Assembly (NCBI RefSeq): GCF_024213665.1
Contig: NZ_JANAVP010000004.1
Span: 1 to 64,000, forward strand
From: Streptomyces sp. A3M-1-3
Lineage (GTDB): Bacteria; Actinomycetota; Actinomycetes; Streptomycetales; Streptomycetaceae
Length of the DNA: 64,000 bases
Direction of reading: 5' to 3'
This document shows, piece by piece, positions 1-64,000 of this stretch. Each line of letters begins with the position of its first letter. The first letter of the stretch is position 1. The notes below the pieces were generated by a model, which was given only the letters and a program-made list of their open reading frames with translations, was not told where the DNA came from and made no database searches. Made by a program: the position numbers and the translations under genes.

Positions 1-63
1 CCGGGGACCAGTGCGCCCAAGACCGTTCGGGGCGTGCGGCTGAGCGGGCTCACTCCTGCTCAG

Positions 64-225
64 TCAAGAGGAACGGTTGCAGGGGATGCAGAAGTCGACC
101 CGGTCGGCCGGCGGCCCGGCCACCACCCGGAACGGGTCCTGCCGGTCGTCGGCCGGGGACCCCGGAACCAGGCGGTTGAGCATGGCCCAGGACGGACTGT
201 GCGCGGTGCTGTGCAGCTGGGACAC
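64..225 (-). CDS. small CxxC protein downstream of the LPMO gene (tentative)
   Basis: A 53-codon frame opens with GTG behind an AAGGAG ribosome binding site (complement of 236-241) and starts 37 bases after the stop of the polysaccharide monooxygenase gene on the same strand. The product ends in a CIPC motif followed by NRSS, which could bind metal or form a disulfide. It has no signal peptide and I recognise no family. The good ribosome site and the co-directional position are the only support. It could be a chance frame. Confidence 0.35.
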   Translation of the reverse strand: MSQLHSTAHSPSWAMLNRLVPGSPADDRQDPFRVVAGPPADRVDFCIPCNRSS

Positions 226-261
226 GGGATGAGATCTCCTTACGGTCAGGACGTTCGGCGC

Positions 262-1095
262 TCAGCGCGGACGGCGCCGGAGCAGCAGGGCCGCGCCCAC
301 CGCGGCGCCGGCGAGGACCGCCGCACCGCCGGCGAGCAGGGGCACGAGGACGCGCGGCGAACCGGCGGCGGCCGCCGACACGGTGGTACGGGGCACGCTC
401 GCCGGCGGCGACGGAGGCGTCGGCGCGTCAGGGACCGCGTTGGCGACACCGTTCGCGCCACCACCGGGGAAGACCACGTCGGAGCACGAGTAGTAGGTGT
501 CCGGGGTGTCCGTGTTCCGCCACACGGTGTACAGCACATGGCGGCCCGTCAGCCCGGTCGGGAGGGTGCCGCTGATCCGGTACGCACCGCCCGCGAGCTC
601 CGGATCGGTGACGGTGGCGAACGGCTCCGCCGCCAGGTCCGCCCACCGCAGCGGTACGGCAGGATCGTGGCCCTCCTCGGTGAGGTAGAGACTAAACGTC
701 CCCCGGTGCGGGATGGTCGACCGGTACGTGAGCGTGAACCGGGCCCCGGCCGTCAGCTCGGTCGCGGGCCAGTCGGCCCGCGCGAGGTCCAGCCCCCGGT
801 AGGCGTCGATGCCCGCACTGCACAGCTTCCCGTCGGGCACGACCTCGCGGTCGCGGCCCCCGACACCGGCGACCCGCAGGTTGTCCCACGCGTCGAACGC
901 CCGCCCCCCGTTCGCGGCAACGGCCGCGCGACAGGCCGGCGCCCCCTGCTGCTCCCCCTCGGGACCGCACGCGGCGACCCGGCTGACGGGATCGGTGGGC
1001 GCCCCGTGCGCGTACGCGGGCCCGGCCGCCAGGGCCGTGAGCAGAAGCGGTGCGACACCGGCGAGCGCGGCGGTGGCAGTGCGGTGGGCGGTCAT
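262..1095 (-). CDS. AA10 lytic polysaccharide monooxygenase, membrane-anchored
   Basis: Predicted 277-residue secreted copper enzyme that oxidatively cleaves chitin or cellulose. Residues 1-29 form a Sec signal ending AYA, so the mature protein begins at His30, as the family requires: the N-terminal His amine forms half of the copper histidine brace. His130 (IPHRG) is the likely second copper ligand. The catalytic domain spans about residues 30-210 and is followed by a Pro/Ser/Ala linker. A hydrophobic segment (about 250-272) ends in RRRPR, which suggests the enzyme stays tethered to the membrane instead of being released, and no carbohydrate-binding module is present. No other polysaccharide genes are adjacent. 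The family call is strong; the substrate is unknown. Confidence 0.9.
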   Translation of the reverse strand: MTAHRTATAALAGVAPLLLTALAAGPAYAHGAPTDPVSRVAACGPEGEQQGAPACRAAVAANGGRAFDAWDNLRVAGVGGRDREVVPDGKLCSAGIDAYRGLDLARADWPATELTAGARFTLTYRSTIPHRGTFSLYLTEEGHDPAVPLRWADLAAEPFATVTDPELAGGAYRISGTLPTGLTGRHVLYTVWRNTDTPDTYYSCSDVVFPGGGANGVANAVPDAPTPPSPPASVPRTTVSAAAAGSPRVLVPLLAGGAAVLAGAAVGAALLLRRRPR

Positions 1096-1258
1096 CCGTG
1101 GCAGACCTCCTTGGTGGGCCCGGCAGCCTGCCGTGTATTACGGCCTGGTCACGCAGACCGTTCAACGGACGGAAGAACCAGCTCCGCACACGGCCCACCA
1201 GTCACCCGGTCACCGCTTCCTGGCTGCGGTCCTGCCGTAGCCGCGATCTCCTGGAGTC

Positions 1259-1411
1259 ATGGCAGACCACCCACTGATCCAGTTCACCAACGAGCTGATG
1301 CGCCTCACCGACAACCTCGACCAGACGACCGCCGCCGACTTCGTCCAGCGGGTGTACGACGCCGGCCGGGAGACGGGCATGAAGGAAAAGGCAATCGAAA
1401 GCCCACCGTGA
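1259..1411 (+). CDS. hypothetical 50-residue protein (tentative)
   Basis: An ATG frame of 50 codons sits between the divergent LPMO gene and the convergent MATE gene. The product is mixed helical (MADHPLIQFTNELMRL..., then a TTAADF/VYDAGRE segment) with no recognised domain. A CTGGAG stretch lies only two bases upstream, so the ribosome site is poorly spaced. It could be the remnant of a larger gene. Kept only because its composition looks protein-like and no other gene explains this gap. Confidence 0.3.
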   Translation: MADHPLIQFTNELMRLTDNLDQTTAADFVQRVYDAGRETGMKEKAIESPP

Positions 1412-1461
1412 CCACGCCTCGGCCGCGACCCCGATCGTGCGGCTTGGTGGCTCCGCTGTGA

Positions 1462-2811
1462 CTAACCGTCCGTCGAACTGGCGGACAGGGTTGGTGAATT
1501 CGCAGGGCGTTCGCAGAACCGGCGCTTGTAGGGAACGCGCAGCAGTGCGGCATAGAGGACACCGAAAGCTGTCCACGCCAGATAGAGGCCCGGAAGGCCG
1601 AGCCCGGCGTGGACACCGAGGAGCCAGCCGAGCGGGACGAGCAGCGTGTAGTCGCTGGTCACGGAGGCGATCATGACGGTCTTGGTGTCACCGGCAGCGC
1701 GTAGCAAAGCAGCGTGGGACATGGCGAGCGCCAAGGGGGCCATGCTGAGCAGCGCCAGCGGTGTTGCGGTCCAGGCGTGATTCACGACTTCGGAATCGGT
1801 GGTGACCTGGGAGAGCAGTGGTCGGCCGAGGGCGAGCGCGGCAGCGGATGGCAGGGCGAGCATGAGGAGGAGCAGCTTGGCTCCGGTCCGTTGCCAGGCG
1901 GCGGCGCGTTCGTGGTGGCCGCTGCCGAGTTCCTGGCCGGCCAGGATGGTGATCGCCGTGGAGGCCGAGGCGAGGAAGGTGAAGATGACGAGGGTCAGGT
2001 TGTCCACGATGCGGTAGGCGGCCAGGTCGTGGGTGCTCATGCGGGCGGCGAAACCTGCCATCAGGGCTTCGTTGACATAGCCGATGCCCAGGGTGCTCAT
2101 CTCGGGCCAGCCGATGCGCCACAGTTCCCTGGTGCTGGGGTGTGCGTTGTCCAGGTCTTCGGTGCGCCGCGGCAGCCGGTTGCGGCTGTACAGGAGCAGG
2201 TAGCCGGTTCCGGTGGCGGTGGCGGCGAGGGTAGCGAGGGCGGCGCCGGTGACGCCGAGGCCGGCGTGGAAGATGAGGAGCAGGCCGAGGGGAAGGTTGA
2301 CCAGGTTGACGAGTAGCGCGGTGTACATCGAGACGCGTGTGGCGCCGATGCCGGCGCAGGCGGCCTGGAGCGTGAAGGAGACGGCGGCGAACGGCACGGC
2401 GATCGCCATCAGTCGCAGGTAGGTGCTGCCGGGCCCGAGGACGTCATCGGGTGCGCCCAGCACGGTCAGGGCGAGGGGGGCGACGGCGTACAGGACAGCG
2501 CCGAGGGCTGCGCCAACCCCGATGGAGGTGACGATCCCGGCGCGCACGACCTGGGCGACCTCGCCGGGCCGTCCTGCGCCATGGCTCCTGGCGACCAGGA
2601 CCTGAACGGCGGTGGCCCAGCCGCGAACGACGATCAGGGCGATGAGGTACACGGGGGCGGCGAGGGCGAAGGCCCCCAGAGCACGGGTGGACAGCCGGGC
2701 GAGCATGACCGTGTCGACGATGTTGAGGGTGATCTGGGTCAGCCCGGCGATGAGCAGCGGATAGGCCAGGGTCCATGCGCGGCGCACGGTGGGGCGTTCG
2801 GGGTCGTTCAC
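1462..2811 (-). CDS. MATE family efflux transporter
   Basis: A 449-residue membrane protein with about 12 hydrophobic segments and the MatE architecture of two six-helix bundles: the N-terminal bundle opens near LAYPLLIAGLTQITLN, and the second starts around residue 230 near WRIGWPEMSTLGIGY. MATE proteins export cationic or hydrophobic small molecules using Na+ or H+ gradients. Its start overlaps the stop of the luciferase-like oxidoreductase by 4 bases, so the two are translationally coupled. It is last in the YcaO locus, and I infer that it exports the mature peptide product, providing secretion and self-protection. The family is certain; the substrate is inferred from context. Confidence 0.93.
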   Translation of the reverse strand: MNDPERPTVRRAWTLAYPLLIAGLTQITLNIVDTVMLARLSTRALGAFALAAPVYLIALIVVRGWATAVQVLVARSHGAGRPGEVAQVVRAGIVTSIGVGAALGAVLYAVAPLALTVLGAPDDVLGPGSTYLRLMAIAVPFAAVSFTLQAACAGIGATRVSMYTALLVNLVNLPLGLLLIFHAGLGVTGAALATLAATATGTGYLLLYSRNRLPRRTEDLDNAHPSTRELWRIGWPEMSTLGIGYVNEALMAGFAARMSTHDLAAYRIVDNLTLVIFTFLASASTAITILAGQELGSGHHERAAAWQRTGAKLLLLMLALPSAAALALGRPLLSQVTTDSEVVNHAWTATPLALLSMAPLALAMSHAALLRAAGDTKTVMIASVTSDYTLLVPLGWLLGVHAGLGLPGLYLAWTAFGVLYAALLRVPYKRRFCERPANSPTLSASSTDG

Positions 2812-3830
2812 AGTGCGGCCTGGGCGGCTTCCAGCAGTTCGACGTCGCGGTCGAGGAGGATCAGGGTGTCCACGCGTGAGTCCTTCCAGGCCAGGATCCG
2901 ATCGATGATGGCCGGGAGGGGGCCTGGCAGCGCGAATTGGTCGAGCAGCGTGTCGGGGACCGCGGCGATGGCGTCGGGCTTGTGACCATCGGTGAGGTGC
3001 TTGCGGATGGTGTGCGCCGGGCCTTCGTATCCCACCCGGCAGGCCACATCGAAGTAGGTGTTGCGTCCGCCTGGTCCCACTGCGCCGAACAGGTGCGCGA
3101 ACAGGGGGCGCAGTTTGTCGCGCCCCTGTTCGACGGTTTCGGCGCGGGCCACGTACAGGATGGGACAGATCTTGATGTCGGCGGGGGTGCGGCCCGCGAG
3201 GGCGAGGCCCTCGTCCAGGGGGCGGGTCAGTGCGGCTTCATGTTCGGGGGCGTACATGCCTGCCAGCCAGCCGTCGGCGATCTGTCCGGTCAGCCCGACG
3301 TTCCGAGGGCCGATCGCGCCGAGGTAGAGGGGGATGTCGGGGCGCAGGGGTTTCATGTCGGACCTCACCGGGCGGGCGCTGCCGCTGGAACCTGGTCCGC
3401 GGTAGGGGAGCTGGTAGATCTCGCCGTCGTGTTCGACACGCTCTGTGTGGGTGACGGCTTTGCGGACGATCTCGACGTACTCGCGAGTGCGCCGGAGCGG
3501 TTTGGCGTAGGGCTGGCCGTGCCAGCCTTCGACGATCCACGGGACGGACAGGCCCAGGCCGAGCTGGAATCGTCCGCCGGAGAGCATGTCCAGTGTCATG
3601 GCGGTCATCGCGGTGGCGGCGGGGGTGCGTGCCGGGATTTGCATGATGGCGGTGCCGAGCTTGATGCGGCTGGTGGTGGCGGCCAGGTAGCCGAGGATGC
3701 TCACGGCGTCGGGGCCGTACTCTTCCACGCTCCATACGGAGTCGACACCGATCTGTTCGGCTCGCTGGACTGTGGGGAGGAGTTCTTCGATGGGTTCTCC
3801 GCCGTAGCCCAGGGCCAGCCCGAGACGCAT
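2808..3830 (-). CDS. LLM-class F420-dependent oxidoreductase (Rv3520c-like)
   Basis: A 340-residue luciferase-like TIM-barrel flavin/F420 oxidoreductase. The start is the ATG giving MRLGLALGYGGEPI, the normal beta-1 strand of the fold; the frame stays open far upstream but that part is antisense noise. Recognisable family segments are SVWSVEEYG, KLGTAIMQIPARTPAATAMT, DMLSGGRFQLGLGLS and LYLGAIGPRNVGLTGQIADG, matching the probable F420-dependent Rv3520c subfamily. It lies 53 bases after the YcaO gene and overlaps the MATE gene. In this setting I infer that it oxidises a YcaO-installed heterocycle (azoline to azole) or another backbone position, in place of the FMN dehydrogenase usual in azole-peptide clusters. 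The oxidoreductase family is secure; the substrate is inferred. Confidence 0.92.
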   Translation of the reverse strand: MRLGLALGYGGEPIEELLPTVQRAEQIGVDSVWSVEEYGPDAVSILGYLAATTSRIKLGTAIMQIPARTPAATAMTAMTLDMLSGGRFQLGLGLSVPWIVEGWHGQPYAKPLRRTREYVEIVRKAVTHTERVEHDGEIYQLPYRGPGSSGSARPVRSDMKPLRPDIPLYLGAIGPRNVGLTGQIADGWLAGMYAPEHEAALTRPLDEGLALAGRTPADIKICPILYVARAETVEQGRDKLRPLFAHLFGAVGPGGRNTYFDVACRVGYEGPAHTIRKHLTDGHKPDAIAAVPDTLLDQFALPGPLPAIIDRILAWKDSRVDTLILLDRDVELLEAAQAAL

Positions 3831-3883
3831 GTAGTGGCTCCTTGTCGTAGTGCCGAAGCGTGTGTGGGTGAGGATCGGTCGCG

Positions 3884-5350
3884 TCAGGAGAACGGCAGGG
3901 GGTCGTGGACGAGTCCGGTCGCGGTGGGCGGTCGGGGAACCCAGCCGCGGGCGACGGGTTCGCGGTAGAGGCGCACACCGCCGAGGAAGGAAAAGGCGGC
4001 CGGGGCGTTGCAGGACAGGCCGGGCACCATGACGCGCGCGACATGCAGTCCTGCGGCTCGCACCTCCGGGGTCGTCAAGTCGACCGTGATGGCCCGCAGC
4101 CCCTGCGCGGCGAGCACTTGGAGGTAGTCGTCCAGTCCGGTTGCGAGGCGGCCGCTGTCCTGCGACTGGTGCCCCCGATGCGGGCTTCGGGGGGTGCGGA
4201 GCCGGTCCAGCCGGGTGTCCTGCATGCGTGGGTCGAGGTAGACCTGAAGGTGCAGGCGTACGTCGTTGACGTCGCGCCAGTCGGGTCGGAAGTCTTCCCG
4301 GTAGGCACGGTCTTCCCGGTGGGGCCGGTAGGGACGGTGGTCGATGCGGCCGGCGCGGACGGCGCTCCAGAAACCGCTGTCGTGGTCCAGCAGTTCCAGG
4401 CCGGTTTCGTGCATGCCGATGGCCTCGGTGAATGCCTTGACCGCGGACGCCTCGGGAGTGGAGCGGCAGGCGCTGCCGAACGCGACCAGGTGCCGCTCCA
4501 GGTCCTCGATGAACACACCGGCGACGGTGATGTCGAACGTGGACGGGATCCGCAGGAAAGTCACGCGGAGGCCGGAGGCGGTGGCCTCGCCCAGCGCGGT
4601 GGCGAGCGGCCCGCTCAGCTCCAGGGGCAGGAGGCCGGCGGGGGCGCCGCTGAGCCACCACAGGGTGACTGCGTCCCGTTCCAGCACCTCCCGCAGTGCG
4701 GCGAGTTGCGCTTGCTCCTGGCTCGTGCCGGCTGCTGTACCGGCCAGAACCGGGTAGTTGGTGGGTGGTTCGGCACGGCGCGCGCCGCGGAAGTAGTTGA
4801 CGTACGTCAGCGACGCGGGAACAAGGATCTCGTTGTCGTCGCGGAGGTCGCGACCGGTCGCCCAGGAGATCGGCAGGTCAGGGGTCATCGCAACGAACGG
4901 GAAGCCGCGTTGGGCGTACTGGGCAGATGAGTACAGGGCGAACTCTCGGGGATCGACACCCGTGTGGCCTGCCCGGGACAGCTGGGCGTAGGACGCGGTC
5001 GGCAGTGTGTCGGGGACGACGTTTCCGCAGTAACGTTCGACCGCCTCACCGATGGCCGCGCGGCGTGCCTGCTCGTGGTCGCCGAGCGCGGCGCCGCCGG
5101 TGACGGTGTCGACCGCGGCCGGGGCGAGCTCGGCGTGCGTCGACAGGTGGGCACTGTAGGAAATACAGCTCGGCACTGTTTCCACGCGTGGAAGGTCCTG
5201 GACGACCCGTCGGATCAGACGGAGTCCGGTGTCCCCAAGACGGCGGGCGCCATTGTCTGCGCCGGCGGCCCCGCGTTCCACCGGTGTTGTTCGGCCGGAT
5301 GGTGCCACAGGTAACTCCACACTCCTCGGTCCGTGGAACGGAACGGGCAC
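3884..5350 (-). CDS. YcaO-domain cyclodehydratase, RiPP maturation
   Basis: YcaO enzyme (up to 488 residues) that uses ATP to activate peptide backbone amides, giving azolines, thioamides or amidines. Visible ATP/Mg elements are GEAVERYCG (about 101-109, the ExxxER signature) and LREVLERDAVTLWW (about 219-232). The C-terminus is Pro-rich and ends PLPFS, resembling the PxPxP end needed by azoline-forming YcaOs. There is no fused or adjacent ThiF/Ocin-ThiF (E1-like) partner and no TfuA, so it appears to be a stand-alone YcaO. Two starts are plausible: GTG at 5350, without a ribosome site but including a rare TTA (bldA) codon at 5312-5314, or GTG at 5308 preceded by GGAG at 6 bases. It lies just downstream of a candidate precursor gene and hairpin. 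Confidence 0.92.
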   Translation of the reverse strand: MPVPFHGPRSVELPVAPSGRTTPVERGAAGADNGARRLGDTGLRLIRRVVQDLPRVETVPSCISYSAHLSTHAELAPAAVDTVTGGAALGDHEQARRAAIGEAVERYCGNVVPDTLPTASYAQLSRAGHTGVDPREFALYSSAQYAQRGFPFVAMTPDLPISWATGRDLRDDNEILVPASLTYVNYFRGARRAEPPTNYPVLAGTAAGTSQEQAQLAALREVLERDAVTLWWLSGAPAGLLPLELSGPLATALGEATASGLRVTFLRIPSTFDITVAGVFIEDLERHLVAFGSACRSTPEASAVKAFTEAIGMHETGLELLDHDSGFWSAVRAGRIDHRPYRPHREDRAYREDFRPDWRDVNDVRLHLQVYLDPRMQDTRLDRLRTPRSPHRGHQSQDSGRLATGLDDYLQVLAAQGLRAITVDLTTPEVRAAGLHVARVMVPGLSCNAPAAFSFLGGVRLYREPVARGWVPRPPTATGLVHDPLPFS

Positions 5351-5380
5351 TCACTGGGCTGTCATTGGCTCACGACGTAC

Positions 5381-5412
5381 GGCGGGAGGCGACGAAGCCG
5401 CCACCTCCCGCC
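5381..5412 (-). terminator. hairpin between candidate precursor and YcaO genes
   Basis: Perfect 9-bp stem GGCGGGAGG (5381-5389) with CCTCCCGCC (5404-5412) and a 14-base loop, starting 7 bases after the stop of the small peptide gene. No T-run follows. In RiPP clusters a partial terminator here commonly raises precursor expression relative to the enzymes; that role is inferred. Confidence 0.55.
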
Positions 5413-5419
5413 GCCCGGT

Positions 5420-5545
5420 TCAGCTCGCGGTCTGCTCGTCCTCGACGTCCTCACGCCACTCGAACGGTGCGTCGACCGCCGGCGTGTGGGACTTCAGGCA
5501 GCCCGACTGCGGCTCTTCGGGTTCCTGCCAGCCTGCGTGTGCCAT
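5420..5545 (-). CDS. candidate RiPP precursor peptide (41 aa)
   Basis: ATG frame of 41 codons with an excellent ribosome site, AAGGAGGA, 5 bases upstream. The peptide has one Cys (16) in the stretch SGCLKSHT, Ser at 14, 19 and 41, Thr at 21 and 39, Trp at 6 and 30, and a strongly acidic tail (six Asp/Glu between residues 29 and 37). Size, the Cys/Ser/Thr-containing middle and the acidic flank fit a leader/core or core/follower precursor. It directly precedes the YcaO gene with a hairpin between. I recognise no known RiPP class in the sequence: no bottromycin-type GPVVVFDC core, no thiopeptide Ser/Cys-rich core, no APR repeats. Which residues are core is unknown. Alternatively it is an unrelated small protein. 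Confidence 0.62.
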   Translation of the reverse strand: MAHAGWQEPEEPQSGCLKSHTPAVDAPFEWREDVEDEQTAS

Positions 5546-5622
5546 GTGCGTCCTCCTTGAGATCGGCACAGGAGGCACCTTGTTGCACATCCTGTGCAGT
5601 TACAAGTGCTGGGCATGAAGGC

Positions 5623-5656
5623 TAAGGGGTGGGCTCGGGGTGCTCAACACCCCTAA
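5623..5656. promoter_or_regulatory. nested inverted repeats upstream of the candidate precursor gene
   Basis: TAAGGGGTG (5623-5631) faces CACCCCTAA (5648-5656), 8 of 9 positions pairing, and a second arm GGGGTG (5637-5642) can pair with the same CACCCC (5648-5653) across CTCAA. The two pairings exclude each other. The element lies about 80 bases upstream of the precursor start. It may be an operator or a transcript hairpin ending the upstream importer message. No regulator gene is nearby. Confidence 0.4.
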
Positions 5657-5826
5657 CGGGCCAGGGTGGTGCGTTCCGGCCGCTCGTACTGACGGGACGG
5701 CTCATGGCATGAGTGCGGTCAGCGTCCCGCGCCTGAAACGGATGGGACAGTGATGACAGGCCGCAACACAGGAGGCACAGGCCGGACCGATCAGCATGAG
5801 CGGGCTCGGCCTGTTGCCACGCCTGC

Positions 5827-6675
5827 TCACGGAGTCTGGTTGGCGTGTTTTCCTCCGTTCAGTCGCTCGTTGCTCGCCCACTCGAGGCCGGGAAGAACGG
5901 TGACTTGCGGGATCCCGGTGCGGGGGTGTTCGGTCACCTCCGCCTTGACGCGGTAGATGTCGGCCAGCAGCGCCGGTGTGAGGACCTCCCCGGGTGCTCC
6001 GGTGGCCACCATCCGGCCGCCGTCCATCACGCAGATCCGGTCGCAGAAGGATGCGGCCAGGTTGAGGTCGTGCAGTGCGATGACGGAGGTGGCGCCGAGT
6101 CTGCGGACGAGCCGGAGCGCGTCGAGTTGATGGCGCAGGTCCAGGTGGTTGGTGGGCTCGTCCAGGACCATGGTTCCGGTGCCCTGCGCGAGCGCGCGGG
6201 CGATCAGTACCCGCTGCTTCTCCCCGCCCGAGAGCCGGTCGAAGGGCGCGTGTGCCAGGGCGGCGACATCAAGTTCGTCCAGCGAGCCCAGGATGATGTC
6301 GCGGTCGTCGGCATCGTCGCCTGCGAAGGCCCGCTTGTGCGGGGTGCGGCCCATGGCCACCACGTCGTACACGGTGAGCTCGAAGTCCCCGGCAGTTTCC
6401 TGCAGCACGGCCGCAAGCCGCTGCGCCAGGCGCTTGCCGGGCATCCGCCATACGTCGTCGCCGTCCAGGAGTATCCGCCCCGACGTGGGGCGCACCGCTC
6501 GGTAGATCGTGCGCAGCAGGGTGGACTTGCCTGCGCCGTTGGGGCCGACGAGGCCCACCACCTCACCGGGTTTCACCTGCAAGGAGACCTGGTTCACCAA
6601 CGGCCGGCCGTTCACGACGACGGATACGGCTTCGGCTTCGAGGGCGCCGGGTTCAGGTATCGGCCTGTCCGTCAT
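5827..6675 (-). CDS. siderophore-type ABC importer, ATP-binding protein
   Basis: A 282-residue FecE/FepC-class ATPase. Walker A is GPNGAGKST, the signature is LSGGEKQR, and Walker B is TMVLDEPTNHLD followed by the H-loop VIALHDLNLAASF. The start is the ATG giving MTDRPIPEPG, overlapping the permease stop by 4 bases. It powers uptake through the permease encoded immediately upstream. As the last gene of the importer operon, its stop lies about 280 bases before the candidate precursor gene. Known members take up ferric siderophores, haem or cobalamin; the ligand here is not evident. Confidence 0.93.
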   Translation of the reverse strand: MTDRPIPEPGALEAEAVSVVVNGRPLVNQVSLQVKPGEVVGLVGPNGAGKSTLLRTIYRAVRPTSGRILLDGDDVWRMPGKRLAQRLAAVLQETAGDFELTVYDVVAMGRTPHKRAFAGDDADDRDIILGSLDELDVAALAHAPFDRLSGGEKQRVLIARALAQGTGTMVLDEPTNHLDLRHQLDALRLVRRLGATSVIALHDLNLAASFCDRICVMDGGRMVATGAPGEVLTPALLADIYRVKAEVTEHPRTGIPQVTVLPGLEWASNERLNGGKHANQTP

Positions 6676-7775
6676 CGCGTCGCCTTCCGCCGCATGAGCC
6701 AGAGGAAGAACGGGCCACCGACCAGGGCGGTGAGGATGCCGACGGGTATCTCCTCCGGGCTCATGAGCGTGCGCGCGGCCAGGTCGGCGGCGATCAGGAA
6801 GGCTGCACCGAGAAGCGCGGCGGCGGGCAGCGCACGGCGGTGATCGGCGCCCACCAGCAGCCGCACCACGTGCGGCATGATCAGGCCGACGAAGCCGATC
6901 TGGCCACTGACCGCGACGATGGTGCCGATCATCAGGGCGACCAGCGTGAACAGGGCACCGCGGAAGCGGTGTACGTCCAGGCCGAGGGCCGCGGCCGCTT
7001 CCTCCCCGGCCAGCAGCAGGTTGAGCGGACGGCAGACGCCCAGCAGGATCGCCGTACCGAGCAGCACGGCGCCTACGGGGATCCATACCGTCGTCCAGGT
7101 GGTGCCGGCCAGTCCGCCGAGCATCCACCGCAGTGCCGACTGCGTCTTCTGGGGGTCGTTGGAGGTGACGACCAGGAAGCTGGCCACTGCCGAGAGGACT
7201 TCGGCCATGGCCACGCCCGCCAGCACCAGCCGTACCGTGGTCATCCGCCCGCCGGACCGAGCCAGGAAGTAGACCGCGAGCAGGGCGGCCAGTGCCCCGC
7301 AGAATGCCGCCGCGGGCAGGGAGAACATGCCGAACAGCGTCACGTTGAGGACCAGGACGAGCACCGCTCCGACCGACGCGCCCGACGACACCCCGAGCAG
7401 CATCGGATCGGCCAACGGGTTGCGGACCAGGGCCTGCAGCGCCATCCCCGACACCGACAGACCGGCGCCCACCACTCCGGCCAGCAGTACTCGGGGCAGC
7501 CGCACGTCGATGACGATCGTCTCCCGGACCGGTGTCCAGGTCGGCTCGGCGAGTGCCGGATGCATCCGGTGCAGCAGAATGCTCCAGACCTGGTCGGCCG
7601 GGACGCTGATCGAACCGACCGCGATCCCGGCCGTCGCCGTACCCGCCACGAGGAGGCCCAGGAAGGCGAGCACCATCGTGTAGGGGATCCCCGGCCGGCG
7701 GGCGGTGGCTTCCCCGGCTCCTGTTCGTGTGCTGACGGCGCCGGCTGCCCCGGGTGCTTGCTTCACATCGGTCAC
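6672..7775 (-). CDS. FecCD-family iron/metallophore ABC permease
   Basis: A 367-residue permease with about ten hydrophobic segments. The N-terminal region precedes the conserved IVIDVRLPRVLLAGVVGAGL segment, followed by MALQALVRNPLADPMLLGVS and SGASVGAVL, all hallmarks of BtuC/FecCD. The cytoplasmic coupling region and ISGQIGFVG-like segment (here VSGQIGFVGLIMPHVVR) are intact. Only one permease gene is present, so the transporter is probably a homodimer. Four-base overlaps with the binding protein gene upstream and the ATPase gene downstream mark a tight operon. Confidence 0.93.
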   Translation of the reverse strand: MTDVKQAPGAAGAVSTRTGAGEATARRPGIPYTMVLAFLGLLVAGTATAGIAVGSISVPADQVWSILLHRMHPALAEPTWTPVRETIVIDVRLPRVLLAGVVGAGLSVSGMALQALVRNPLADPMLLGVSSGASVGAVLVLVLNVTLFGMFSLPAAAFCGALAALLAVYFLARSGGRMTTVRLVLAGVAMAEVLSAVASFLVVTSNDPQKTQSALRWMLGGLAGTTWTTVWIPVGAVLLGTAILLGVCRPLNLLLAGEEAAAALGLDVHRFRGALFTLVALMIGTIVAVSGQIGFVGLIMPHVVRLLVGADHRRALPAAALLGAAFLIAADLAARTLMSPEEIPVGILTALVGGPFFLWLMRRKATR

Positions 7776-8758
7776 TGGAAGCGGTCCGGGTGGATCTGAC
7801 GGGCCAGCGACTCGACGGCCGACGGCACCCGGACGCCGAGCACGGTGGACGACAGTGGCAGCACCGCGAACCGCTTGTTCTTGATCGCGGGCACGTCCTT
7901 CAGCGCCGGGTTGGCGAGCAGGAACTTCTTCTTGTCCTCGACGGGCTGGTCGCCGTAGTCGTAGATGACTATGACGTCGGGAGCGCGTTCGGCCACCTGC
8001 TCGAACGACACATCGCCGAAGGCCTTGTTCACGTCGGCGAAGAGGTTCACCCCGCCGGCGCGCTTGATCATCTCGTTGCCGATGCCCTTGCCGCCGGCGG
8101 TGAAGGCGGTTTTGTCTCCGCTGTCATAGACGAAGAGCTTGGTCGGAGCGATACCGGCGAGCTTGTCCTCGACTCGCTCAAGGGTGCCGTGCAGTTTGTT
8201 CACCTGCTGTTCGGCCCGCTCCGGTACGCCGAAGATCTTCGCGACGGTGCGGATCTCCTCGTCCATCTTGGCCATCGTCACGGGCCCCGTGGAACATTCC
8301 TCGATGTTGAGGTGGGTGTTGATCCCGGCCTTGGTGAATGCGGGGCGGCTGCGTCCCTCCTTCTCGTCGAAGGTGGTGGCGAAGCCGCCGTAGATGAAGT
8401 CCGGTTCGGCGGCCAGCAGCGTCTCGAAGGACGGGTACTCCTTGGACAGCACCTTGATGCTGCCGTAGGCGGCCTGATACTCCGGCAGGATCTTGTCGTC
8501 GAGATAGCCCGTGCCCACCATCGACTTCTCCAGCCCCAGCGCGAGCATGACCTCACTCGCATGCTGGTTGAGCGACACCGCCCGCTGCGGAGGACGCTGA
8601 TAGGTGGTCTTCACGCCGCAGTTGGACACCGTGACCGGAAAGCCCTTGGCAACGGAGCCCGCCGAGTCGGCGTCGTTCCGGGCGCTGCCGCCACAGCCGG
8701 ATATCAGCAGAGTCGACGCCATGGCCAGCAGCAGGGACAACGAGCGTTTACCCATCAT
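7772..8758 (-). CDS. metallophore/iron-binding lipoprotein of the ABC importer
   Basis: A 328-residue class III periplasmic-type binding protein. A signal peptide ends in the lipobox LISGC, so Cys is lipidated and the protein sits on the outer face of the membrane. Typical segments are QRAVSLNQHASEVMLALGL, the hinge helix, and FGDVSFEQVAERAPDVIV near the C-lobe. It delivers ligand to the FecCD permease encoded next. GAGAGGA lies upstream as the ribosome site. The nearest gene beyond is 800 bases away, so this is the first gene of the importer. I see no convincing iron-regulator box in the upstream 300 bases. Ligand is unknown; a product of the adjacent YcaO locus is one possibility. Confidence 0.92.
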   Translation of the reverse strand: MMGKRSLSLLLAMASTLLISGCGGSARNDADSAGSVAKGFPVTVSNCGVKTTYQRPPQRAVSLNQHASEVMLALGLEKSMVGTGYLDDKILPEYQAAYGSIKVLSKEYPSFETLLAAEPDFIYGGFATTFDEKEGRSRPAFTKAGINTHLNIEECSTGPVTMAKMDEEIRTVAKIFGVPERAEQQVNKLHGTLERVEDKLAGIAPTKLFVYDSGDKTAFTAGGKGIGNEMIKRAGGVNLFADVNKAFGDVSFEQVAERAPDVIVIYDYGDQPVEDKKKFLLANPALKDVPAIKNKRFAVLPLSSTVLGVRVPSAVESLARQIHPDRFQ

Positions 8759-9575
8759 CTGGTGGGTCCTCTCACAGCATGGTGGATCGGATGGTCATCG
8801 CGTGTCGCGAAACGGCCCGGAACGGGCGCGCGCCGCATGGAGTGGAGACGTCGGGCGGAAGCGATCAGGCCGGCGGCTTGGCCCGCCGAGCCCTGGCTCA
8901 ACGCCGGATCGCCTGGTTGGCCGCTTGCTTCATGAACTGCCCAACCCCCTTCTCCCGAGGGAATCCGGCCAGCATCTCGGTTCACCCACCCCGCACTGCT
9001 GCACGTTATTGGCAAGTACCAAACAACTGCAATACGCCAATGTCTGGAGGGGAGGGCTCACAGGTGCACGCCAGGTCGCGCTCGGGGCGACGCGCCCCGG
9101 GACGTGACCGACGTAGCGCCCGCAGCCGTCTGCGGCTTGGTGAGAAGGAAACGGACGAGGCGGCCGACCAACCCGGCCGAGATGGTCCTGCACATGCCGG
9201 CCGTTCCCCTGGACGATGCCCGCGAGGCCGCCCGGCGCCCCCTGCCTGACCAGGCCCGACCGAGGCGCATCAGCCCGCTACACCGTTCGAGTGGACCTCG
9301 CGCGGACGCTGGACGCGTCTGCGACTGTCCGAGGACAATGCGATCGGCCGCCAGGATGCCCGGTTCCACTACCCGGGGAACGCAAGCCAACGCTACGGGC
9401 CTGTCCCCCATCGGCTTTCGCGCCTTCATGGCCATGAATGGTCGTGACTGAACCTCCGTCAACAGGCAGCCATCGGCTGAAACGCGTCATGGTCGGGCGC
9501 GGACGTCGCGCTGCTGCACTTCCTTGATAACCGTGGCCACAGTGGCGAAGTCGTTGTGATGTACCCAAGGGTGGG
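8759..9575. other. no recognisable gene; accessory spacer
   Basis: About 800 bases without a frame I can recognise. Open frames on both strands look like GC-skew shadows or scraps, for example one ending HGHEWS near 9449 and, on the minus strand, one ending FMKQAANQAIRR near 8888. A small palindrome TTGGCAAGTACCAA is at 9009-9022. The stretch may hold decayed genes between the importer and the vapBC module. Confidence 0.5.
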
Positions 9576-9584
9576 GTGGTGAGC

Positions 9585-9815
9585 ATGTCCGTTCCCCAGA
9601 TCGACCTTGATGACGAGACGCTGGCCGAGTCGATGCGCCTGATGGGCGTGACGACGAAGAAGGAGACCGTCAACGCGTCTCTGCGGGATTATGTGGCTCG
9701 TATCAGGAGGCTTGAGGCTGCCGAGAAGCTGGCCGAGCGGGGCGAGCGCGGCGAGTTCGAGGAGGCCGCAGCCGCGTACGACGCTGCTGAGCGCGCACGG
9801 CGGGGCTTTGGGTGA
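9585..9815 (+). CDS. vapB: VapB-family antitoxin
   Basis: A 76-residue antitoxin of the DUF2191/VapB type. The N-terminal strand QIDLDDETL and the helix MGVTTKKETVNASL make the ribbon-helix-helix DNA-binding unit, and the acidic, Ala-rich C-terminus is the toxin-wrapping part. Start: ATG at 9585 is favoured; GTG at 9576 is in frame. The gene overlaps the following vapC by 4 bases (GTGA). The antitoxin looks intact although its toxin is damaged, so it may persist as an orphan regulator. Confidence 0.85.
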   Translation: MSVPQIDLDDETLAESMRLMGVTTKKETVNASLRDYVARIRRLEAAEKLAERGERGEFEEAAAAYDAAERARRGFG

Positions 9816-10279
9816 TCACCTATCTTGTTGACACCTCTGCGCTGTGGCACCTGTTCCGCACCCCTGGGGCGCTGCATCCCTCGGACGGGCACATCGCCGC
9901 CGGCATGTTCCGTATCTGCGAGCCGACGCGTACCGAGTTTCTGTGCTCGGCCACCAGCCCGTCTCACCGCGACGAGTTGGCGGGGGGCTGGATGCTCTTT
10001 GCCAGCTCTCGCCGGTCCCGAAGAACGCGTGCCTCTGGAGCCATCGATCTCCTGGTATGCGCGACAGCGGTCCATCACGGCGACACCGTGCTCCACCGTC
10101 GCGGGAGTCTCGGTGAAGAGGGGTCGGCGCGAAGCCGGATGGGCGAGCTCGCCCAAGGCTCGCAGCCCTGTTTCCACCGCATGCGACGACCAACCCTGAT
10201 CACCCCAGTAGGTCACGCGCGCCCCCATCGGGCATCCACTACATTTCGGACGCGCGGCGTCCACTGTGCGTCCACTTGA
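9812..10279 (+). pseudogene. vapC: vapC PIN-domain toxin, degraded
   Basis: The first 60 residues are a normal PIN toxin (MITYLVDTSALWHLF with catalytic Asp7; TRTEFL with the acidic residue near 41). After SHRDELAGG the reading shifts: the expected continuation LDALCQLSPVPKNA is in another frame (around 9980-10025). Then GAIDLLVCATAVHHGDTVLH returns in the first frame, with the segment normally between missing. The final DxD/N segment and C-terminus are replaced by unrelated sequence after about 10098. The nuclease is therefore almost certainly dead through a frameshift, an internal deletion and a lost 3-prime end. Confidence 0.8.
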
Positions 10280-10296
10280 TCTTGGTTCGGGGCTAC

Positions 10297-10333
10297 AGTG
10301 AGGGCCCTCGGGGATTCCCCGAGGGCCCTCACT
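10297..10333. terminator. strong 17-bp terminator hairpin
   Basis: A perfect 17-bp stem AGTGAGGGCCCTCGGGG (10297-10313) and its complement (10317-10333) around an ATT loop. It lies between the vapBC remnant and the minus-strand tRNA genes and can act in both directions. Confidence 0.8.
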
Positions 10334-10379
10334 CCTGCGTTTTCGCAGGTCAGAACGATTCTGCGTCACCACTGCACGG

Positions 10380-10453
10380 TGGGGCGGGTGGGACTCGAAC
10401 CCACGGCCGACGGATTATGAGTCCGCTGCTCTAACCGGCTGAGCTACCGCCCC
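10380..10453 (-). tRNA. tRNA with CAT anticodon (Met or Ile2)
   Basis: Complete cloverleaf read on the minus strand: acceptor GGGGCGG pairs with CCGCCCC, D-arm GCTC/GAGC, anticodon loop CTCATAA, T-arm GTGGG TTCGAGT CCCAC. Discriminator base A; CCA is not encoded. The CAT anticodon is either elongator methionine or lysidine-modified isoleucine-2; I cannot separate these by eye. It is not initiator tRNA, because the acceptor starts with a normal G-C pair. Confidence 0.93.
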
Positions 10454-10632
10454 TAACGGCGCGTCGCGCACATTTGTGCGCGCCGTCTGCCGCAGCATAG
10501 CCGCTCATACGATCTCCTGCCTCGGGTGGTCGGCAATGCATGACCATGAGGACTGCGCTGCCCCCTGCCCGGTTCCGGGAGACACGGAACCGGCACGAAA
10601 GAGGCAGGTTGCGGCAGGTTGGAGACGCGAAA

Positions 10633-10654
10633 AAGGACCCTCTGGAGGGTCCTT
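10633..10654 (-). terminator. rho-independent terminator after the tRNA-Asn pair
   Basis: AAGGACCCTC (10633-10642) pairs with GAGGGTCCTT (10645-10654). Read on the minus strand, the stem runs into TTTT, giving a classical intrinsic terminator just downstream of the two asparagine tRNA genes. Confidence 0.8.
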
Positions 10655-10666
10655 GTTTCGGTTCTG

Positions 10667-10739
10667 CTCCCCCGGCTGGACTCGAACCAGCAACCCTCCG
10701 GTTAACAGCCGAATGCTCTGCCAATTGAGCTACAGGGGA
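10667..10739 (-). tRNA. tRNA-Asn(GTT), copy 1
   Basis: A 73-base cloverleaf with acceptor TCCCCTG/CGGGGGA (one G-T pair), anticodon loop CTGTTAA, T-loop TTCGAGT, discriminator G and no encoded CCA. It is nearly identical to the copy directly upstream; the differences are in the anticodon stem and variable region. It is probably cotranscribed with that copy. Confidence 0.95.
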
Positions 10740-10744
10740 TCGCG

Positions 10745-10817
10745 CTCCCCCGACTGGACTCGAACCAGTAACCTGCCGGTTAACAGCCGGCTGCTCTGCC
10801 AATTGAGCTACAGGGGA
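10745..10817 (-). tRNA. tRNA-Asn(GTT), copy 2
   Basis: Same fold and GTT anticodon as the neighbouring gene, five bases away, so the pair is almost certainly processed from one transcript. The anticodon stem here is GCCGG/CCGGC against TTCGG/CCGGA in copy 1. Confidence 0.95.
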
Positions 10818-10990
10818 TTGCTGCGTTGCCTCGAACGTACCCCCCTCCGGCTCTGCCGGGCGGCGCGTGCTCGCTGCGACACATACATTAGCGCAAGCAG
10901 GGGGGTGCTCCGCCAATCGGTTCGCCCCTGGGTGATCACGGGCCCCGACGGGTAGGCGGCCAGCACCGACGCAAGGGAAGGGTGGCAGCC

Positions 10991-11290
10991 ATGCGGTACA
11001 GGCTCACGTTCGTCGCCGGACTGGCCCTCGGATACGTACTCGGCACACGGGCTGGACGCGAGCGCTACGAACAGCTGAAGAAGTCCGCACGGCAGGTCTC
11101 TCAGAACCCTGCCGTGCGCAACGCCGCCGAGGCGGCCGCGCAGAGCAGCCGCGAGGTGGCCGGGAAGGCGTTCGCCAGCGTCAGCGACAAGGTCGGGGAC
11201 CGGATGCCCGAGTCGGTCGCGCAGCGGGTGCGCTCGCTCCGGGAGCGCGGCACGAACGCCGAGGACGACTGGGGAACCACCAATACCTAG
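10991..11290 (+). CDS. YtxH-like membrane-associated small protein
   Basis: About 99 residues. An N-terminal hydrophobic segment with small-residue packing (FVAGLALGYVLGTRAG) is followed by a charged, Ala-rich amphipathic helix, as in YtxH-domain stress or envelope proteins. The ATG at 10991 is preceded by an AGGGAAGGG ribosome site at about 9 bases; a GTG at 10982 is in frame. The C-terminus is acidic (NAEDDWGTTNT). It precedes the carbohydrate kinase by 40 bases and could be cotranscribed. Function is not known. Confidence 0.8.
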   Translation: MRYRLTFVAGLALGYVLGTRAGRERYEQLKKSARQVSQNPAVRNAAEAAAQSSREVAGKAFASVSDKVGDRMPESVAQRVRSLRERGTNAEDDWGTTNT

Positions 11291-11330
11291 TGGTGCTGGC
11301 CGGCCCGGCCGTGCGGCAGAATCTTGCGGC

Positions 11331-12794
11331 ATGGGGATAGTCGCCGGGCTGGACAGCTCTTCCGCCTTTACACGCATCGTCGTCTGCGACACGGACACGG
11401 GTGCCGTGCTGCGACAGGGGTATGCGCCCCATCCCCAGTCCGGAGCCGCCGGACCGGAGGGCAAGCCGACCGAGGTCGACCCGCAGGCCTGGCTGCTGTC
11501 CCTCGGTGAGGCCGCCACCGGCGGGCTGCTCGAGGGGGTCCAGGCCATCGGCGTATCGGCGCAACAGCACGGTCTGCTCCCGCTGGACGCGCAGGGCTCC
11601 CTGGTACGTCCGGCCCTGCTCGGCAACGACAAGCGGGCGCAGGTCGCCGCCGCCGATCTGATCGACGCGCTCGGCGGGCGGCAGGCCTGGGCCGAGGCCG
11701 TCGGCTGCGTACCGCAGTCCGCCCAGCCGGTGGCGAAGCTGCGCTGGCTGGCGAAGAACGAACCCGAGGCGGCCCAGCGCACGGCCGTGGTGATGCAGCC
11801 GCACGACTGGCTGGTGTGGCAGCTGCTCGGGCGGCCCGTGCGAAGGACCACGGACCGCGGGGCCGCGTCGGGCACCGGATACTGGTCGGCCGCGACCGGG
11901 GCGTACCGGCCGGATCTCGTCGAACTGGCCCTCGGGCACCAGGCGCTGTTGCCCGAGGTGCTCGGCCCGGCCGAGGCCGCCGGCACCACCCCCGAGGGGC
12001 TGCTGATCTCCGCCGGGACCGGCGAGACGATGGCCGCGGCCCTCGGGCTCGGGCTCGGTCCGGGTGACGCAGTGGTCTCGCTGGGGGCTTCCGGTTCGGT
12101 GATGGCCGTGCACCACGAGGCGCTGGCCGACTCCCAGGGGCTGATCACCTCCTTCGCCGACGCGACCGGGATGCACCTGCCGGTGGTGCACACGCTCAAT
12201 GCCGTACGGGCCCTGCGGGGGACCGCCGAGCTGCTGGGTGTAGACCTGGAGGGGCTGTCGACGCTCGCGCTGAAGTCGTCCCCCGGTGCGTACGGGCTCG
12301 TACTGCTGCCCTATCTCGAGGGCGAGCGGACCCCTCAACTGCCGCACACCGCCGGATCGCTGAGCGGGCTTCGGCGCGAGTCGATGAAGCCCGAGCACCT
12401 GGCGCGGGCCGCCTTCGAGGGCATGCTGTGCTCGCTCGCGGACGCGATGGACGTACTGCGGGGCCGGGGGGTCGAGGTGCGGCGGGTGTTCCTGCTGGGG
12501 CAGGCCGCCGAGCTGCCGGCAGTGCAGGCCGCGGCGCCGATGCTGTTCGGCACGCAGGTCGTCGTACCGCAGCCCGCCGACTACGCGGCGCTGGGCGCGG
12601 CCCGGCAGGCGGCCTGGGCGCTGGGCGTCGCGCAGGGGACGCTCGCCCCGCACACCCCGCCGGCCTGGCAGGGCGCGGCGGCGCAGGTCTTCGAGCCGGG
12701 CGAGGAGCTGGCGGTGGGTCGGGCGGTACGGCAGCAGTACGTCGCGACGCGCGAGCAGCTCCACCCGGGCGCCTTCGGTCACGCCGCTACCTGA
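11331..12794 (+). CDS. FGGY-family carbohydrate kinase (xylulokinase-like)
   Basis: A 487-residue sugar kinase with the two FGGY actin-like lobes. The N-terminal phosphate loop is GIVAGLDSSSAFTRIVV; the hinge and ATP-binding C-lobe include GDAVVSLGASGSVMAV and later FLLGQAAELPAVQAAAP, where many xylulokinases have GGGA(K/R)S, so the second motif is somewhat divergent. The segment VQAIGVSAQQHGLLPLD matches the xylulokinase substrate region. It probably phosphorylates a pentulose such as xylulose, but the substrate cannot be fixed from sequence. No xylose isomerase gene is adjacent. Short direct repeats run over its stop codon. Confidence 0.85.
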   Translation: MGIVAGLDSSSAFTRIVVCDTDTGAVLRQGYAPHPQSGAAGPEGKPTEVDPQAWLLSLGEAATGGLLEGVQAIGVSAQQHGLLPLDAQGSLVRPALLGNDKRAQVAAADLIDALGGRQAWAEAVGCVPQSAQPVAKLRWLAKNEPEAAQRTAVVMQPHDWLVWQLLGRPVRRTTDRGAASGTGYWSAATGAYRPDLVELALGHQALLPEVLGPAEAAGTTPEGLLISAGTGETMAAALGLGLGPGDAVVSLGASGSVMAVHHEALADSQGLITSFADATGMHLPVVHTLNAVRALRGTAELLGVDLEGLSTLALKSSPGAYGLVLLPYLEGERTPQLPHTAGSLSGLRRESMKPEHLARAAFEGMLCSLADAMDVLRGRGVEVRRVFLLGQAAELPAVQAAAPMLFGTQVVVPQPADYAALGAARQAAWALGVAQGTLAPHTPPAWQGAAAQVFEPGEELAVGRAVRQQYVATREQLHPGAFGHAAT

Positions 12795-12836
12795 CACGGC
12801 CGCTTCCTGACACGACCGCGTCCTGACACGCCCTTG
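12790..12836 (+). repeat. three tandem ~16-bp repeats at the kinase stop codon
   Basis: CCTGACACGGCCGCTT, CCTGACACGACCGCGT and CCTGACACGCCCTTGG follow each other. The first contains the TGA stop of the kinase gene. They look like a small slippage expansion. Confidence 0.6.
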
Positions 12837-12916
12837 GCTTAATCGCTTGAGGTTCCAGGGGGCGGTGGGCGGAAGATGGGGCGACCGCCCGATCATGCCG
12901 ACCGGAGAGCCTGCGC

Positions 12917-14650
12917 GTGCTCATACGACTCCTGCGGACCTACCTCGGTCCGTACAAGAAGCCCATCGGCCTGCTGGTGCTGCTTCAGCTGCTCCAGACC
13001 AGTGCCACGCTCTATCTGCCGAACCTCAACGCGGACATCATCGACAACGGTGTCGTGAAGGGCGACGCGGGCTACATCCTCGCCTTAGGCGGCCTGATGA
13101 TCGGCGCCAGCCTGGTCCAGGTGCTGTGCAACGTCGGCGCGGTCTACTTCGGCGCGCGGACCGCGGCGGCGCTCGGGCGCGACGTCCGGGCCGCCGTCTT
13201 CGACCGGGTGCAGAGCTTCTCGGCCCGTGAGCTGGGACGGTTCGGGGCGCCGACGCTGATCACACGCACCACCAACGACGTCCAGCAGGTCCAGATGCTG
13301 GTGCTGATGGCGTTCACCCTGATGGTCTCGGCGCCGATCATGTGCGTCGGCGGCATCGTGATGGCCCTCGGCCTGGACGTGAAGCTGTCCGGAGTGCTGC
13401 TGGCCGTGGTGCCGGTGCTGGGCATCGCCGTCTCGCTGATCGTGATGAAGACGCGGCCGCTGTTCCGCCTGATGCAGGAACGCCTCGACACCGTGAACCG
13501 GGTGCTGCGTGAGCAGATCACCGGCAACCGGGTGATCCGCGCCTTCGTACGTGACGCGTACGAGAAGGAGCGGTTCAGGGACGCCAACACCGAGCTGACG
13601 GATGTCTCGCTGTCGACCGGGCGGCTGCTGGCGCTGATGTTCCCGACGGTGATGACGGTCGTGAACGTCTCCAGCATCGCGGTGGTCTGGTTCGGTGCGC
13701 AGCGCATCGACGGCGGCGCGATGGAGATCGGCGCGCTGACCGCGTTCCTCGCTTATCTGTTGCAGATCGTGATGGCCGTGATGATGGCCACCTTCATGTT
13801 CATGATGGTGCCGCGCGCCGAGGTGTGCGCCGAGCGGATCGAAGAGGTGCTGGGCACCGAGTCCAGTGTCGTACCGCCGGTGGAACCGGTGCGGGAGCTG
13901 CGCCGGCACGGCCATCTGGAGCTGCGCGGCGCGGACTTCTGTTATCCGGGCGCCGAGGCGTCCGTACTGCGTTCGGTGGATCTGGTGGCCCGGCCCGGCG
14001 AGACGACGGCCGTCATAGGGTCGACGGGCAGCGGGAAGTCGACGCTGCTGGGGCTGGTGCCGCGGCTCTTCGACGCGACGGGTGGCGAGGTGCTGGTGAA
14101 CGGCGAGGACGTACGGCGGATCGATCCCGTACTGCTGGCCAGGACGGTGGGGATGGTGCCCCAGAAGCCGTACCTCTTCTCGGGGACGGTGGCGACGAAC
14201 CTGCGGTACGGAAGGCCCGGCGCGAGCGACGCCGAGCTGTGGCAGGCGCTGGAGGTCGCGCAGGCGAGGGAGTTCGTGGAACTGCTGGACGGCGGGCTGA
14301 ACGCGCCGATCGCGCAGGGCGGCACGAATGTCTCGGGCGGTCAGCGGCAGCGGCTGGCGATCGCGCGGACGCTGGTGCAGCGGCCGGAGATCTACCTCTT
14401 CGACGACTCCTTCTCCGCGCTGGACTACGCGACGGACGCCGCGCTGCGGGCCGCGCTCGCGCGCGAGACGGCCGAGGCGACTGTCGTGATCGTCGCCCAG
14501 CGGGTGTCGACCATCCGTGACGCGGACCGGATCGTGGTTCTGGACGAGGGGCAGGTCGTGGGCGTGGGACGCCATCACGAGCTGATGGAGGACAACGAGA
14601 CCTACCGGGAGATCGTGCTCTCCCAGCTGACGGAGGCGGAAGCCGCGTGA
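12917..14650 (+). CDS. heterodimeric ABC exporter, subunit with degenerate site
   Basis: A 577-residue half-transporter: six membrane helices (about residues 1-310), then an ATPase. Walker A is GSTGSGKST and the signature NVSGGQRQR is canonical, but Walker B reads IYLFDDSFSALD, with Asp where the catalytic Glu should be. The start is GTG at 12917 behind GGAGAG. It pairs with the next gene, which has the complementary defect, so the dimer would have one active and one inactive ATP site, as in TM287/288-type multidrug exporters. Substrate is unknown. Confidence 0.93.
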   Translation: MLIRLLRTYLGPYKKPIGLLVLLQLLQTSATLYLPNLNADIIDNGVVKGDAGYILALGGLMIGASLVQVLCNVGAVYFGARTAAALGRDVRAAVFDRVQSFSARELGRFGAPTLITRTTNDVQQVQMLVLMAFTLMVSAPIMCVGGIVMALGLDVKLSGVLLAVVPVLGIAVSLIVMKTRPLFRLMQERLDTVNRVLREQITGNRVIRAFVRDAYEKERFRDANTELTDVSLSTGRLLALMFPTVMTVVNVSSIAVVWFGAQRIDGGAMEIGALTAFLAYLLQIVMAVMMATFMFMMVPRAEVCAERIEEVLGTESSVVPPVEPVRELRRHGHLELRGADFCYPGAEASVLRSVDLVARPGETTAVIGSTGSGKSTLLGLVPRLFDATGGEVLVNGEDVRRIDPVLLARTVGMVPQKPYLFSGTVATNLRYGRPGASDAELWQALEVAQAREFVELLDGGLNAPIAQGGTNVSGGQRQRLAIARTLVQRPEIYLFDDSFSALDYATDAALRAALARETAEATVVIVAQRVSTIRDADRIVVLDEGQVVGVGRHHELMEDNETYREIVLSQLTEAEAA

Positions 14651-14715
14651 GCGACGCGCGCGCGGCCGCCGGGTCGCAGCCGACAGCGAAAGCCGCACCT
14701 CTGCGCCGCGCGGGC

Positions 14716-14757
14716 GGCGATGGGGGCACGCCCGGGCCGAAGGCTCTGGGGGAAAAC
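14716..14757 (+). repeat. G-rich palindromic intergenic element
   Basis: The 120-base gap between the two exporter genes holds a G/C-rich element, CGATGGGGGCACGCCC followed by GGGCCGAAGGCTCTGGGGG, able to fold on itself. Similar elements are, from memory, scattered in Streptomyces intergenic DNA. It may modulate the ratio of the two subunits. Confidence 0.35.
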
Positions 14758-14771
14758 GAAAGGCGCACAGC

Positions 14772-16694
14772 GTGAGCGGGCCCGGTGGACGCATGATGAT
14801 GGGGCCCGCGCAGCGGTCCATGGACTTCATGGGCTCGGGCAAGCGGCTGCTGCGGCAGCTCGCGGCCGAGCGGGCCACGCTCTGGGGGATGCTCGTCGCC
14901 GTCGTCGGCGGCGTCGCCCTCTCGGTGGTGGGGCCCAAGATCCTCGGGCAGGCCACCGACCTGGTCTTCGCCGGGATCATCGGCCGGCAGCTGCCCGAGG
15001 GGCTGACCAAGGAGCAGGCGCTGCAGGGCCTGCGCGACCGGGGTGACGGCGGGACGGCCGACATGCTGTCCGGGACGGCCTTCACGCCGGGGCAGGGCAT
15101 CGACTTCGACGAGGTCGGTGCGGTCCTGCTGACCGCGCTCGTCGCCTTCACGGCGGCCGGGCTGCTGATGCTGGTCGCGACCCGGCTCTCCAACCGCGCC
15201 ATCAACGGGACCATGTTCCGGATGCGGGAGGAGATCCAGGCGAAGCTGTCGCGGCTGCCGCTGTCGTACTTCGACCGGGCCAAGCGCGGCGAGGTGCTGA
15301 GCCGGGCCACGAACGACATCGACAACATCTCGCAGACCTTGCAGCAGACGATGGGCCAGCTCATCAACTCACTGCTGACGATCATCGGTGTGCTGGTGAT
15401 GATGTTCTGGATCTCGCCGCTGCTGGCGCTGGTCGCGCTGGTGACCATACCGGTCTCGGTGGTCGTGGCGACGCGGGTGGGCAAGCGGTCGCAGCCGCAG
15501 TTCGTGGAGCAGTGGAAGTCGACCGGCAAGCTGAACGCGCACGTGGAGGAGATGTACTCCGGGCACGCACTGGTGAAGGTGTTCGGGCGGCAGGAGGAGT
15601 CGGCGGAGGCCTTCCGGGAGCAGAACGAGGCACTTTACCGGGCGAGCTTCCGGGCGCAGTTCGTCAGCGGCATGATGCAGCCGCTGATGTTCTTCATCTC
15701 CAACCTCAACTACGTGCTGGTGGCGGTTGTCGGTGGGCTGCGGGTCGCCTCGGGCGCGCTGTCGATCGGTGATGTGCAGGCTTTCATCCAGTACTCGCGG
15801 CAGTTCTCGATGCCGCTCACTCAGGTCGCCTCGATGGCGAACCTGGTCCAGTCGGGTGTCGCGTCCGCGGAGCGGATCTTCGAGCTGCTGGACGCGGAGG
15901 AGCAGCAGCCGGACGCCGTGGCCGGGCAGCGGGCGGACGGCCTCGGCGGTCGCGTCACGCTGGAGAAGGTGGCCTTCCGGTACGAGCCGGAGAAGCCGCT
16001 CATCGAGAACCTGTCCGTGGACGTCGAACCGGGCCACACGGTCGCGATCGTCGGTCCGACGGGCGCGGGCAAGACGACGCTGGTCAATCTGCTGATGCGG
16101 TTCTACGAGGTGACGGGCGGCCGCATCGCCCTCGACGGCGTGGACATCGCGCGGATGTCACGGGAGGAGCTGCGGTCCGGGATCGGCATGGTGCTCCAGG
16201 ACACCTGGCTGTTCGGTGGCACGATCGCGGAGAACATCGCGTACGGCGCCTCCGGCGATGCCACCCGGGCCGAGGTCGAGGAGGCTGCCCGGGCCGCGCA
16301 CGCCGACCGCTTCATCCGCACCCTGCCCGACGGTTACGACACGGTGATCGACGACGAGGGCACGGGCGTCAGCGCGGGCGAGAAGCAGCTGATCACCATC
16401 GCACGGGCGTTCCTGTCCGACCCGGTGATCCTGGTCCTGGACGAGGCGACCAGCTCGGTCGACACCCGGACCGAGGTACTGATCCAGAAGGCGATGGCGC
16501 GCCTCGCCCACGGCCGTACGAGCTTCGTGATCGCGCACCGGCTGTCCACCATCCGCGACGCGGACGTCATCCTGGTGATGGAGAGCGGCTCGATCGTCGA
16601 ACAGGGCACGCACGACGAGCTGCTTGCGGCGGAGGGCGCGTACGCCCGTCTGTACGCGGCCCAGTTCGCGCAGGCGGTCGCCGAGGTGGACTGA
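14772..16694 (+). CDS. heterodimeric ABC exporter, catalytic subunit
   Basis: A 640-residue half-transporter with an N-terminal Met/Gly-rich stretch, six membrane helices and a C-terminal ATPase. Walker A is GPTGAGKTT and Walker B VILVLDEATSSVD is canonical with the catalytic Glu, but the signature is VSAGEKQ in place of LSGGQ. This complements the partner encoded upstream, whose Walker B is defective while its signature is normal, so both defects fall in the same composite site. An extracytoplasmic insertion rich in charged residues follows helix 1 (about residues 70-115). Start GTG at 14772. Export substrate unknown. Confidence 0.94.
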   Translation: MSGPGGRMMMGPAQRSMDFMGSGKRLLRQLAAERATLWGMLVAVVGGVALSVVGPKILGQATDLVFAGIIGRQLPEGLTKEQALQGLRDRGDGGTADMLSGTAFTPGQGIDFDEVGAVLLTALVAFTAAGLLMLVATRLSNRAINGTMFRMREEIQAKLSRLPLSYFDRAKRGEVLSRATNDIDNISQTLQQTMGQLINSLLTIIGVLVMMFWISPLLALVALVTIPVSVVVATRVGKRSQPQFVEQWKSTGKLNAHVEEMYSGHALVKVFGRQEESAEAFREQNEALYRASFRAQFVSGMMQPLMFFISNLNYVLVAVVGGLRVASGALSIGDVQAFIQYSRQFSMPLTQVASMANLVQSGVASAERIFELLDAEEQQPDAVAGQRADGLGGRVTLEKVAFRYEPEKPLIENLSVDVEPGHTVAIVGPTGAGKTTLVNLLMRFYEVTGGRIALDGVDIARMSREELRSGIGMVLQDTWLFGGTIAENIAYGASGDATRAEVEEAARAAHADRFIRTLPDGYDTVIDDEGTGVSAGEKQLITIARAFLSDPVILVLDEATSSVDTRTEVLIQKAMARLAHGRTSFVIAHRLSTIRDADVILVMESGSIVEQGTHDELLAAEGAYARLYAAQFAQAVAEVD

Positions 16695-16712
16695 GGTGAG
16701 GGGCGTTTCGGG

Positions 16713-16746
16713 GGCCCGTCGGCGCGCGTGCGCGTGCCGACGGGCC
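16713..16746. terminator. terminator after the ABC exporter operon
   Basis: A perfect 11-bp stem GGCCCGTCGGC (16713-16723) with GCCGACGGGCC (16736-16746) and a 12-base GC loop, 19 bases after the exporter stop. There is no T-run, as is usual in Streptomyces. Confidence 0.75.
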
Positions 16747-16818
16747 GGACTCGTTGGTTGGGGCTCCGGTCCGGACGTAGCCTGAAATCGGACGTGCCAC
16801 CCACTCCCGCTTGGCAAG

Positions 16819-17013
16819 GTGATCGTCGTGACACTCGACATCGATCGCATCGCTGAGTCCATCGCCCGCATGGACAACGACGACCTCGGCAAGAGGGCGG
16901 ACCTGCATCCCTCCATGCTGTGGGACTTTCCCGAGGGCAGCGACACCCGCAGGCAGATTGAGGCCCTGCTCGGCCACGTAATCGAGGCACAGGAAGCCTA
17001 CGAACGCCGCTGA
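16819..17013 (+). CDS. conserved-looking small acidic protein
   Basis: A 64-residue helical protein (LDIDRIAESIARMDNDDLGK, then a Trp-containing MLWDFPEGSDT segment and a C-terminal helix EALLGHVIEAQEAYERR). GTG at 16819, or GTG at 16828 nine bases later, could start it. No recognised domain. Codon bias is good and the frame is bounded by a terminator upstream, so I consider it a real gene of unknown function. Confidence 0.6.
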   Translation: MIVVTLDIDRIAESIARMDNDDLGKRADLHPSMLWDFPEGSDTRRQIEALLGHVIEAQEAYERR

Positions 17014-17105
17014 GCGCGGTGCCCGCCGCCGGCCCAGGCCGTGAACCGGCGGCCGAAGCACTACGCTCGGTTTGTACGGATATTTGCCCAACCGAGGAGG
17101 CGTCC

Positions 17106-17261
17106 ATGAGCCAGTACGACGAGTATTCGACTCCGTCGCAGGCCGAGGGCGAGCGGCTGGAAGAGGACATGGATCCGGGCGAGGAGCGGCACCCCGCGAC
17201 GATGCGGACCACGCCGTCCCAGGCGGAGGGTGAGCGCCGGGCGGAGGAGGACGAGAGCTGA
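17106..17261 (+). CDS. 51-residue acidic protein with duplicated TPSQAEGER motif
   Basis: ATG at 17106 behind GAGGAGG gives a highly acidic, probably disordered 51-residue protein. The nonapeptide TPSQAEGER occurs twice (about residues 9-17 and 38-46), each followed by Glu/Asp-rich sequence. No known domain. Longer upstream starts exist but lack a ribosome site. It lies convergent to the sigma factor gene with only 64 bases between. Confidence 0.7.
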   Translation: MSQYDEYSTPSQAEGERLEEDMDPGEERHPATMRTTPSQAEGERRAEEDES

Positions 17262-17291
17262 CAGGGCTGACAGGGGTGACAGGGGTGACAG
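17259..17291 (+). repeat. 9-bp tandem repeat between convergent genes
   Basis: TGACAGGGC, TGACAGGGG, TGACAGGGG, TGACAG: 3.7 copies beginning at the stop codon of the small acidic protein gene. Each unit carries a TGA, so stops occur in one frame. Confidence 0.7.
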
Positions 17292-17325
17292 CTGATCAGG
17301 TCAGACCCGCGCACGCGGGCCGGAC

Positions 17326-18444
17326 CTAGTCCAGGTAGCCGCGGAGCTGGTCCGCGAAGGCGTGGTCGCGCAGCTTGTTGAGGGTCTTGGACTCGATCTG
17401 CCGGATGCGCTCACGGGTCACCCCGAAGATCCGGCCGATCTCCTCCAGCGTGCGGGGCCGACCGTCCGCCAGGCCGTAACGCAGCTGCACCACCTTGCGT
17501 TCGCGCTCGCCGAGGGTGGAGAGCACAGCCTCCAGGTGCTCACGCAGCAGCAGGAACGCGGCGGACTCGACCGGGGACGCGGCGTCGCCGTCCTCGATCA
17601 GGTCGCCGAGCGCGACATCGTCCTCCTCGCCCACCGGGGCGTGCAGGGACACCGGTTCCTGGGCGAGGCGCAGGACTTCGCTGACCCGCTCGCCGGAGAG
17701 GTCGAGCTGGCCGGCGACCTCCTCGGGCGTGGGCTCGTACCCGCGCTCCTGGAGCATCCGGCGCTGCACCCGTACGACCCGGTTGATCAGCTCGACCACA
17801 TGGACCGGGACGCGGATCGTGCGGGCCTGGTCGGCGAGGGCGCGGGACATGGCCTGGCGGATCCACCAGGTCGCGTACGTCGAGAACTTGTAGCCGCGGG
17901 CGTAGTCGAACTTCTCCACCGCCCTGATCAGGCCGAGGTTTCCCTCCTGGACCAGGTCGAGCATGGTCAGGCCGCGGCCGACGTACCGCTTGGCAACGGA
18001 GACGACCAGGCGGAGGTTGGCCTCGATCAGTCGGCGCTTGGCCATCCGGCCCATGACGACCAGGCGGTCGAGGTCGACGGCGAGCTGGGAGTCGAGGTCG
18101 GGGGTGCTGCTCAGCTTCTCCTCGGCGAAGAGTCCGGCCTCGACCCTGCGGGCGAGGTCCACCTCCTCGGCGGCGGTGAGCAGCGGAATGCGGCCGATCT
18201 CGCGCAGGTACTGGCGGAAGAGGTCGGAGGAGGGCCCTCCGGTGTCGGGGCGGCCACGCGGCTCCGGCCGCTCCGCCCGCTCCTCCACCGGTTCGTCCAC
18301 CGGTTCCTCCGCGACGACTTCGGCCGCGGCCGCAGCCGGTTCCGCCTGCGTGGCTTCGGGCCGGTGAACGGTCCGGCTGCGCGGTGGGACTGCCGTGGCG
18401 ATGTCGGTCAGGGTCTGGGTCTGGGTCTGGGTCTGGGTCTGCAC
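17326..18444 (-). CDS. hrdA: principal-type RNA polymerase sigma factor (Hrd family)
   Basis: Sigma-70 group 1/2 protein of about 372 residues. Region 1.2 is [20 protein letters not shown]; 2.3/2.4 is [20 protein letters not shown]; region 3 [18 protein letters not shown]; 4.2 [20 protein letters not shown]. The start chosen is GTG at 18444, preceded by GGAGG at 8 bases; an open frame continues upstream without a comparable site. This start puts five Gln-Thr repeats at the very N-terminus. Region 1.1 is replaced by a Pro/Glu/Ala-rich linker. The position beside dnaG and the sequence fit HrdA, a non-essential principal-like sigma factor of Streptomyces; hrdC or hrdD cannot be excluded by eye. 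Confidence 0.9.
18411..18440 (-). repeat. GGGTCT hexanucleotide repeat at the sigma factor N-terminus
   Basis: Five exact GGGTCT copies (AGACCC on the coding strand) encode QTQTQT just after the chosen GTG start. The tract ends at the start codon side next to the ribosome site and could vary in length by slippage without shifting the frame. Confidence 0.85.
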
Positions 18445-18660
18445 GGGGGCGACCTCCAGGGTGATCGCTGCCGGTTCGGGGGCGTGCGGCAGCGGGACGG
18501 TTGCGGCCGAGCCGCCTTCCGTCCCGTACAAGTTGAGCGGATCCGCGGGAAGATCCGGTCCCTGCTCCAGCGACCGGCCGCGCTCCGAGGACTCAGGCAC
18601 CGGAACCCAGTGTGGGGTACGACACATCGCCGCCACGAGGGGCGTGCGGTGACTTTTTGA

Positions 18661-18780
18661 AGCCGGTTCGTGACCGGGCGGATACGCGGGGGCGGCCACA
18701 CGGGGGCCATGCCGGGGGTCCGGGGGTTGCCCCCGGGAGACCGCAGCGAAGCCGGTCCGTGACCGGGCGGATACGCGGGG
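18661..18780 (+). repeat. 31-bp direct repeat, two copies
   Basis: A 31-base unit beginning AGCCGGTTCGTGACCGGGCG (18661-18691) recurs at 18750-18780 with one mismatch, 89 bases apart, in the dnaG/sigma intergenic region. It looks like a segmental duplication enclosing the terminator-like hairpin at 18720. Confidence 0.75.
18720..18736 (-). terminator. REP-like hairpin downstream of dnaG
   Basis: CCGGGGG (18720-18726) pairs with CCCCCGG (18730-18736) around TTG. It lies 50 bases past the dnaG stop on the same strand. The flanking sequence CGGGGGTCCGGGGGTTGCC closely resembles the element inserted in dusB, so it may be a dispersed repeat serving as a terminator. Confidence 0.6.
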
Positions 18781-18787
18781 CCGACCG

Positions 18788-20686
18788 TCAGAGCGCGTCG
18801 GCGCCGCGGTTGCGCAGGGACTGGCCGTACTGCTGGAGCACCCACAGCTCGTTCTGTACGGCCGTCAACTGCTCGGGGTCGCCGTGGCCGCCGAGGCGGG
18901 CCAGGCTGCCCTGAACGTCGCGGATACGGCGGTCCAACGCGCGCAGGCGGACCTGGACGAGCTGGACGCCCGCGTACGCCTCGTCCACGTGCTTGGAGTG
19001 GATCGCCTCGACCGCGAGCTCGGTGACCATCGCGCGCACGGTGTCGTTCGGCGCCGCCTCCCTGACCCGGGCCAGGTAGTCCTCCGCGCCCTGGGCCGCG
19101 CCGCCGGCCTCCTCGATGCACTGGCGGACCGCGGCGTACGGCGGGGCGGTGAACTCGTCGATGCCGTACGCGTCGAAGGCCGGGGAGACCAGCTCCGGAC
19201 GCTGGAGGGCGAGCTTGAGCAGCTCCCGCTCGGTCCGGTGTGCGGGGCTGCGCAGATTCAGCGCGGGGCCGGACACCGCCGCGGGCTGCTGCTGACCGTA
19301 CGGCTGGGGGCCGCGCTGCGACGCGGGGGCAGCCGGGCCCCGGCCGCCACGGTCCCGGGCCCAGCGGGCCAGTTGGGCCACCCGCTTGACGACGAACTGG
19401 GTGTCCAGGATGCCGAGCATGCCCGCGAGCTGCACGGCGGACTCGTGCTGGATGGCGATGTTCTTGATGTGGGCGACGATCGGCGCGGCCTCGTCGAGCG
19501 CGGCGGCCCGCCCGGCCGGGGTGTCCAGGTTGTGCCGGTCCACGACATGACGAATGGCGAACTCGAACAGCGGTGTACGGGACTCCACCAGCTTCGCCAC
19601 CGCCGGGTCCCCCTCCGCGAGCCGCAGGTCGCAGGGGTCCATGCCGCCGGGCGTGATCGCGATGGACGTCTCGGCGGCGAACTTCTGGTCGTCCTCGAAG
19701 GCACGCAGGGCCGCCTTCTGGCCGGCCGCGTCACCGTCGAAGGTGAAGACGACCTCGGCGCCGGAGTTGTCCATCAGGAGCCGGCGGAGGATCTTGATGT
19801 GGTCGCCGCCGAAGGCCGTACCGCAGGTGGCGATGGCGGTCGTGACGCCGGCCAGGTGGCAGGCCATGACGTCGGTGTAGCCCTCGACGACGACGGCCCG
19901 GCTGGTCTTGGCGATGTCCTTCTTCGCCAGGTCGATACCGTACAGAACCTGGGACTTCTTGTAGATCGCGGTCTCGGGGGTGTTGAGGTACTTCGGACCG
20001 TTGTCGTCGTCGCGGAGCTTGCGCGCGCCGAAGCCGACGACCTCGCCGGTGATGTCGCGGATCGGCCACATCAGCCGGCCCCGGAAGCGGTCGATGGGCT
20101 TTCCGCTGCGGCTGTCCTGGGCGAGGCCGGAGAGGATCAGCTCCTTGTCGCTGAAGCCCTTGCCGCGCAGGAAGCGGGTGAGGTGGTCCCAGCCGGCCGG
20201 GCTGTAGCCGACGCCGAAGTGCGTGGCCGCGGCCTGGTCGAAGCCGCGCCCGGCCAGGAACTTGCGGCCGATCTCGGCCTCGGCGCAGTCGAGCTGCTCG
20301 ATGTAGAACTGCGCGGCGGCCCGGTGCGCCTCGACCAGCCGGATGCGCTCGCCGCGCTGGCTGCCGGGGTTGTAGCCGCCCTCTTCGTACCGGAGCGTGA
20401 TGCCGGCCGTGCCGGCCAGCCGCTCGACCGCCTCCGAGAAGGAGAGGTGGTCGATCTTCATGATGAAGTCGAGGGTGTCGCCGCCCGCCTGGCAGCCGAA
20501 GCAGTGGTAGAGGCCCTTGCTCGGGCTGACCTGGAAGGACGGCGACTTCTCGTCGTGGAACGGGCACAGGCCCTTGAGGTTGCCGCCGCCCGCGTTGCGC
20601 AACTGCAGGTACTCGGACACGACGGCGTCGATCGGGACCGCGTCCCGGACCGCCTTCACGTCGTCGTCGTTGATCCTGCCTGCCAC
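18788..20686 (-). CDS. dnaG: DNA primase
   Basis: A 632-residue primase that makes RNA primers at the replication fork. The N-terminal CHC2 zinc ribbon is visible as [13 protein letters not shown] with [11 protein letters not shown] (Cys-His-Cys-Cys). The catalytic TOPRIM core follows, with [10 protein letters not shown] and the Asp-rich [15 protein letters not shown] variable Pro/Gln-rich linker (around 465-490) leads to the C-terminal helicase-binding domain. Length is typical of actinobacteria. It is upstream of the sigma factor gene on the same strand, echoing the dnaG-sigma pairing of the classical macromolecular synthesis operon, but the genes are separated by 340 bases with a hairpin. 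Confidence 0.97.
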
Positions 20687-20720
20687 GCCAGAAGTGTACG
20701 GGCGTGCGCCGACACTCCCG

Positions 20721-21983
20721 TCAGCCTCCGAGAGACTCCAGCGGTACGGCCGGATCCGCGAGCCGGTCGGGATCGACCTGCCCGCCGGAGCGGATCAGCC
20801 GCTGGATGGACTCGGCGACGTCCCAGACGTTGACGTTGAGCCCGGCGAGCACCCGGCGGTCCTTCAGCCAGAAGGCGATGAACTGCCGCTTTCCGACGTC
20901 TCCGCGCAGGAGCACCTGGTCGTACGTGCCGGGGGGCGCGTAGCCGGAGTATTCGAGCCCTACGTCGTACTGGTCCGAGAAGAAGTACGGGATCCGGTCG
21001 TACGCGACCGCCTGGCCCAGCATCGCGCGCGCCGCCGCCGGTCCGCCGTTCAGCGCGTTGGCCCAGTGCTCGACGCGCAGCCGCACGTCGAGCAGCGGGT
21101 GGTGGGCGGCGGCGACGTCGCCGGCCGCGAAGATGTCGGGGTCGGAGGTGCGCAGGCTCGCGTCCACGGCGATTCCGCCACCGTGCGCCCGGTCGACGAG
21201 GGCGAGGCCGGCGGCCTCGGCGAGCGCCGTCCGGGGCGCGGCGCCGATGGCGGCGAGGACGTGGTGCGCGGGGTGCTCCTCTCCGTCGTCGGTACGGACC
21301 GCCAGGACCATGCCGTCCTGGCCGGTGATCTCGGTGAGGCGGGCGCCGAAGTGGAAGCGGACGCCGTGCTCGCCGTGCAGATCGGTGAACAGCTGGCCCA
21401 GCTCGGGCCCGAGCACGGCGTGCAGGGGTGTGGGCTCCGGCTCGACGACGGTGACCTCGGCCCCGTACCCGCGGGCGGTGGCCGCGACCTCCAGGCCGAT
21501 CCAGCCCGCTCCCGCGATGACGAGATGCCCGTTCTCGCGGCCCAGGGACGCCAGCACGCCGCGCAGCCGTTCGGCGTGTGCGAGCCGGCGCAGATGGTGG
21601 ACGCCCGCGAGGCCGGTGCCCGGGATGTCCAGTCGGCGTGGTTCCGCGCCGGTGGCGAGCAGCAGCCTGTCGTAGTGGATGGCGGTGCCGTCGCCGAGGC
21701 GGACGGACTTGGCCGTGCGGTCGAGCCGGACGGCCGGCAGGCCGAGGTGCAGCTCGACCTCGGAGCGTGCGTACCAGGAGGGCTCGTGGACGAAGACGCT
21801 GTCACGCTCCTCCTTGCCCGCCAGGTAGCCCTTGGACAGCGGGGGGCGTTCGTAGGGGTGGTCGCGCTCGTCACAGATGAGGATCACCCGGCCGGTGAAT
21901 CCCTCGGCCCGGAGGGTTTCGGCGGCCTTGGCGCCCGCGAGCCCCCCGCCGACGATGACGAATGTCCGATGTGCGTCGACCAC
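20721..21983 (-). CDS. FAD-dependent NAD(P)H oxidoreductase (ferredoxin reductase-like)
   Basis: A 420-residue two-dinucleotide-fold flavoprotein. The FAD motif is VIVGGGLAGAKAAETLR at the N-terminus; RPPLSKGYLAGKEE and LLLATGAEPRR are typical of the rubredoxin/ferredoxin reductase class; the NAD-binding VIAGAGWIGLEVAATARGYG is near residue 145; DIFAAGDVAAAHHP closes the FAD site. A C-terminal reductase domain follows (YFFSDQYDVGLEYSGYAPPG). It probably passes electrons from NAD(P)H to a ferredoxin, as in P450 or dioxygenase systems, but no such partner is adjacent. It is transcribed away from the regulator at 22160. Confidence 0.9.
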   Translation of the reverse strand: MVDAHRTFVIVGGGLAGAKAAETLRAEGFTGRVILICDERDHPYERPPLSKGYLAGKEERDSVFVHEPSWYARSEVELHLGLPAVRLDRTAKSVRLGDGTAIHYDRLLLATGAEPRRLDIPGTGLAGVHHLRRLAHAERLRGVLASLGRENGHLVIAGAGWIGLEVAATARGYGAEVTVVEPEPTPLHAVLGPELGQLFTDLHGEHGVRFHFGARLTEITGQDGMVLAVRTDDGEEHPAHHVLAAIGAAPRTALAEAAGLALVDRAHGGGIAVDASLRTSDPDIFAAGDVAAAHHPLLDVRLRVEHWANALNGGPAAARAMLGQAVAYDRIPYFFSDQYDVGLEYSGYAPPGTYDQVLLRGDVGKRQFIAFWLKDRRVLAGLNVNVWDVAESIQRLIRSGGQVDPDRLADPAVPLESLGG

Positions 21984-22159
21984 TTGATGCCTCCTCGCCG
22001 GGGATCCGGGGCCCGCGGCGTCAGCCGCTCATGCAAGGGTCCCCGGACGAACACAGCCGTGCCGCCACATGTGAGCGTCCCGCACCGAGCGTGATGCGGG
22101 AAGGGGGAGTGGACCGATCAGGTCACACGCGGTGCGGCAGGTGTTCGAGGGCGGCAGGC

Positions 22160-23023
22160 ATGGCGATGACCCGCGAGCACTCCCCCGTGGAGCGCCCCGC
22201 AGGCCACCGGAGCGGGGGACAGCAGGTACGGGCGGCGCTCGCCGCCAAGCAAGCTGACCGGACGGCGGCCGCGCTGATGCGGATCGCGCCGAGCGCCGTG
22301 TACTTCCCGGACTTCCTGACGCCGGGGCGCGGCACGGCGGAGCTGGAGACCGGGCTCGACCTGGTCGCGGCCACGCCGAAGCGCCGGCCGGCGGAGGAGC
22401 TCGGCCGGATGTTCACCGGCGGGCCGGGCGAGGCGCCGGTCCCGGCGGGGGTCCGCCGACTCGCCGTGGCCGTGGAGCCGTACCTGCCCGCGATCCGCGC
22501 CGCCATGGCCGCCGACCGGCCGGTGCGGGCGGAGGCCGCGCTGGAGGCGGGGCCGGACGGGCTGCTGGAGAGCTACCAGCCGCAGCTGATGTGGCGCCAC
22601 GGGGTGCTGGAGTCGTCGTATCCGGTGGATCGGGAGCTGAAGCTGCGCGGCCGCTCCCTCACCCTGATCCCGTCGTTCTTCTGTGTCCGGCGTCCGGTGG
22701 CGCTCGCCGACGAGGAGCTGCCGCCCGTGCTGGTGCACCCCCTCGCGCCGGAGCCCGGCTGGCTGGAGCGGTCGGCCGCTGACCCGGCCGAGCTCCCGGT
22801 CGGGCAGCTGATCGGGGTGACCCGGGCGCACGTACTCGAAGCGCTGGAACATCCACGGACCACCGGCCAGTTGGCGGCGGCGCTGCGGGTCACGCTGTCG
22901 ACCGCGAGCCGCCACGCGACCGTGCTGCGGGAGGCCGGTCTCGTCGCGTCCGCGCGGCGCGGGAATTCGGTGGTGCACATCAGGAAGAAGCTGGGCGACG
23001 CGCTGATGAACGGCGTGCTGTGA
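22160..23023 (+). CDS. winged-helix (ArsR-like) transcriptional regulator, N-terminally short
   Basis: A 287-residue protein related to the regulator at 40146-41153: both share a YFPDFLTP segment, [54 protein letters not shown] and a C-terminal helix-turn-helix ([18 protein letters not shown], then RRGNSVVH). The DNA-binding domain is therefore C-terminal. Relative to the paralogue it lacks about 45 N-terminal residues (the IHFTGVDLARVRM part), and I cannot find that stretch in another frame just upstream. The ATG at 22160 has a weak GAGGG site. Its last 44 bases overlap the convergent dgt gene. Target unknown; the divergent flavoprotein gene is the obvious candidate. Confidence 0.8.
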
Positions 23024-24299
23024 GCCTCGCGTGCAGGGAGCGGGCCGAGGCGTCCGTCAGTACGGAGATCTGGTCGACGACCACCCGCTTGCGGGCCCGG
23101 TCGTCGGGCGCCTCGTCGAACAGCGCGCGGAACTGCGGATCCAGGCCCTCGGGGGCGCGGGCCGTCAGCGCCTCGGCCAGTTCGGCGAGGACGATCCGCT
23201 GGTCCGCGCGCAGCCGCTCCTGCTCGTCGCGCTGCATGACGTAGCGGTCGGCGACGGCTTTGAGGACCGCGCACTCGTTGCGGGCCGCGCGGGGGACGAC
23301 GAGCTCGGCTTCGTACCGGGTGAGCCGGCCGGAGCCGTACGCCTCACGGGTCGCCCCCTCCGCCGCCAGGCAGAACCGGCCGATGAGCTGGCTCGTCGCG
23401 TCCTTCAGCCTGGCCTGGGCGACGGCCGAGCCGTCGTACCCGTGCGGCCACCACTCCTGCTCCAGGAGCCGGTCGAGTGCCTCGCGCAGCTCTTCCGGAT
23501 CGGTGTCCTGCGGTACGTACCTGCCGATCGCGACCGTGTAGATCTCCCGGCGCTCGGGCTCGGCGAGGAGGAGGTTGGGATCGAGGTGGCCGGCGTGCAG
23601 GCCGTCCTCGACGTCGTGCACGGAGTACGCGACGTCGTCCGACCAGTCCATGACCTGGGCCTCGAAGCACTTGCGGTGCTCGGGGGCGCCCTGCCGGAAC
23701 CACTCGAACACGGGCAGGTCGTCCTCGTACACCCCGAACTTCACGGAGTACGGCTCGGTGGGGTGCCCGCCGCGGGGCCAGGGGTACTTGGTGGCGGCGT
23801 CCAGGACGGCGCGGGTGAGGTTGAGCCCCACGCTGACCAGCTCGCCGGACTGCTCGGAGCGCACGAACCGCTTGGGCTCGATACGGGTCAGGAGGCGCAG
23901 CGACTGGGCGTTGCCCTCGAAGCCGCCGCAGTCCTTGGCGAAGTCGTTGAGCGCCTGCTCGCCGTTGTGGCCGAAGGGCGGGTGGCCCATGTCGTGGGAG
24001 AGGCAGGCCGTCTCGACCAGATCGGGATCGCAGCCGAGGGCCGCGCCCAGTTCCCGGCCCACCTGGGCGCACTCCAGCGAGTGCGTCAGCCGGGTGCGCG
24101 GGCTGGCGTCCCAGTCCTGGTGGCTGATTCCGGGCGTGACGACCTGGGTCTTGCCGGCCAGGCGGCGCAGCGCGGCGGAGTGCAGCACGCGGGCGCGGTC
24201 GCGCTGGAAGGCGGTGCGGCCGGGACGTTTGTCGGGCTCGGCGGCCCAGCGTTCGGTGGCGGACGGGTCGTAGGGCGGATCGTAAGGGGTGCCTTCCAT
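22980..24299 (-). CDS. dgt: deoxyguanosinetriphosphate triphosphohydrolase-like protein
   Basis: A 439-residue HD-domain dNTPase that hydrolyses dNTPs to the nucleoside and triphosphate. The metal-binding His and HD pair are visible in [15 protein letters not shown] and [32 protein letters not shown] near the N-terminus and [13 protein letters not shown] are family segments. Length and order are typical of the actinobacterial type 2 subfamily. It limits nucleotide pools and sits close to dnaG, as is common. Its 3-prime end overlaps the convergent regulator by 44 bases. Confidence 0.95.
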
Positions 24300-24336
24300 G
24301 CCCCGACGTTAACCGGAGCCGATGACAATTGGACGG

Positions 24337-25290
24337 TCAGGCCGTAGCCAGTTCGCGCCGGGTCTGCGCTACCGCCCCGGTCAGCGCTTCGTCGTAACGG
24401 TGCAGGAGCAGCCGGGCCAGGGCCGGATGCGCACCGAGCGGGGCGGAGGCGATCCAGGGCGCGCGCTCGGCGCACTGGGTGGCGAACCGTCCCGGCGCGG
24501 CGAAGTACGACGCCACGGCCACCCGGTGGCGGCCACGGGCGGTGAGCGCGCGCACCGCCTCGGGGACGGTGGGGGAGGCGGCGGAGGCGTAGGCCGGCAG
24601 CACCGGTATTCCGCCGAGTCGTTCGCTGAGCATCTCCGCCGTACGGCGGGTGTCGGCGGCGGACTCCGGGTCGCGGGATCCGGCGGCGGCCAGGACGACG
24701 CCGGCCCCGCTCGGCGCCCGCTGCCCGTCCGGCCAGCCGGCCTCGACGAGCCGGGCGTACAGCGCCTCGACGAGCAGCGGATGCGGGCCGAGCGGCCGCG
24801 CGATGCGGGTGTGCAGGCGGGGGGCGGCGGCCGCGGCCTGCGGAAGGTCCTGCTTGACGTGGTAGCCACGGCTGAGCAGGAGGGGCACGAGGACGGCCCG
24901 GCCGATGCCGCCGGTGCCGGTGCCGATGCCGGTGCCGCCGGTGCTGAGTGCGGCGAGGGTGTCCGGCAGAAGCGGCTCGTTCAGCTCGATGTGCCCGAGG
25001 CGTACGGAAAGCTGCGGCCGCAGCTCGCGGACCCGCTCGAGGAGCGCGGTAACCGTGCGAAGCGCCTGCGGATCGCGGCTGCCGTGAGCGACGACGACCA
25101 GGGTGGGCGAGGGCATGGGCCTACGGGTTCCGTTCAGATGGACGTGGCTGAGCTGGCTGCCGAGCTGGGTGGTGATCCGGCTGAGCAGTTGCGCGGTGGT
25201 GTCGAGGGGGCTGCTGAGTGGGCTGTCGGGGGGACTATCGAGGAGACTGTCGAGGGGCAGGGACTCGCGAAGGTGTGCCGACTCCGTCAT
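24337..25290 (-). CDS. sirohydrochlorin chelatase (CbiX/SirB family)
   Basis: A 317-residue protein with two tandem CbiX half-domains: the first starts VVVAHGSRDPQALRTV with the metal-binding His, the second VVLAAAGSRDPESAADT without that His, as in actinobacterial fused chelatases. It inserts Fe2+ (or Co2+) into sirohydrochlorin; siroheme is the prosthetic group of the NirB nitrite reductase encoded 9 kb away. A low-complexity leader (DSLLDSPPDSPLSSPLD) of about 58 residues precedes the domain. An internal ATG at 25116 (MPSPTLVVVAHG) would give a normal-length enzyme, so the true start is uncertain. Confidence 0.85.
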   Translation of the reverse strand: MTESAHLRESLPLDSLLDSPPDSPLSSPLDTTAQLLSRITTQLGSQLSHVHLNGTRRPMPSPTLVVVAHGSRDPQALRTVTALLERVRELRPQLSVRLGHIELNEPLLPDTLAALSTGGTGIGTGTGGIGRAVLVPLLLSRGYHVKQDLPQAAAAAPRLHTRIARPLGPHPLLVEALYARLVEAGWPDGQRAPSGAGVVLAAAGSRDPESAADTRRTAEMLSERLGGIPVLPAYASAASPTVPEAVRALTARGRHRVAVASYFAAPGRFATQCAERAPWIASAPLGAHPALARLLLHRYDEALTGAVAQTRRELATA

Positions 25291-25397
25291 GAACCGATCC
25301 TGACGCCCGGAGGTTGCCGGGTCATTGCGCGAGAGTGACGGGTGTTTTCCAGCGCCTCACGGATGGGGGTGGGGGCGCGTGCGGGGGCCTTCGGGCG

Positions 25398-25650
25398 CGG
25401 GGTAACCCGGGGCCGCCCGGCTTGAGAGTCTGGCGGGCCCCGTCTCCCTGTAAAGGGCACTCCCTCCGGTCGCGTCGCTGCGCGATTCCGCTTCGCTGCA
25501 CCCTTGACAGTGAGCCGTGTCCCGCTGCTGCGGATAGACGTCGGGCGGCCCCGGGGAGCGGGGCCCCATCGAGCTGCTCGGGCGGCCGGGCTTCGTTCAG
25601 TGGCGGTCGGCCGGTGGGTGGGCGAGTAGGGGCCCGGCCCGGCTCAACGG
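25398..25650 (+). repeat. ~250-bp dispersed repeat, copy A (inverted relative to copy B)
   Basis: From CGGGGTAACCCGGGGCCGCC through the segment GTCTCCCTGTAAAGGGC and GCCCCGGGGAGCGGGGCCCC, this non-coding stretch matches the complement of about 38590-38845 at roughly 85-90% by eye. It fills most of the gap between the chelatase and the DUF218 gene. Open frames across it look spurious. It may be a dispersed Streptomyces repeat, a structured RNA or a decayed mobile element. Confidence 0.8.
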
Positions 25651-25728
25651 CCGCCGCCCACCGAACCGTTTCGGGCTGGTTCGCGTCTGATCGTTTTGAG
25701 GGCTGCTCAGATCACAAGGGAGACATCC

Positions 25729-26419
25729 ATGCGCAAGCTGCGGTTGCCACGCGTGCACTTCCGGCTTCGGCCGGCCGGCGCGGCGGCGCGCCGTGCAGGG
25801 CCTGATGCTGGGGTGCGTGCTCGCGCTGCTGCCGTCCGCCTGGACCCATGTCGTCGCCGCCGACCGCATGCACAGCACCGCCACCGCACCGGCGACCGAC
25901 GTCGCCGTCGTCTTCGGGGCCGGGCTGTGGAAGGGCAGACCGACGCCGTACCTCGCGCACCGGCTCGACGCCGCCGCCGAGCTCTACCGGCAGGGCAAGG
26001 TCAAGGTCGTACTGGTGACGGGGGACAACGGACGGGTGGAGTACGACGAGCCGGACGCGATGCGCGCGTACCTCGCGGCACGCGGCGTGCCGGACGGGCA
26101 GATCGTCAGCGACTACGCCGGCTTCGACACCTGGGACTCCTGCGTCCGGGCCAAGGAGATCTTCGGAGTGAACCGGGCGGTGCTCATCAGCCAGGGCTTC
26201 CACATCCGCCGGGCGATCGCGCTCTGCCGGGCCGCGGGCGTCGAGTCGTACGGGATCGGTGTCGCGGCCGTGCACGACGCGACGTGGTACTACGGCGGCG
26301 CCCGTGAGGTCATCGCGGCCGGCAAGGCGGCGCTGGATGCGGCGGTCAAGCCCGAGCCCCGCTTCCTCGGACCGGAGGAACCCGGCGTCAGTGAGGCACT
26401 TGCCACGCACGAGCGCTGA
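25729..26419 (+). CDS. SanA/YdcF-type (DUF218) membrane protein, possible N-terminal frameshift
   Basis: The main frame (GTG at 25793 onward, 208 residues) has one hydrophobic segment (LMLGCVLALLPSAW) followed by the DUF218 domain: VAVVFGAGLWKGRPTPYLAHR, VLVTGDNGRVEYDEPDAM, YAGFDTWDSCVRA and LISQGFHIRRAIALCRA. Family members influence envelope permeability and vancomycin sensitivity. A well-placed start, ATG at 25729 behind GGGAGA, encodes MRKLRLPRVHFRLRP in another frame, which looks like the natural basic N-terminus. Joining the two needs a one-base shift near 25785-25793. Either the gene starts at GTG 25793 or a frameshift or sequencing error is present. Confidence 0.8.
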
Positions 26420-26516
26420 CAGGACGGGACGGCTCTGGCAGACTGACGCGGCCAGCAGCGATATGCCGAATAGGCATATCCCTTTCTGTACGACCTGACC
26501 GTAAGAGGTGTGAGTC

Positions 26517-27063
<547 letters not shown>

Positions 27064-27093
27064 GACGCGACAGGAGAGCGGCGTACCGGGGGC

Positions 27094-27120
27094 GTAACCC
27101 GGAACGCCCATCGCCGTAAC
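27094..27120 (+). promoter_or_regulatory. possible GlnR half-sites upstream of the nitrate reductase gene
   Basis: Two GTAAC pentamers (27094-27098 and 27116-27120) are spaced 22 bases, two helical turns, ending 23 bases before the start. GlnR a-sites follow gTnAC and control nitrogen assimilation genes in Streptomyces. The matching GAAAC-type b-sites are poor, so this is tentative. Confidence 0.3.
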
Positions 27121-27143
27121 ACGGCCGTCGCACGCTGGGCAGC

Positions 27144-29384
27144 ATGCTCGCACCGAACTCCGCCACTCCGACCCCGACCCCGACGCAGACCCACTGTCCG
27201 TACTGCGCCCTGCAGTGCGGAATGGGACTGCGACCCGACCCGGTCTCCATCGTCGAGGTCGTGGAGCGGCCGGACTTCCCGGTCAACCGTGGCGCCCTCT
27301 GCGGCAAGGGGCGTACGGCACCCGCGGTGCTCTCCTCCCAGGTACGGCTGACCGGGCCCCTGGTCCGCACCCATGCCACGGGCAGGCTCGAACCGGCCGC
27401 CTGGGAGGAGGCCCTCGCGCGGATCGCCGAGGGGCTGACGGGGACGAGGCAGCTGTACGGGCCGGACGCGGTCGGCGTCTTCGGCGGCGGCGGGCTCACC
27501 AACGAGAAGGCGTACACGCTCGGGAAGTTCGCCCGGCTGGTGCTCGGCACCTCCCAGATCGACTACAACGGCCGCTTCTGCATGTCCTCGGCCGCGGCGG
27601 CTCATGGCAAGGCGTTCGGGCTGGACCGCGGGCTGCCCTTCCCGCTCGAGGACATCCCGCGCACCGGATGCGTGATCCTCGTCGGGTCGAACCTCGCCGA
27701 GACGATGCCGCCCGCGCTGCGCTACCTCACCGAACTGAAGGAGAACGGCGGCACGCTGATCGTCATCGATCCGCGCCGCACCAGGACCGCCGAGCAGGCG
27801 GATCTGCACCTCGCGCCGCGGCCCGGCACCGATCTCGCGCTCGCGCTCGGGATGCTGCACCTGGTGATCGCGGAGGGGCGTACGGACGAGGAGTTCATCC
27901 GGGAGCGGACGAGCGGCTGGGACGAGGCCAGGGCAACGGCGATGGCCCACTGGCCCGAACTCGTCGAGCGCATCACGGGTGTTCCCCTCCCGCAGCTCCG
28001 CGAAGCCGTCCGGATGTTCTGCGCGCCCGAGGCCGCGATGGTGCTCACCGCGCGCGGCCCGGAGCAGCAGTCCAAGGGCACGGACACGGTCGGCGCCTGG
28101 ATCAACCTCTGCCTGGCGACCGGCCGGGCGGGCCGGCCACTGTCCGGTTACGGCTGCCTGACCGGCCAGGGCAATGGCCAGGGCGGACGCGAGCACGGTC
28201 AGAAGGCCGACCAGCTGCCCGGCTACCGCAAGCTCACCGATCCGGCGGCTCGGGCGCACGTCGCCGAGGTCTGGGGCGTGGACCCCGACACGCTGCCCGG
28301 TCCCGGACGCAGCGCGTACGAACTCCTCGACGCGCTCGGCGGTGAGGTGAAGGCCCTGCTGCTGATGGGCTCCAACCCCGTCGTCTCGGCGCCGCGCGCC
28401 GCGCACATCGAGGAGCGGCTGCGCTCGCTGGACTTCCTGGCCGTCGCGGATGTCGTCCTCTCGGAGACCGCTGCGCTCGCCGACGTCGTACTGCCCGTGA
28501 CGCAGTGGGCGGAGGAGACCGGCACGACGACCAGCCTGGAGGGGCGGGTCCTGCTGCGCCGGCAGGCGATTCCGGCACCACCCGGAGTGCGCACCGACCT
28601 GGAGGTGCTGCATGCACTGGCGGGCCGGCTGGGCTGGGAGAAGGGTTTCCCGACGGACCCCGAGGAGGTCTTCGAGGAGCTGCGCCGGGCGTCGGCGGGC
28701 GGGCCCGCGGACTACTCCGGCATCACCTACCGCCGGATCGCGGACGAGGACGGTGTGTTCTGGCCGTGCCCGGAGACGCCGCTGCCGCTGGAGGCGGGCA
28801 CGCACGCCGACGACGCCCACGCCGACCCGTCCAGCGACGCCGGGGCAGCCGGGCCGGCCCCCGATGCGCCCGCGCCCGCGGCCGCGGGCGTGCCCGCACC
28901 GCATCCGGGTACGCCCCGGCTCTTCCTGGACGGGTTCGCCACCGACGACGGGCGGGCCCGGTTCACCGCCGTCGGACACCGGCCCGCCGCCGAGGAGACC
29001 GACGCCGAGTACCCGTTGCTGCTGACGACCGGGCGCGTCGTCGCCCAGTACCAGTCCGGGGCGCAGACCCGCCGGGTGGCCGAGCTCAACGCGGCCGCTC
29101 CAGGGCCGTTCGTCGAGCTGCATCCGCGGCTCGCGGACCGGATGGGGGTGGCCGAGGGGGACCCGGTCGCGGTGGTCTCCCGCCGCGGCCGGGCGGTCGC
29201 CCCGGCGCGGATCACCGGGACGATCAGGCCGGACACCGTGTTCATGCCGTTCCACTGGCCGGGCGAGGGGCGGGCGAACACGCTCACCAACCCGGCGCTG
29301 GACCCGACCTCGCGCATGCCGGAGTTCAAGGTGTGCGCGGTCCGCGTCGAACCGGCGAAGGACGAGGACCGGGACCGCGGTTGA
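27144..29384 (+). CDS. nasA: assimilatory nitrate reductase, molybdopterin catalytic subunit
   Basis: A 746-residue Mo-bis-MGD oxidoreductase reducing nitrate to nitrite in the cytoplasm. The N-terminal 4Fe-4S motif is CPYCALQCG plus a later Cys in GALCGKG. GRFCMSSAAAAHGKAFG and GSNLAETMPPAL are molybdopterin domain segments; ARGPEQQSKGTDTVGAW and GCLTGQGNGQGGREHGQK match NasA/NarB proteins. There is no Tat signal. An Ala/Pro/Asp-rich linker (about 555-590) precedes the C-terminal molydopterin dinucleotide-binding domain (PLLLTTGRVVAQYQSG). No extra C-terminal 2Fe-2S domain is present. NirBD, encoded 3-7 kb downstream, would reduce the nitrite. Confidence 0.92.
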   Translation: MLAPNSATPTPTPTQTHCPYCALQCGMGLRPDPVSIVEVVERPDFPVNRGALCGKGRTAPAVLSSQVRLTGPLVRTHATGRLEPAAWEEALARIAEGLTGTRQLYGPDAVGVFGGGGLTNEKAYTLGKFARLVLGTSQIDYNGRFCMSSAAAAHGKAFGLDRGLPFPLEDIPRTGCVILVGSNLAETMPPALRYLTELKENGGTLIVIDPRRTRTAEQADLHLAPRPGTDLALALGMLHLVIAEGRTDEEFIRERTSGWDEARATAMAHWPELVERITGVPLPQLREAVRMFCAPEAAMVLTARGPEQQSKGTDTVGAWINLCLATGRAGRPLSGYGCLTGQGNGQGGREHGQKADQLPGYRKLTDPAARAHVAEVWGVDPDTLPGPGRSAYELLDALGGEVKALLLMGSNPVVSAPRAAHIEERLRSLDFLAVADVVLSETAALADVVLPVTQWAEETGTTTSLEGRVLLRRQAIPAPPGVRTDLEVLHALAGRLGWEKGFPTDPEEVFEELRRASAGGPADYSGITYRRIADEDGVFWPCPETPLPLEAGTHADDAHADPSSDAGAAGPAPDAPAPAAAGVPAPHPGTPRLFLDGFATDDGRARFTAVGHRPAAEETDAEYPLLLTTGRVVAQYQSGAQTRRVAELNAAAPGPFVELHPRLADRMGVAEGDPVAVVSRRGRAVAPARITGTIRPDTVFMPFHWPGEGRANTLTNPALDPTSRMPEFKVCAVRVEPAKDEDRDRG

Positions 29385-29808
29385 GCCAGTCGCCTCCCGG
29401 GATGACGTCCCCGTTGCGGCGCAGTTCCCGCTCCACCCGCGCCGCCGCGACGTACACCCAGGCGCGTACGGCGGTCCCGTCCGGCCGTACGGCGTCCCGC
29501 GCCACCCGGTCGTACACATTGAGCGGATGACCGGGGCCGTAGAACTCCTCCAGCGTGTCGAGTACGGAGAGCAGCTCGCCGTACTCGGCGGGCGCGGCGA
29601 TGACGAGGTCGCCCACGACCGCGCCGGCTCCCTCACCGGCGCGGCGCTCCTCGATCACGTACGGGTAGCCGGGCCCGTCGTAGAGCAGCGCGCCCGCCAG
29701 CGTCGCCGGCTCCTCCGCCGCCGTGCGGCCGCGCAGGAACAGGTGGTGGTTGTACTGGCCGGGGCGCAGCGTCCCGTACACGAAGAAGGGGAGCGGCTGG
29801 GAGGTCAA
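29326..29808 (-). CDS. gamma-glutamylcyclotransferase-family protein
   Basis: A 160-residue AIG2/GGCT fold protein with the substrate-binding YGTLRPGQYNHHLF loop near the N-terminus and the EFYGPGHPLNVYDRV segment. I set the start at TTG 29808, because GGAGGAG lies 6 bases upstream and TTGA overlaps the stop of the cutA gene; the domain begins right there. The upstream open frame is antisense noise. Family members act on gamma-glutamyl amines or peptides; the substrate is not known. Its 3-prime end overlaps the convergent nitrate reductase gene by 59 bases. Confidence 0.82.
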   Translation of the reverse strand: MTSQPLPFFVYGTLRPGQYNHHLFLRGRTAAEEPATLAGALLYDGPGYPYVIEERRAGEGAGAVVGDLVIAAPAEYGELLSVLDTLEEFYGPGHPLNVYDRVARDAVRPDGTAVRAWVYVAAARVERELRRNGDVIPGGDWLNRGPGPRPSPVRRGPRTP

Positions 29809-30143
29809 CGCGTCTCCTCCGACACCCAGCCCAGGTATTCCGCGCTTCCGCGCACGACGGGGGTGGCGATGATCTCGGGGGTGTCGTAGTCGTGGACGGC
29901 CTTCAAATGCGCTTCCAGGGCGTCGTACCGTGCGGCCGTCGTCTTGAACAGGACCTGCCACTCCTGCGCGGTCTCGACGTCCCCGCCCCAGCGGTAGACG
30001 GAGGTGACCGGGCCGGCGATCTGCGCGCAGGCCACCAGCCGCGCCTCCACCGCGCCGCGAGCGAGGGCCGCAGCCTTCTCGGCGCTGTCGGTCGTGGTCA
30101 GCACCGTCAGCGCGGCGGGTGCGGTCGGTTCGGCCGGTGTCAC
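29805..30143 (-). CDS. cutA: CutA1 divalent-cation tolerance protein
   Basis: A 112-residue member of the trimeric, PII-like CutA1 family. The core AVEARLVACAQIAGPVTSVYRW carries the conserved Cys, and EWQVLFKTTAARYDALEAHL with the HDYDTPEI segment completes the fold. The start is GTG 30143 behind GGGAGA. It binds Cu2+ in vitro, but its physiological role is unsettled. Translationally coupled to the cyclotransferase gene. Confidence 0.92.
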   Translation of the reverse strand: MTPAEPTAPAALTVLTTTDSAEKAAALARGAVEARLVACAQIAGPVTSVYRWGGDVETAQEWQVLFKTTAARYDALEAHLKAVHDYDTPEIIATPVVRGSAEYLGWVSEETR

Positions 30144-30198
30144 TGGTCGTCTCCCTCGGGCAGTAACCCTGCTGTGTCTGTGCGCACGAACACCGTAC

Positions 30199-30810
30199 TC
30201 AGCCGCCGTAGGGCCGGACCGCCTTGGCATCCCGCAGTGCGATCGCCCACCACGCCAGCTGGTCGAGCATGGTCTTGGCGGCCGCGTTGGCGGCCTCCGG
30301 ATCCTTGTGCTGTCCGTCCTGGTCGAAGTGGGCACGTGCGTTGTGGAAGCTGACCGTGTCGCGGACCGTGACGGCGTGCATCTCGGCGAACACCTGGCGC
30401 AGTTGCTCGACGGCGCGCAGGCCGCCCGAGATCCCGCCGTAGGAGACGAAGCCGACGGGCTTGGCCTGCCACTGGCCGTAGTGCCAGTCGATGAGGTTCT
30501 TCAGGGAGGCGGGGAAGGAGTGGTTGTACTCGGGCGTGACGACGACAAAGGCGTCGGCGGCGTCCAGCCGGGGTGAGACCCGGTCGAGGACCGCCTTGAC
30601 CACGGGGTCCGGGTCGTACGAGAGGGAGGTGGGCAGGTCCACCTCGGCCAGGTCGACGAGGTCGATGTCCAGGTCCGCGCGCTGCGCCGCGAGGGACAGG
30701 AACCAGTCGGAGACGGCCGGGCCGAAGCGGCCGGCCCGGTTGCTGGCGAGGATGACGGCCAGCCTGAGGGGGGCGTGGGCCGATGAGGATGCGCTCGTGT
30801 TGAGATCCAT
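30199..30810 (-). CDS. NADPH-dependent FMN reductase family protein
   Basis: A 203-residue flavodoxin-like fold. The FMN phosphate loop is LASNRAGRFGPAV near the N-terminus, and VTPEYNHSFPASLKNLIDW is the second flavin-binding segment. The family reduces FMN, quinones or azo compounds with NAD(P)H. It lies 55 bases upstream of cutA on the same strand and may be in the same unit. Substrate unknown. Confidence 0.92.
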   Translation of the reverse strand: MDLNTSASSSAHAPLRLAVILASNRAGRFGPAVSDWFLSLAAQRADLDIDLVDLAEVDLPTSLSYDPDPVVKAVLDRVSPRLDAADAFVVVTPEYNHSFPASLKNLIDWHYGQWQAKPVGFVSYGGISGGLRAVEQLRQVFAEMHAVTVRDTVSFHNARAHFDQDGQHKDPEAANAAAKTMLDQLAWWAIALRDAKAVRPYGG

Positions 30811-31371
30811 GAGGGGAGCTTCGTACCTGAAGCTTGGTTGAGGTCAAGCACCGCCGAGCGCCGTCGGCGCCCGTCACCCGTTCGGCGAGCTGGGTCCGGC
30901 CGGCCGCCCCGCCGCCTTCCACCGCACTGACCTGCCGGAACGCGATCCGATGGGGGCGACACGACGGTCCGTACGGTCAAATCTGACGGGTCATCAGCAT
31001 GCGCGCTCGGCGTGCCGCCCGTTTCCTCGTATACAGGAGCACTGACATGTCCGGCCCGGACCGGTCGGGCTCCGCCTGTGCCACCCGACCACTCACCCGA
31101 CCACTCGGAGGAGCACCCGTCATGGGACGTACGCGACGCACCGCGCCTCTCGACGTCGGCGGTGGCACGACGACGATCACCGACACCACCCAGGTCGCGG
31201 CGGGAGTGGCCGACCGGCCACAGCCGCCGTCGGCGGTACCAGGCTCCTGCGTCGCCGGGCGAGCGGCACGCAGAGCTGACCGGACGCCCATAGTCCACCG
31301 GTGCCGCCCCGTCCCTGCCTCTGGAAGCCTCTCGCTTCCGGAGGCAGGTCGACGAGCCATCAGCGGAGCGT
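30811..31371. other. non-coding gap; possible gene remnant
   Basis: About 560 bases. A frame from 31122 reads MGRTRRTAPLDVGGGTTTIT and then TTQVAAGVADR, faintly like an Asp23/Gls24 stress protein start, but it degenerates at once. Nothing else is recognised apart from the terminator at 31315-31347. Confidence 0.45.
31315..31347. terminator. terminator hairpin downstream of the TSUP transporter gene
   Basis: CTGCCTCTGGAAGC (31315-31328) pairs with GCTTCCGGAGGCAG (31334-31347), 13 of 14 Watson-Crick plus one G-T, loop CTCTC. It sits 25 bases past the transporter stop. Confidence 0.75.
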
Positions 31372-32151
31372 TCAGCCGACCCACTGGTCGAAAGCCAGCT
31401 TCGCGATCAGCGAGAAGACCACCACCAGCAGCACCCCCCGGACGAACCCGCTGCCCTTCTTCAGCGCCATGTGCGCGCCGACCGTGCCGCCGAGCAGGTT
31501 GAAGAGCGCCATCAGTGCGGCCAGCTTCCACAGCACCGTGCCCTGGTAGGCGAACATCGCGAGCGCGCCGGCGTTGGTGCAGACGTTGACGATCTTCGCG
31601 GTCGCCGAGGCCGTCACCAGGTCCATGTGCAGGACGGCGGTCAGCGCGAGAACCAGGAAGGTGCCCGTGCCCGGCCCGAACAGCCCGTCGTAGAAGCCGA
31701 TCCCGACACCCGCGAGCAGGATCGCGGCGATGGTCCTCTGCCGGGTGGCGGGGCCGGTGGCCGGGGCGGTGCCGAAGGCGGGCTTCAGCATGACGAAGGC
31801 GGCGACGCCGAGCAGTACGACCATGATGACGGGCCGCAGCACCTCGCTGTTGATCCCGGCCGCGAAGAAGGCGCCGGTCATCGAGCCGGCGAGGGCGGCG
31901 AGTCCGATCCGCACCGCGATCTTGACGTCGACCGGCGCTTTACGTACATACGTGACCGCCGCACCGGTCGTCCCGACGATCGCCACCGCCTTGTTGGTAC
32001 CGAGGATGTGCACGGCGGGGACGTTCGGCAGCCCCAGCAGCAGCGCCGGCAGGAGCAGCAGCCCGCCGCCGCCCACCACGGCGTCGATCCAGCCCGCTGC
32101 GGCCGCGGCGAGGCAGAGGACGACGATCATGGTCAGCGGTATTTCGGGCAC
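31372..32151 (-). CDS. TSUP (TauE/SafE) family membrane transporter
   Basis: About 259 residues with 7-8 hydrophobic segments. The N-terminal repeat shows GWIDAVVGGGGLLLLPALL and the second repeat GIGFYDGLFGPGTGTFLVLAL, both TauE/SafE signatures. Start GTG 32151 (VPEIPLTMIVV) is chosen over an upstream GTG because the first helix begins there. Family members move sulfite, sulfoacetate or other organic anions. Placed next to the nitrate/nitrite genes, it could relate to anion efflux, but no specific substrate can be read. Confidence 0.88.
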   Translation of the reverse strand: MPEIPLTMIVVLCLAAAAAGWIDAVVGGGGLLLLPALLLGLPNVPAVHILGTNKAVAIVGTTGAAVTYVRKAPVDVKIAVRIGLAALAGSMTGAFFAAGINSEVLRPVIMVVLLGVAAFVMLKPAFGTAPATGPATRQRTIAAILLAGVGIGFYDGLFGPGTGTFLVLALTAVLHMDLVTASATAKIVNVCTNAGALAMFAYQGTVLWKLAALMALFNLLGGTVGAHMALKKGSGFVRGVLLVVVFSLIAKLAFDQWVG

Positions 32152-32307
32152 GGTCGCGACCCTATGGACGGGATACGTGTGGCGTCCAACGATCCCGGGA
32201 GAGTTGAGCCACATCTGAGGTTCGGCGACGGTACCGGGGACGGTTCCGGCGGCGGTCCCGGCGGCGGCGCGCCCTCACACGCCGCGGCGCCCCACGCTGA
32301 GGGCAGC

Positions 32308-32323
32308 GTTCCCCGGGGGAAAC
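32308..32323 (+). promoter_or_regulatory. possible GlnR box upstream of the nir operon
   Basis: GTTCC-CCGGGG-GAAAC has the a-site/N6/b-site spacing of GlnR (gTnAC-N6-GaAAC) with a perfect b-site and one mismatch in the a-site. It lies 44 bases before the start of the first nir operon gene, a sensible place for nitrogen control. Confidence 0.4.
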
Positions 32324-32367
32324 AGTGGGGATGCGGGAGGGAAACAGCCGCAGCGCAGGCTTCGGGC

Positions 32368-33912
32368 ATGACCTCGGAAACACGTGTGGTGGTGATCGGC
32401 GGCGGAATGGCGGGCGCGCGACTCGCCCAGCAGCTCGCGCCCGCGCCCGGCACGGCAGTCACCGTCCTCGGCGAGGAGTCGCACGCGCCGTACAACAGGG
32501 TGCTGCTCGCAGAGGTCCTCGCGGGCCGCTACGGGCCCGACGTCATCGCCCTGCCCTCCCCGGGCCCGGCGCTCCGGCGCGGGGTACGGGCGGTCCGGGT
32601 CGACCGCGCCGACCGCGTGGTGCAGTGCGACGACGGCAGCGTCGTCGGGTACGACACGCTGGTCCTGGCGACGGGGTCGAACCCCGTACTGCCGCCGCTG
32701 CGCGGTCTCGGCCGCGAACTGCCCTCCGGGGTCCACCCGTTCCGGACGATGGACGACTGCGTCGCCCTCTCCGCCGCCGCGAGCCCCGGCACCCGCGCCG
32801 TCGTCATCGGCGGCGGGCTGCTCGGCGTATCGGCGGCCCGGGCGCTGGCGGAACGCGGCGCGCAGGTGGTACTGGCCCACCAGGGCGAGCACCTCATGGA
32901 ACGCCAGCTGGACCCGGCGGCCTCGGCACTCCTGCGCACCCACCTGGAAGGGCTGGGCGTAGAGGTCCACGCAGAATGCCGCGTCCGCGGCCTGCGCTGT
33001 GCGCCTCCGGTTGGGGGCGCGGGGGCCGGTGCGGCATCGCCGACCGGGGCGAGGTTCGGCACGCCGTTGTCCGGCACGGGCCTCGCGCCCGGCACGGGCC
33101 TCGCGCCCGGCACGGGCCTGGGGGCCGGCGCCGCCCTCGGCGTCCCAGCCAGGTCCGGCGCCCCGGGGTCCGGTGCGGACAGGCGCCACGCGACTCGCCC
33201 GGGGGCCGGCGTCGGTCCGAGGTCCGGCACGCCGGGCGTCGAGGCGGGCAACGCAGCCCGCGCGGCCGGCGCTCCGGCGTCCGGCGCCGGGGTCGTCAGC
33301 GCCGTCGAGCTTGCTGACGGGTACGCGCTCGATGCCGAGCTTGTCGTTCTCGCCTGCGGCGTGCGGCCGAGGACCGGGCTCGCGCAGGCCGCCGGGCTCG
33401 ACGTGCGGCGCGGCATCGTCGTCGACGACGAGCTGCGTACGTCCGATCCGTACATCCGCGCCATCGGCGACTGCGCCGAACACGCCGGCAAGCTGTACGG
33501 CCTGGCCGGCCCCGCGCTGGAGCAGGCCGACGTCCTGGCCCGGCTGCTGACCGCCGGAGAGGCATCCGCCCGATACGCCGGCACCCGCGCGCTCACCCGG
33601 CTGACCCTCGCGCACCCCGGCCAAGGGCCCCGCCCCGGCCAGGACACGCACGCGGGCCCCGGCCCGCTCGACCTCGCCGCGTTCGGCGAGACGACCCCGC
33701 TTCCCGGCGACGACGTCCTGCACCTGGCCGATGCCACCCGCAGCACGTACCGCAAGGTCGTCGTCCGCGGCGACCGCCTCGTCGGCGGCGTACTGCTCGG
33801 CGATCTCGGCACCGTCGGTGCCCTCGCCCGTACCTGGGAGGGCGACGAGCCGCTCCTGGATTCCCCGGCGAATCCGCTGCTCCACCTGCTCACCAACGAT
33901 GGAGGCTCCTGA
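32368..33912 (+). CDS. NAD(P)/FAD oxidoreductase of the nitrite reductase operon, with low-complexity insertion
   Basis: A 514-residue flavoprotein resembling the N-terminal part of NirB. The FAD motif is VVVIGGGMAGARLAQQL and the NAD motif VVIGGGLLGVSAARALAERG; YIRAIGDCAEHAGKLYGLAG closes the FAD site. Residues about 212-308 are an extra Gly/Ala/Pro/Arg-rich block with GTGLAPGTGLAPGTGLG repeats, interrupting the domain between the NAD-binding fold and the strand VELADGYALDAELVVLACG. Its stop overlaps the nirB start (TGATG), so it is translationally coupled to nirB and probably feeds or regulates electrons for nitrite or nitrate reduction. ATG at 32368 is the first residue of the FAD strand. 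Confidence 0.9.
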   Translation: MTSETRVVVIGGGMAGARLAQQLAPAPGTAVTVLGEESHAPYNRVLLAEVLAGRYGPDVIALPSPGPALRRGVRAVRVDRADRVVQCDDGSVVGYDTLVLATGSNPVLPPLRGLGRELPSGVHPFRTMDDCVALSAAASPGTRAVVIGGGLLGVSAARALAERGAQVVLAHQGEHLMERQLDPAASALLRTHLEGLGVEVHAECRVRGLRCAPPVGGAGAGAASPTGARFGTPLSGTGLAPGTGLAPGTGLGAGAALGVPARSGAPGSGADRRHATRPGAGVGPRSGTPGVEAGNAARAAGAPASGAGVVSAVELADGYALDAELVVLACGVRPRTGLAQAAGLDVRRGIVVDDELRTSDPYIRAIGDCAEHAGKLYGLAGPALEQADVLARLLTAGEASARYAGTRALTRLTLAHPGQGPRPGQDTHAGPGPLDLAAFGETTPLPGDDVLHLADATRSTYRKVVVRGDRLVGGVLLGDLGTVGALARTWEGDEPLLDSPANPLLHLLTNDGGS

Positions 33913-36530
33913 TGTCCGCCCAGTCCAACCAGTCCGCTCCGACGATCGTCCTGGTCGGCCACGGGATGGTCGGCCAGCGCTTCCTGGAGGCGCTCGCCGG
34001 CCAGGGGGTGACCGAGCGGGCCCGCGTCGTGGTGCTCTGCGAGGAGCCGCGGCCCGCGTACGACCGGGTCCAGCTGACCTCCTACTTCGCCGGCCGCACC
34101 CCCGACGACCTGTCCCTCGTCGAGGCCGGCTTCATGGAGCGGCACGGCATCGAACTGCACCTGGGCGACCCGGCGGAGACCATCGACCGCACGGCGCGCA
34201 CCGTCACCTCGCGCGCCGGTCAGGTGTTCGCGTACGACACGCTGGTGCTGGCCACCGGCTCGTACCCGTTCGTACCGCCCGTGCCGGGCAAGGACGCGAC
34301 GGGCTGTTTCGTCTACCGGACCATCGAGGACCTGCTCGCGATCGAGGAGTACGCCAAGACCAGCACCACCGGCGCGGTCGTCGGCGGCGGGCTCCTCGGC
34401 CTGGAGGCGGCCGGGGCGCTGAAGGGGCTCGGACTGGCCACGCACATCGTGGAGTTCGCGCCCCGGCTGATGCCGGTGCAGGTCGACGAGGGCGGCGGCG
34501 CGGCGCTGCTGCGCACCATCGAGTCGATGGGTCTCGCCGTCCACACGGGCGTCGGCACCCAGGCGGTGCTCGCCGACGAGGCGACCGGCGCGGTGACCGG
34601 GATGCGGCTGTCGGACGGTTCGACGGTCGCCACCGACCTCGTCGTCTTCTCGGCCGGCGTACGCCCCCGTGACCAGCTGGCCCGCGACTGCGGACTGGCG
34701 GTCGGCGAGCGGGGCGGCATCATCGTCGACGAGCAGTGCCTCACCTCCGATCCGGCGGTGTACGCGATCGGTGAGTGCGCACTCGCCGCCGACGGGCGGG
34801 TGTACGGACTGGTCGCGCCCGGTTACGAGATGGCGGAGACGGTCGCGGGCGCCCTGGCCGGGTCGGCCGGTTCCTTCACCGGCGCCGATCTGTCGACCAA
34901 GCTCAAGCTGCTGGGCGTGGACGTGGCATCGTTCGGTGACGCGCACGGCGCCGCCGAGGGCTGCCTCGACGTGGTCTACTCCGACTCCCGCTCGGGCGTC
35001 TACAAGAAGCTGGTGGTGGGCCCGGACGGGACGCTGCTGGGCGGAGTGCTGGTCGGCGACGCCGACTCGTACGGCATGCTGCGCCCGCTCACGGGTTCCG
35101 TACCGCCGGTCTCGCCGGAACAGCTGGTGCTGCCCGCCGGCATCGGCGCCCCGGCGGCGCTCGGCCCGTCCGCGCTGCCGGACGAGGCGGTCATCTGCTC
35201 CTGCCACAACGTCACCAAGGGCGCGATCCGCGGCGCGGTCACCGAGCACGCGTGCACCACCGTGCCCGAGGTGAAGAAGTGCACCAAGGCCGCTACCGGC
35301 TGCGGCAGTTGCGTCAAGGTCCTCACCACCCTCGTCAACGACGAGCTGGAGACCCAGGGCGTGAGCGTCGACAAGGGGCTGTGCGGCTGCTTCTCCTACA
35401 CGCGGGCCGAGCTGTACGAGATCGTCCGCACCCTGCGCGTCACGTCGTTCGCCGAGCTGCTCGACAGCCACGGCCGCGAGGAGGCCCGCGGCGGCGAGGG
35501 CTGCGAGGTCTGCAAGCCGACTGTCGGCTCGGTCATCGCCTCACTCGCGCCGACGATCGGCGCGGACGGCTATGTGCTGGCCGGCGAGCAGGCCGCGCTC
35601 CAGGACACCAACGACCACTTCCTGGCGAACATGCAGCGCAACGGCTCGTACTCGGTCGTGCCGCGCATCCCCGGCGGTGAGATCACCCCGGACAAGCTGA
35701 TCGCGATCGGCGAGGTGGCCCGCGACTTCGGGCTCTACACGAAGATCACCGGTGGCCAGCGGATCGACCTGTTCGGAGCCCGGGTGGACCAGCTCCCGCT
35801 GATCTGGACCCGGCTGGTGGACGCGGGGTTCGAGTCGGGGCACGCGTACGGCAAGGCGCTGCGTACCGTGAAGTCCTGCGTGGGCCAGACCTGGTGCCGC
35901 TACGGCGTCCAGGACTCCGTACGCATGGCGATCGACCTGGAGTTGCGCTACCGGGGGCTGCGGGCGCCGCACAAGCTGAAGTCGGCCGTCTCGGGCTGCG
36001 CGCGCGAGTGCGCGGAGGCGCAGAGCAAGGACTTCGGCGTCATCGCGACGGCGAGCGGCTGGAACCTGTACGTCGGCGGCAACGGCGGCGCCACGCCGCG
36101 CCACGCGGACCTGATCGCGCAGGACCTGTCGGACGCCGAACTGGTCCGGCTCATCGACCGGTTCCTGATGTTCTACATCCGTACCGCGGACCGGCTGGAG
36201 CGCTCCGCGGCGTGGCTGGACCGCCTGGAGGGCGGCCTCGATCACCTCAGGGACGTGATCGTGCACGACTCGCTCGGGCTGTGCGACGAGCTGGAGGCCC
36301 TGATGGCCGACCATGTGGCCCACTACCGCGACGAATGGGCCGAGACGATCAACGACCCGGACCGGCTGCGCCGATTCGTCTCCTTCGTCAACGCGCCCGA
36401 CGCGCCGGACCCGTCGGTGCGGTTCGTACCGGAGCGCGACCAGGTCAAGCCGGACCTGACGGTCCTGTCCGGCCCGGTGATACCCGTCCGAACGCTTGAG
36501 CTTGAGCTTGAAGGGACCACGGCCCGATGA
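33912..36530 (+). CDS. nirB: nitrite reductase [NAD(P)H] large subunit
   Basis: An 872-residue assimilatory nitrite reductase making ammonium. Order: FAD/NAD-binding reductase (VLVGHGMVGQRFLEAL and VVGGGLLGLEAAGALKGLG); BFD-like 2Fe-2S domain (VICSCHNVTKGAIRGAV and KCTKAATGCGSC); ferredoxin-like half-domains; siroheme/4Fe-4S core with TVKSCVGQTWCRYGVQ and SGCARECAEAQSKDFGVI supplying the four cluster cysteines. Length is normal. Requires siroheme, for which a chelatase is encoded at 24.3 kb. Overlaps its neighbours at both ends: one operon with the preceding flavoprotein gene and nirD. Confidence 0.97.
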   Translation: MSAQSNQSAPTIVLVGHGMVGQRFLEALAGQGVTERARVVVLCEEPRPAYDRVQLTSYFAGRTPDDLSLVEAGFMERHGIELHLGDPAETIDRTARTVTSRAGQVFAYDTLVLATGSYPFVPPVPGKDATGCFVYRTIEDLLAIEEYAKTSTTGAVVGGGLLGLEAAGALKGLGLATHIVEFAPRLMPVQVDEGGGAALLRTIESMGLAVHTGVGTQAVLADEATGAVTGMRLSDGSTVATDLVVFSAGVRPRDQLARDCGLAVGERGGIIVDEQCLTSDPAVYAIGECALAADGRVYGLVAPGYEMAETVAGALAGSAGSFTGADLSTKLKLLGVDVASFGDAHGAAEGCLDVVYSDSRSGVYKKLVVGPDGTLLGGVLVGDADSYGMLRPLTGSVPPVSPEQLVLPAGIGAPAALGPSALPDEAVICSCHNVTKGAIRGAVTEHACTTVPEVKKCTKAATGCGSCVKVLTTLVNDELETQGVSVDKGLCGCFSYTRAELYEIVRTLRVTSFAELLDSHGREEARGGEGCEVCKPTVGSVIASLAPTIGADGYVLAGEQAALQDTNDHFLANMQRNGSYSVVPRIPGGEITPDKLIAIGEVARDFGLYTKITGGQRIDLFGARVDQLPLIWTRLVDAGFESGHAYGKALRTVKSCVGQTWCRYGVQDSVRMAIDLELRYRGLRAPHKLKSAVSGCARECAEAQSKDFGVIATASGWNLYVGGNGGATPRHADLIAQDLSDAELVRLIDRFLMFYIRTADRLERSAAWLDRLEGGLDHLRDVIVHDSLGLCDELEALMADHVAHYRDEWAETINDPDRLRRFVSFVNAPDAPDPSVRFVPERDQVKPDLTVLSGPVIPVRTLELELEGTTAR

Positions 36531-36880
36531 CTCTCCAACTGATGCTCCAGGACGACGACAACAGCGACTGGTTCACGGTCTGCGATGTGTCCGCGCTCAC
36601 CCCCGGCCGGGGGGTGGCGGCGCTGCTGCCGGACGGCAGCCAGGCGGCGGTCTTCCTGGACCGGTCGGGGCGGGCGTACGCGATCGCCAACCGCGACCCG
36701 TTCACCGGCGCGCAGGTCCTCTCCCGGGGCCTGCTGGGCTCCCGGGACGGCCGGCCGTTCGTCGCCTCGCCGCTGCTGAAGCAGCGCTTCGACCTGGAGT
36801 CGGGGCGCTGCCTGGACGACGAGTCGGTCGCGATCGAGGCGTTCCAGGTACGGGTCATGCGTCGTCAGGCAGCAGCCTGA
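36527..36880 (+). CDS. nirD: nitrite reductase [NAD(P)H] small subunit
   Basis: A 117-residue Rieske-fold subunit of the NirD type. The fold is recognisable (WFTVCDVSALTPGRGVAALL, FLDRSGRAYAIANRDPFTGA, LSRGLLGSRDGRPFVASPLL), but the Rieske Cys/His ligands are absent, as is normal in NirD. It overlaps nirB by 4 bases (ATGA). Its 3-prime end overlaps the convergent PIN toxin gene by 26 bases. Confidence 0.95.
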   Translation: MTLQLMLQDDDNSDWFTVCDVSALTPGRGVAALLPDGSQAAVFLDRSGRAYAIANRDPFTGAQVLSRGLLGSRDGRPFVASPLLKQRFDLESGRCLDDESVAIEAFQVRVMRRQAAA

Positions 36881-37289
36881 AGGCTGTGTGGTGGGTGAGC
36901 GGCCGAATTGCGCGGAGGTCCCTGCGGTCCGTCGTCAGCATCGTGTCCGTGCGGTAGTCCGCAGCCAGTACGACGTTGACCGCGTCGGCGAGGTCCAGGT
37001 CGAGGGCCGCATAGCGATCTCGGACGCCTTCCGCGTGGTCCAGGGTGTCCGGAGTGATCTCAGGGATCACATAGCGCAGAATCCTGGCGTTGCGGCGGAT
37101 GTCGCCCATCACGAAGCGCGTGTTGTTCCGCCCGAGTCGTGCCGTGCCGACATGGTCGACTTCCGCCAGTACCAACGCAGAGACGACCACCAGGGAAGCC
37201 TCATTCAGAGCGGATTCGCAGCCGTTCGTGTCCTGGTGGTCGGCGTCGTACGCAGCGATGATCGCGCAGGTGTCAGCGACGAGGATCAT
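36855..37289 (-). CDS. vapC: PIN-domain ribonuclease toxin (VapC-like)
   Basis: A 144-residue PIN domain with the acidic active-site set: Asp6 in MILVADTCAII, Glu in LVLAEVDH, Asp in LDLADAVNVVLA and Asp in MLTTDRRDL. All four are present, so the nuclease looks intact. It overlaps the preceding RHH antitoxin gene by 4 bases. VapC toxins cleave tRNA or rRNA when the antitoxin is degraded. Inserted directly against nirD. Confidence 0.88.
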   Translation of the reverse strand: MILVADTCAIIAAYDADHQDTNGCESALNEASLVVVSALVLAEVDHVGTARLGRNNTRFVMGDIRRNARILRYVIPEITPDTLDHAEGVRDRYAALDLDLADAVNVVLAADYRTDTMLTTDRRDLRAIRPLTHHTAFRLLPDDA

Positions 37290-37546
37290 TGATCGCCCGC
37301 CCCTGATCCCTTACGCAGCACGCCTTCGACGACCGCCTCTCGGACGTCCTGCCTGGTCAGTTGCCTACCGCCGCCACGGAACTTCCGCGAGACTGCGGGC
37401 TCGTCCCACGTGCGTTCCGAGAGTGCCGCCAAGTGGATTGCTTTGCGGATTATCTCTGCCTCGGAGATCCCCTTGCGTGTCGCGGCCTCCTTGATGATCG
37501 CCAGGTCCTCGGCGTCGGCGTACACGTTGGTTCGCTTCAGTGTCAT
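37286..37546 (-). CDS. ribbon-helix-helix (CopG-type) antitoxin
   Basis: About 86 residues: MTLKRTNVYADAEDLAIIKE strand and first helix, then RKGISEAEIIRKAIHLA, the second RHH helix, followed by an acidic and then basic toxin-binding tail. The start is taken as ATG 37546, where the RHH begins; ATG 37564 is in frame. Neither has a clear ribosome site. The start region overlaps a palindrome that probably serves as the autoregulatory operator. Confidence 0.82.
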   Translation of the reverse strand: MTLKRTNVYADAEDLAIIKEAATRKGISEAEIIRKAIHLAALSERTWDEPAVSRKFRGGGRQLTRQDVREAVVEGVLRKGSGAGDQ

Positions 37547-37564
37547 GTACCAAAGGTAGTACAT
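37545..37564. promoter_or_regulatory. palindromic operator at the antitoxin start
   Basis: ATGTAC (37545-37550), 8-base spacer, GTACAT (37559-37564), with TAC/GTA elements inside. It overlaps the antitoxin start, the usual place for TA autorepression. Confidence 0.5.
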
Positions 37565-37700
37565 ACCACGGCCCCGAGTGCCGGGGCGATGCGGCGGGAG
37601 CAGCTCTGCCGGCGTGGCGTTGGGGGCTCAGGCGCTGAGTCCTGAGCCCCTCGTAGGCTGCGCGTCCGTCGTGGTGCGGCTCGTGGTAGGCCCTCGGGGG

Positions 37701-38111
37701 TCAGCCCTGCTGCTGCACGGCCGACGGGTCCATCCACATGACCTCCCAGAGGTGGCCGTCCGGGTCCTGGAAGGAGCGGCCGTACATGAAGCCGTGGTCC
37801 TGGGGCTCGTTCGCCTCGGAGCCGCCGGCTCCGAGGGCGCCGTCGGCCAGCTCGTCGACCTTGGCCCGGCTTTCGGCGCTGAGGCAGAGGACGACCTCGG
37901 TGCTCTTGGAGGAGTCCGCGATCTCCTTCTTCGTGAAGTCCTTGAAGCGCGGCTCGGTGAGGAGCATGGCGTAGATCGTGTCGCTGATTACCAGGCAGGC
38001 AGAGTTCTCGTCACTGAACTGGTCATTGAAGGAGTAGCCGAGCTTGCTCCAGAACGCCTTGGTGGTCTCGAGGTTCTTGACCGGGAGGTTGACGAAGATC
38101 ATCGTGGTCAT
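37701..38111 (-). CDS. VOC family (glyoxalase-like) protein
   Basis: A 136-residue protein of the vicinal-oxygen-chelate superfamily with two beta-alpha-beta-beta-beta modules: MIFVNLPVKNLETTKAFWS and, after ESRAKVDELADGAL, GFMYGRSFQDPDGHLWEVMW. The metal-site pattern is partial: His/Glu in the second module (DGHLWEV), so it may be a PhnB-like or non-catalytic relative. Start ATG 38111; a longer upstream frame is poorly supported. Function unknown. Confidence 0.87.
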   Translation of the reverse strand: MTTMIFVNLPVKNLETTKAFWSKLGYSFNDQFSDENSACLVISDTIYAMLLTEPRFKDFTKKEIADSSKSTEVVLCLSAESRAKVDELADGALGAGGSEANEPQDHGFMYGRSFQDPDGHLWEVMWMDPSAVQQQG

Positions 38112-38580
38112 GAGCTGTCTCTCTTCTCTCGTTCGCTTGCGCGCGTGCCGGGTGGCCTTGCTTTCGAGGGGTAGACCGGGGCGCTCCACGGAACTCATCG
38201 CTCGACGGAAAAATAATCCCGGTAGTTCGCGCCGACTGCGGACGGACCGGCATAACCGCTGGTCAGAGCGGAGTGGGCCACCAGGCCGGTGGACGGGTGG
38301 GCGGCTCGGGGGCGCGGTCGCTCGGGCATGGGCCCGGGCTCGGATGACGGCCGCCGGGTGGGCGGTGGGTGGTTACGGGCGCGGTCTCTCCGGAACGGGC
38401 CCGGCCGGCTTGGCGGCCGGCAGGCCGGTGGTCGTGGGTGCGCGCGGGGCCCAGTGGCGGGTTGTTCGGGGATGGGGGCCGCCCGAGGGGGATTGTGGCG
38501 GCCCCCATCGCCGAAGCACTCGCTACCGGACCAGCCCAACCGCCCCCACCCACCGGCCTGGCAGCCGCTGAGCCCGGCCG
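38112..38580. other. non-coding, GC-rich spacer
   Basis: About 470 bases of repetitive G/C-rich sequence (GGCCGG, GGGTGGGCGG and similar). Several long frames cross it on both strands but none looks like a protein. It runs into repeat copy B. Confidence 0.6.
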
Positions 38581-38845
38581 GGCCCCTCCCCGACCTGCCG
38601 CGTGCCTTGCCCAACCCTCCGGCCGGTCGCCACTGAACAAACCCGCGCCGCCCACCAGGCTCAGGTGGGGCCCCGCTCCCCGGGGCCGCCCGACGTACAT
38701 CCGCAGTAGCGGGACACGGCTTCCTGTCAAGGGTGGAGCGAAAGCGGAATCGCGCAGCGACGCGACCGCAGGGAGCGCCCTTTACAGGGAGACGGGGCAC
38801 GCCAGACTCTCAAACCGGGCGGCCCCGGGTTACCCCGAACCAGGC
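38581..38845 (-). repeat. ~250-bp dispersed repeat, copy B (inverted relative to copy A)
   Basis: Read on the minus strand from 38845 (GGGGTAACCCGGGGCCGCCC), this repeats the order of copy A at 25398-25650: GTCTGGCG, GTCTCCCTGTAAAGGGC, GCGTCGCTGCGCGATTCCGC, CTTGACAG, then GCCCCGGGGAGCGGGGCCCC, and a weaker tail. The similarity dies out inside the flanking G-rich sequence. No coding capacity recognised. Confidence 0.8.
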
Positions 38846-39018
38846 ACCCCCGGCCGCCGCACCCGCACCCGCAGCCGCGGCCCCGCCGCACACGCCCCCT
38901 ACCGACTTCTCCGCTTTACCGGTTGTTGCTGCACCGTCAATTCGGTACTTCTAGGTTCCCGTAGCGCGCGACCCCGCAGCTGTCCGGCACGCGGGGCACC
39001 TCCACCTCTGGAGTGACC

Positions 39019-40176
39019 ATGGAACGTCGCAGCCTCCTGCGCGCAGCAGTGATCGGCACCTCGGCCGCCGTCTTCGGCGGCACGCTCTCACACGGCGCCG
39101 CCTACGCCGCGCCCGCCCAGCCCGGTCCCAGCCCGTACGGCGCGCTGGGCGCGGCCGACTCCAACGGCATCATGCTGCCGAGCGGTTTCACCAGCCGGGT
39201 GATCGCCCGTTCCGGGCAGACCGTGTCCGGCACCTCGTACACCTGGCACAACGCCCCCGACGGCGGCGCCTGCTTCGCGGACGGCAGCGGCTGGATCTAC
39301 GTCTCCAACTCGGAGATCAACCCCGGCGGCGGCGCCAGTGCGGTGAAGTTCAACTCCTCCGGCACCGCCACGAGCGCCTACCGGATCCTCTCCAACACCC
39401 GGCAGAACTGTGCCGGCGGCGCGACCCCGTGGAACACCTGGCTGTCCTGCGAGGAGGTCTCGCTCGGCTACGTCTACGAGACCAACCCGTGGGGCGGCAC
39501 CAGCACCCGCCGCGACGCCATGGGCAAGTTCAAGCACGAGGCCGCCGCCGCCGACCCCGTTCGCCAGGTCATCTACCTGACCGAGGACGAGTCCAGCGGC
39601 TGCTTCTACCGGTTCATCCCGACCACCTGGGGCGACCTCTCCTCCGGCACCCTCCAGGTCCTCAAGGCCGGCACCGCCACGTCCGGCTCGTTCACCTGGG
39701 CCACCGTGCCCGACCCCGACGGCTCCCCCACCGTCACGCGCAGCCAGGTCTCCGGCGCGAAGAAGTTCAACGGCGGCGAGGGCTGCCACTACGCCGACGA
39801 CACCGTCTGGTTCACCACCAAGGGCGACAACCGCGTCTGGCAGGTCAACCTGCTGAACAGCACCTACGAGCTCGCCTACGACGACTCGCTCGTCCCCGGC
39901 GGCGCCGCACCGCTGACCGGCGTCGACAACATCACCGGATCCTCCTCCGGCGACCTGTTCGTCGCCGAGGACGGCGGCAACATGGAGATCTGCATCATCA
40001 CGCCGGACGACATCGTCGCGCCGTTCCTGCGCATCACCGGCCAGTCCGGCTCGGAGATCACCGGACCGGCCTTCTCCCCCAACGGCTCGCGGCTCTACTT
40101 CTCCAGCCAGCGCGGTACGAGCGGGAGTTCGTCCGGCGGCATCACCTACGAGGTGACGGGTCCCTTCCGCGCGTAA
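39019..40176 (+). CDS. Tat-exported PhoX-like/DUF839 phosphatase family protein
   Basis: A 385-residue secreted protein. The N-terminus MERRSLLRAAVIGTSAAVFG is a twin-arginine signal with AYA cleavage after about residue 32. The rest is a beta-propeller of the DUF839/PhoX family: NSEINPGGGASAVKF, WLSCEEVSLGYVYE, LTEDESSGCFYRFIP, GGEGCHYADDTVWFTTKGD and GDLFVAEDGGNMEIC, which contain the acidic metal ligands. PhoX enzymes are Ca/Fe-dependent alkaline phosphatases; this one is shorter than classical PhoX, so a related propeller activity is possible. ATG 39019 has GAG upstream. Confidence 0.88.
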   Translation: MERRSLLRAAVIGTSAAVFGGTLSHGAAYAAPAQPGPSPYGALGAADSNGIMLPSGFTSRVIARSGQTVSGTSYTWHNAPDGGACFADGSGWIYVSNSEINPGGGASAVKFNSSGTATSAYRILSNTRQNCAGGATPWNTWLSCEEVSLGYVYETNPWGGTSTRRDAMGKFKHEAAAADPVRQVIYLTEDESSGCFYRFIPTTWGDLSSGTLQVLKAGTATSGSFTWATVPDPDGSPTVTRSQVSGAKKFNGGEGCHYADDTVWFTTKGDNRVWQVNLLNSTYELAYDDSLVPGGAAPLTGVDNITGSSSGDLFVAEDGGNMEICIITPDDIVAPFLRITGQSGSEITGPAFSPNGSRLYFSSQRGTSGSSSGGITYEVTGPFRA

Positions 40177-41153
40177 CCGGCACACGCCTCCATCGTGGCG
40201 CCGCCCCTCAACAGGGCGGCGCCCAACGGCGTCACCGTATGCAGGACGGAGTTGCCGTGCCGCAGGGTGGCGACCAGCCCCGCCTCGCGCAGCACGCACG
40301 CGTGCTGGCTGGCCGAGGCCAGTGACACCTCGGCGCGGCGGGCGAGTTCGCTGGTGGTGGTGCCGTTGCCGATGGCCCGCAGGACGGCCGAGCGGGTGTG
40401 GCCGACGAGCTTGCCGAGCGACTGGCCGGGGTCGGCCCGGCCGGGCGCCGAGGTGTGCTGGGCCGGATAGACGAGCACCGGCGGCAGCGCCGGATCGTGC
40501 AGGGTCACCGCGGTCCGGCGGCAGAAGAAGGAGGGCTGCAGCAGCAGTCCCCGGCCGTCCAGCCGCAGATCCCGGTCGACCGGATAGTCCACCTCCAGTA
40601 CGGGCGCCTGCCAGCGCAGCATGGGCGGCAGCGAGGCCAGCAGTTCGTCCGCGCCGCCGTCCAGGAGCGCCCTGCCGCGCACCGCCCGCTCCGCCTCCAC
40701 CTGGGTCTGGATGTGCGTCCAGTACGGCTCGATGGCCGCCCGGTGGTAGTTGCGCAGGGCGCCGAGCAGCCGGCCGAGCGGCTGTACGCCGCCCTCGGAC
40801 AACGCCCGCAGCCAGCCCGGCAGATGGCGGCCGGCGGCGAGCAGGCAGAGCTCGGAGCGCAGCCGCTCGCGGGGAGTCCCGCGCAGCACGTCCAGAGCCG
40901 TGTCCATACCGTGCAGGCCCTCGGCGGGCGTCAGAAAGTCCGGGAAATAGCCCCGCGCCGGTATCAGCGGGGCGAGCAGCCGTGTTTCACCATTCAACCG
41001 CGCACGGGTTTCCCGGCGCCATTCACCGAAGACCATGGCGCCGCGCCGGTCTCTTATTCGGTGAAAACTGAGAATGGTTTCCCACATGGCGTCGGGTCTG
41101 GCGGCCATCCGCACCCGGGCCAGGTCCACTCCAGTGAAATGGATGCGCAGCAC
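40146..41153 (-). CDS. winged-helix (ArsR-like) transcriptional regulator
   Basis: A 335-residue regulator with the full N-terminus (GTG 41153, VLRIHFTGVDLARVRM) and a C-terminal ArsR-type helix-turn-helix: TTTSELARRAEVSLASASQH, then REAGLVATLRHGNSVLH. The middle domain ([31 protein letters not shown]) is shared with the regulator at 22160-23023, so the two are paralogues. Convergent overlap with the PhoX-like gene is 31 bases. Ligand and targets unknown. Confidence 0.88.
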   Translation of the reverse strand: MLRIHFTGVDLARVRMAARPDAMWETILSFHRIRDRRGAMVFGEWRRETRARLNGETRLLAPLIPARGYFPDFLTPAEGLHGMDTALDVLRGTPRERLRSELCLLAAGRHLPGWLRALSEGGVQPLGRLLGALRNYHRAAIEPYWTHIQTQVEAERAVRGRALLDGGADELLASLPPMLRWQAPVLEVDYPVDRDLRLDGRGLLLQPSFFCRRTAVTLHDPALPPVLVYPAQHTSAPGRADPGQSLGKLVGHTRSAVLRAIGNGTTTSELARRAEVSLASASQHACVLREAGLVATLRHGNSVLHTVTPLGAALLRGGATMEACAGYARKGPVTS

Positions 41154-41560
41154 CCGAACCCCCACCTGTTGCAACCGCAATCGTCCCGCCAACGAGTATG
41201 CACATCATCACAGGACGTCACCACGCCCTTTCGGCCACAGTTGAAACGCCTCGCGGCGTTCCCCGTCGAACGGAATGCTGTAGCTCGCCGGGCACACGCC
41301 AGAGCGTTCGGAAACGCACCGCGAAGGCCGTGGGGGGCTTTGCGGAGCATGGCGGCGGACGCTTTGGAAGCGCTTGACGTGTCCGGCAGCGTGACAGGAG
41401 GCGGCGGGTGGGTGGGGATCCGCACGCCGCCTCCTGCTGAACCGTTCACCGGTCTCCCGCAGACCGCACGCAGAATTTCTGCAGAATTCAACCTCTTGAG
41501 TTCTGTACGGCGAAAGGGCTTTCCGGGAGGGGGCAGAAAATACCGACTCCCCGCATGCCG
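41154..41560. other. no recognisable gene
   Basis: About 400 bases between the regulator and ppdK. I see no credible frame. It contains an AT-richer patch (TTCTGCAGAATTCAACCTC near 41478) that may belong to the regulator promoter. Confidence 0.5.
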
Positions 41561-41594
41561 AAGGGGCGGCACCCCGCACAGGGTGCCGCCCCTT
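41561..41594 (-). terminator. ppdK terminator
   Basis: A perfect 14-bp stem AAGGGGCGGCACCC (41561-41574) with GGGTGCCGCCCCTT (41581-41594), loop CGCACA, 18 bases past the ppdK stop. Confidence 0.88.
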
Positions 41595-41612
41595 CTCTGT
41601 GGTGCGCCGGAG

Positions 41613-44348
<2,736 letters not shown>

Positions 44349-44490
44349 GGGATCTCGACTCCTCGAGCGACGGCTGCCCTGACGGCGAGGAACATACCCA
44401 GATCGAAGGCGTCTGGGTACGTCCACTTGGCCGTCATACGGCTGTAACCACTCGTCCGCCACCAGATCGAAAGTGACTGCCGAGTAGCTG

Positions 44491-44662
44491 GCTCACCTGA
44501 GCGCTTTCAACCCTTGAATGAATAGGCACATGAGGTGACGACCGATCCGCTCAGCACTACGGAGAGTGAAGAAATGATCGATCATCTGAACGAGAAACGG
44601 GTGGCACTCAGTGCCACCCCTTCCGGAGATGCAATCGGGCTCTGAGTGCTCATCTGAGCGCT
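44491..44662. promoter_or_regulatory. repeated palindromic sites upstream of ppdK
   Basis: GCTCACCTGAGCGCT (44491-44505) and GCTCATCTGAGCGCT (44648-44662), differing at one base, each with the palindrome GCTCA-N2-TGAGC. Between them is a 12-bp palindrome ATGATCGATCAT (44574-44585). They bracket the probable ppdK promoter and could be sites for an unidentified repressor. Confidence 0.45.
44574..44645 (+). CDS. possible 23-residue peptide (tentative)
   Basis: ATG preceded by GGAGAG at 7 bases opens a 23-codon frame (MIDHLNEKRVAL...DAIGL) in the dusB-ppdK gap. Codon choice is not strongly Streptomyces-like and the frame runs through a hairpin at 44599-44619. It may be a regulatory leader or chance. 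Confidence 0.3.
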   Translation: MIDHLNEKRVALSATPSGDAIGL

Positions 44663-44681
44663 ACCCCTATCAGGGGTGGCG
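44599..44681 (-). terminator. two hairpins downstream of dusB
   Basis: GGGTGGCAC/GTGCCACCC (44599-44607, 44611-44619) with a 3-base loop, and CGCTACCCC/GGGGTGGCG (44659-44667, 44673-44681). Both lie past the dusB stop on the minus strand and probably terminate its transcript. Confidence 0.6.
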
Positions 44682-44737
44682 AGAATCACGCCGTCCTCGG
44701 TGCCAGGATTCCACGATTCGGACCGCGAAACCGGCCC

Positions 44738-45925
44738 TTAACCGCCCGAGGTGTCCAGCTCAGCGTCGGAGCTGACCCCCGCGCAGTCGTACGGGTCCTT
44801 CAGCCAGCCGTCCGGCAGCACGACCCGGTTGTTGCCCGACGTACGGCCGCGCGGGCCGTCCGCGCCCACCGGCCACGGCTGGTCCAGGTCGAGCTCGCTC
44901 AGATGAGCGTCGATTTCGGCGAGCGAGGAGGTGATCGCGAGCTTCTTGCGCATCTCCGAGCCGACCGAGAACCCCTTGAGGTACCAGGCCACGTGCTTAC
45001 GGAAATCGATCACTCCGCGCGTCTCGTCCCCGATCCACTCCCCCAGCAGTTCCGCGTGCCGCCGCATGACGACGGCGACCTCCTTGAGCGTCGGCGTCGC
45101 GTACACACCCGTGCCCTCGAAGGCGGCCACCAGGTCCCCGAACAGCCACGGCCGCCCCAGGCAGCCGCGCCCCACGACCACCCCGTCGCAGCCCGTCTCA
45201 CGCATCATCCGCAGCGCGTCGTCCGCCGACCAGATGTCGCCGTTGCCGAGCACCGGGATCTCCGGGACGTGCTCCTTGAGCCGCGCGATGGCGTCCCAGT
45301 CCGCCGTACCGCCGTAGTGCTGGGCTGCGGTCCGCCCGTGCAGCGCGATCGCCGTGACGCCCTCCTCGACCGCGATCCGGCCCGCGTCGAGATAGGTGGT
45401 GTGGTCGTCGTCGATGCCCTTGCGCATCTTCATCGTCACCGGCAGGTCACCGGCGCCCGCGACGGCCTCGCGCAGGATCGAGCGCAGCAGGTTCCGCTTG
45501 TACGGAAGGGCCGAGCCGCCACCCTTGCGGGTGACCTTGGGCACCGGGCAGCCGAAGTTGAGGTCGATGTGGTCGGCCAGGTTCTCGTCCACGATCATGC
45601 GGGCCGCCTTGCCGACGGTGGCCGGGTCGACCCCGTACAGCTGAATCGAGCGCGGCTCCTCGCCCTCGTCGAAGTGGACCAGCTGCATGGTCTTCTCGTT
45701 CCGCTCGACCAGCGCCCGCGTCGTGATCATCTCGCTCACGAACAGCCCCTTGCCACCGGAGGCCGCACCCATCGGGGGGCGACCCCCGAACCCCCGCACG
45801 CCTTCGGCGAATTCGCGGCAGAGGGTCCGGAACGGCGCATTGGTGATGCCGGCCATGGGAGCGAGCACCACGGGGGGCTGTACCGCGTGCGGGCCGATCG
45901 AGAGCATCGTGGACGGGGTGGTCAT
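44738..45925 (-). CDS. dusB: tRNA-dihydrouridine synthase
   Basis: A 395-residue FMN enzyme reducing uridines in tRNA D-loops. Visible are VVLAPMAGITNAPFRTLCRE (FMN-binding strand), RSIQLYGVDP, HIDLNFGCPVPKVTRKGGGS with the catalytic Cys, and IALHGRTAAQHYGGTADWD. Between CREFA and GGKGLFVSEM there is an extra block of about 17 residues (EGVRGFGGRPPMGAAS) not expected in the family, encoded by a palindromic G-rich DNA element in frame. The C-terminal extension is usual for Streptomyces. Start ATG 45925; GTG 45943 is in frame. Confidence 0.94.
   Translation of the reverse strand: MTTPSTMLSIGPHAVQPPVVLAPMAGITNAPFRTLCREFAEGVRGFGGRPPMGAASGGKGLFVSEMITTRALVERNEKTMQLVHFDEGEEPRSIQLYGVDPATVGKAARMIVDENLADHIDLNFGCPVPKVTRKGGGSALPYKRNLLRSILREAVAGAGDLPVTMKMRKGIDDDHTTYLDAGRIAVEEGVTAIALHGRTAAQHYGGTADWDAIARLKEHVPEIPVLGNGDIWSADDALRMMRETGCDGVVVGRGCLGRPWLFGDLVAAFEGTGVYATPTLKEVAVVMRRHAELLGEWIGDETRGVIDFRKHVAWYLKGFSVGSEMRKKLAITSSLAEIDAHLSELDLDQPWPVGADGPRGRTSGNNRVVLPDGWLKDPYDCAGVSSDAELDTSGG
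45757..45810 (-). repeat. REP-like palindrome inserted in frame within dusB
   Basis: TCGGGGG (45772-45778) pairs with CCCCCGA (45783-45789) around GCGA. The coding-strand sequence GGGGGTTCGGGGGTCGCCCC closely resembles the hairpin element at 18712-18737 (GGGGGTCCGGGGGTTGCCCC). Its length is a multiple of three as judged from the protein. Confidence 0.6.
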
Positions 45926-45977
45926 TCGCCCATTGTCGCGCACGGCGGGCGTCGTCAGTTAAACGTACGATTCACGC

Positions 45978-47444
45978 ATGCCCGAGACAGGCCCTCGCAG
46001 GCGGCTGCTCGTGCTGGCGATCTGCTGCATGAGCCTGCTCATCGTCAGCCTCGACAACACGGTTCTCAATGTCGCCCTGCCGTCCATGCGGAACGAGCTG
46101 GGCGCGAGCGTCGCGGGCATGCAGTGGACCATCGACGCGTACACCCTGGTCCTGGCCTCGCTGCTGATGCTGGCCGGCTCGACCGCCGACCGGATCGGCC
46201 GCCGCAAGGTCTTCAAGGCCGGTCTCGTCCTCTTCACCCTCGGCTCGCTGCTCTGCTCGCTCGCGCCCAACCTCGAATCGCTCGTCGCCTTCCGCATGGT
46301 GCAGGCGGTCGGCGGCTCGATGCTCAACCCGGTGGCGATGTCGATCATCACCAACACATTCACCGAACCGCGCGAGCGCGCCCGCGCCATCGGCGTGTGG
46401 GGCGGGGTCGTCGGCATCTCCATGGCCGCCGGGCCGGTCATCGGCGGGCTCCTGGTGGACAGCGTCGGCTGGCGCTCGATCTTCTGGATCAACCTGCCGG
46501 TGGGGCTGGCCGCCCTGCTGCTCACCATCCGGTACGTCCCGGAGTCGCGCGCCCCGAAGCCGCGCCGCCCCGACCCGGTCGGGCAGCTGCTGATCATCGC
46601 GCTGCTCGGCTCACTGACGTACGCGATCATCGAGGTGCCCTCGGACGGCTGGAGCTCGCCGCTGATCGTCGGTTGCACCGCGCTCGCCGTGCTCGCACTC
46701 GTCGGCCTGCTGCTGTACGAGCCGAGGCGAGCCGAACCGCTGATCGATCTGTACTTCTTCCGCAGCGCGCCGTTCAGTGGTGCGACGATGCTCGCGGTGT
46801 CCGCCTTCGCCGCGCTGAGCGGCTTCCTCTTCATCAACACCCTCTACTTGCAGGACGTGCGCGGGCTGTCCGCCCTGAGTGCCGGGCTCTACATGCTCCC
46901 GATGGCAGGCATGGCCTTCCTCTGCGCGCCGCTGTCGGGCCGGCTGGTCGGCACCCGGGGGCCGCGGCTCCCGCTGCTGGTGGCGGGGGTGGCGATGGCC
47001 GCGAGCGGGCTGCCGTTCGCGGCGTTCGGAGCGTTCGAGGCGGAGTCCGGCGATGCGCTGATGTTCACCGGGTACATACTGTTCGGCCTCGGCTTCGGCA
47101 TGGTGAACTCGCCGATCACCAACACCTCGGTGTCCGGCATGCCGCGCGCGCAGGCCGGGGTCGCGGCAGCCGTGGCCTCGACCAGCCGGCAGATCGGCGC
47201 CACCCTCGGCGTGGCCGTGGTCGGCGCGGTCCTGGCGGCAGGGGTGAACAGCGCCCCGTCGTACGCGGCGGGGTTCGTCGACGCGAGCCTGCCCGCCTGG
47301 TGGATCATCACCGGCTGCGGCCTGGCCGTCCTGGTGGTGGGGGCGCTGACCAGCGGGCCCTGGGCGCAGGAGACCGCGCGCCGCACGGCCCGGCGGCTGG
47401 AGGCGCCGGCCGACGGCCGGACGCCGTCCTCGACCCATGCGTAA
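45978..47444 (+). CDS. MFS multidrug exporter (DHA2/EmrB-QacA type)
   Basis: A 488-residue protein with about 14 membrane helices. The family motif C-type LDNTVLNVALPSM is in helix 1; AGSTADRIGRRKVFKAGL is the loop 2-3 motif A; GGVVGISMAAGPVIGGLLV is motif C of drug/H+ antiporters in helix 5. It is divergent from dusB, with 50 bases between. A drug or metabolite exporter; no adjacent TetR-type regulator is visible. Confidence 0.94.
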   Translation: MPETGPRRRLLVLAICCMSLLIVSLDNTVLNVALPSMRNELGASVAGMQWTIDAYTLVLASLLMLAGSTADRIGRRKVFKAGLVLFTLGSLLCSLAPNLESLVAFRMVQAVGGSMLNPVAMSIITNTFTEPRERARAIGVWGGVVGISMAAGPVIGGLLVDSVGWRSIFWINLPVGLAALLLTIRYVPESRAPKPRRPDPVGQLLIIALLGSLTYAIIEVPSDGWSSPLIVGCTALAVLALVGLLLYEPRRAEPLIDLYFFRSAPFSGATMLAVSAFAALSGFLFINTLYLQDVRGLSALSAGLYMLPMAGMAFLCAPLSGRLVGTRGPRLPLLVAGVAMAASGLPFAAFGAFEAESGDALMFTGYILFGLGFGMVNSPITNTSVSGMPRAQAGVAAAVASTSRQIGATLGVAVVGAVLAAGVNSAPSYAAGFVDASLPAWWIITGCGLAVLVVGALTSGPWAQETARRTARRLEAPADGRTPSSTHA

Positions 47445-47445
47445 A

Positions 47446-47475
47446 GGCCCGGACCGGCGATGAGCGGTCCGGGCC
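47446..47475. terminator. bidirectional terminator
   Basis: GGCCCGGACCG (47446-47456) pairs perfectly with CGGTCCGGGCC (47465-47475), immediately after the MFS stop and 35 bases from the end of the convergent small gene. Confidence 0.85.
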
Positions 47476-47509
47476 CGTACGAGACCTGTAAGGGATACGA
47501 GGGAGGCGG

Positions 47510-47731
47510 TCAGTCCTGCGCGGCCGTCCGGTCGCCCGCGTTGTCCGCGTCGTCCGCGCCGGCCTGACTGGCCTCGGCCCGCTCGCGCATCTTGCGCAGC
47601 AGCTCCTGCTTGTGGTCGGCAGCGGCCTTGCGGTCGGCGTTGCGCGCCGGACCGTTGCCCTGCTGGTCGGCGCGGGACAGCTTCTTGCGCTGTCCGCCGA
47701 CGCCGAGAAGGTTGTTGCGGCTTTTGGCCAC
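47510..47731 (-). CDS. small basic DUF6243-like protein
   Basis: A 73-residue charged protein: MAKSRNNLLGVGGQRKKLSR start, then a helical KAAADHKQELLRKMRERAE stretch and an acidic tail ending DRTAAQD. The start is GTG 47731 behind GGGAGAA; the longer upstream frame is noise. It resembles a small family conserved in Streptomyces (DUF6243 from memory), function unknown. Confidence 0.75.
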   Translation of the reverse strand: MAKSRNNLLGVGGQRKKLSRADQQGNGPARNADRKAAADHKQELLRKMRERAEASQAGADDADNAGDRTAAQD

Positions 47732-47894
47732 GGGGTTCTCCCGAAGTGATGAGAAGTGATCTGCGGATTCGTCTGGTGGGGGGCGGTGCGTGACCGCCGC
47801 GCTCTCACTCGTAGATCTGGAAGAACATGCACGTGACGCTACCACTGGGCAGCTTGCGCGGTTCACCGCTTTTCTGGCGCCCGCGGGGCAGCCT

Positions 47895-48101
47895 CTATGA
47901 CTGCTGGGGGTCCACCGTCGCCTGATGTGCCTCGGCGAGGTGCTCCTCGGCCTTGAGCCAGGGCAGGAACTGCGCGCTCTTGCGCCAGCCGCAGGTGTCG
48001 CAGGTCAGCGCCTTCTGGATGCCCGCCTTCCGCACCCGTACGACATGCTCACGCCCGTGCTGGTCCCATCTGCTGACTTTGCTGGTGGTCATGGACGGCA
48101 T
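47895..48101 (-). CDS. small zinc-finger-like protein
   Basis: A 68-residue protein with one CDTC pair and a downstream HLAEAH pair (C-X2-C ... H-X4-H, 20 residues apart), consistent with a single C2H2-type zinc site. The N-terminal part is basic (KVSRWDQHGREHVVRVRKAG). Start ATG 48101 with GGAGG four bases upstream of the spacer. Possibly nucleic-acid binding; no named family recognised. It follows glyS on the opposite side of its terminator. Confidence 0.72.
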   Translation of the reverse strand: MPSMTTSKVSRWDQHGREHVVRVRKAGIQKALTCDTCGWRKSAQFLPWLKAEEHLAEAHQATVDPQQS

Positions 48102-48173
48102 CTGTGCCTCCTGGAGACGATGGGGCCCAGTGTGCTGCACAGCCCGACCGCCCCTCAGCCGTTTCCCGGAAGG

Positions 48174-48214
48174 CGAAAGCCCCCGGCTCCGTCCAGCGGA
48201 TCCGGGGACTTTCG
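48174..48214 (-). terminator. glyS terminator
   Basis: CGAAAGCCCCCGG (48174-48186) pairs with CCGGGGACTTTCG (48202-48214), with one C-A mismatch, 18 bases after the glyS stop. Confidence 0.8.
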
Positions 48215-48231
48215 CCCTGCCGTACGGGCGG

Positions 48232-49614
48232 TCAGCAGCCGAGGAGGCGGCCGCCCAGGTAGGACTGGATCTGGTCCAGCGAGACGCGCTCCTGCTTCAT
48301 GGTGTCGCGCTCGCGCACGGTCACCGCGTCGTCGTCGAGGGTGTCGAAGTCGACCGTGACGCAGAACGGCGTACCGATCTCGTCCTGGCGGCGGTAGCGG
48401 CGGCCGATGGCGCCCGCGTCATCGAACTCGATGTTCCAGTTCTTGCGCAGGTCGGTCGCCAGGCCCTTGGCCTTCGGGGACAGCTGCGGGTTGCGGGACA
48501 GCGGCAGGACCGCGACCTTGACCGGGGCCAGCCGCGGGTCGAGGCGCATCACGGTGCGCTTCTCCATGACGCCCTTGGCGTTGGGAGCCTCGTCCTCGAT
48601 GTACGCGTCGAGCATGAAGGCCAGCATGGCGCGGTTGACGCCGGCCGCCGGCTCGATGACGTACGGAGTCCAGCGCTCGCCGGCCTCCTGGTCGAAGTAC
48701 GACAGGTCCTGGCCGGAGGCCGCGGAGTGCGCCTTGAGGTCGAAGTCGGTGCGGTTGGCCACACCTTCGAGCTCGGAGAACTCATTGCCGCCGAAGTTGA
48801 AGCGGTACTCGATGTCGGCGGTGCGCTTGGAGTAGTGGGAGAGCTTCTCCTTCGGGTGCTCGTACCAGCGGATGTTCTCCTCGCGGATGCCGAGGTCGCG
48901 GTACCAGTTCCAGCGCTGCTCCATCCAGTACTCGTGCCACTGCTCGTCCTCGCCGGGCTTGACGAAGAACTCCATCTCCATCTGCTCGAACTCGCGGGTA
49001 CGGAAGATGAAGTTGCCGGGAGTGATCTCGTTGCGGAAGGACTTGCCCATCTGCGCGATACCGAACGGCGGCTTCTTGCGCGAAGTCTGCTGCACGGCGG
49101 CGAAGTTGGTGAAGATGCCCTGCGCGGTCTCCGGCCGCAGGAAGGCGCGCGAGCCGGTGTCCTGGGTCGGGCCGAGGTGCGTCTCGAGCATGCCGGAGAA
49201 CTGCTTGGGCTCGGTGAAGTGGCCCTTGGTGCCGCAGTGCGGGCAGTTGATGTCGGCGAGGCCGTTGGCGGGTTCCCGGCCGTGCTTGGCCTCGTACGCC
49301 TCGATCAGGTGGTCCGCGCGGTGCCGCTTGTGGCACGCGGTGCACTCGGTCAGCGGGTCGGAGAACGTGGCGACATGGCCGGAGGCCTCCCAGACCTCGG
49401 GAGCCAGGATCACCGACGAGTCGAGACCGACCACGTCCTCGCGCGACGTGACCAGGGCGCGCCACCACTGACGCTTGATGTTCTCCTTGAGCTCTACACC
49501 CAGCGGTCCGTAGTCCCAGGCGGCACGCTGACCGCCGTAGATCTCGCTGCACGGGTAGACGAAGCCACGGCGCTTGCTCAGGCTGACGATGGTCTCGATC
49601 TTGTCGGCGGCCAC
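48232..49614 (-). CDS. glyS: glycyl-tRNA synthetase
   Basis: A 460-residue class II synthetase of the homodimeric type. Motif 2 is [20 protein letters not shown], motif 3 ([14 protein letters not shown]) is near residue 310, and the C-terminal anticodon domain starts [15 protein letters not shown] Cys-X2-Cys ... Cys-X2-Cys pair ([20 protein letters not shown]) in the insertion may bind zinc. Length and order are as expected. Upstream is the divergent, Zur-controlled znuA gene. Confidence 0.97.
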
Positions 49615-49743
49615 GGTGCTCTCTTCATTACGACGGCGAACGGCGAATGGTTCAGATTACCGGCGCCCGTACCCCCCATATCAAATCGGTCCGCGTTCGA
49701 GCGGGAGGGCGGCGGGAGGGCGGGTGCCGAGTCGGACGTTTGT

Positions 49744-49780
49744 TGACAATCGTTTCCAGTTTTGTTGAAAATGAGTGTCA
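49744..49780 (+). promoter_or_regulatory. two tandem Zur-box-like sites at znuA
   Basis: TGACAATCGTTTCCA (49744-49758) and TGAAAATGAGTGTCA (49766-49780) both approximate the Zur 15-mer (TGAaAATGATTTTCA), centred 22 bases apart, and reach the znuA start. The zur gene is in the same cluster, so zinc repression is strongly suggested. Confidence 0.7.
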
Positions 49781-50778
49781 TGAACGTACGACGCCTCATA
49801 CCTGCCGCCACCATCGCCGGCTCCGTGACCCTCGGCATGGTGGCCCTGTCAGCCTGCTCCTCCTCCAGCGCGACGGGCAAGGACAGTGGCAAGTTCGACG
49901 TCGTGGCGTCGTTCTACCCGATGCAGTTCCTGGCCGAGGAGATCGGCGGTGACCATGTCGCCGTGAGCAGCCTCACCAAGCCGGGCGTCGAGCCGCACGA
50001 CCTCGAGATCACCCCGCAGCAGACTGCGGCGCTCGGCGAGGCCGACATGGTCCTCTACCTCAAGAGCCTCCAGCCCGCGGTCGACAAGGCCGTCGAGCAG
50101 GCCGCCGTGAAGAACACCGTCGACGTCGCGACCCTGACCAAGCTCGAGGAGCACGGCACCGGGCACGCGGAAGAGGAGCGCGCCGGGGACGAGCACGCCG
50201 GCGAGGAGCACGCCGAGGAAGGGCACGGCGAGGAGGGGCACGGCCACGACGAGGCCGGCGCCGACCCGCACATCTGGCTGGACCCGGCGAAGTACGCCGA
50301 GGCCGCCAAGGGCGTCGGCAAGGCCCTGGAGAAGGCCGATCCGGACCACGCGGCGGACTACAAGAAGAACACCGACGCGCTGGTCGGCAAGCTCACCGCC
50401 CTGGACACCGAGTTCAAGGACGGCCTGAAGAACACCACCACGAAGACCTTCATCACCACCCACTCCGCCTTCGGCTACCTCGCCGAGCGCTACGGGCTGG
50501 ACCAGGAGGGCATCTCCGGCCTCGACCCCGAGTCCGAGCCCAGCCCGGCCCGGATGAAGGAGCTCCAGAAGATCGCCGCGCAGGAGAAGGTCACCACCGT
50601 ATTCTTCGAGACCCTCGCCAGCGACAAGACCGCCAAGACGCTCGCCGCGGACACCGGCCTCAAGACGGACGTGCTCGACCCGCTCGAGGGAATCACCGAC
50701 AAGTCCCAGGGCGATGACTACTTCGGCGTCATGCGGGCCAACCTGGAGAACCTGAGGAAGGCGCTCGGCGCGAAGTGA
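49780..50778 (+). CDS. znuA: zinc ABC transporter substrate-binding lipoprotein
   Basis: A 332-residue cluster 9 (ZnuA-type) binding protein. The lipobox LSAC gives a lipid anchor. Zinc ligands are expected at His in KPGVEPHDLEITP, HIWLDP, and THSAFGYLAERYG, all present. A His/Glu-rich loop (about 127-165, HAEEGHGEEGHGHDEAG) is the classic zinc-capture loop. Start ATG 49780 overlaps the second Zur box; ATG 49771 is in frame. No clear ribosome site precedes either. First gene of znuACB. Confidence 0.95.
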   Translation: MNVRRLIPAATIAGSVTLGMVALSACSSSSATGKDSGKFDVVASFYPMQFLAEEIGGDHVAVSSLTKPGVEPHDLEITPQQTAALGEADMVLYLKSLQPAVDKAVEQAAVKNTVDVATLTKLEEHGTGHAEEERAGDEHAGEEHAEEGHGEEGHGHDEAGADPHIWLDPAKYAEAAKGVGKALEKADPDHAADYKKNTDALVGKLTALDTEFKDGLKNTTTKTFITTHSAFGYLAERYGLDQEGISGLDPESEPSPARMKELQKIAAQEKVTTVFFETLASDKTAKTLAADTGLKTDVLDPLEGITDKSQGDDYFGVMRANLENLRKALGAK

Positions 50779-50827
50779 GTCCCATGACAGCGGTAGTTCA
50801 GTGACAGCAGTATCGGAGGCGCGAACC

Positions 50828-51613
50828 GTGGCAGCCATGAGTCCCCCGGACCAGCCCGTCATATCCCTGCGCGGAGCCACGGCCTCGCTCGGCTCGCGTC
50901 CCGTGCTGCGCGGGGTCGACCTCACCGTGCACCAGGGTGAGGTCGTCGCGCTGCTCGGCGCCAACGGCTCCGGCAAGTCCACCGCCGTACGCGCCGTGGT
51001 GGGGCAGGTCCCGCTCTCCGGCGGCGAGCTGTCCCTCTTCGGTACGGAGTACAAACGCTTCCGGGACTGGTCGCGCATCGGCTACGTACCGCAGCGGACC
51101 ACTGCCGCGAGCGGGGTGCCCGCCACCGTGCGCGAGGTCGTCTCCGCCGGGCGGCTCGCCCGGACGAAGCTCGGGCTGCTGCGGAAGGCCGACCGGTCCG
51201 CCGTCGACCGGGCCCTGGAGCTCGTCGGTATGCGGGAGCGGGCCAAGGACTCGGTGAACGCGCTCTCCGGCGGTCAGCACCAGCGGGTGCTGATAGCCCG
51301 GGGGCTCGCCGTAGAACCCGATCTGCTGATCATGGACGAGCCGATGGCAGGAGTCGACCTGGCCAGCCAGGAGGTCCTCGCGGGCACCCTGCGCGAGCAG
51401 GTCGCTGCCGGCGTCACCGTGCTGCTCGTACTGCACGAGCTCGGCGCGCTCGAACCGCTCATCGACCGCGCGGTCGTCCTGCGCGACGGCTGCGTCGTGC
51501 ACGACGGGCCGCCCCCGGAGGCCGTCGGCCAGCACGCGCTGCCCGGCCACGACCACGTACACCCGCACGAGGCGCACCACGCCGAGCCGATCCGGACGGG
51601 GCTGCTGACCTGA
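50828..51613 (+). CDS. znuC: zinc ABC transporter ATP-binding protein
   Basis: A 261-residue ATPase. Walker A is GANGSGKST, signature ALSGGQHQR, Walker B LLIMDEPMAGVD, H-loop LVLHELG. Start GTG 50828 has GGAGG at 8 bases; GTG 50801 upstream is in frame. The C-terminus carries a His-rich tail (PGHDHVHPHEAHHAEP) that may sense or buffer zinc. It overlaps znuB by one base (TGATG). Confidence 0.94.
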   Translation: MAAMSPPDQPVISLRGATASLGSRPVLRGVDLTVHQGEVVALLGANGSGKSTAVRAVVGQVPLSGGELSLFGTEYKRFRDWSRIGYVPQRTTAASGVPATVREVVSAGRLARTKLGLLRKADRSAVDRALELVGMRERAKDSVNALSGGQHQRVLIARGLAVEPDLLIMDEPMAGVDLASQEVLAGTLREQVAAGVTVLLVLHELGALEPLIDRAVVLRDGCVVHDGPPPEAVGQHALPGHDHVHPHEAHHAEPIRTGLLT

Positions 51614-52506
51614 TGGACATCCTGACCTACGACTTCATGCAGCGGGCGCTCCTGGCCGCACTGCTCGTCGGCCTCACCGCGCCCGCCATCGGCACGTATC
51701 TCGTCCAGCGCCGCCAGGCGGTCATGGGCGACGGCATCGGCCATGTCGCCATGACCGGTGTCGCCCTCGGCTTCCTGCTGAACACCAGCCCGGTGTGGAT
51801 GGCCACGCTGGTCGCCGTCCTCGGCGCGGTCGGCATGGAGGTGATCCGCTCGCGCGGGAAGACCAGCGGTGACATCGCGCTCGCCATGCTCTTCTACGGC
51901 GGCCTGGCCGGCGGTGTCATGATCATCAACCTGGCGCCGGGCGGCTCGACGGCGAATCTCACCAGCTACCTCTTCGGCTCGATCACCACGGTGTCGAACG
52001 AGGACGTCACCGCGGTCGTGATCCTCGCCGCGTTCGTGATCGCCGTCACGCTCGGGCTGCGCAAGCAGCTGTTCGCGGTCTGCCAGGACGAGGAGTTCGC
52101 CCGGGTCACCGGCCTGCCGGTCCGGCTGCTCAATCTGCTCATGGCGGTGACCGCCGCGGTCACCGTCACGGTCGCCATGCGCATCGTCGGTCTGCTGCTG
52201 GTGAGCGCGATGATGGTGATACCGGTCGCGGCGGCCCAGCGGGTCACCCGCGGCTTCGCCGCGACGCTGGGCCTGGCAATGGGTCTCGGCGTCGCGGTCG
52301 CCGTGAGCGGCACTGTCACGACGTTCTACGTGGACGCCCCGTCCGGAGCCGCCATCGTGCTGATGGCCATCGGCGTCTTCCTGGTGCTGTCGGTGGCCGC
52401 CGCGCCACTGGCCAGAAAGCGCGCCCAGGCCGTACGGGCAGCGGAGGCGGAATGCACACTGGACATGCCCGGTTCGCGTCGTACGCACGACGATGTGAAG
52501 GTCTGA
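51613..52506 (+). CDS. znuB: zinc ABC transporter permease
   Basis: A 297-residue ABC-3 family permease with about eight hydrophobic segments. Characteristic stretches are GDGIGHVAMTGVALGFLL, SGDIALAMLFYGGLAGGV and VGLLLVSAMMVIPVAAAQ, the coupling region. Translationally coupled to znuC. The last 25 residues are cytoplasmic and charged. Confidence 0.95.
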   Translation: MDILTYDFMQRALLAALLVGLTAPAIGTYLVQRRQAVMGDGIGHVAMTGVALGFLLNTSPVWMATLVAVLGAVGMEVIRSRGKTSGDIALAMLFYGGLAGGVMIINLAPGGSTANLTSYLFGSITTVSNEDVTAVVILAAFVIAVTLGLRKQLFAVCQDEEFARVTGLPVRLLNLLMAVTAAVTVTVAMRIVGLLLVSAMMVIPVAAAQRVTRGFAATLGLAMGLGVAVAVSGTVTTFYVDAPSGAAIVLMAIGVFLVLSVAAAPLARKRAQAVRAAEAECTLDMPGSRRTHDDVKV

Positions 52507-52578
52507 CCACGTCCGACCACGGCATCGGGCCCGTGCCGCCTGGCACAATGACCCGACGGCTGATGTGAGGAGGCACCT

Positions 52579-53016
52579 GTGGCGACTGCGCCTGGCGAAA
52601 CGAACACAGCGCCAGTACGAGGACGATCGACCCGGCAGCGTGCCGCTGTGGCGGCGGCACTCGACGAGGTGGACGAGTTCCGCAGTGCCCAGGAGCTGCA
52701 CGACATGCTCAAGCACCGCGGCGACTCGGTGGGACTGACCACCGTCTACCGGACGCTCCAGTCCCTCGCCGACGCGGGCGAGGTCGACGTACTGCGCACC
52801 AGCGACGGCGAGGCCGTCTACCGGCGCTGCTCGTCCGGCGAGCACCATCACCACCTGGTGTGCCGGATGTGCGGCAAGGCGGTCGAGGTCGAGGGCCCGG
52901 CGGTGGAGAAGTGGGCCGAGGCGATCGCCGCGGACCACGGCTTCGTGAACGTCGCGCACACGGTGGAGATCTTCGGCACCTGCGCGGAGTGCGCGGCGGC
53001 GGCCGCGAAGAACTGA
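52579..53016 (+). CDS. zur: zinc uptake regulator, Fur family
   Basis: A 145-residue Fur-family repressor. The winged helix includes GDSVGLTTVYRTLQSLADAG; the metal domain has GEHHHHLVCRMCGKAVEVEG and the C-terminal FGTCAECA pair, giving the two CxxC motifs of the structural zinc site. With Zn2+ it should bind the boxes at 49744-49780 and repress znuACB. It follows znuB by 72 bases. Confidence 0.95.
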   Translation: MATAPGETNTAPVRGRSTRQRAAVAAALDEVDEFRSAQELHDMLKHRGDSVGLTTVYRTLQSLADAGEVDVLRTSDGEAVYRRCSSGEHHHHLVCRMCGKAVEVEGPAVEKWAEAIAADHGFVNVAHTVEIFGTCAECAAAAAKN

Positions 53017-53042
53017 CCGTCTCGCAATCCCGGCCCTGCCGC

Positions 53043-53088
53043 CGGTGCTGCCGGTCCTGAGTACGCGTACTCAGGACCGGCAGCACCG
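53043..53088. terminator. 46-bp perfect palindrome, bidirectional terminator
   Basis: CGGTGCTGCCGGTCCTGAGT continues to the dyad centre at 53065/53066 (GTACG|CGTAC) and is mirrored exactly to 53088: 23 bp per arm with no loop. It separates the convergent zur and uppS genes. Confidence 0.88.
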
Positions 53089-53102
53089 CTTGCTGCAGGC
53101 GG

Positions 53103-53939
53103 TCAGGCGAGCGGCTCCTGCCCGTCCACCTCGTTCGGCAGGGCCCCGCCGAAGCGGCGGTCGCGCTGGGCGAACTCCAGGCAGGCCCGCCACAGGTCGC
53201 GGCGGTCGAAGTCCGGCCACAGCACGTCCTGGAAGACCATCTCCGCGTACGCGCTCTGCCAGATCAGGTAGTTGGACGTGCGCTGCTCGCCGCTCGGGCG
53301 GACGAAGAGGTCCACATCCGGCATGTCCGGGTAGTACAGGTACTTGGCGAAGGTCTTCTCGTTCACCTTGGACGGGTCGAGCGTGCCCGCCGCGATGTCA
53401 CGCCCTATCGCCGCCGCCGCGTCCGCGATCTCGGCACGGCCGCCGTAGTTGACGCAGAAGTACAGCGTCATCGCGTCGTTGTTCTTCGTCTGCTCCTGCG
53501 CGACCTGGAGCTCCTGGACGACCGACTTCCACAGCTTCGGCATCCGGCCGGTCCAGCGGATGCGGATACCCAGCTCGTCCATCTGGTCGCGGCGGCGGCG
53601 GATGACGTCGCGGTTGAAGTTCATCAGGAAGCGGACCTCGTCGGGCGAGCGCTTCCAGTTCTCGGTGGAGAAGGCGTACAGCGAGAGGTTCTTGACGCCC
53701 ATCTCCAGACAGCCGTTGAGGACGTCGAGCACGACGGACTCACCGACCTTGTGGCCCTCGGTGCGCGGCAGCCCGCGCTCCTTGGCCCAGCGGCCGTTGC
53801 CGTCCATGACGACCGCGACGTGCTTCGGCACCAGCTCACCGGGGATCTTCGGCGGGCGCGCCCCGGAGGGGTGCGGCTCGGGTGTCTTGTACTCGCGGCG
53901 GGGGCGTCCCAGAATCCCGCGTCGTGCCATGGGGTTCAC
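53103..53939 (-). CDS. uppS: isoprenyl transferase (undecaprenyl diphosphate synthase family)
   Basis: A 278-residue cis-prenyltransferase. The catalytic [19 protein letters not shown] contains the essential Asp; [20 protein letters not shown], the [11 protein letters not shown] segment and [20 protein letters not shown] are all conserved. It elongates farnesyl diphosphate to the polyprenyl carrier for wall synthesis. Start ATG 53939 overlaps the recO stop by 4 bases. Actinobacteria often carry two such genes; chain length cannot be read here. Confidence 0.95.
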
Positions 53940-54691
53940 AACTCCTGTTTCTCGACGTACCTCAGCGAGCGCAGCCCGCGCTCCAAATGCCAGTGCAGAT
54001 AGGCGGACACCAGCCCGCTGCCCTCCCGGACATGCCGCGGCTCACACGCGTCCGCCGTCCCCCAGTCCCCCGTCAGCAGCGCGCTGAGCAGGCCGATGGC
54101 CTCCGCAGAGGGTACGACGCTTCCGGGCACCCGGCAGTCGGCGCAGATGACGCCGCCCGCCGCGACGGAGAAGAACCGGTTCGGGCCGTGCATGCCGCAC
54201 TTGGCGCAGTCGTCGAAGCTGGGCGCGTAGCCGTTGACGGCGAGCGAGCGCAGCAGGAACGCGTCCAGGATGAGGTGCGGCTCGTGCTCACCCCGTGCGA
54301 GGGTGCGCAGCGCGCCGACGAGCAGCAGATACTGCTGCACGGCCGGCTCGCCCTCCTGATCGGTGAACCGCTCGGCGGTCTCCAGCATCGCGGTGCCGGC
54401 GGTGTAGCGGGCGTAGTCGGTGACGATGCCGCCTCCGTACGGAGCGATGGTCTCACTCTGCGTACACAACGGCAGCCCGCGCCCGACAAGTTCGCTGCCG
54501 CGCGCGAAGAACTGCACGTCGACGTGCGAGAACGGCTCCAGCCGCGCGCCGAACTTCGACTTCGTACGCCGTACCCCACGAGCGACAGCCCGCACGCGCC
54601 CGTGCCCACGGGTCAGGATCGTGATGATGCGGTCCGCTTCCCCCAGCTTCTGGGTGCGCAGCACGATGCCGTCGTCGCGGAAGAGACTCAT
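53936..54691 (-). CDS. recO: DNA repair protein RecO
   Basis: A 251-residue RecF-pathway mediator. The N-terminal OB fold starts [20 protein letters not shown] (start ATG 54691), and [20 protein letters not shown] follows. A four-Cys zinc motif CAKCG ... CADCR lies around residues 155-180. An upstream open frame of 115 residues is not part of the protein. Coupled to uppS. Confidence 0.95.
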
Positions 54692-54796
54692 ACGGCCCAT
54701 TGTCGCGTACGCGGGCGGAGGCCGGGCCGGATGCACAATGAATGAGGTATACTGATACACATCAGCGTGTACATCAAAGGAGCCAAGGAGCCACTC

Positions 54797-55048
54797 GTGA
54801 GTCGCACGGTTATTGATCTTGACGACGAAGCTCTCGCGGCGGCCGCCGAGGAACTCGGCACGACCACCAAGCGGGACACCATCAACACTGCCCTGCGGGA
54901 GGTAACCGCTCGCTACCGGCGACTGCGCGCCCTCGAAGAGTCCCGCGAGCTCGCCGCGGATGGTGCCGTTGATCTGGATATCCTCCTGGACAAGCGCAGA
55001 TATCGGGGCGTACGGGAGGAGTCGGTTGATCTGCACAGGAGCGCGTGA
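54797..55048 (+). CDS. vapB: VapB-family antitoxin
   Basis: An 83-residue antitoxin of the same type as the one at 9585: VSRTVIDLDDEALAAAA strand, TTTKRDTINTALREV helix, acidic C-terminus. GTG 54797 has AAGGAG six bases upstream. Upstream, TGATACACATCA and TGTACATCA-like repeats (54753-54777) may be the operator. The stop abuts the vapC ATG exactly. Confidence 0.88.
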   Translation: MSRTVIDLDDEALAAAAEELGTTTKRDTINTALREVTARYRRLRALEESRELAADGAVDLDILLDKRRYRGVREESVDLHRSA

Positions 55049-55462
55049 ATGAGCGTCGCCGACTACCTCATCGACACATCGGCCCTCGTTCGTGTACTGC
55101 TCGGCCAGGCCACCCGCGAGTGGGATAACAGGATCGGTGCAGGTCTCGTAGCCATCTGCGACTTCACCGAGCTCGAAGTGCTCTACTCTGCCCGTTCGTC
55201 AGCCGACCGCGAACAGATGAAGAACGCCTTCGCCGCGTACTACACCTGGTGCCCCACGCCGGACGGCATCTACAGGCGCGCGCGCGTGGTGCAGGAGCAG
55301 CTCACGGCCAAGGGCGAACATCGCAGCGCGGGGCCCGTCGACCTCCTCGTCGCCGCCGTCGCCGAGGAGTCCGGGCTCACACTCCTGCATTTCGACCGGG
55401 ATTTCACGACGATCGCCCGCACCACCGGCCAGCCTGCCCGCATGATCGACCTGCGGAGCTAG
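55049..55462 (+). CDS. vapC: VapC PIN-domain toxin
   Basis: A 137-residue PIN ribonuclease. Catalytic acids are all present: Asp9 in YLIDTSALVRVLL, Glu in DFTELEVLYSAR, Asp in GPVDLLVAAVAEE and Asp in LLHFDRDFTTIA. Unlike the broken homologue at 9812, this one is complete and, with its antitoxin, should be a working type II module. Confidence 0.92.
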   Translation: MSVADYLIDTSALVRVLLGQATREWDNRIGAGLVAICDFTELEVLYSARSSADREQMKNAFAAYYTWCPTPDGIYRRARVVQEQLTAKGEHRSAGPVDLLVAAVAEESGLTLLHFDRDFTTIARTTGQPARMIDLRS

Positions 55463-55830
55463 CGCCGTCCGGTCACTGCGCCGAACTGGCATGGCGCCCG
55501 GTACGAGACGGCACAGGCCGGATCAAATCACTTCGGTACCGTGGAGCCGAGCCCGCCGGCGCCTTCGGCACCCAGCCGGGCACGGCCGTCACGTCCTTCG
55601 GATCGGGCTCGCCCATCTTCACTCGCCAGCCGTCCTCGCAACCGATGCCGTCGAGCCGGTTTCACGCGCCGGACTGGAACCAAAGGAGCGCGGATTCCCT
55701 CCGTGGCGTTCGGGCGGCCGCCGAGGGCGCCGGTACCGGGTGGAGGGAACTCACACCGTTTGCCGGTTCCGCCACTGGGCGACCGGTATACGGTACGAGA
55801 ACCCGCGCCCCGTCCACGCCGGAGGTCCCA
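55463..55830. other. no recognisable gene
   Basis: A 370-base gap. Open frames exist on both strands but none resembles a known protein. A Shine-Dalgarno GGAGG at 55821-55825 belongs to the next gene. Confidence 0.5.
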
Positions 55831-56178
55831 GTGAGCGCGCAGCACGACGGCCCGTACGGACCCCTGATCCCCATGCCCGACCTCACGACAGAGGCCCTCC
55901 GGGCCGCTGTCGCGAAGATCGCCCCGAGCCGGATCCCAGCTCTCACCCAGCACCTGTTCGAAGCGACGACGAACGCGCAGCAGACCCAGAGTCTGGCCCC
56001 GCTTCGGGCGTTCGTTCACTCGTGGGCGGTGTTCGTGGCGATCGAGCGCCATCCAGAGCGCGCCGCTCGCCTGCGGGAGCTGGAGCGGCTCGTGGATGCG
56101 GGCGAACAGGATCCGACGAAGGCGATCGCCGAGATCCGCCGCCTCCGGGGGGCGGCCGAGGCCGAGGCCGGTCTGTGA
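55831..56178 (+). CDS. DUF6247-like helical protein, possible antitoxin
   Basis: A 115-residue, mostly helical protein (LTTEALRAAVAKIAPSRIPA, FVHSWAVFVAIERHPERAAR, then ELERLVDAGEQDPTKAIAEI). Start GTG 55831 behind GGAGG at 5 bases. It overlaps the next gene by 4 bases (GTGA). It resembles small DUF6247 proteins of Streptomyces (from memory). Pairing with a small RelE-sized gene suggests an antitoxin, but no DNA-binding motif is obvious. Confidence 0.7.
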   Translation: MSAQHDGPYGPLIPMPDLTTEALRAAVAKIAPSRIPALTQHLFEATTNAQQTQSLAPLRAFVHSWAVFVAIERHPERAARLRELERLVDAGEQDPTKAIAEIRRLRGAAEAEAGL

Positions 56179-56435
56179 CCGACTGGACGTGGGACTACAA
56201 CCCCGGCGAGGAGTACATCACCGAAGGGCTGCCGCCCGGCGTGGTGGCGGAGGTGGAGCGACTGGCCACCGAACTCGCCGCGCTGGGTCGAGGCGCGACC
56301 ACGGTAGGCAGGCCCACCGACCGTGAGGGCGGCCTGAGGGAGTTCGACATCCTCGCCGGCCGGGGCTTCATCTCCTTTCTCGCCGTGCCCCGCCAGGAGT
56401 GCGTCTACGTCTGCAACGTCACCTGGTACGGCTGA
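56175..56435 (+). CDS. 86-residue protein, possible RelE/ParE-like toxin
   Basis: Compact alpha/beta protein coupled to the preceding gene. After an N-terminal helix (VVAEVERLATELAALGR) come GGLREFDILAGRGFISFLAV and CVYVCNVTWYG, a beta-hairpin and final strand reminiscent of RelE/ParE toxins, which often end in such strands with an aromatic residue. The match is structural intuition only. The two-gene overlap and sizes fit a type II toxin-antitoxin pair. Confidence 0.6.
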   Translation: MTDWTWDYNPGEEYITEGLPPGVVAEVERLATELAALGRGATTVGRPTDREGGLREFDILAGRGFISFLAVPRQECVYVCNVTWYG

Positions 56436-56437
56436 GG

Positions 56438-56653
56438 TCACGACACCTCGCCCCGGCTGCGCGCGTTGACGTACGCCGTCACCGCACTCAGCCGCTCGGC
56501 CGCCGTGGCCTCCCGTACCGCGTCCGGTACGCAGTCCCACTCCCGGCCCCCGCCGATCGGCCTGAGCTGTACGTACGGGCCCACGTGCCCCATGACCGTG
56601 CCCAGCCTCCCTGTACGGATGTCGACGGCGTACGACCCCACGGCGGCGCTCAC
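56438..56653 (-). CDS. small conserved-looking protein of the XRE/DUF397 locus
   Basis: A 71-residue protein: VGSYAVDIRTGRLGTVMGHV then YVQLRPIGGGREWDCVPDAV, a small beta-rich fold that may be SH3-like, and a C-terminal helix. GTG 56653 overlaps the stop of the upstream gene by 4 bases (GTGA). Such proteins often accompany WhiJ-type regulator loci in Streptomyces. Function unknown. Confidence 0.72.
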   Translation of the reverse strand: MSAAVGSYAVDIRTGRLGTVMGHVGPYVQLRPIGGGREWDCVPDAVREATAAERLSAVTAYVNARSRGEVS

Positions 56654-56865
56654 CCCTCCCCCGGCAGCGCGGCGGCCAGCAGCCGGGCCGTTTCGGCGGT
56701 ACAGCGGCCCAGTTCGATGAGCGCCGGCCGGTCGGTCGGGTCGGCGTACGAGAGCGGGTCGATTCCGAGGGAGGGGAGAATTACTCCCGCGCGGGCGAGC
56801 GCGGCCCGCAATTCGGTGACCGCGGATTCGGCGACTTCGAGCTTTGGTGCATTTCCGTTTTTCAT
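56650..56865 (-). CDS. small helical protein, divergent from the XRE regulator
   Basis: A 71-residue protein, ATG 56865, with a long helix (VAESAVTELRAALARAGV) followed by SLGIDPLSYADPTDRPALIE and a second helix ending the chain. It forms a coupled pair with the gene below, divergent from the XRE regulator 80 bases away, so both are likely under that regulator. No domain recognised. Confidence 0.72.
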   Translation of the reverse strand: MKNGNAPKLEVAESAVTELRAALARAGVILPSLGIDPLSYADPTDRPALIELGRCTAETARLLAAALPGEG

Positions 56866-56946
56866 GCCTCCAGCGTGGGGATTTCTCCCTACCATCGACA
56901 GGGGCGCACGCACTACAACGACGGGGCAGCACAAAGGAGTTAACCC

Positions 56947-57780
56947 ATGGGGAACGGTTCGCGGCAGGCCGCGTGGGAATTCTTCGGGGCGGAACTGAAA
57001 CGACGGCGCGAGGTGGCCGGGCTGACGCAGGCGGAGCTGGGCCTGCGGGTCTTCGTATCCGGCGGCTACATCGGCCAGTTCGAGCAGGCGATCAGGAAGC
57101 CGCAGCGTGATGTGGCCGAACGGATCGACGAGGCGCTGCAAACCGACGGTATTTTCGAGCGGATGTGGCGGAAGCTCATCAACGACTCGCGGTACGCGGA
57201 GTATTTCGCGGCGGTTGCGGAGCTGGAGGCGCTGGCGGCGAAGATCTGCGAGTTCGCCCCGGCGGTCGTGCCTGGGCTTCTGCAGACGGCCACATACGCG
57301 CGAGCCATCACGAGGGCGTTCAACCCGTTCGCCTCCAGCTCACATATTGAGGAGAAGGTGTCGGCCCGTATGGACCGCGCGCATGTCCTCAACAGCACTA
57401 CACGGCCCATGCTTTGGGCGATCCTGCATGAGCACGTACTACGCGTCCCGGTTGGCGGACCTGCAGAGATGGCAGAGCAACTGGACCACATCGCAGCGCT
57501 CGCACACGACGGCACGGTACTGATGCAGGTGCTTCCGTTCTCAGCCGGAGCGTGCGCCGTGATGACCGGAATGATGACGCTCATGGAGTTCGAGGACGCA
57601 CCGCCAACTCTCTATACAGAGACGGAGTTTTCGGGGAACCTGCTGGACGATCCGGCCCTGGTTAAGCGGGCACAAGAAGCCTACGATCTACTCAGGGCCG
57701 CCGCACTGTCGCCGGAGGTGTCCCTGGCCCTGATCGAATCGGCGGCGGAGGACTACAGACGATGCACGAGTACGACCTGA
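56947..57780 (+). CDS. XRE-family regulator with DUF5753 domain (WhiJ-like)
   Basis: A 277-residue protein. The N-terminal Cro/C1 helix-turn-helix spans about residues 15-70 (REVAGLTQAELGLRVFVSGG, then YIGQFEQAIRKP). The C-terminal DUF5753 region includes EFAPAVVPGLLQTATYARAI and VLMQVLPFSAGACAVMTGMM. ATG 56947 has GGAG at 7 bases. It overlaps the DUF397 gene downstream. WhiJ-type pairs influence development and behave like regulator/effector modules; the target here is probably its own locus. Confidence 0.92.
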   Translation: MGNGSRQAAWEFFGAELKRRREVAGLTQAELGLRVFVSGGYIGQFEQAIRKPQRDVAERIDEALQTDGIFERMWRKLINDSRYAEYFAAVAELEALAAKICEFAPAVVPGLLQTATYARAITRAFNPFASSSHIEEKVSARMDRAHVLNSTTRPMLWAILHEHVLRVPVGGPAEMAEQLDHIAALAHDGTVLMQVLPFSAGACAVMTGMMTLMEFEDAPPTLYTETEFSGNLLDDPALVKRAQEAYDLLRAAALSPEVSLALIESAAEDYRRCTSTT

Positions 57781-58034
57781 GCACCGCTCAGTGGCGCAAG
57801 AGCAGCTACAGCAACGGCGACGGTGGCAGCTGCGTCGAGGTCGCGTACGACTTCGCGGGCTCGGCCCAGTGGCGGAAGAGCACGTACAGCGACGGCACCG
57901 GCGGCGACTGCGTCGAGGTGCTCGACAACATCCCCGGCGTCGTCCCCGTCCGGGACAGCAAGAACCCCCACGGCCCCGCCCTGATCGTCACCGCCACCGC
58001 CTGGGCCGCCTTCGTCGCCGGCATCAAGCGCTGA
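57762..58034 (+). CDS. DUF397 protein with duplicated domain
   Basis: A 90-residue protein made of two DUF397 units: AQWRKSSYSNGDGGSCVEVA and AQWRKSTYSDGTGGDCVEVL, then VVPVRDSKNPHGPALIVTA. It starts inside the 3-prime end of the XRE gene (19-base overlap), the standard arrangement of WhiJ/DUF397 modules. In such modules the small protein probably antagonises or modulates the XRE partner. Confidence 0.92.
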   Translation: MHEYDLSTAQWRKSSYSNGDGGSCVEVAYDFAGSAQWRKSTYSDGTGGDCVEVLDNIPGVVPVRDSKNPHGPALIVTATAWAAFVAGIKR

Positions 58035-58169
58035 ACCGCACTACCCCCGGTGCGTTCCGCATGCCCGTAGGGGCTTGGCCTCCCTGCCACCGCGGTGCTG
58101 CCCCGGCGCGGGTGCGACCGCGCCCTCGGCTGACGCGATTCACATGATGCGGCCGCTGCGGGGCCCCGG

Positions 58170-58886
58170 TTACTCCCCCGGGAGTACGGGCCGGGCGGCG
58201 GCCAGCAGCAGCCTGGCCGTGTCGTCGGCGCACAGTTGCAGCGCGGTCCCGACGGTGGCGAGCACCTCGCGCTCGGCGGGGCTGTACGGGCCGTCGGCGA
58301 GGGCGATACGGGCGCCCTGGAGCAGGATCGACTCGCGTCCGGCGGGGGCGAGATGCGGGGCGAGCGGTTCGAGCGCCTCGTGGAGTTCGATGGCGAGGGC
58401 GGCTCCGCACGGTTCGGGCGACGCGTCGTACATCCCGGGCAGCCGCCCGGTGTCCGCGGCGAGCGCCTCGATCAGCATGGTGAGCTGGTCCTCGGTGCAG
58501 TCCTCGAACCCGGCGGAGCGGACGGTGAGGACGGCTGCCTCCCGGACCGTACGCGAGGACGTGCCGCCGGCCGCGAGTACAGCGAGCGCGACGGTGTGCA
58601 CGGCGTCGCGGAGCATCGCGGAGAAGCGGGTGGTGGTGGGGTGGTCCAGGGTGTCGGCGCCGAAGTGGGCGTGACAGGCGGCGCACTCGACGACGGGTCC
58701 GGCGTGGCCGCGCGGCAGCAGGGGAACGCCGAGGAGGGTGAAGCGCCTGCGGCCGGTGCGCCGCCGGTAGTTGCGGTCGCCTCCGCAGTCGGGGCAGAAG
58801 AACTCGCCGTCGCCGACGGTGGTCCAGGTGGTCCGGATGCCCGAGATACGCAGTTTTCGGCCGCTTGGCCCCCGTTCTGGCAGCAC
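58170..58886 (-). CDS. TerB-domain protein with N-terminal zinc ribbon
   Basis: A 238-residue protein. FFCPDCGGDRNYRR and PVVECAACHAHFG form a four-Cys zinc ribbon (about residues 28-75), followed by an all-helical TerB-like domain with EDQLTMLIEALAADTG, ILLQGARIALADGPYSPAER. Start GTG 58886 has GGAGGTG four bases upstream; a longer frame exists without such a site. TerB proteins are linked to tellurite and envelope stress responses, but no ter genes are adjacent. Confidence 0.85.
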   Translation of the reverse strand: MLPERGPSGRKLRISGIRTTWTTVGDGEFFCPDCGGDRNYRRRTGRRRFTLLGVPLLPRGHAGPVVECAACHAHFGADTLDHPTTTRFSAMLRDAVHTVALAVLAAGGTSSRTVREAAVLTVRSAGFEDCTEDQLTMLIEALAADTGRLPGMYDASPEPCGAALAIELHEALEPLAPHLAPAGRESILLQGARIALADGPYSPAEREVLATVGTALQLCADDTARLLLAAARPVLPGE

Positions 58887-59005
58887 ATTCCACCTCCATA
58901 CAGCTCCGGACACCCTTGTCGCGTTGACGTGATGTTAGCCACATCCGTGATGTGACGTCAGCACTGTGGCGGCAGGTTCCTCCGCCGGGGCGCAGACATG
59001 GCCGA

Positions 59006-59035
59006 ACCCCGCCCTCCGTGATCGGGGGGCGGGGT
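59006..59035 (-). terminator. leuA terminator
   Basis: ACCCCGCCC (59006-59014) pairs with GGGCGGGGT (59027-59035), loop of 12, 37 bases after the leuA stop. Confidence 0.78.
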
Positions 59036-59071
59036 CCTGGAGTTGACCTTGAAGCGGGAGGTCAGCGGCGA

Positions 59072-60920
<1,849 letters not shown>

Positions 60921-60925
60921 TACGA

Positions 60926-60973
60926 CTACAGACCCTCGCCGCGGCAGCTAAGGAGAAGCAGCCCGAAACGCAT
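60926..60973 (-). CDS. leucine leader peptide of leuA (15 aa)
   Basis: ATG 60973 opens a 15-codon frame, MRFGLLLLSCRGEGL, with four consecutive Leu codons (CTG CTT CTC CTT) and a fifth before the stop, about 90 bases upstream of leuA. Consecutive codons for the pathway end product are the hallmark of ribosome-mediated attenuation. CTT is a rare codon in this genome, increasing sensitivity to Leu-tRNA supply. Confidence 0.85.
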   Translation of the reverse strand: MRFGLLLLSCRGEGL

Positions 60974-61132
60974 GATGTGCCGCAGCCTAGCCGAGCCGCG
61001 CTGTCGGCGCGGGGCCGTATCAGTATGCGGGATCACATACAGGTAACGGCCAAAAGGTGACCTATCACTCCATTTGGCTAATCGCTGTCGCAGCTAGTGA
61101 CAGCGGCATGACCCAGTGCCACATTACGAGCC

Positions 61133-62212
61133 ATGACCTCCCACAGGTTCCACCACCCTGTCTTCTGCACGATCGTGCCGCCCCACCTCCTCGACAAGCT
61201 GGCGCGGGCCGACGATCCCGCGCTCGCCGGGCCCGCCCGGCGCACCCTGGTGGCGGACGCCGCCCAGCGCACCAGGCGCCGGCTGACCACCGTCGTGGGC
61301 GCCCCGGCCGTGGCCCCGCCGCCCGAGGCCGCCGCCGACGAGCCGCGGCGTTCCATCCACGACGCCGACCACGGGCGCGACCTGCCGGGCCGCAAGGTGC
61401 GCGGGGAGGGCGAGGCGCCCGGCCAGGACGCCACCGTCAACCGTGCGTACAACGGTCTCGGCGCGACCTTCGACCTCTTCCTCAAGGCGTACGCGCGCAA
61501 CTCCATCGACGGCAACGGCCTGCCGCTGGTCGCGACCGTCCACTACGACGAGAGCTACGGCAACGCCTTCTGGGACGGCGAGCAGATGGTCTTCGGCGAC
61601 GGAGACGGCGAGATCTTCCTCGACTTCACGCTGCCGGTGGACGTCATCGGGCATGAGCTGGCGCACGGCGTCACCCAGTACACGGCGAACCTCACCTACT
61701 TCGGGCAGCCGGGCGCGCTCAACGAGTCGGTGTCCGACGTCTTCGGCTCGCTGATCAAGCAGTACACGCTGGACCAGACCGCCACCGAGGCGGACTGGCT
61801 GATCGGCGCGGGGCTGCTCGCCGAGCGCGTGAGCGGGGTCGCGCTGCGCTCGATGAAGGCGCCCGGCACGGCGTACGACGACGACGTACTCGGCAAGGAT
61901 CCGCAGCCCGCGACCATGGACGAGTACGTCCGCACCGGCCGCGACAACGGCGGGGTCCACATCAACTCCGGCATCCCCAACCACGCCTTCTACCTGCTCG
62001 CCACCGAGCTCGGCGGCCGGGCCTGGGAGCGGGCGGGGCAGATCTGGTACGACGTGCTGACCGGCGGCGAGCTGCAGGTGGACGCGAGCTTCGCCGAGTT
62101 CGCCCGGCTCACGGTCGCCGCGGCGGACACCCGCTACGGGGAGGGCGAGGAGCAGGAGGCGCTGCGCAAGGCCTGGTCTCAGGTGGGTGTCCCGCTCGCC
62201 GTGGCGGGATAA
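61133..62212 (+). CDS. M4 family (protealysin-like) metalloprotease
   Basis: A 359-residue thermolysin-family zinc peptidase. The zinc site is VIGHELAHGVTQY with the third ligand in GALNESVSDVFG; NGGVHINSGIPNHAFYLLA supplies catalytic-domain residues. The N-terminus (HHPVFCTIVPPHLLDKLA, then about 90 residues) is the short protealysin-type propeptide, and there is no signal peptide. Protealysins are self-processed and may act inside the cell or be released by other means. Its partner is the inhibitor gene 10 bases downstream. Confidence 0.93.
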   Translation: MTSHRFHHPVFCTIVPPHLLDKLARADDPALAGPARRTLVADAAQRTRRRLTTVVGAPAVAPPPEAAADEPRRSIHDADHGRDLPGRKVRGEGEAPGQDATVNRAYNGLGATFDLFLKAYARNSIDGNGLPLVATVHYDESYGNAFWDGEQMVFGDGDGEIFLDFTLPVDVIGHELAHGVTQYTANLTYFGQPGALNESVSDVFGSLIKQYTLDQTATEADWLIGAGLLAERVSGVALRSMKAPGTAYDDDVLGKDPQPATMDEYVRTGRDNGGVHINSGIPNHAFYLLATELGGRAWERAGQIWYDVLTGGELQVDASFAEFARLTVAAADTRYGEGEEQEALRKAWSQVGVPLAVAG

Positions 62213-62222
62213 GCATGGAGCC

Positions 62223-62489
62223 ATGCGTATCGAGGTAAGGCGTACAGGGGGCTTCGCCGGCATCGAGCGCCGTGCCGAGGTGGACACCTCGGGGCGGCCC
62301 GACGCGGACGAGTGGCATGCCCTGGCCGAGGAGGCGGTCTCCGACGGCCGGGCGGTGCCACCGGCTGGGGTGCCGGACGGGTTCTCGTACCAGATCACGG
62401 TCGACGGCCGCACAGTCCACTGCGCGGACCCGCGGCTCACGGAGGCGCAGCGGAAGCTGATCACGCGGGTACTGAAAGAGGGTGCCTGA
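62223..62489 (+). CDS. emfourin-like protealysin inhibitor
   Basis: An 88-residue protein matching the emfourin family: MRIEVRRTGGFAGIERRAEV at the N-terminus, then SYQITVDGRTVHCAD and a terminal helix LTEAQRKLITRVLKEG. Emfourins are small, tight-binding inhibitors encoded beside protealysin-like M4 proteases. Start ATG 62223. The spacing implies an operon, letting the cell keep the protease inactive in the cytoplasm. Identification relies on recognising the N-terminal motif and context. Confidence 0.82.
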   Translation: MRIEVRRTGGFAGIERRAEVDTSGRPDADEWHALAEEAVSDGRAVPPAGVPDGFSYQITVDGRTVHCADPRLTEAQRKLITRVLKEGA

Positions 62490-62509
62490 CGGGGGCGCGC
62501 GGTGTTTGG

Positions 62510-63352
62510 ATGGCCGCCGTGACTCTTGATCAGCTTGCGCGGCTTCAGATGCTCGAACAGTTCTACGACGCCGTCCCGCGGTCCGGCGCGCGGTCCGAGG
62601 ACTTCGGACCGCTGACCCTCTTCGTACGGGAAGGCCCAGGCTGGCCGTTCTACGCGCGGCCCACGCTCGGGCATCCGGAGGTGGCGACCGCGGCGGACGT
62701 GGACCGCGTCCGCGCGCGGCAGCGGGAGCTGTCCATACCCGAGGCTTTCGAGTGGGTGCACGAGACGACTCCCGGACTGCGCAAGGCGGTCGAGGAGTCG
62801 GGGCTGACCGTCCACGCGCACCCGCTGATGGTGCTGGCCGATGACGCGCCCGCCCCTGTCGCCGCCCGCGTCGCGGAGTCGTCCGTGTCCGTACGTGTGC
62901 TGGGCGCCGAGGACCCGTTCCTGCAGGCCGCGCTGACCGTCCCGCACCTCGCCTTCGCCGTGCCGGGCACCGCAGTCGGCCCCGCGGGCCCGGCGGAGCT
63001 GGCCGCGGAGGCGCTGGCACGTGCGGGGGACGGCTCGGTGGAGCAGCTCGCCGGGCGGATCGGGGACGGGCTGACGGTGGTGGCCGCGGCGGTGGAGGAC
63101 GGCGTGGTGCTCTGCGCCGGCCAGCACAACCCGGTCGGCGGCGTCACCGAGATCGTGGGCGTGGGCACCCTCCCGTCCGCCCGCCGCCGGGGCCTGGCCC
63201 TGGCTGTGACGGCGGCGCTGGTGGCGGACGCGCGGGCGCGGGGCATCGGCACGGTGTTCCTGTCGGCGGGCGACGAGGACGTGGCCCGCATCTACGCCCG
63301 CCTCGGCTTCCGCCCGGTGGCGACGGCCCTGATCGCGGAACCGGCGGAGTAG
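62510..63352 (+). CDS. GNAT family N-acetyltransferase
   Basis: A 280-residue protein: an N-terminal domain (about 1-120), then a GNAT fold with the acetyl-CoA loop EIVGVGTLPSARRRGLALAV (V/I-x-x-x-x-R-x-x-G-x-A variant) and the C-terminal VFLSAGDEDVARIYARLGF. Start ATG 62510 (MAAVTLDQLARL); GTG 62519 is an alternative. The acetylated substrate is unknown. It follows the inhibitor gene by 20 bases and may be cotranscribed. Confidence 0.88.
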   Translation: MAAVTLDQLARLQMLEQFYDAVPRSGARSEDFGPLTLFVREGPGWPFYARPTLGHPEVATAADVDRVRARQRELSIPEAFEWVHETTPGLRKAVEESGLTVHAHPLMVLADDAPAPVAARVAESSVSVRVLGAEDPFLQAALTVPHLAFAVPGTAVGPAGPAELAAEALARAGDGSVEQLAGRIGDGLTVVAAAVEDGVVLCAGQHNPVGGVTEIVGVGTLPSARRRGLALAVTAALVADARARGIGTVFLSAGDEDVARIYARLGFRPVATALIAEPAE

Positions 63353-63367
63353 GCGGGTGGAGTAGGC

Positions 63368-63526
63368 CGCCTGGCGAACGCCGGCCTGCACGGGCACAAG
63401 TACGCCCTTGACGCGACTGTCGCCGAAGTCGCCCTCCGGCAGGCCGGGCCAGTCGCCATGCTGGCCTCGGACCTCGACGACATGTCGAAGCTCTGCGGCG
63501 GCCGGGTCCGGCTCGTCGCCCTCTGA
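63368..63526 (+). pseudogene. C-terminal fragment of a PIN-domain (VapC-like) protein
   Basis: About 52 codons read [20 protein letters not shown], then [20 protein letters not shown], ending [10 protein letters not shown]: the last two helices and strand of a PIN toxin, including one active-site Asp (ALDA) and the SDxDD segment. No N-terminal half or antitoxin is present and no start codon fits. It is a remnant of a lost toxin-antitoxin module. Confidence 0.78.
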
Positions 63527-63595
63527 GAGACGCCCGAACGAGAGGTTCTGGCGGCACTCTTGACACTCCGTCAGACTGCTCGCGACCATCCCGGG

Positions 63596-64000
63596 ATGAC
63601 GCCACGCCCCCGCCCTCCGCCCGGCCTCCGCTGCCGCCCTTTCCCGAGGACTTCCTCTGGGGCGTGTCCACCTCCGCCCATCAGATCGAGGGCGCGGTCG
63701 ACGAGGACGGCCGCGGGCCCTCGTCCTGGGACGCGTTCACCGCGCAACCCGGCCGGGTCAAGGACGGCAGTACGGCGGCCGTCGCCACCGACCACTACCG
63801 CCGCTACCGCGAGGACGTCGCGCTCATCCACGGCCTCGGCGTCGGCGCGTACCGCTTCTCCGTCTCCTGGTCCCGGGTGGTCCCGGCCGGGACCGGGCCG
63901 GTCAACCAGGCAGGGCTCGACTTCTACGACCGTCTCGTCGACGAGCTGTGCGCGTACGGCATCCGCCCGGCCCCCACCCTGTTCCACTGGGACACCCCGC
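63596..64000 (+). CDS. GH1 beta-glucosidase, N-terminal part (cut by window end)
   Basis: Reading from 63631 gives [20 protein letters not shown], the GH1 N-terminal signature, then [23 protein letters not shown] and [34 protein letters not shown] and FHWDTP at the edge. It hydrolyses terminal beta-glucosides. The start is unclear: the ATG at 63596 is in a different frame from the domain, and no ATG or GTG occurs in the domain frame nearby. Either a small indel lies at 63600-63630 or an unusual start is used. The catalytic glutamates lie beyond the window. Confidence 0.88.

What the first reader, a model, noticed from the sequence alone, without database searches (positions are those of the whole stretch)
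1462..5545. Candidate undescribed RiPP cluster: small peptide, stand-alone YcaO, F420/LLM oxidoreductase, MATE exporter
Seen: four minus-strand genes in the order 41-aa peptide, hairpin, YcaO, luciferase-like oxidoreductase, MATE, with a 4-base overlap between the last two. Known: YcaO enzymes modify ribosomal peptide backbones, and azoline-forming ones usually work with an Ocin-ThiF/E1 partner and an FMN dehydrogenase. Neither is here, nor is TfuA. Inference: an LLM/F420-type enzyme may replace the dehydrogenase, giving a minimal and possibly new RiPP class.
Basis: partly seen in the sequence, partly recalled or inferred. Interest (0 to 1): 0.88.

Follow-up and report, generated by a model that had tools for sequence, protein, structure and literature searches.

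The report
Nickel-starvation ribosomal metallophore gene cluster
A gene set shared by Streptomyces and related bacteria encodes a tiny peptide, two enzymes predicted to modify it, an exporter and an importer, and the DNA in front of the peptide gene matches the binding pattern of a nickel-sensing repressor, so it would likely make a secreted, gene-encoded peptide that collects nickel or cobalt.

Summary
In detail: peptide, hairpin, YcaO, LLM oxidoreductase and MATE are there. The peptide is a real gene, invariant at HTPAVD..F.W in 22 intact copies. The RiPP reading stands, but the cluster is neither isolated nor minimal. Its YcaO forms a supported clade related to streptamidine-type YcaOs, and its peptide resembles their precursors. 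The LLM gene is in 23 of 23 clade loci and 0 of 31 other YcaO loci; AmiC and AmiE relatives are absent. Upstream, the cassette continues into an SBP-FecCD-ABC importer. The decisive evidence is regulatory. Tandem copies of the published Nur (nickel repressor) box lie before the peptide in 21 of 22 loci, the window included. The same pattern marks sodF and a CbiM-like transporter gene in this genome. In 13 of 16 group-I loci a cobalamin riboswitch heads the operon, together with a FhuF-type gene; the window, one of the 16, lacks both. I propose a nickel/cobalt-starvation RiPP metallophore, exported by MATE and re-imported by the Btu-like importer. Peptide chemistry and metal binding are inferred. 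Confidence about 0.6.

The parts
7772..8758 (-). substrate-binding lipoprotein (Peripla_BP_2), first gene of the importer
   Evidence: PF01497 107.3 bits; below-cutoff NCBIfam hits to F420-0, EitA and BtuF models; BtuF among PDB hits; 20 of 20 homologous loci outside the cassette that were scanned (of 29 fetched) have a cobalamin riboswitch
6672..7775 (-). FecCD/BtuC-type permease
   Evidence: PF01032 316.1 bits; BtuC model 275.5 bits, below its cutoff; 75-86% identity in 10 other group-I loci
5827..6675 (-). importer ATPase
   Evidence: PF00005 109.3 bits; corrinoid ATPase model 268.9 bits, below its cutoff
8999..9015 (-). weak Nur-like dyad TTGCCAATAACGTGCAG (9 of 12) upstream of the importer; tentative
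   Evidence: placed by reading; L066, which also lacks the riboswitch, has two 9-of-12 dyads upstream of its importer
5583..5616 (-). tandem Nur-like operator ATGCCCAGCACTTGTAA + CTGCACAGGATGTGCAA (8 and 9 of 12), 37 nt before the peptide ATG
   Evidence: tandem: none of 1000 Markov sequences as good; single best box p = 0.078
5420..5545 (-). precursor peptide, 41 aa
5483..5500 (-). predicted core CLKSHT (position by analogy with HLSATH of streptamidine; inferred)
   Evidence: alignment by eye with PMC8442711
5456..5482 (-). predicted follower PAVDAPFEW, set against ALVxNPF(x)W of streptamidine-type precursors (inferred)
   Evidence: by eye
5381..5412 (-). hairpin between peptide and YcaO (14 bp)
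3884..5350 (-). YcaO (SagD-type), no fused E1/RRE domain; C-terminus DPLPFS
   Evidence: PF02624; TIGR03604 282.3 bits, above cutoff; LynD, MusD, TruD nearest solved relatives; model pLDDT 86.9; Foldseek LynD, MusD
2808..3830 (-). LLM oxidoreductase, probably F420-dependent
   Evidence: PF00296; TIGR03559 F420_Rv3520c 334.7 bits against a cutoff of 335; nearest solved: methylenetetrahydromethanopterin reductases, three of the seven rows named F420-dependent
1462..2811 (-). MATE exporter
   Evidence: TIGR00797 218.7 bits, above cutoff; weak hits to SolL, WgkD, MbnM

Best explanation
This is a conserved RiPP cassette in which a 41-aa precursor is likely cyclised by a YcaO ATPase, probably tailored by a predicted F420-dependent LLM enzyme, predicted to be exported by a MATE pump and re-imported, metal-loaded, by the adjacent Btu/Fec-type ABC importer, so that it would act as a nickel/cobalt metallophore made when nickel runs short. 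Shown: the genes, their conserved association, the YcaO clade, the published Nur-box pattern in tandem upstream of the peptide, and (in relatives) a cobalamin riboswitch and a FhuF-type [2Fe-2S] protein gene in the operon. Inferred: that Nur binds these sites; that the precursor is processed to a short core around CLKSHT carrying a YcaO-made backbone ring (an amidine as in streptamidine, or an oxazoline); that the product binds Ni(II)/Co(II); that MATE exports and the importer retrieves it; and that the FhuF-like protein of relatives releases the metal by reduction. The window strain's cassette has neither the FhuF-like gene nor the riboswitch, so it would rely on nickel control alone and on another release route.
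For: Co-conservation: LLM in 23 of 23 clade loci and 0 of 31 group-III loci; intact peptide in 22 of 23; MATE hit in 16 of 16 group-I loci (168 aa only in L078), 0 of 7 group-II loci (most of which have ABC exporters) and 1 of 31 group-III loci. Clade support 100/99 (group I) and 99/98 (I+II). Nur box: best dyad at least 9 of 12 in 21 of 22 and at least 10 of 12 in 15 of 22 peptide upstreams, against 6.6% and 0.67% in Markov sequences; 0 hits of 10 or more in 31 group-III loci. Tandem form p <= 0.001 in 21 of 22. Consensus tTGCaa-N5-ttGCAA in print: PMC3919588, passage; Nur with Ni(II) represses sodF and nikABCDE: PMC7055735, passage. In this genome the only exact match fronts sodF and the only one-mismatch match precedes a CbiM-like gene. 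Cobalamin riboswitch on the operon strand at its head in 13 of 16 group-I loci; FhuF-like gene in the same 13 (FhuF_C 40.2 bits, tested on one) and in 0 of 29 importer places without the cassette (34 stretches). Neighbours among the 23 loci include SodF (6), MetE (2) and NrdA with NrdB (3). In 5 of 7 group-II loci peptide, YcaO, LLM, SBP, FecCD and ABC genes run in one direction behind the Nur-like boxes.
Against: No chemistry was tested. Streptamidine, the nearest characterised relative, showed no binding of Fe, Co, Cu, Mg, Mn, Ni or Zn and its mutant no phenotype under metal starvation (PMC8442711). The window has no riboswitch and no FhuF-like gene, and its single best box is weak (9 of 12, p = 0.078). 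L071 has no box at the peptide (its box is at the riboswitch). At the riboswitch heads only 3 of the 10 loci printed have a strong box, 1 a 9-of-12 and 6 no better than 7. The 17-nt tandem spacing was chosen after seeing the data. The importer family is widespread without the cassette and looks corrinoid-linked, so it need not carry the peptide. In L081 and L083 of group II no FecCD hit was found (L083 lies on a short contig).
Confidence: 0.6

Rival explanations
1. Corrinoid or cobalt scavenger: the peptide would capture cobalamin-type compounds or Co(II), and nickel control is secondary.
For: Importer homologues outside the cassette carry a cobalamin riboswitch in 20 of 20 loci scanned (20 of the 29 fetched); 13 of 16 group-I operons are headed by one; MetE and NrdAB neighbours; BtuC and corrinoid-ATPase model hits, below cutoff.
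Against: The region just before the peptide carries Nur-like boxes in 21 of 22 loci; group II has no riboswitch on the operon strand (0 of 7); the window and L066 have none.
Confidence: 0.2
2. An orphan streptamidine-like RiPP (signal or antibiotic) that is merely switched on under metal limitation, with no metal-carrying role.
For: YcaO and precursor kinship; streptamidine bound no metal in published tests.
Against: The near-invariant product region across genera is unlike what one expects of diversifying antibiotics (inference); 0 of 31 group-III loci have a strong box and 0 of the 13 scanned have the riboswitch; linkage to importer and FhuF-type genes.
Confidence: 0.15
3. An intracellular peptide-derived cofactor or nickel chaperone (for example for NiSOD), the MATE serving another solute.
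For: Strong conservation of the short peptide; nickel-type control sites.
Against: Exporter genes accompany both groups, MATE or ABC. NiSOD genes were not searched for at the loci.
Confidence: 0.05

Closest known systems
Streptamidine (ami) RiPP family, PMC8442711
   Same: YcaO within one larger branch of the tree; precursor with a similar conserved tail after the core; Fec-type importer genes; core not rich in Ser/Thr/Cys. The window's own genome holds a streptamidine locus (L120).
   Different: PAVD in place of the ALV motif; core CLKSHT-like in place of HLSATH (inferred); no AmiB in the window, no AmiC hydrolase or AmiE dehydrogenase in the 23 loci; LLM and MATE instead; Nur-like boxes and (in relatives) a cobalamin riboswitch, not found in the group-III loci scanned.
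Cyanobactin heterocyclases LynD/TruD and MusD
   Same: Closest solved YcaOs by sequence and fold; a relative of the window enzyme has the full RRE-E1-YcaO layout.
   Different: Window YcaO lacks the RRE and E1 parts; the peptides have no strictly conserved Cys, Ser or Thr.
Methanobactin (copper RiPP metallophore; recalled)
   Same: Logic: ribosomal peptide, MATE exporter (weak MbnM hit), dedicated uptake.
   Different: Different enzymes (MNIO there, YcaO/LLM here) and a different predicted metal.
Staphylopine-type nickel/cobalt metallophores (recalled)
   Same: Predicted Ni/Co metal and export-import cycle.
   Different: Those are opine-like, not ribosomal.

Membership tests
Streptamidine family | YcaO of the AmiD clade | tested here: inconclusive
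   the streptamidine rows and groups I+II share a 98/93 branch with other rows, but I+II is its own clade (99/98)
Streptamidine family | precursor with motif A or B (shared ALV) | tested here: not met
   PAVD in place of ALV in all 22 intact peptides; the paper's 22 motif-less sequences could not be checked (supplements not readable)
Streptamidine family | AmiB-like RRE/E1 protein | tested here: not met
   no AmiB hit in the window stretch; fused E1-like part in some relatives
Streptamidine family | AmiC hydrolase and AmiE dehydrogenase | tested here: not met
   0 of 23 group I/II loci at E <= 1e-4
Streptamidine family | FecBCDE-like importer | tested here: met
   7772-8758, 6672-7775, 5827-6675; one permease gene, not two
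Azole/azoline RiPP (LAP/TOMM) | SagD-type YcaO with E1/Ocin-ThiF partner and FMN dehydrogenase | tested here: not met
   YcaO passes TIGR03604; no partner or dehydrogenase in the window cassette
Thioamide RiPP | TfuA partner | tested here: not met
   no TfuA hit among the 8 proteins scanned
Nur regulon | tTGCaa-N5-ttGCAA near the promoter | tested here: met
   21 of 22 loci, tandem; window 8 and 9 of 12, a weak member
Nur regulon | Nur binding and Ni-dependent repression | not testable with these tools
   needs gel shift and transcript data
Cobalamin riboswitch regulon | RF00174 at operon head | tested here: not met
   absent from the window though present in 13 of 16 group-I loci
Metallophore | secreted product that binds the metal | not testable with these tools
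   no product known

The most novel reading that the evidence does not exclude
A ribosomally encoded nickelophore: a new RiPP class (HTPAVD peptides, YcaO + F420-LLM, RRE/E1 lost in this branch) switched on by nickel shortage through Nur and, in relatives, also by B12 shortage through a cobalamin riboswitch, with export, re-import and reductive metal release encoded together.
Probability: 0.45. Interest if true: 0.93.

Novelty: new variant of a known kind. Interest (0 to 1): 0.84.

Why it matters
If true, a gene-encoded peptide does for nickel or cobalt what methanobactin does for copper, made with different chemistry. It would give one branch of the streptamidine-like clusters a function and a reason for its Fec/Btu importer, and it tells experimenters which growth condition (nickel, perhaps cobalt or B12, limitation) to use to see the product.

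Tried and rejected
Iron siderophore: suggested by the FhuF-type gene and Fec importer. A scan for the DmdR/IdeR iron box (consensus recalled) gave no match of 13 of 19 or better in the window and one in the 16 group-I loci (L076, inside the locus), against 6 in shuffled copies of these loci; two group-II loci and one group-III locus had one each. Azole formation at a fixed residue: Ser is Ala in 6 of 7 group-II peptides, Cys is absent in 9 of 15 group-I peptides, Thr is Met in P0135. Peptide hit in G363 (L005, L110): no YcaO beside it, taken as chance. A degenerate riboswitch in the window: permissive scan of 8400-10300 found none. Nur-box hits with two mismatches in the own genome are at chance level: 14 forward matches in all against 18 for the reversed control pattern, so only the 0- and 1-mismatch sites were used.

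Controls on the dyad: 36 hits of 10 or more in the 23 group I/II loci against 1 in shuffles (my notebook says 34, a miscount). Of 250 called genes in these loci 31 have an upstream dyad of 9 or more, many of them cassette or sodF genes but also a few others; of 122 called genes in 12 group-III loci 1 has. Of 29 importer loci without the cassette 1 has one anywhere in the stretch.

Family scans of nine homologous YcaOs named the RRE/E1 part in only two (TIGR03882: P0056 just above, P0051 below cutoff), so the E1-like reading of the other extensions rests on the alignment and the model of P0107.

Literature: searches, seen as listings. 'cobalamin riboswitch' with 'YcaO' gave 0 papers; cobalophore-type terms gave 0; 'RiPP siderophore/metallophore' type terms gave 15, none opened; one search listed 6 of 7 papers, of which only the streptamidine paper was opened; one search gave 1,641 papers, 12 listed, one of them with the word 'nickelophore', none opened. 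PMC8442711: passages and parts 1-3 of 5 of the text. PMC3919588 and PMC7055735: passages only. No supplement could be read.
Full report
What is there. The four minus-strand genes exist as described. They accompany the cassette in most close relatives: SBP, FecCD and ABC all at about 65% identity or more in 11 of 16 group-I loci (the window included), SBP alone in L074.

The peptide is a real gene. A search of 392 Streptomyces genomes gave 5 with a peptide match, one of them taken as chance. A YcaO search of 392 gave 9 at E <= 1e-60; 4 of these are close orthologues (57-100%) and each has the peptide. A class-wide search of 394 genomes gave 17, all but the own one at 36-45% identity and without peptide or LLM. 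In 341 genomes of another actinobacterial family (the one that holds the Actinomadura and Streptosporangium loci), 23 had a YcaO at E <= 1e-95 in 24 places. By context and tree these 24 are 12 group I, 7 group II and 5 group III. In all, 16 group-I, 7 group-II and 31 group-III loci were studied; 17 of the group-III loci have an ALV-type, streptamidine-like precursor, the rest are other YcaO loci. The peptide is intact in 22 of the 23 group I/II loci; in L082 only a C-terminal remnant is left (read by eye). Twelve columns are invariant in these 22: M1 A2 H3 E8 H20 T21 P22 A23 V24 D25 F28 W30. A profile search of 5.8 billion proteins gave 29 members at E <= 0.01, among them P0135 with Met for Thr and P0145/P0146 with a Cys after the His.

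Kinship. The maximum-likelihood tree of 76 YcaO domains puts group I on one branch (100/99) and groups I+II on one branch (99/98). Next to them lie YcaOs whose precursors carry ..NALVHNPF.. or the like (81/99, not starred); the streptamidine AmiD rows join in a larger 98/93 branch. Streptamidine-type precursors from the fetched loci read ..THALVQNPFAWDEE and ..HLSATHSNALVENPFDDGEE. By eye these align with ..KSHTPAVDAPFEWRED. In streptamidine the core HLSATH directly precedes this region (PMC8442711), so the core here is predicted to be around CLKSHT. The window's own genome also carries a streptamidine locus (L120).

Loss of the partner domains. P0107, a group-II relative, models as a chain of RRE, E1 and YcaO parts (pLDDT 84.0) and matches LynD, TruD and MusD over 698-814 columns. 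Group I includes YcaOs with an extension that aligns with the E1-like part (L071, L074, L076, L077) and YcaOs alone (the window and others). The window YcaO therefore likely lost these parts; how it recognises its peptide is open. AmiC and AmiE relatives are absent from all 23 loci, so leader removal has no obvious enzyme; the PDB title of MusD (7u58) records YcaO-mediated peptidase activity, a lead only.

Regulation by nickel. Fur-family Nur of Streptomyces represses sodF and a nickel transporter when Ni is present (PMC7055735 passage) and its proposed box is tTGCaa-N5-ttGCAA (PMC3919588 passage). In the 300 nt before the peptide the best dyad scores 9 of 12 or more in 21 of 22 loci and 10 or more in 15 of 22, against 6.6% and 0.67% of Markov sequences; the 31 group-III loci, scanned over up to 13 kb each, have no hit of 10 or more. 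The boxes come in tandem with 17-nt period (p <= 0.001 in 21 of 22, the window included; spacing chosen after seeing the data). The window pair scores 8 and 9, and its second box is identical in L067. The exception L071 has an 11-of-12 box at the start of its riboswitch, as L070 and L072 do; of 10 riboswitch heads printed, 3 have such a box, L069 has a 9-of-12 farther up, and 6 have none better than 7. In the own genome the only exact match ends 28 nt before the sodF start and the only one-mismatch match precedes a CbiM-like gene (NCBIfam CbiM 164.4 bits, below its cutoff).

B12 link. Cobalamin riboswitches stand at the head of the operon, on its strand, in 13 of 16 group-I loci; they are missing in the window and L066, and L075 has only one on the other strand, facing NrdA. 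None of the 13 group-III loci scanned has one; of 7 group-II loci one has one, on the other strand. The same 13 group-I loci carry a FhuF-type gene (Pfam FhuF_C tested on one); no group-II or group-III locus does. In three of them (L069, L071, L076) no close importer relative lies nearby and the riboswitch heads FhuF-peptide-YcaO-LLM-MATE, with a ferredoxin-like gene first in L069. Importer homologues away from the cassette have a riboswitch in 20 of 20 scanned loci; none of the 29 such places has a FhuF hit (most stretches are only about 4 kb) and 28 of 29 have no dyad of 9 or more. So the importer is of a B12/cobalt-linked kind and the peptide adds nickel-type control. The own genome has 6 cobalamin riboswitches, none in the window.

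Mechanism. Committed reading: Ni (or Co) shortage lifts Nur; precursor, YcaO, LLM and MATE are made; the modified peptide leaves, binds the metal through its conserved His and ring nitrogens, and returns through the Btu-like importer. In relatives a FhuF-type reductase would release the metal, which suits Co(III) or other tight complexes. Everything from Nur binding onward is inferred. The strongest contrary fact is that streptamidine bound no metal in published tests; its loci, however, lack the regulatory marks found here.

Noticed in passing
window 262-1095: AA10-type lytic polysaccharide monooxygenase (LPMO_10, 180.3 bits) downstream of the MATE gene; no relative of it was hit in the other loci searched.
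   Followed up: no
L120 (own genome, contig C17): The same genome carries a streptamidine locus (precursor ..HLSATHSNALVENPFDDGEE), so both RiPPs could be compared in one strain.
   Followed up: partly
L082, about 100 nt before YcaO: Peptide gene eroded to a C-terminal remnant while FhuF, YcaO, LLM and MATE remain: possibly a strain that no longer makes the product but keeps the rest.
   Followed up: no
P0145, P0146: Divergent peptides with HCTPAVD; the His-Cys pair recalls the nickel hook of NiSOD (recalled, untested).
   Followed up: no
L070, L071, L072, operon heads: An 11-of-12 Nur-like box starts 7-9 nt before the cobalamin riboswitch match and overlaps its first bases: apparent dual Ni and B12 control of one operon.
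   Followed up: partly
L067, -6080 to -5301 from YcaO: sodF lies beside the cassette, with an Rfam sodF sRNA match directly after it on the same strand; sodF is a neighbour in 6 of 23 loci.
   Followed up: partly
window 9560-9900: Small genes that read like a toxin-antitoxin pair upstream of the importer (my reading, untested).
   Followed up: no
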